6,058 bases of DNA from Sedimentisphaerales bacterium. Lineage in GTDB: Bacteria; Planctomycetota; Phycisphaerae; Sedimentisphaerales; SG8-4. The stretch covers positions 1-6,058 of the forward strand of contig JAFGCA010000691.1 in assembly GCA_016932895.1 (NCBI GenBank), written 5' to 3'. Below, one piece after another: positions 1 through 6,058 of the stretch. Positions within the stretch are counted from its first letter, which is position 1. Each line of letters opens with the position of its first letter. The notes below the pieces were generated by a model. The model worked only from the letters and a program-made list of their open reading frames with translations, had not been told where the DNA came from and made no database searches. The position numbers were made by a program, and so were the translations under genes.

Positions 1-11
1 AGAATACGCCC

Positions 12-1019
12 ATGCGTGAGCTTAAGAATCAGATTCTGTGCGGGGACTGCGTCGAGATCCTGCGGTCGGCGACCGAGCCGTTTGCGGATCTGGTCTTCGC
101 GGACCCGCCGTTCAATATCGGATACAAGTACGACAAGTATCACGACAGCAAGGCGAGCGGCAAGTATCTCGCCTGGACCCGCGACTGGATCGGCGAATGC
201 ATCCGCGTGCTCAAGCCGCAGGGGTCCATCTTCATCGCCATCGGCGACGAGTACGCCGCCCACATCAAGCTGATTCTCGAGGATGAACTCGGTCTGACCC
301 TGCGCAATTGGATCATCTGGCATTACACCTTCGGCCAGCAGACGAAAAGCAAGTTCGCCCGCGCGCACACGCACATCCTCTATTTCGTAAAGGATGCGAA
401 GAGTTTCGTATTCAATGACGATCTGGTGCGTGTGATTTCTGACCGGCAGAAGAAATACAGCGACAGGCGAGCCAACCCGGCAGGCAAGATGCCCGACGAC
501 GTGTGGAACGAATACCCGCGGATCTGCGGGACGTTCTCCGAGCGCACGGGGCATCCCTGCCAGATGCCCGAGAGCCTGCTGGCGAGGATCATCCGCGTCA
601 GTTCCCACGAGGGCGACTGGGTGCTCGACCCGTTCTGCGGCTCGGCCACCACCGCTACCGTCGCCCACAAACTCAAGCGCCACTACACGACCATCGACAT
701 TTCCGAGACCTACGTGGAGGCAGCCAAGCAGCGGATCAAGGAATCCGCCGGCCTGCCCGTCGAGGGCGAGGGCCTGCCCGATTGGCCCGAGCATGCGGAC
801 AATGAGCTGAAATGGCTTTTCGGCGAGAACAAGATCCCGTTGCGATACCTATGTGCGAACCACATGCTCCTGGCCCTGTTCACGGACAAACTAAACGGCC
901 GGCTCCAGAAGGCGACCCCCTACACCACCCGGCAGGTCCACGACCGGCTGTACGCTCTGGGCAGCGTGCTCAGTCCCATCGATAAGCTCAGTGCGGTGTC
1001 AACGGAGGAGGCTGTTTGA
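12..1019 (+). CDS. Beta-class site-specific DNA methyltransferase (N4-cytosine/N6-adenine type), solitary
   Basis: S-adenosylmethionine-dependent methylation of an exocyclic amino group in DNA. Seen: the catalytic motif IV DPPF at residues 31-34 precedes the cofactor motif I DPFCGSATT at residues 206-214, the order of the beta class; the segment between them would hold the target-recognition region. Motif I has Ala where the family's FxGxG usually has the second Gly. IDISETY follows, as in the family's post-motif-I strand. After about residue 250 there is a roughly 85-residue, probably helical C-terminal extension (ELKWLFGEN..., TTRQVHDRLYALG) that I cannot name. ATG 12 is chosen because the opening KNQILCGDCVEIL matches the family N-terminus, but only 11 upstream bases are visible and none is a clear ribosome-binding site, so an upstream start is not excluded. 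No restriction endonuclease is next to it on the right. The stop overlaps the lnt start by 4 bases. The target sequence cannot be read from the protein. Confidence 0.93.
   Translation: MRELKNQILCGDCVEILRSATEPFADLVFADPPFNIGYKYDKYHDSKASGKYLAWTRDWIGECIRVLKPQGSIFIAIGDEYAAHIKLILEDELGLTLRNWIIWHYTFGQQTKSKFARAHTHILYFVKDAKSFVFNDDLVRVISDRQKKYSDRRANPAGKMPDDVWNEYPRICGTFSERTGHPCQMPESLLARIIRVSSHEGDWVLDPFCGSATTATVAHKLKRHYTTIDISETYVEAAKQRIKESAGLPVEGEGLPDWPEHADNELKWLFGENKIPLRYLCANHMLLALFTDKLNGRLQKATPYTTRQVHDRLYALGSVLSPIDKLSAVSTEEAV
25..37. repeat. 13-bp perfect palindrome with two GANTC sites
   Basis: AGAATC-A-GATTCT is a perfect dyad over codons 5-9 of the methyltransferase gene and contains GAATC and GATTC. 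It may be chance. It is noted because GANTC is the target of CcrM-type beta-class methyltransferases, though this enzyme's specificity is unknown. Confidence 0.35.
1004..1010 (+). promoter_or_regulatory. Shine-Dalgarno of lnt (GGAGGAG)
   Basis: GGAGGAG lies 5 bases before TTG 1016, inside the last codons of the methyltransferase gene. It decides for the TTG start and for translational coupling through the TTGA overlap. Confidence 0.85.
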
Positions 1020-2830
1020 AGGATAGAACGCCTTTACTTCGTGCGGGATTCCTCTTCATCCTCAGCGCCCTGCTGCTGACGGTCATCCAGCCGCCCATCG
1101 ATTGGTCCTTTCTTGCGTGGATGGCTTTTGTCCCCTTTGCTCTCGCTTGCTCGCCTCAGGTGAAGGCCCGCACCCTGGTCCTCGCAGCCTTCATCGTCGG
1201 GTACGTCTACTGGCTGGTCAACCTGTACTGGATTCAGCCGATCACGACCCTCGGCTGGCTGGGCATGGGTCTGTACCTGTCGCTGTTCTGGCTGCTGCCG
1301 GCGATGACTGTGCGGTTTGCCCGGTCGAAGGGGATTCCGCTGTTCATCGCGCTGCCGATCCTGGTGGCCGGCTTTGAGCGGATGCAGGGGCGTCCGATGG
1401 GCGGCTTTTTCTGGCGGTTCCTGGGGCACAGCCAGTATGAGAATCTCGCATTGATCCAGGTGGCCGACCTGGTCGGCGTCGCGGGCATCTCCTTCGTGGT
1501 CGCCCTGGTCAACGGTCTGCTGGCGGATTTGATCGTGAAACGTGAAGCGTACCTCGTGAAGCGTACAACAGAATCCTCCGCTTCACGCTTGACGCTTGAC
1601 GCTTCACGGCCCCTCATCGGTGGCGTCGTGGTGACGCTGGCGGTCGTCACGGGCACGCTGCTCTACGGCCAGTGGCGGCTCGGGCAGACGCCGGCATACG
1701 TGACCGACGGCCCGCTGGTGGGCTCGCTGCAATCCAATGTGCCGCAGTCGGTCAAGCAGAGCTACAGCGCCGGCGCGGAGCTTTTTGACGGCTTGATGGT
1801 CCACAGCAAGGCCGCCGCGGCGGCCGGGGCCGAGTTGATCGTCTGGCCGGAGACGATGGTTCAAGGCATTCTCGACCCGGCGCTATGGCCCTACCTCAAG
1901 AACATCGACGAGGACAAGGCCTTTCACAAGGCGCTCGCCGAACATGCCAAGGACACCGCCTGGCTCCTCGTTGGGGCGCATGGGGCCGAGATTAAATGGG
2001 ATGACTCCGACGAAGCCTACCTGGAAACCTATAACTCCGCCTATTTCTACCGGCCGGACGGGACCCGCGACCCCGGCCGATACGACAAGATCCACCTCGT
2101 GCTCTTCGGGGAGTACATCCCGTTCAAGAAGTGGTTCCCCTGGCTGTTCAAGTGGTTCATGCCCGAAGGTTATCACCCCAGTCTCACGCTCGAAAAGGGC
2201 AAGAACTACACGCTCTTCGCGATGGACCCAGAACAAACGTCAAGTTCGAAGTCTCAAGTTTCAAGCGGCGAGTCCTCACTTGAAACTTCAAACTTCAAAC
2301 TTCAAACTGGCCACCGCTTCGCGGTCATCATCTGCTACGAGGATACGATCCCGTACGTGGCCCGGAACTTCACCCTCGACGAGCAGGGCCGCAAGCAGAT
2401 CGACTGGCTGGTCAATATCAGCAACGACGGGTGGTTCGTGCAGTTCCCCGAGGACGAGGGGCGTGTGGTCCCGAGCAGCGAGCTGCCCCAGCACGCCGCG
2501 ATCTGCGCGTTTCGGGCGGTCGAGAACCGCCTGGCCGTCATTCGCAGCGTCAATACGGGCATCAGTTGCCTGATCGAGTCCACCGGCCGGATTCGGGACG
2601 GGTACCTGGCCGCCAGCGAAGGTTTTCCCCGGGAAGCGATGGCTCGAACGGCTATGACTGGATGGTTCCTCGACCGATTGCCGATAGATAGCAGGGTGAC
2701 CTTCTACAGCCGGCACGGCGAGTGGTTCGCCAACGGCTGTGCGGCGGTCTTCGTCGGGATGGTCCTGTGGCCGCTCGCTGCCGGTTGGCGCGTGCGCCGA
2801 CGGACACGAAGGACGACGAAAGCAGCGTAG
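1016..2830 (+). CDS. lnt: Apolipoprotein N-acyltransferase (Lnt), with two in-frame repeat insertions
   Basis: Inner-membrane enzyme for the last step of lipoprotein maturation: it moves an acyl chain from phospholipid to the alpha-amino group of the diacylglyceryl-cysteine. Seen: about six hydrophobic segments in residues 5-170, another near 200-216, a periplasmic nitrilase-type domain at about 225-540, and a C-terminal segment near 570-592 followed by a basic tail. The catalytic triad is complete: Glu279 (VWPET), Lys358 (YDKIHLV) and Cys440 (IICYED). FGEYIP (Glu366), NISNDGWF (467-474) and FRAVENR are also present. TTG 1016 is chosen for the GGAGGAG 5 bases upstream and the 4-base overlap with the preceding gene. 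At 604 residues it is longer than the usual roughly 500-540. Residues about 173-198 and 407-432 are encoded by palindromic heptamer repeats and look like insertions. The frame stays open and all catalytic residues survive, so the enzyme is probably active. A lipoprotein gene lies downstream. Confidence 0.95.
   Translation: MKDRTPLLRAGFLFILSALLLTVIQPPIDWSFLAWMAFVPFALACSPQVKARTLVLAAFIVGYVYWLVNLYWIQPITTLGWLGMGLYLSLFWLLPAMTVRFARSKGIPLFIALPILVAGFERMQGRPMGGFFWRFLGHSQYENLALIQVADLVGVAGISFVVALVNGLLADLIVKREAYLVKRTTESSASRLTLDASRPLIGGVVVTLAVVTGTLLYGQWRLGQTPAYVTDGPLVGSLQSNVPQSVKQSYSAGAELFDGLMVHSKAAAAAGAELIVWPETMVQGILDPALWPYLKNIDEDKAFHKALAEHAKDTAWLLVGAHGAEIKWDDSDEAYLETYNSAYFYRPDGTRDPGRYDKIHLVLFGEYIPFKKWFPWLFKWFMPEGYHPSLTLEKGKNYTLFAMDPEQTSSSKSQVSSGESSLETSNFKLQTGHRFAVIICYEDTIPYVARNFTLDEQGRKQIDWLVNISNDGWFVQFPEDEGRVVPSSELPQHAAICAFRAVENRLAVIRSVNTGISCLIESTGRIRDGYLAASEGFPREAMARTAMTGWFLDRLPIDSRVTFYSRHGEWFANGCAAVFVGMVLWPLAAGWRVRRRTRRTTKAA
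1534..1608. repeat. Palindromic heptamer-repeat element 1, in frame inside lnt
   Basis: Left arm 1534-1563 and right arm 1579-1608 pair at 24 of 30 positions around a 15-base loop. Both arms are built from 7-base units: CGTGAAA, CGTGAAG, CGTACCT, CGTGAAG on the left, and GCTTCAC, GCTTGAC, GCTTGAC, GCTTCAC on the right. The span is 75 bases (25 codons) and keeps the frame. It encodes a Lys/Arg/Ser/Thr-rich stretch (about residues 173-198) between two predicted membrane spans, in what should be a cytoplasmic loop. Confidence 0.85.
2236..2308. repeat. Palindromic heptamer-repeat element 2, in frame inside lnt
   Basis: Left arm 2236-2265 and right arm 2279-2308 pair at 23 of 30 positions (22 of 26 for the inner part from 2240) around a 13-base loop. 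The right arm repeats ACTTCAA three times and the left arm has CAAGTTC, GAAGTCT, CAAGTTT. It is translated as about residues 407-432 of Lnt (SSSKSQVSSGESS, then LETSNFKLQT), just before the strand carrying catalytic Cys440. Its loop contains GAGTCCTC, close to GAATCCTC in the loop of element 1. Confidence 0.85.
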
Positions 2831-2844
2831 GTACTTCAAGCAAG

Positions 2845-2978
2845 AAATCCGAACCAGACTCAAAGGACAAGACCCAAGTGACCGAAACGCTGTCGCCATC
2901 CCGGCGGGAGCCGTTTTGGATTTGTAGTCTTCGGTCATTCGTGCTTGTTTCGGAATTCGAGCTTCGAGTCTTGGATTT
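2845..2978. repeat. Decayed palindromic heptamer-repeat element 3, intergenic
   Basis: This fills most of the spacer between lnt and the lipoprotein gene. The left arm 2845-2886 (starting AAATCCG, ending TGACCGAA) matches, with gaps, the reverse complement of 2930-2978 (AAATCC..., ACAAG..., TGACCGAA); the centre is about 43 bases and includes CCCGGCGGG. The right arm reads in 7-base steps: ATTCGTG, CTTGTTT, CGGAATT, CGAGCTT, CGAGTCT, TGGATTT. It is less perfect than elements 1 and 2 and was aligned by eye. No promoter or T-run terminator was seen in the spacer. Confidence 0.65.
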
Positions 2979-2989
2979 TACGTTCACGT

Positions 2990-2993
2990 GAGG
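2990..2993 (+). promoter_or_regulatory. Shine-Dalgarno of the HEAT lipoprotein (GAGG)
   Basis: GAGG lies 6 bases before ATG 3000. The alternative in-frame GTG at 2988 overlaps this site and has no purine-rich site of its own upstream, so ATG 3000 is preferred. Confidence 0.65.
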
Positions 2994-2999
2994 TATTCG

Positions 3000-4040
3000 A
3001 TGGATCGGATCGGTCGGCTTTCTGAGACTGCGGCGTTCGGCTTCACGCTGCTGTTGCTGTTGGGCTGCGAGCCGGCGGCGCAGTCGCGTTCGGCTCCCCT
3101 GCTGTCCACTCCGACGACGCCGCCGAAATTGGCCGCTGGCGGAGACCTGCCGGCCCAGGCCCGCCAGATCGTAATCGACGGCCTGGGAGATCCCAGCCCT
3201 CAGATCCGCGCCAACGCCGTCGAGGTGGTGGCTACGACGCGCGACATCCGCCTGATGCCGAGGGTGCAGAAGCTGCTCGCGGACGAGGTGGTGCCCGTCC
3301 GGTTCGCCGCCGCGGTCGCGGTGGGCGATATGGAGTATGCCCTGGCCAAGAAGGACATCGCCGGCCTGCTGAGCGACCCGAATCCGAATATGAAGATCGC
3401 GGCTGCGTACGCCTTCTCCCGCCTGGGCGAGCCGGAATACTATAAGGTGCTGAGCAGTTCCCTGGCCAGCAACGACCAGACGGTCCGCGCCAACGCCGCC
3501 CTGCTACTGGGCAAGAGCGGCAGACAGGAGGGAGTCGGCTATCTTTATTGGACCCTGCAGCGAGCCGACTCGGCCGACAAGGTCGTCCTGCAGGCGGCCG
3601 AGTCCATCGCGATGCTCAAGGACCCGCGGATCTATCCCAAGCTCTGGACTCGCCTGATCAGCGCGTACGCGGACGATCGCGTGATCGGAATCCAGGCCAT
3701 GGGCGCCCTGGGCACCGAAGAGGCCCGCAACGCCCTCGTCACGATGCTGGACGACGCGGTCCCCGAGGTTCGCCTGGCGGCCGCCGGGCAGCTCGGCAGG
3801 CTGGGCGACGCCATTGGGGAACCGGAAGTGCTGGCCGTCATCGAGAAGAACCTCTCGGCCGCGATGGACCCCCAGGGCCAGGAGCGGATCAGGACGCTGA
3901 CCGCCTTGGCCATCGGGGAGATCGGCACCCCCTCGCTCACCAGGCACCTGCCCTCCCTGCTGCGCGACCCTTCCAAGGTCGTCCGTCTGGCGGCTGCCAA
4001 GGCCGTTTTGCGGTCCGCCGCCCGGGGGATCGGCTCCTGA
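3000..4040 (+). CDS. HEAT-repeat lipoprotein
   Basis: Predicted membrane-anchored lipoprotein whose body is an alpha-solenoid, a fold normally used for protein-protein contact; the partner is unknown. Seen, numbering from ATG 3000: a signal peptide with Arg3 and Arg6, a hydrophobic core at 11-21, and the lipobox LLGC with Cys23 as the lipidated residue; a Pro/Ser/Thr-rich linker at about 25-48; then about nine HEAT-like repeats to the end, recognisable by their second helices (IRANAVEVV, VRFAAAVAVG, VRANAALLLGK, VRLAAAGQLGRLG, VRLAAAKAVLR). The mature protein is about 324 residues. GTG 2988 would add four residues but lacks a ribosome-binding site. It follows lnt with a 169-base gap filled by a repeat element, so co-transcription with lnt is possible but not shown. 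Lnt would be expected to acylate this cysteine. HEAT repeats resemble PBS-lyase/phycocyanobilin-lyase-type repeats, so database names may vary; nothing suggests lyase activity. Confidence 0.88.
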   Translation: MDRIGRLSETAAFGFTLLLLLGCEPAAQSRSAPLLSTPTTPPKLAAGGDLPAQARQIVIDGLGDPSPQIRANAVEVVATTRDIRLMPRVQKLLADEVVPVRFAAAVAVGDMEYALAKKDIAGLLSDPNPNMKIAAAYAFSRLGEPEYYKVLSSSLASNDQTVRANAALLLGKSGRQEGVGYLYWTLQRADSADKVVLQAAESIAMLKDPRIYPKLWTRLISAYADDRVIGIQAMGALGTEEARNALVTMLDDAVPEVRLAAAGQLGRLGDAIGEPEVLAVIEKNLSAAMDPQGQERIRTLTALAIGEIGTPSLTRHLPSLLRDPSKVVRLAAAKAVLRSAARGIGS

Positions 4041-4093
4041 AGTCCCCGTAGACCACTCACGGGCCATCCGCCACGCGGCGCGAAAACCACCTC

Positions 4094-4114
4094 GGCCCGC
4101 CCGCAGGCGGGGCC
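4094..4114. repeat. GC-rich hairpin in the intergenic region
   Basis: GGCCCGCC (4094-4101) and GGCGGGGCC (4106-4114) pair over 8 bp with one bulged base around a CGCA tetraloop, 54 bases after the lipoprotein stop. No T-run follows, so it is not a standard intrinsic terminator. It could help stop or stabilise the upstream transcript, or be a dispersed palindrome. Confidence 0.55.
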
Positions 4115-4159
4115 CGACCCACCGATACCCTGCCCTGTGTCCCCTGCATACAACACCTT

Positions 4160-4177
4160 CTATTTAGGCTATTTAGG
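4160..4177. repeat. Tandem 9-mer CTATTTAGG x2 upstream of the promoter
   Basis: CTATTTAGG occurs twice in direct tandem (4160-4168, 4169-4177), ending 9 bases before the -35 hexamer. It is AT-rich in GC-rich surroundings. The position fits an activator site or an UP-like element; both are inference. Confidence 0.6.
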
Positions 4178-4186
4178 AAAAATGAC

Positions 4187-4215
4187 TTGACCTTTTCCTG
4201 GTGGAAGCGTAAAAT
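4187..4215 (+). promoter_or_regulatory. Sigma70-type promoter for the coiled-coil gene
   Basis: The -35 TTGACC (4187-4192) and -10 TAAAAT (4210-4215) are separated by 17 bases, and each matches the consensus at 5 of 6 positions. Transcription would start near 4222, giving a leader of about 40 bases to TTG 4262. It lies in the only AT-rich patch of the 221-base intergenic region 4041-4261. It is a sequence match only, but a strong one for GC-rich DNA. Confidence 0.75.
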
Positions 4216-4247
4216 TGTGGCATGCAGAAGTAGAAATGCCGATTCGT

Positions 4248-4255
4248 GAAAGGAG
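4248..4255 (+). promoter_or_regulatory. Shine-Dalgarno of the coiled-coil gene (GAAAGGAG)
   Basis: GAAAGGAG ends 6 bases before TTG 4262 and decides for this start. No ATG or GTG is placed as well in this frame. Confidence 0.85.
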
Positions 4256-4261
4256 CCTGTC

Positions 4262-5164
4262 TTGAGTACGCTTACCAAGGTTCTGATCGTTTTGCTGACC
4301 GTCTTCTCGATTTTCCTGTGCGGCATCGTCGTCACGTACGTGGCCAATGCCGAGAATCAAAAGGAACGCGCGGACGGGCTGCAGCGCACTATTCAGGCCG
4401 CCAAGAGCCGGGAAGCGCAGGCCCAGCAGGATCTCGAGACCGAGAAGCAGAGGGCCCAGAACGAGAAGGCCCAGCTCGACGCGGACTTGAACAAGCTGGC
4501 CATGCAGATCAAGAGTCTCCAGGGCGAGCTGGACTCGGCCAATCGCGAGCGGAACCAATTGGTGCAGAAAGTCACCAGCATGGCGTCGACGGTCGAGACC
4601 GCCAACGCGGCGTCCAAGCAGCAGACCACGCTGTTCGAGACCGCCCAGCAGGAAGTCCAGAGCCTGCGGGCCGAGCAGACGAACAGCCGCAAGGATCTCG
4701 ACGAGACCAACCAAGTGCTTTTGGAGAAGATGACCGTGATCGCCCAGCTTGAGGAGCAGGTTCGGCGGCTCGCGGAGGAGAATCAGCAGATCGAGACCCA
4801 ACTGAACCAGTACTTGCAGCAGTATGGTCGAATCGCGGCCAAACCGCCCACGACCGTAGCCACCCGCAGCACGACCGTCCAGCCGGCGCAGGCGGGCACG
4901 ATGGCCCCCACGACGCCGACCCGGACGATCGCTCTGAACGGCACCGTCACGGCGGTGGATGTGAAGAACAAGCTGGCGGAAATCTCCATCGGGGCGGTCG
5001 CCGGCGTCAAGCAGGACATGACGTTCCACGTCATTCGCGGAGATCGCTGGGTGGCCAACGTGCAGATTCTGGACGTCTGGCCGGACCGTGCCGTCGGGGT
5101 CATCGATCGCAGCGAGCCGGGCGTGGAGCCCAGGGCCGGTGACGTAGTCGCAACGAACCTGTAA
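4262..5164 (+). CDS. Membrane-anchored coiled-coil protein with C-terminal SH3-like beta domain, upstream of mreB
   Basis: No named family recognised. Seen: a short N-terminus with Lys6, then one membrane span at about 7-28 (VLIVLLTVFSIFLCGIVVTYV); a long Gln/Glu/Lys/Ala-rich coiled coil at about 30-188; a Pro/Thr/Ala-rich linker at about 190-221; and a beta-rich domain at about 222-300 (LNGTVTAVD, GVKQDMTFHVIRGD, VANVQILDV, AVGVID, AGDVVATNL) that recalls SH3-like or FlgT C-terminal-type folds. The topology predicts an extracytoplasmic coiled coil and beta domain anchored in the inner membrane. TTG 4262 is set by GAAAGGAG 6 bases upstream. A strong promoter and a tandem 9-mer precede it. A 52-codon gene and mreB follow on the same strand. 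The plan of span, coiled coil and beta domain resembles MreC, but the coiled coil is much longer and only one small beta domain is present, so it is not called MreC. A role with MreB is inferred from position only. Confidence 0.85.
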   Translation: MSTLTKVLIVLLTVFSIFLCGIVVTYVANAENQKERADGLQRTIQAAKSREAQAQQDLETEKQRAQNEKAQLDADLNKLAMQIKSLQGELDSANRERNQLVQKVTSMASTVETANAASKQQTTLFETAQQEVQSLRAEQTNSRKDLDETNQVLLEKMTVIAQLEEQVRRLAEENQQIETQLNQYLQQYGRIAAKPPTTVATRSTTVQPAQAGTMAPTTPTRTIALNGTVTAVDVKNKLAEISIGAVAGVKQDMTFHVIRGDRWVANVQILDVWPDRAVGVIDRSEPGVEPRAGDVVATNL

Positions 5165-5202
5165 GCCGAGAGCGGCCAGGGGCCCAGCGCGGTCTCGCCG
5201 CC

Positions 5203-5208
5203 AGGAGG
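5203..5208 (+). promoter_or_regulatory. Shine-Dalgarno of the 52-codon gene (AGGAGG)
   Basis: AGGAGG is a full consensus match, 10 bases before ATG 5219, slightly longer than usual spacing. It touches the alternative TTG 5209 with no spacing, which argues against that other frame. Confidence 0.75.
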
Positions 5209-5218
5209 TTGTCTGTTC

Positions 5219-5377
5219 ATGAGTCCAATGCCTCAAGCACGCGGGGGCAAGGTGTCCCCTCCCAGCAATCTGTACACGGCTATTCTGGCCGTAGCGGTCG
5301 GGGTCGTTCTGGCGACGGCGGCCTATGTGACGTTTGCCTGCTACACCTGCTACGGCACGATTTTTACCCTGCCGTAG
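5219..5377 (+). CDS. Small single-span membrane protein (52 aa) with CxxC
   Basis: No family recognised. Translation from ATG 5219 gives 52 residues ending in TAG 5375-5377. Seen: a polar, basic N-terminus (Arg8, Lys11, three prolines), then a hydrophobic span at about 18-40 (LYTAILAVAVGVVLATAAYV), then a short tail with Cys41-Tyr-Thr-Cys44 and YGTIFTLP. The positive charges predict N-in, C-out topology, putting the CxxC at the outer edge of the membrane. AGGAGG lies 10 bases upstream. The gene starts 54 bases after the coiled-coil gene, probably on the same transcript, and ends 70 bases before mreB. A clean hydrophobic span plus a full ribosome-binding site argue for a real gene; with only 52 codons chance is not excluded. 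It could be a small partner of the coiled-coil protein or of the MreB machinery. Confidence 0.72.
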   Translation: MSPMPQARGGKVSPPSNLYTAILAVAVGVVLATAAYVTFACYTCYGTIFTLP

Positions 5378-5386
5378 CGAATTCCC

Positions 5387-6058
<672 letters not shown>

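Follow-up and report, generated by a model that had tools for sequence, protein, structure and literature searches.

Heptamer-built palindromic elements in and beside the lnt gene of a Sedimentisphaerales bacterium look like members of an overlooked class of genomic repeats

The window, by which we mean the whole stretch of 6,058 nucleotides analysed here, comes from a Sedimentisphaerales bacterium and encodes, in this order, a DNA methylase, the apolipoprotein N-acyltransferase Lnt, a HEAT-repeat protein, a protein whose sequence reads as coiled-coil-like, and MreB. The lnt gene (1016..2830, forward strand, as are all features below) is a 604-aa open frame with the Pfam domains LNT_N and CN_hydrolase, and its named relatives are mostly Sedimentisphaerales, Phycisphaerae or Planctomycetes MAGs. 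Two palindromic elements are located in frame in two variable loops of this intact-looking bacterial gene, and a third (2831..2985, edges approximate) occupies the whole spacer from the lnt stop codon to the HEAT-repeat gene. Element 1 (1534-1608; inverted repeat I1) has arms of 30 nt that are 80% complementary: the left arm (1534..1563) is made of the units GTGAAAC, GTGAAGC, GTACCTC and GTGAAGC, the right arm (1579..1608) of CGCTTCA or CGCTTGA units within a period-7 array at 1577-1610, and a loop of 15 nt (1564..1578) lies between them. Element 2 (2242-2311; inverted repeat I3) has arms of 24 nt, 88% complementary, at 2242-2265 and 2279-2302, around a loop of 13 nt (2266..2278). Its left arm (2242..2265) is AAGTTCGAAGTCTCAAGTTTCAAG, and the units CTTGAAA, CTTCAAA, CTTCAAA and CTTCAAA of its right arm (2279..2311) form a period-7 array at 2276-2311, the dyad being paired to 2302. 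The window holds these two period-7 arrays, and 300 dinucleotide-preserving shuffles yielded none.

A first-pass annotation of this DNA had described three elements of one heptamer-dyad build. The arms and period-7 arrays of elements 1 and 2 bear this out, and CTTSAMR does fit, by inspection, the right-arm units of both; element 3 is weak by itself. The same annotation read a GARTCCTC motif common to the loops of elements 1 and 2 as a sign of shared origin. This argument fails, since the orthologous element 1 in one relative (L002) has the loop agggccgggttccga and the loop of element 2 varies among orthologues; judging from these sequences, the match is probably a coincidence. The three elements have a common design and belong to separate families: the units are CGTGAAG in element 1 and CTTCAAA in element 2, while element 3 surrounds a fixed core with outer units of the form CGAANNN. 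The genome-scale counts given below were taken from the genomes of relatives, not from the window's own.

Taken alone, element 3 is marginal: its right arm carries a lag-7 signal (p 0.0025) and its left arm does not (p 0.45), and its best inverted repeat was matched by 9 of 300 shuffles. Before the 18-mer search, it resembled noise. Its reality follows from its sequence, a copy of a repeat with an 18-mer (ATTCGTGCTTGTTTCGGA, 2937..2954) that occurs in 9 of 15 relatives, with 114 matches at up to one mismatch, 39 of them in a single genome (G007), and none for the reversed control. Both halves of the long hairpin were present at 11 of the 12 listed 18-mer loci. We took 40 exact copies of the 18-mer (20 of the 24 in G007, 20 of the 31 in G001, G002, G003, G004, G008 and G082, and neither of the two in G005 and G006), 36 of which have both halves when inspected by eye; the remaining four (L424, L441, L443 and L454), where all or part of the left half is missing, were excluded from the alignment. 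The 36 copies, which include a pair of near-identical orthologues (L451 and L456), align with few gaps over about 168 columns, and conservation stops sharply on both sides. Aligned with them, element 3 of the window is a diverged copy of this dispersed long-hairpin family. The invariance of the 18-mer itself is by construction, because copies were picked by exact 18-mer.

Around this core the outer positions draw on a small palette. With the window copy left aside, the units AAATCCG, AAGCACG, AAATTCG, AAACTCG and AATATCG make up 133 of 216 outer units, and unit entropy, calculated on units with an AA..CG-like frame (30-35 of 36 per position), fell under all 500 column shuffles at five of the six outer positions, so outer heptamers are swapped whole and not altered base by base through point mutation. 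The left and right arms of one copy are no more alike than those of different copies: the fraction of identical left and right units is 0.103 in register, 0.052 off register and 0.130 between copies. None of 13 predicted pairs in the alignment showed compensatory changes, and structure-guided selection on element 3 was rejected on this ground. No target-site duplication was found in the 27 of 40 copies examined for one (2-9 bp, 1456 hypotheses; best excess six observed against 2.0 shuffled, at 2 bp). Downstream of lnt, 12 sequences compared by eye show the family in several states: the full element in the window and L002, an element interrupted by another one in L003, a few outer heptamers alone in L001, L004 and L008, and no trace in the other six.

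The class of dyads with one design that the first-pass annotation postulated exists, and 7-periodic dyads are in strong excess. In the window and 51 lnt loci (52 sequences, 842 kb), strict arrays numbered 18 at lag 7, 8 at its multiple, lag 14, and 0-2 at each of the other periods from 4 to 13, and no remaining lag up to 24 had more than 3; under a looser cut-off lag 7 had 62, lag 14 had 44, and none of the other lags between 4 and 19 exceeded 12. Samples drawn at even contig numbers contained 15 lag-7 arrays in 209 kb of one genome (G012) and 16 in 233 kb of another (G006), with 0-6 at other lags except for lag 14, which had 9 and 11. A third genome (G010) had just 3 lag-7 arrays in 400 kb, not above its count at lag 15. 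When inverted repeats were collected, 66 of 464 had 7-periodic arms, a few of these being other palindromes that passed by chance, and each other period from 4 to 13 had 0-11. The densities in this count, and in the count of array locations in G006 given below, are biased upwards, because the second G006 sample was made of long contigs of which six (C3, C32, C210, C223, C228 and C267) were known beforehand from a pattern-match list; for the search behind that list the reversed control is uninformative, as the pattern reads nearly alike backwards.

The G-richer arm is the left one in 60 of the 66 7-periodic inverted repeats, the right one in 5, and one is neutral; a strand bias cannot yield such a polarity, because a dyad is its own reverse complement. 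A GATT-first pattern (three GATTNNN units, 4-34 nt, three AATC units) was found in 44 of 298 class genomes, its forward matches adding up to 180 when overlapping registers are counted, against 3 matches in 2 genomes for its reversed control, and AATC-first dyads had 3 matches in 2 of the 298 genomes, against 10 in 3 for theirs. In IMG/VR there were 72 GATT-first stretches and 0 of opposite polarity, and 45 GAAG-first stretches and 2 of opposite polarity, counts that are not all independent because some stretches come from one contig or from orthologous contigs. When the spacing of the GATT-first pattern was changed, a single stretch (1) was left with period 6, and 12 were left with period 8, for which the search covered the GATT-first orientation. 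Polarity is near-fixed in both vocabularies, with GATT or GAAG in the 5' arm and AATC or CTTC in the 3' arm; C-left exceptions are dyads in L005, L023 and L037. The rule is not general, because of the C-left dyads in L005 and L023 and because the element 3 family has AAATCCG-type (that is, AATC-type) units in its left arm, one member (L082, 3890-4033) being C-left. That GATT, GAAG and CGAA are all purine-first is an after-the-fact reading. A more far-reaching reading would be that bacteria have an undescribed process that adds heptamers of a genome-specific vocabulary to DNA or element ends in their chromosomes, in a telomere-repeat-like or template-read manner, so that a conserved core is surrounded by freshly drawn units in each new copy; for GATT and GAAG units the addition would almost always run purine-first to the centre. 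We hold this to be very unlikely, the more so because the element 3 family breaks the polarity rule.

The relation between the units of the two arms was followed in a set of 111 different GATT dyads, of which 38 come from class genomes and 73 from IMG/VR. GATT is followed by G or T in 607 of 649 units, which makes GATTKNN the unit. Both flanks are available for 110 of the dyads; one step further out than the first complete unit, the 4-mer reads HATT in 53 of these, and one step beyond the last unit it reads AATD in 43, which indicates that many GATT dyads begin at ATT and finish at AAT. At the three variable bases, the paired fraction is 0.636 in register, 0.604 off register in the same dyad and 0.326 between dyads; the loop-adjacent unit alone pairs better (0.718). 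The arms of one GATT dyad have a common vocabulary and are not mirror copies. Exact mirror copying is weak at most: in a test that excluded four dyads judged not heptameric and all dyads with fewer than four units per arm, 24 of 32 lay above the permuted mean (sign p 0.007) with a combined p of 0.26, and the in-register signal among the 111 dyads was positive in 36, negative in 36 and tied in 39.

These arms bear on a local origin without mobility, in which polymerase slippage in steps of 7 nt would build an array and a fold-back (quasi-palindrome) template switch would copy the second arm, the GA-type arm coming first on the nascent strand and so setting the polarity. A near-fixed polarity and the gains and losses of whole units would follow naturally from it. 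It would also agree with the predominance of heptanucleotides, in most genomes, over every other class of long simple repeat, an excess that has been put down to slippage of the polymerase and to its footprint (Mrazek 2007, after the summaries in PMC4679880 and PMC4692102). We nonetheless regard it as unlikely, because the arms are not copied in register, because the same loop or core is found at many different places, and because one arm sequence occurs at dozens of places in each of two genomes (G231 and G132; 80 matches each among the matches listed).

Heptamer arrays are found both within and between genes. A set of 60 distinct lnt frames, which were taken from stop to stop and include that of the window, contains 28 arrays of period 7 and 0-2 of every other period between 4 and 13; 18 of the 28 are at the loops of elements 1 or 2, 6 before those loops, and 4 were not placed. 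In other relatives the same loops are empty or hold GTAG palindromes or other repeats, and between L023 and L027 such a loop differs by 21 nt, which is three units. The earlier statement that the frame is kept only by total length is right for what lies downstream, where total length alone matters, and misses a property of the array itself: because 7 has no common factor with 3, a heptamer array free of stops can be read through in any of the three frames of its strand. By simple frame calls, 21 of 60 arrays in G006, where 91% of the DNA is coding, lie inside reading frames, 11 partly inside and 28 outside, and the 15 arrays of G012 divide into 5, 5 and 5. Some dyads stand directly 3' of stop codons. 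tRNA genes adjoin seven dyad loci, four of which are between tRNA-Ala and tRNA-Ile. The fraction of identical codons in element 2 is 0.756 against 0.600 in the rest of lnt (five species; the best of 546 other comparison windows reached 0.772), a difference that may be due to constraint, to homogenisation or to youth. For element 1, compared between the window and L002 only, codon conservation is ordinary (0.70 against 0.64).

The codon identity of element 2, the depletion of arrays within the reading frames of G006 and the dyads placed right after stop codons are what one would expect of RNA or DNA structures (terminators, mRNA-end hairpins, or protein-binding arrays on GATT or GAAG) kept for regulation, as are the orthologous sites L218, L224 and L226, where GATT is kept and the other three unit bases change. 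A selected function of this kind is at odds with the lack of compensatory changes, with variable bases that pair hardly better in register, and with the turnover of dyads and their absence in relatives, and we find it decidedly unlikely.

Several lines of evidence point to dispersal. First, a 20-mer from the left arm of element 1, with its odd third unit, had 31 matches at up to two mismatches in 7 of 15 relatives and none for the control; one of the matches, in G002, is at the lnt orthologue. Second, a loop of 23 bp recurs in five dyads of G231, in either orientation and with 0-3 differences, and another loop was found there twice. The flanks of the five, 35 to 450 bp away, are unlike save for one match of 51 bp at 78% between L213 and L215, which have about 50-75 bp beside their dyads in common, and 138 bp around the L215 dyad match contig C61 of G132 at 88%. 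The copied unit may, on this evidence, exceed the dyad. Copying of whole elements is demonstrated for some families only, and most loops were seen to be unique.

Comparisons of orthologous sites show that dyads come and go. The presence and absence that the first-pass annotation had anticipated were seen, with edges that are not always clean. L015 has, at the 5' end of lnt, a dyad that is missing from L020, although the aligned DNA of the two is 94.7% identical. The dyad is derived in L015, because the outgroup L019 agrees with L020, and it replaces up to about 38 bp of host sequence, another palindromic repeat adjoining it. L011 has a dyad and about 82 bp extra with respect to L014 and L027, by gain or loss. 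Where dyads persist, their arms are remodelled: at a site orthologous in G231, G132 and G248 (flanks 92.5-95%) the length difference is 14 bp for the left arm and 7 bp for the right arm, and at another site, where G248 and G132 have flanks of 90-92% identity, these flanks enclose the loop in opposite orientations, so arms probably recombine. Chimeric arms with the polarity kept were found in L001 and L004.

Such chimeras, the replaced host sequence in L015, the polarity, and arms with a shared vocabulary in no shared order would also be produced by scars of break repair, in which genome-specific heptamers would be added to both 3' ends of a break that is then joined, so that the polarity reflects two extended ends fused head to head. 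Both tested dyads of G231 lie where synteny with G132 ends, one of them at a 7.9-kb difference, which again favours breaks. Indel junctions are not clearly enriched, as 11 of 43 carry arrays against 6.9 arrays expected from their density, and the 43 are not independent cases because the pairs overlap; junctions as general dyad sites were not convincing. Repair scars do not predict shared loops and cores either, and we consider them highly improbable.

The reading that we favour, and hold to be probable by a modest measure, sees in the elements copies of palindromic repeats that are dispersed and non-autonomous, small (about 60-170 bp) and assembled from modular heptamers, with arms remodelled unit by unit. 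In this process 1) a new copy would arise by movement of the core or loop, perhaps through a single-strand hairpin or a copy intermediate; 2) the enzyme for this movement would be encoded in the genome; 3) slippage by whole units and recombination would then reshape the arms, with inversion of the intervening loop as one outcome; and 4) in genes, selection would keep the total length of dyads a multiple of three. Persistence inside genes is possible because heptamer arrays without stops can be read through in whichever frame of their strand is used. The non-autonomous mobile class suggested by the first-pass annotation is the best reading, and its mobility is conjectural: no transposase or other enzyme, target-site duplication or covariation was found, and the arms are not mirror copies.

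The near-fixed polarity across a database, the anatomy of core plus palette and the loops common to different sites make the heptanucleotide excess and the origin of the Nostoc hairpins testable as a matter of one element class. The loops of lnt are a natural experiment, since a single conserved gene offers inserts of several kinds for comparison with each other and with empty loops, and the openness of stop-free heptamer arrays in all frames suggests how such DNA can live in genes.

The nearest known systems are the heptanucleotide hairpins of Nostoc trnL introns, REPINs and Rickettsia palindromic elements (RPEs). In the open-access literature, most subscription papers being outside the scope of the search, we found nothing on genome-wide heptamer dyads in Planctomycetes. 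As in MITEs, terminal inverted repeats are present (the dyads themselves); target-site duplications were absent from the 27 copies. GTAG/CGTC REPs and REPINs, as far as described in PMC3733652, are likewise small dispersed palindromes; they carry a polar tag and occur within genes too. The present dyads lack the GTAG/CGTC tag, many GATT dyads ending in ATT..AAT and the element 3 copies in AAA..TTT. It is extremely improbable that the dyads are REPINs moved by RAYT (Y1) transposases. Genuine GTAG palindromes do occur in the same lnt loop of L004-L008, and 43 of the 44 dyad-bearing genomes have Y1_Tnp genes; so do 222 of the 254 genomes without dyads (265 of the 298 class genomes in all). Among 20 RAYT neighbourhoods (the strongest listed matches in dyad-bearing genomes, covering part of the RAYT genes of those genomes, several cut by contig ends), 10 had other hairpins only, 9 had none and one had a 7-periodic palindrome, about 1.7 kb off, and a RAYT/REPIN origin was rejected on this count. 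No partner enzyme was found, the transposase genes examined being Y1_Tnp only.

RPEs share with the elements of lnt the property of lying, as palindromes, in frame within protein genes, as the 28 arrays in 60 lnt frames do; compared by their description in PMC2229807, they are 105-146 bp long and defined by sequence family, not by heptamers. Heptanucleotide simple repeats, described in Calothrix, Xanthomonas (GGGAATC), Nostoc (GGGGATT) and Beggiatoaceae (TAACTGA; PMC4692102, PMC4679880), have a 7-bp unit, are dispersed and, in Xanthomonas, include inverted pairs. They mostly consist of one fixed unit, and the accessible text of these papers describes no polarity rule, palette or conserved core.

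GATT-type cores are found in 44 of the 298 class genomes, and the window elements are instead GAAG-type (1 and 2) and CGAA-type (3). In Cyanobacteria, Mazel reportedly defined the STRRs, and Elhai is said to have defined the small dispersed repeats. The hairpin P6b of the Nostoc and Calothrix trnL (UAA) intron is built of degenerate heptanucleotides, TDNGATT in class I and NNTGAGT in class II, and its origin is given as unknown in the accessible parts of PMC4476775 and PMC3488679. Like the GATT dyads, as far as these sources describe it, it is a heptamer dyad with a GATT core that changes copy number by whole units and whose class has been replaced repeatedly; TDNGATT, when rotated, is GATTTDN and fits GATTKNN. 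The window elements share its degenerate 7-nt units and lie in lnt and a spacer, not in a trnL intron. Whereas P6b is described, in these sources, in one intron, the present dyads have several cores and are spread over whole genomes of Phycisphaerae, within genes as well as spacers, and they also occur on IMG/VR contigs.

At the second variable loop of lnt, the apolipoprotein N-acyltransferase gene, two relatives carry a chimeric element (L001, 11192-11284; L004, 11222-11317) whose left arm is built from GGACAGA units and whose right arm is built from ACTTCAA units. The arms are thus non-complementary, yet polarity is kept. In the copies of element 3, the long hairpin of the spacer between lnt and the HEAT gene, an outer heptamer of the left arm was identical to one in the right arm of that copy in 18 of 260 cases, against a fraction of 0.13 for the same position in different copies, a deficit that looks as if identical units were avoided. 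GATT-first dyads with a period of 8 bp were found in 12 IMG/VR stretches (L336-L347), the period-8 search covering this orientation only, and one dyad (L177, G135:C1:134211) consists of GATTAGG units, which resemble a telomere repeat. Its genome is the sole dyad-bearing one without a match to the transposase family Y1_Tnp.

Two species share an orthologous dyad (L221 in G248, L222 in G132) whose flanks are 90-92% identical, but its loop has opposite orientations in the two. Another dyad (L215, G231:C216) sits at the point of a 7.9-kb difference from G132:C5; the segment is present in G132 and has been either lost or gained. Dyads adjoin tRNA genes at L180, L182, L183, L219, L220, L227, and L228, and those of L183, L220, L227, and L228 are located between tRNA-Ala and tRNA-Ile, an order that is usual inside rRNA operons. 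In the window, lnt neighbours an N6/N4 DNA methylase gene (12-1019), and no restriction-like gene is among the window's Pfam matches.

A second palindrome, TGTCATCCTGAGCGAAGCGAAGGATC...CAGAATGACA, is dispersed too: L015, L024, L041, L003, L059, and L084 carry variant forms of it, inside or adjoining lnt and also elsewhere, and one of this type breaks up element 3 of L003. S1, the lnt loop where element 1 lies in the window, is occupied in five relatives (L004, L005, L006, L007, and L008) by in-frame palindromes of the GTAGGGTGGGC...GCCCACCCTAC type, and in L005 a GTAG palindrome adjoins a heptamer dyad in this loop. The GTAGGGTGGGC...GCCCACCCTAC-type palindromes resemble REPINs, known small dispersed palindromes with a GTAG or CGTC tag.
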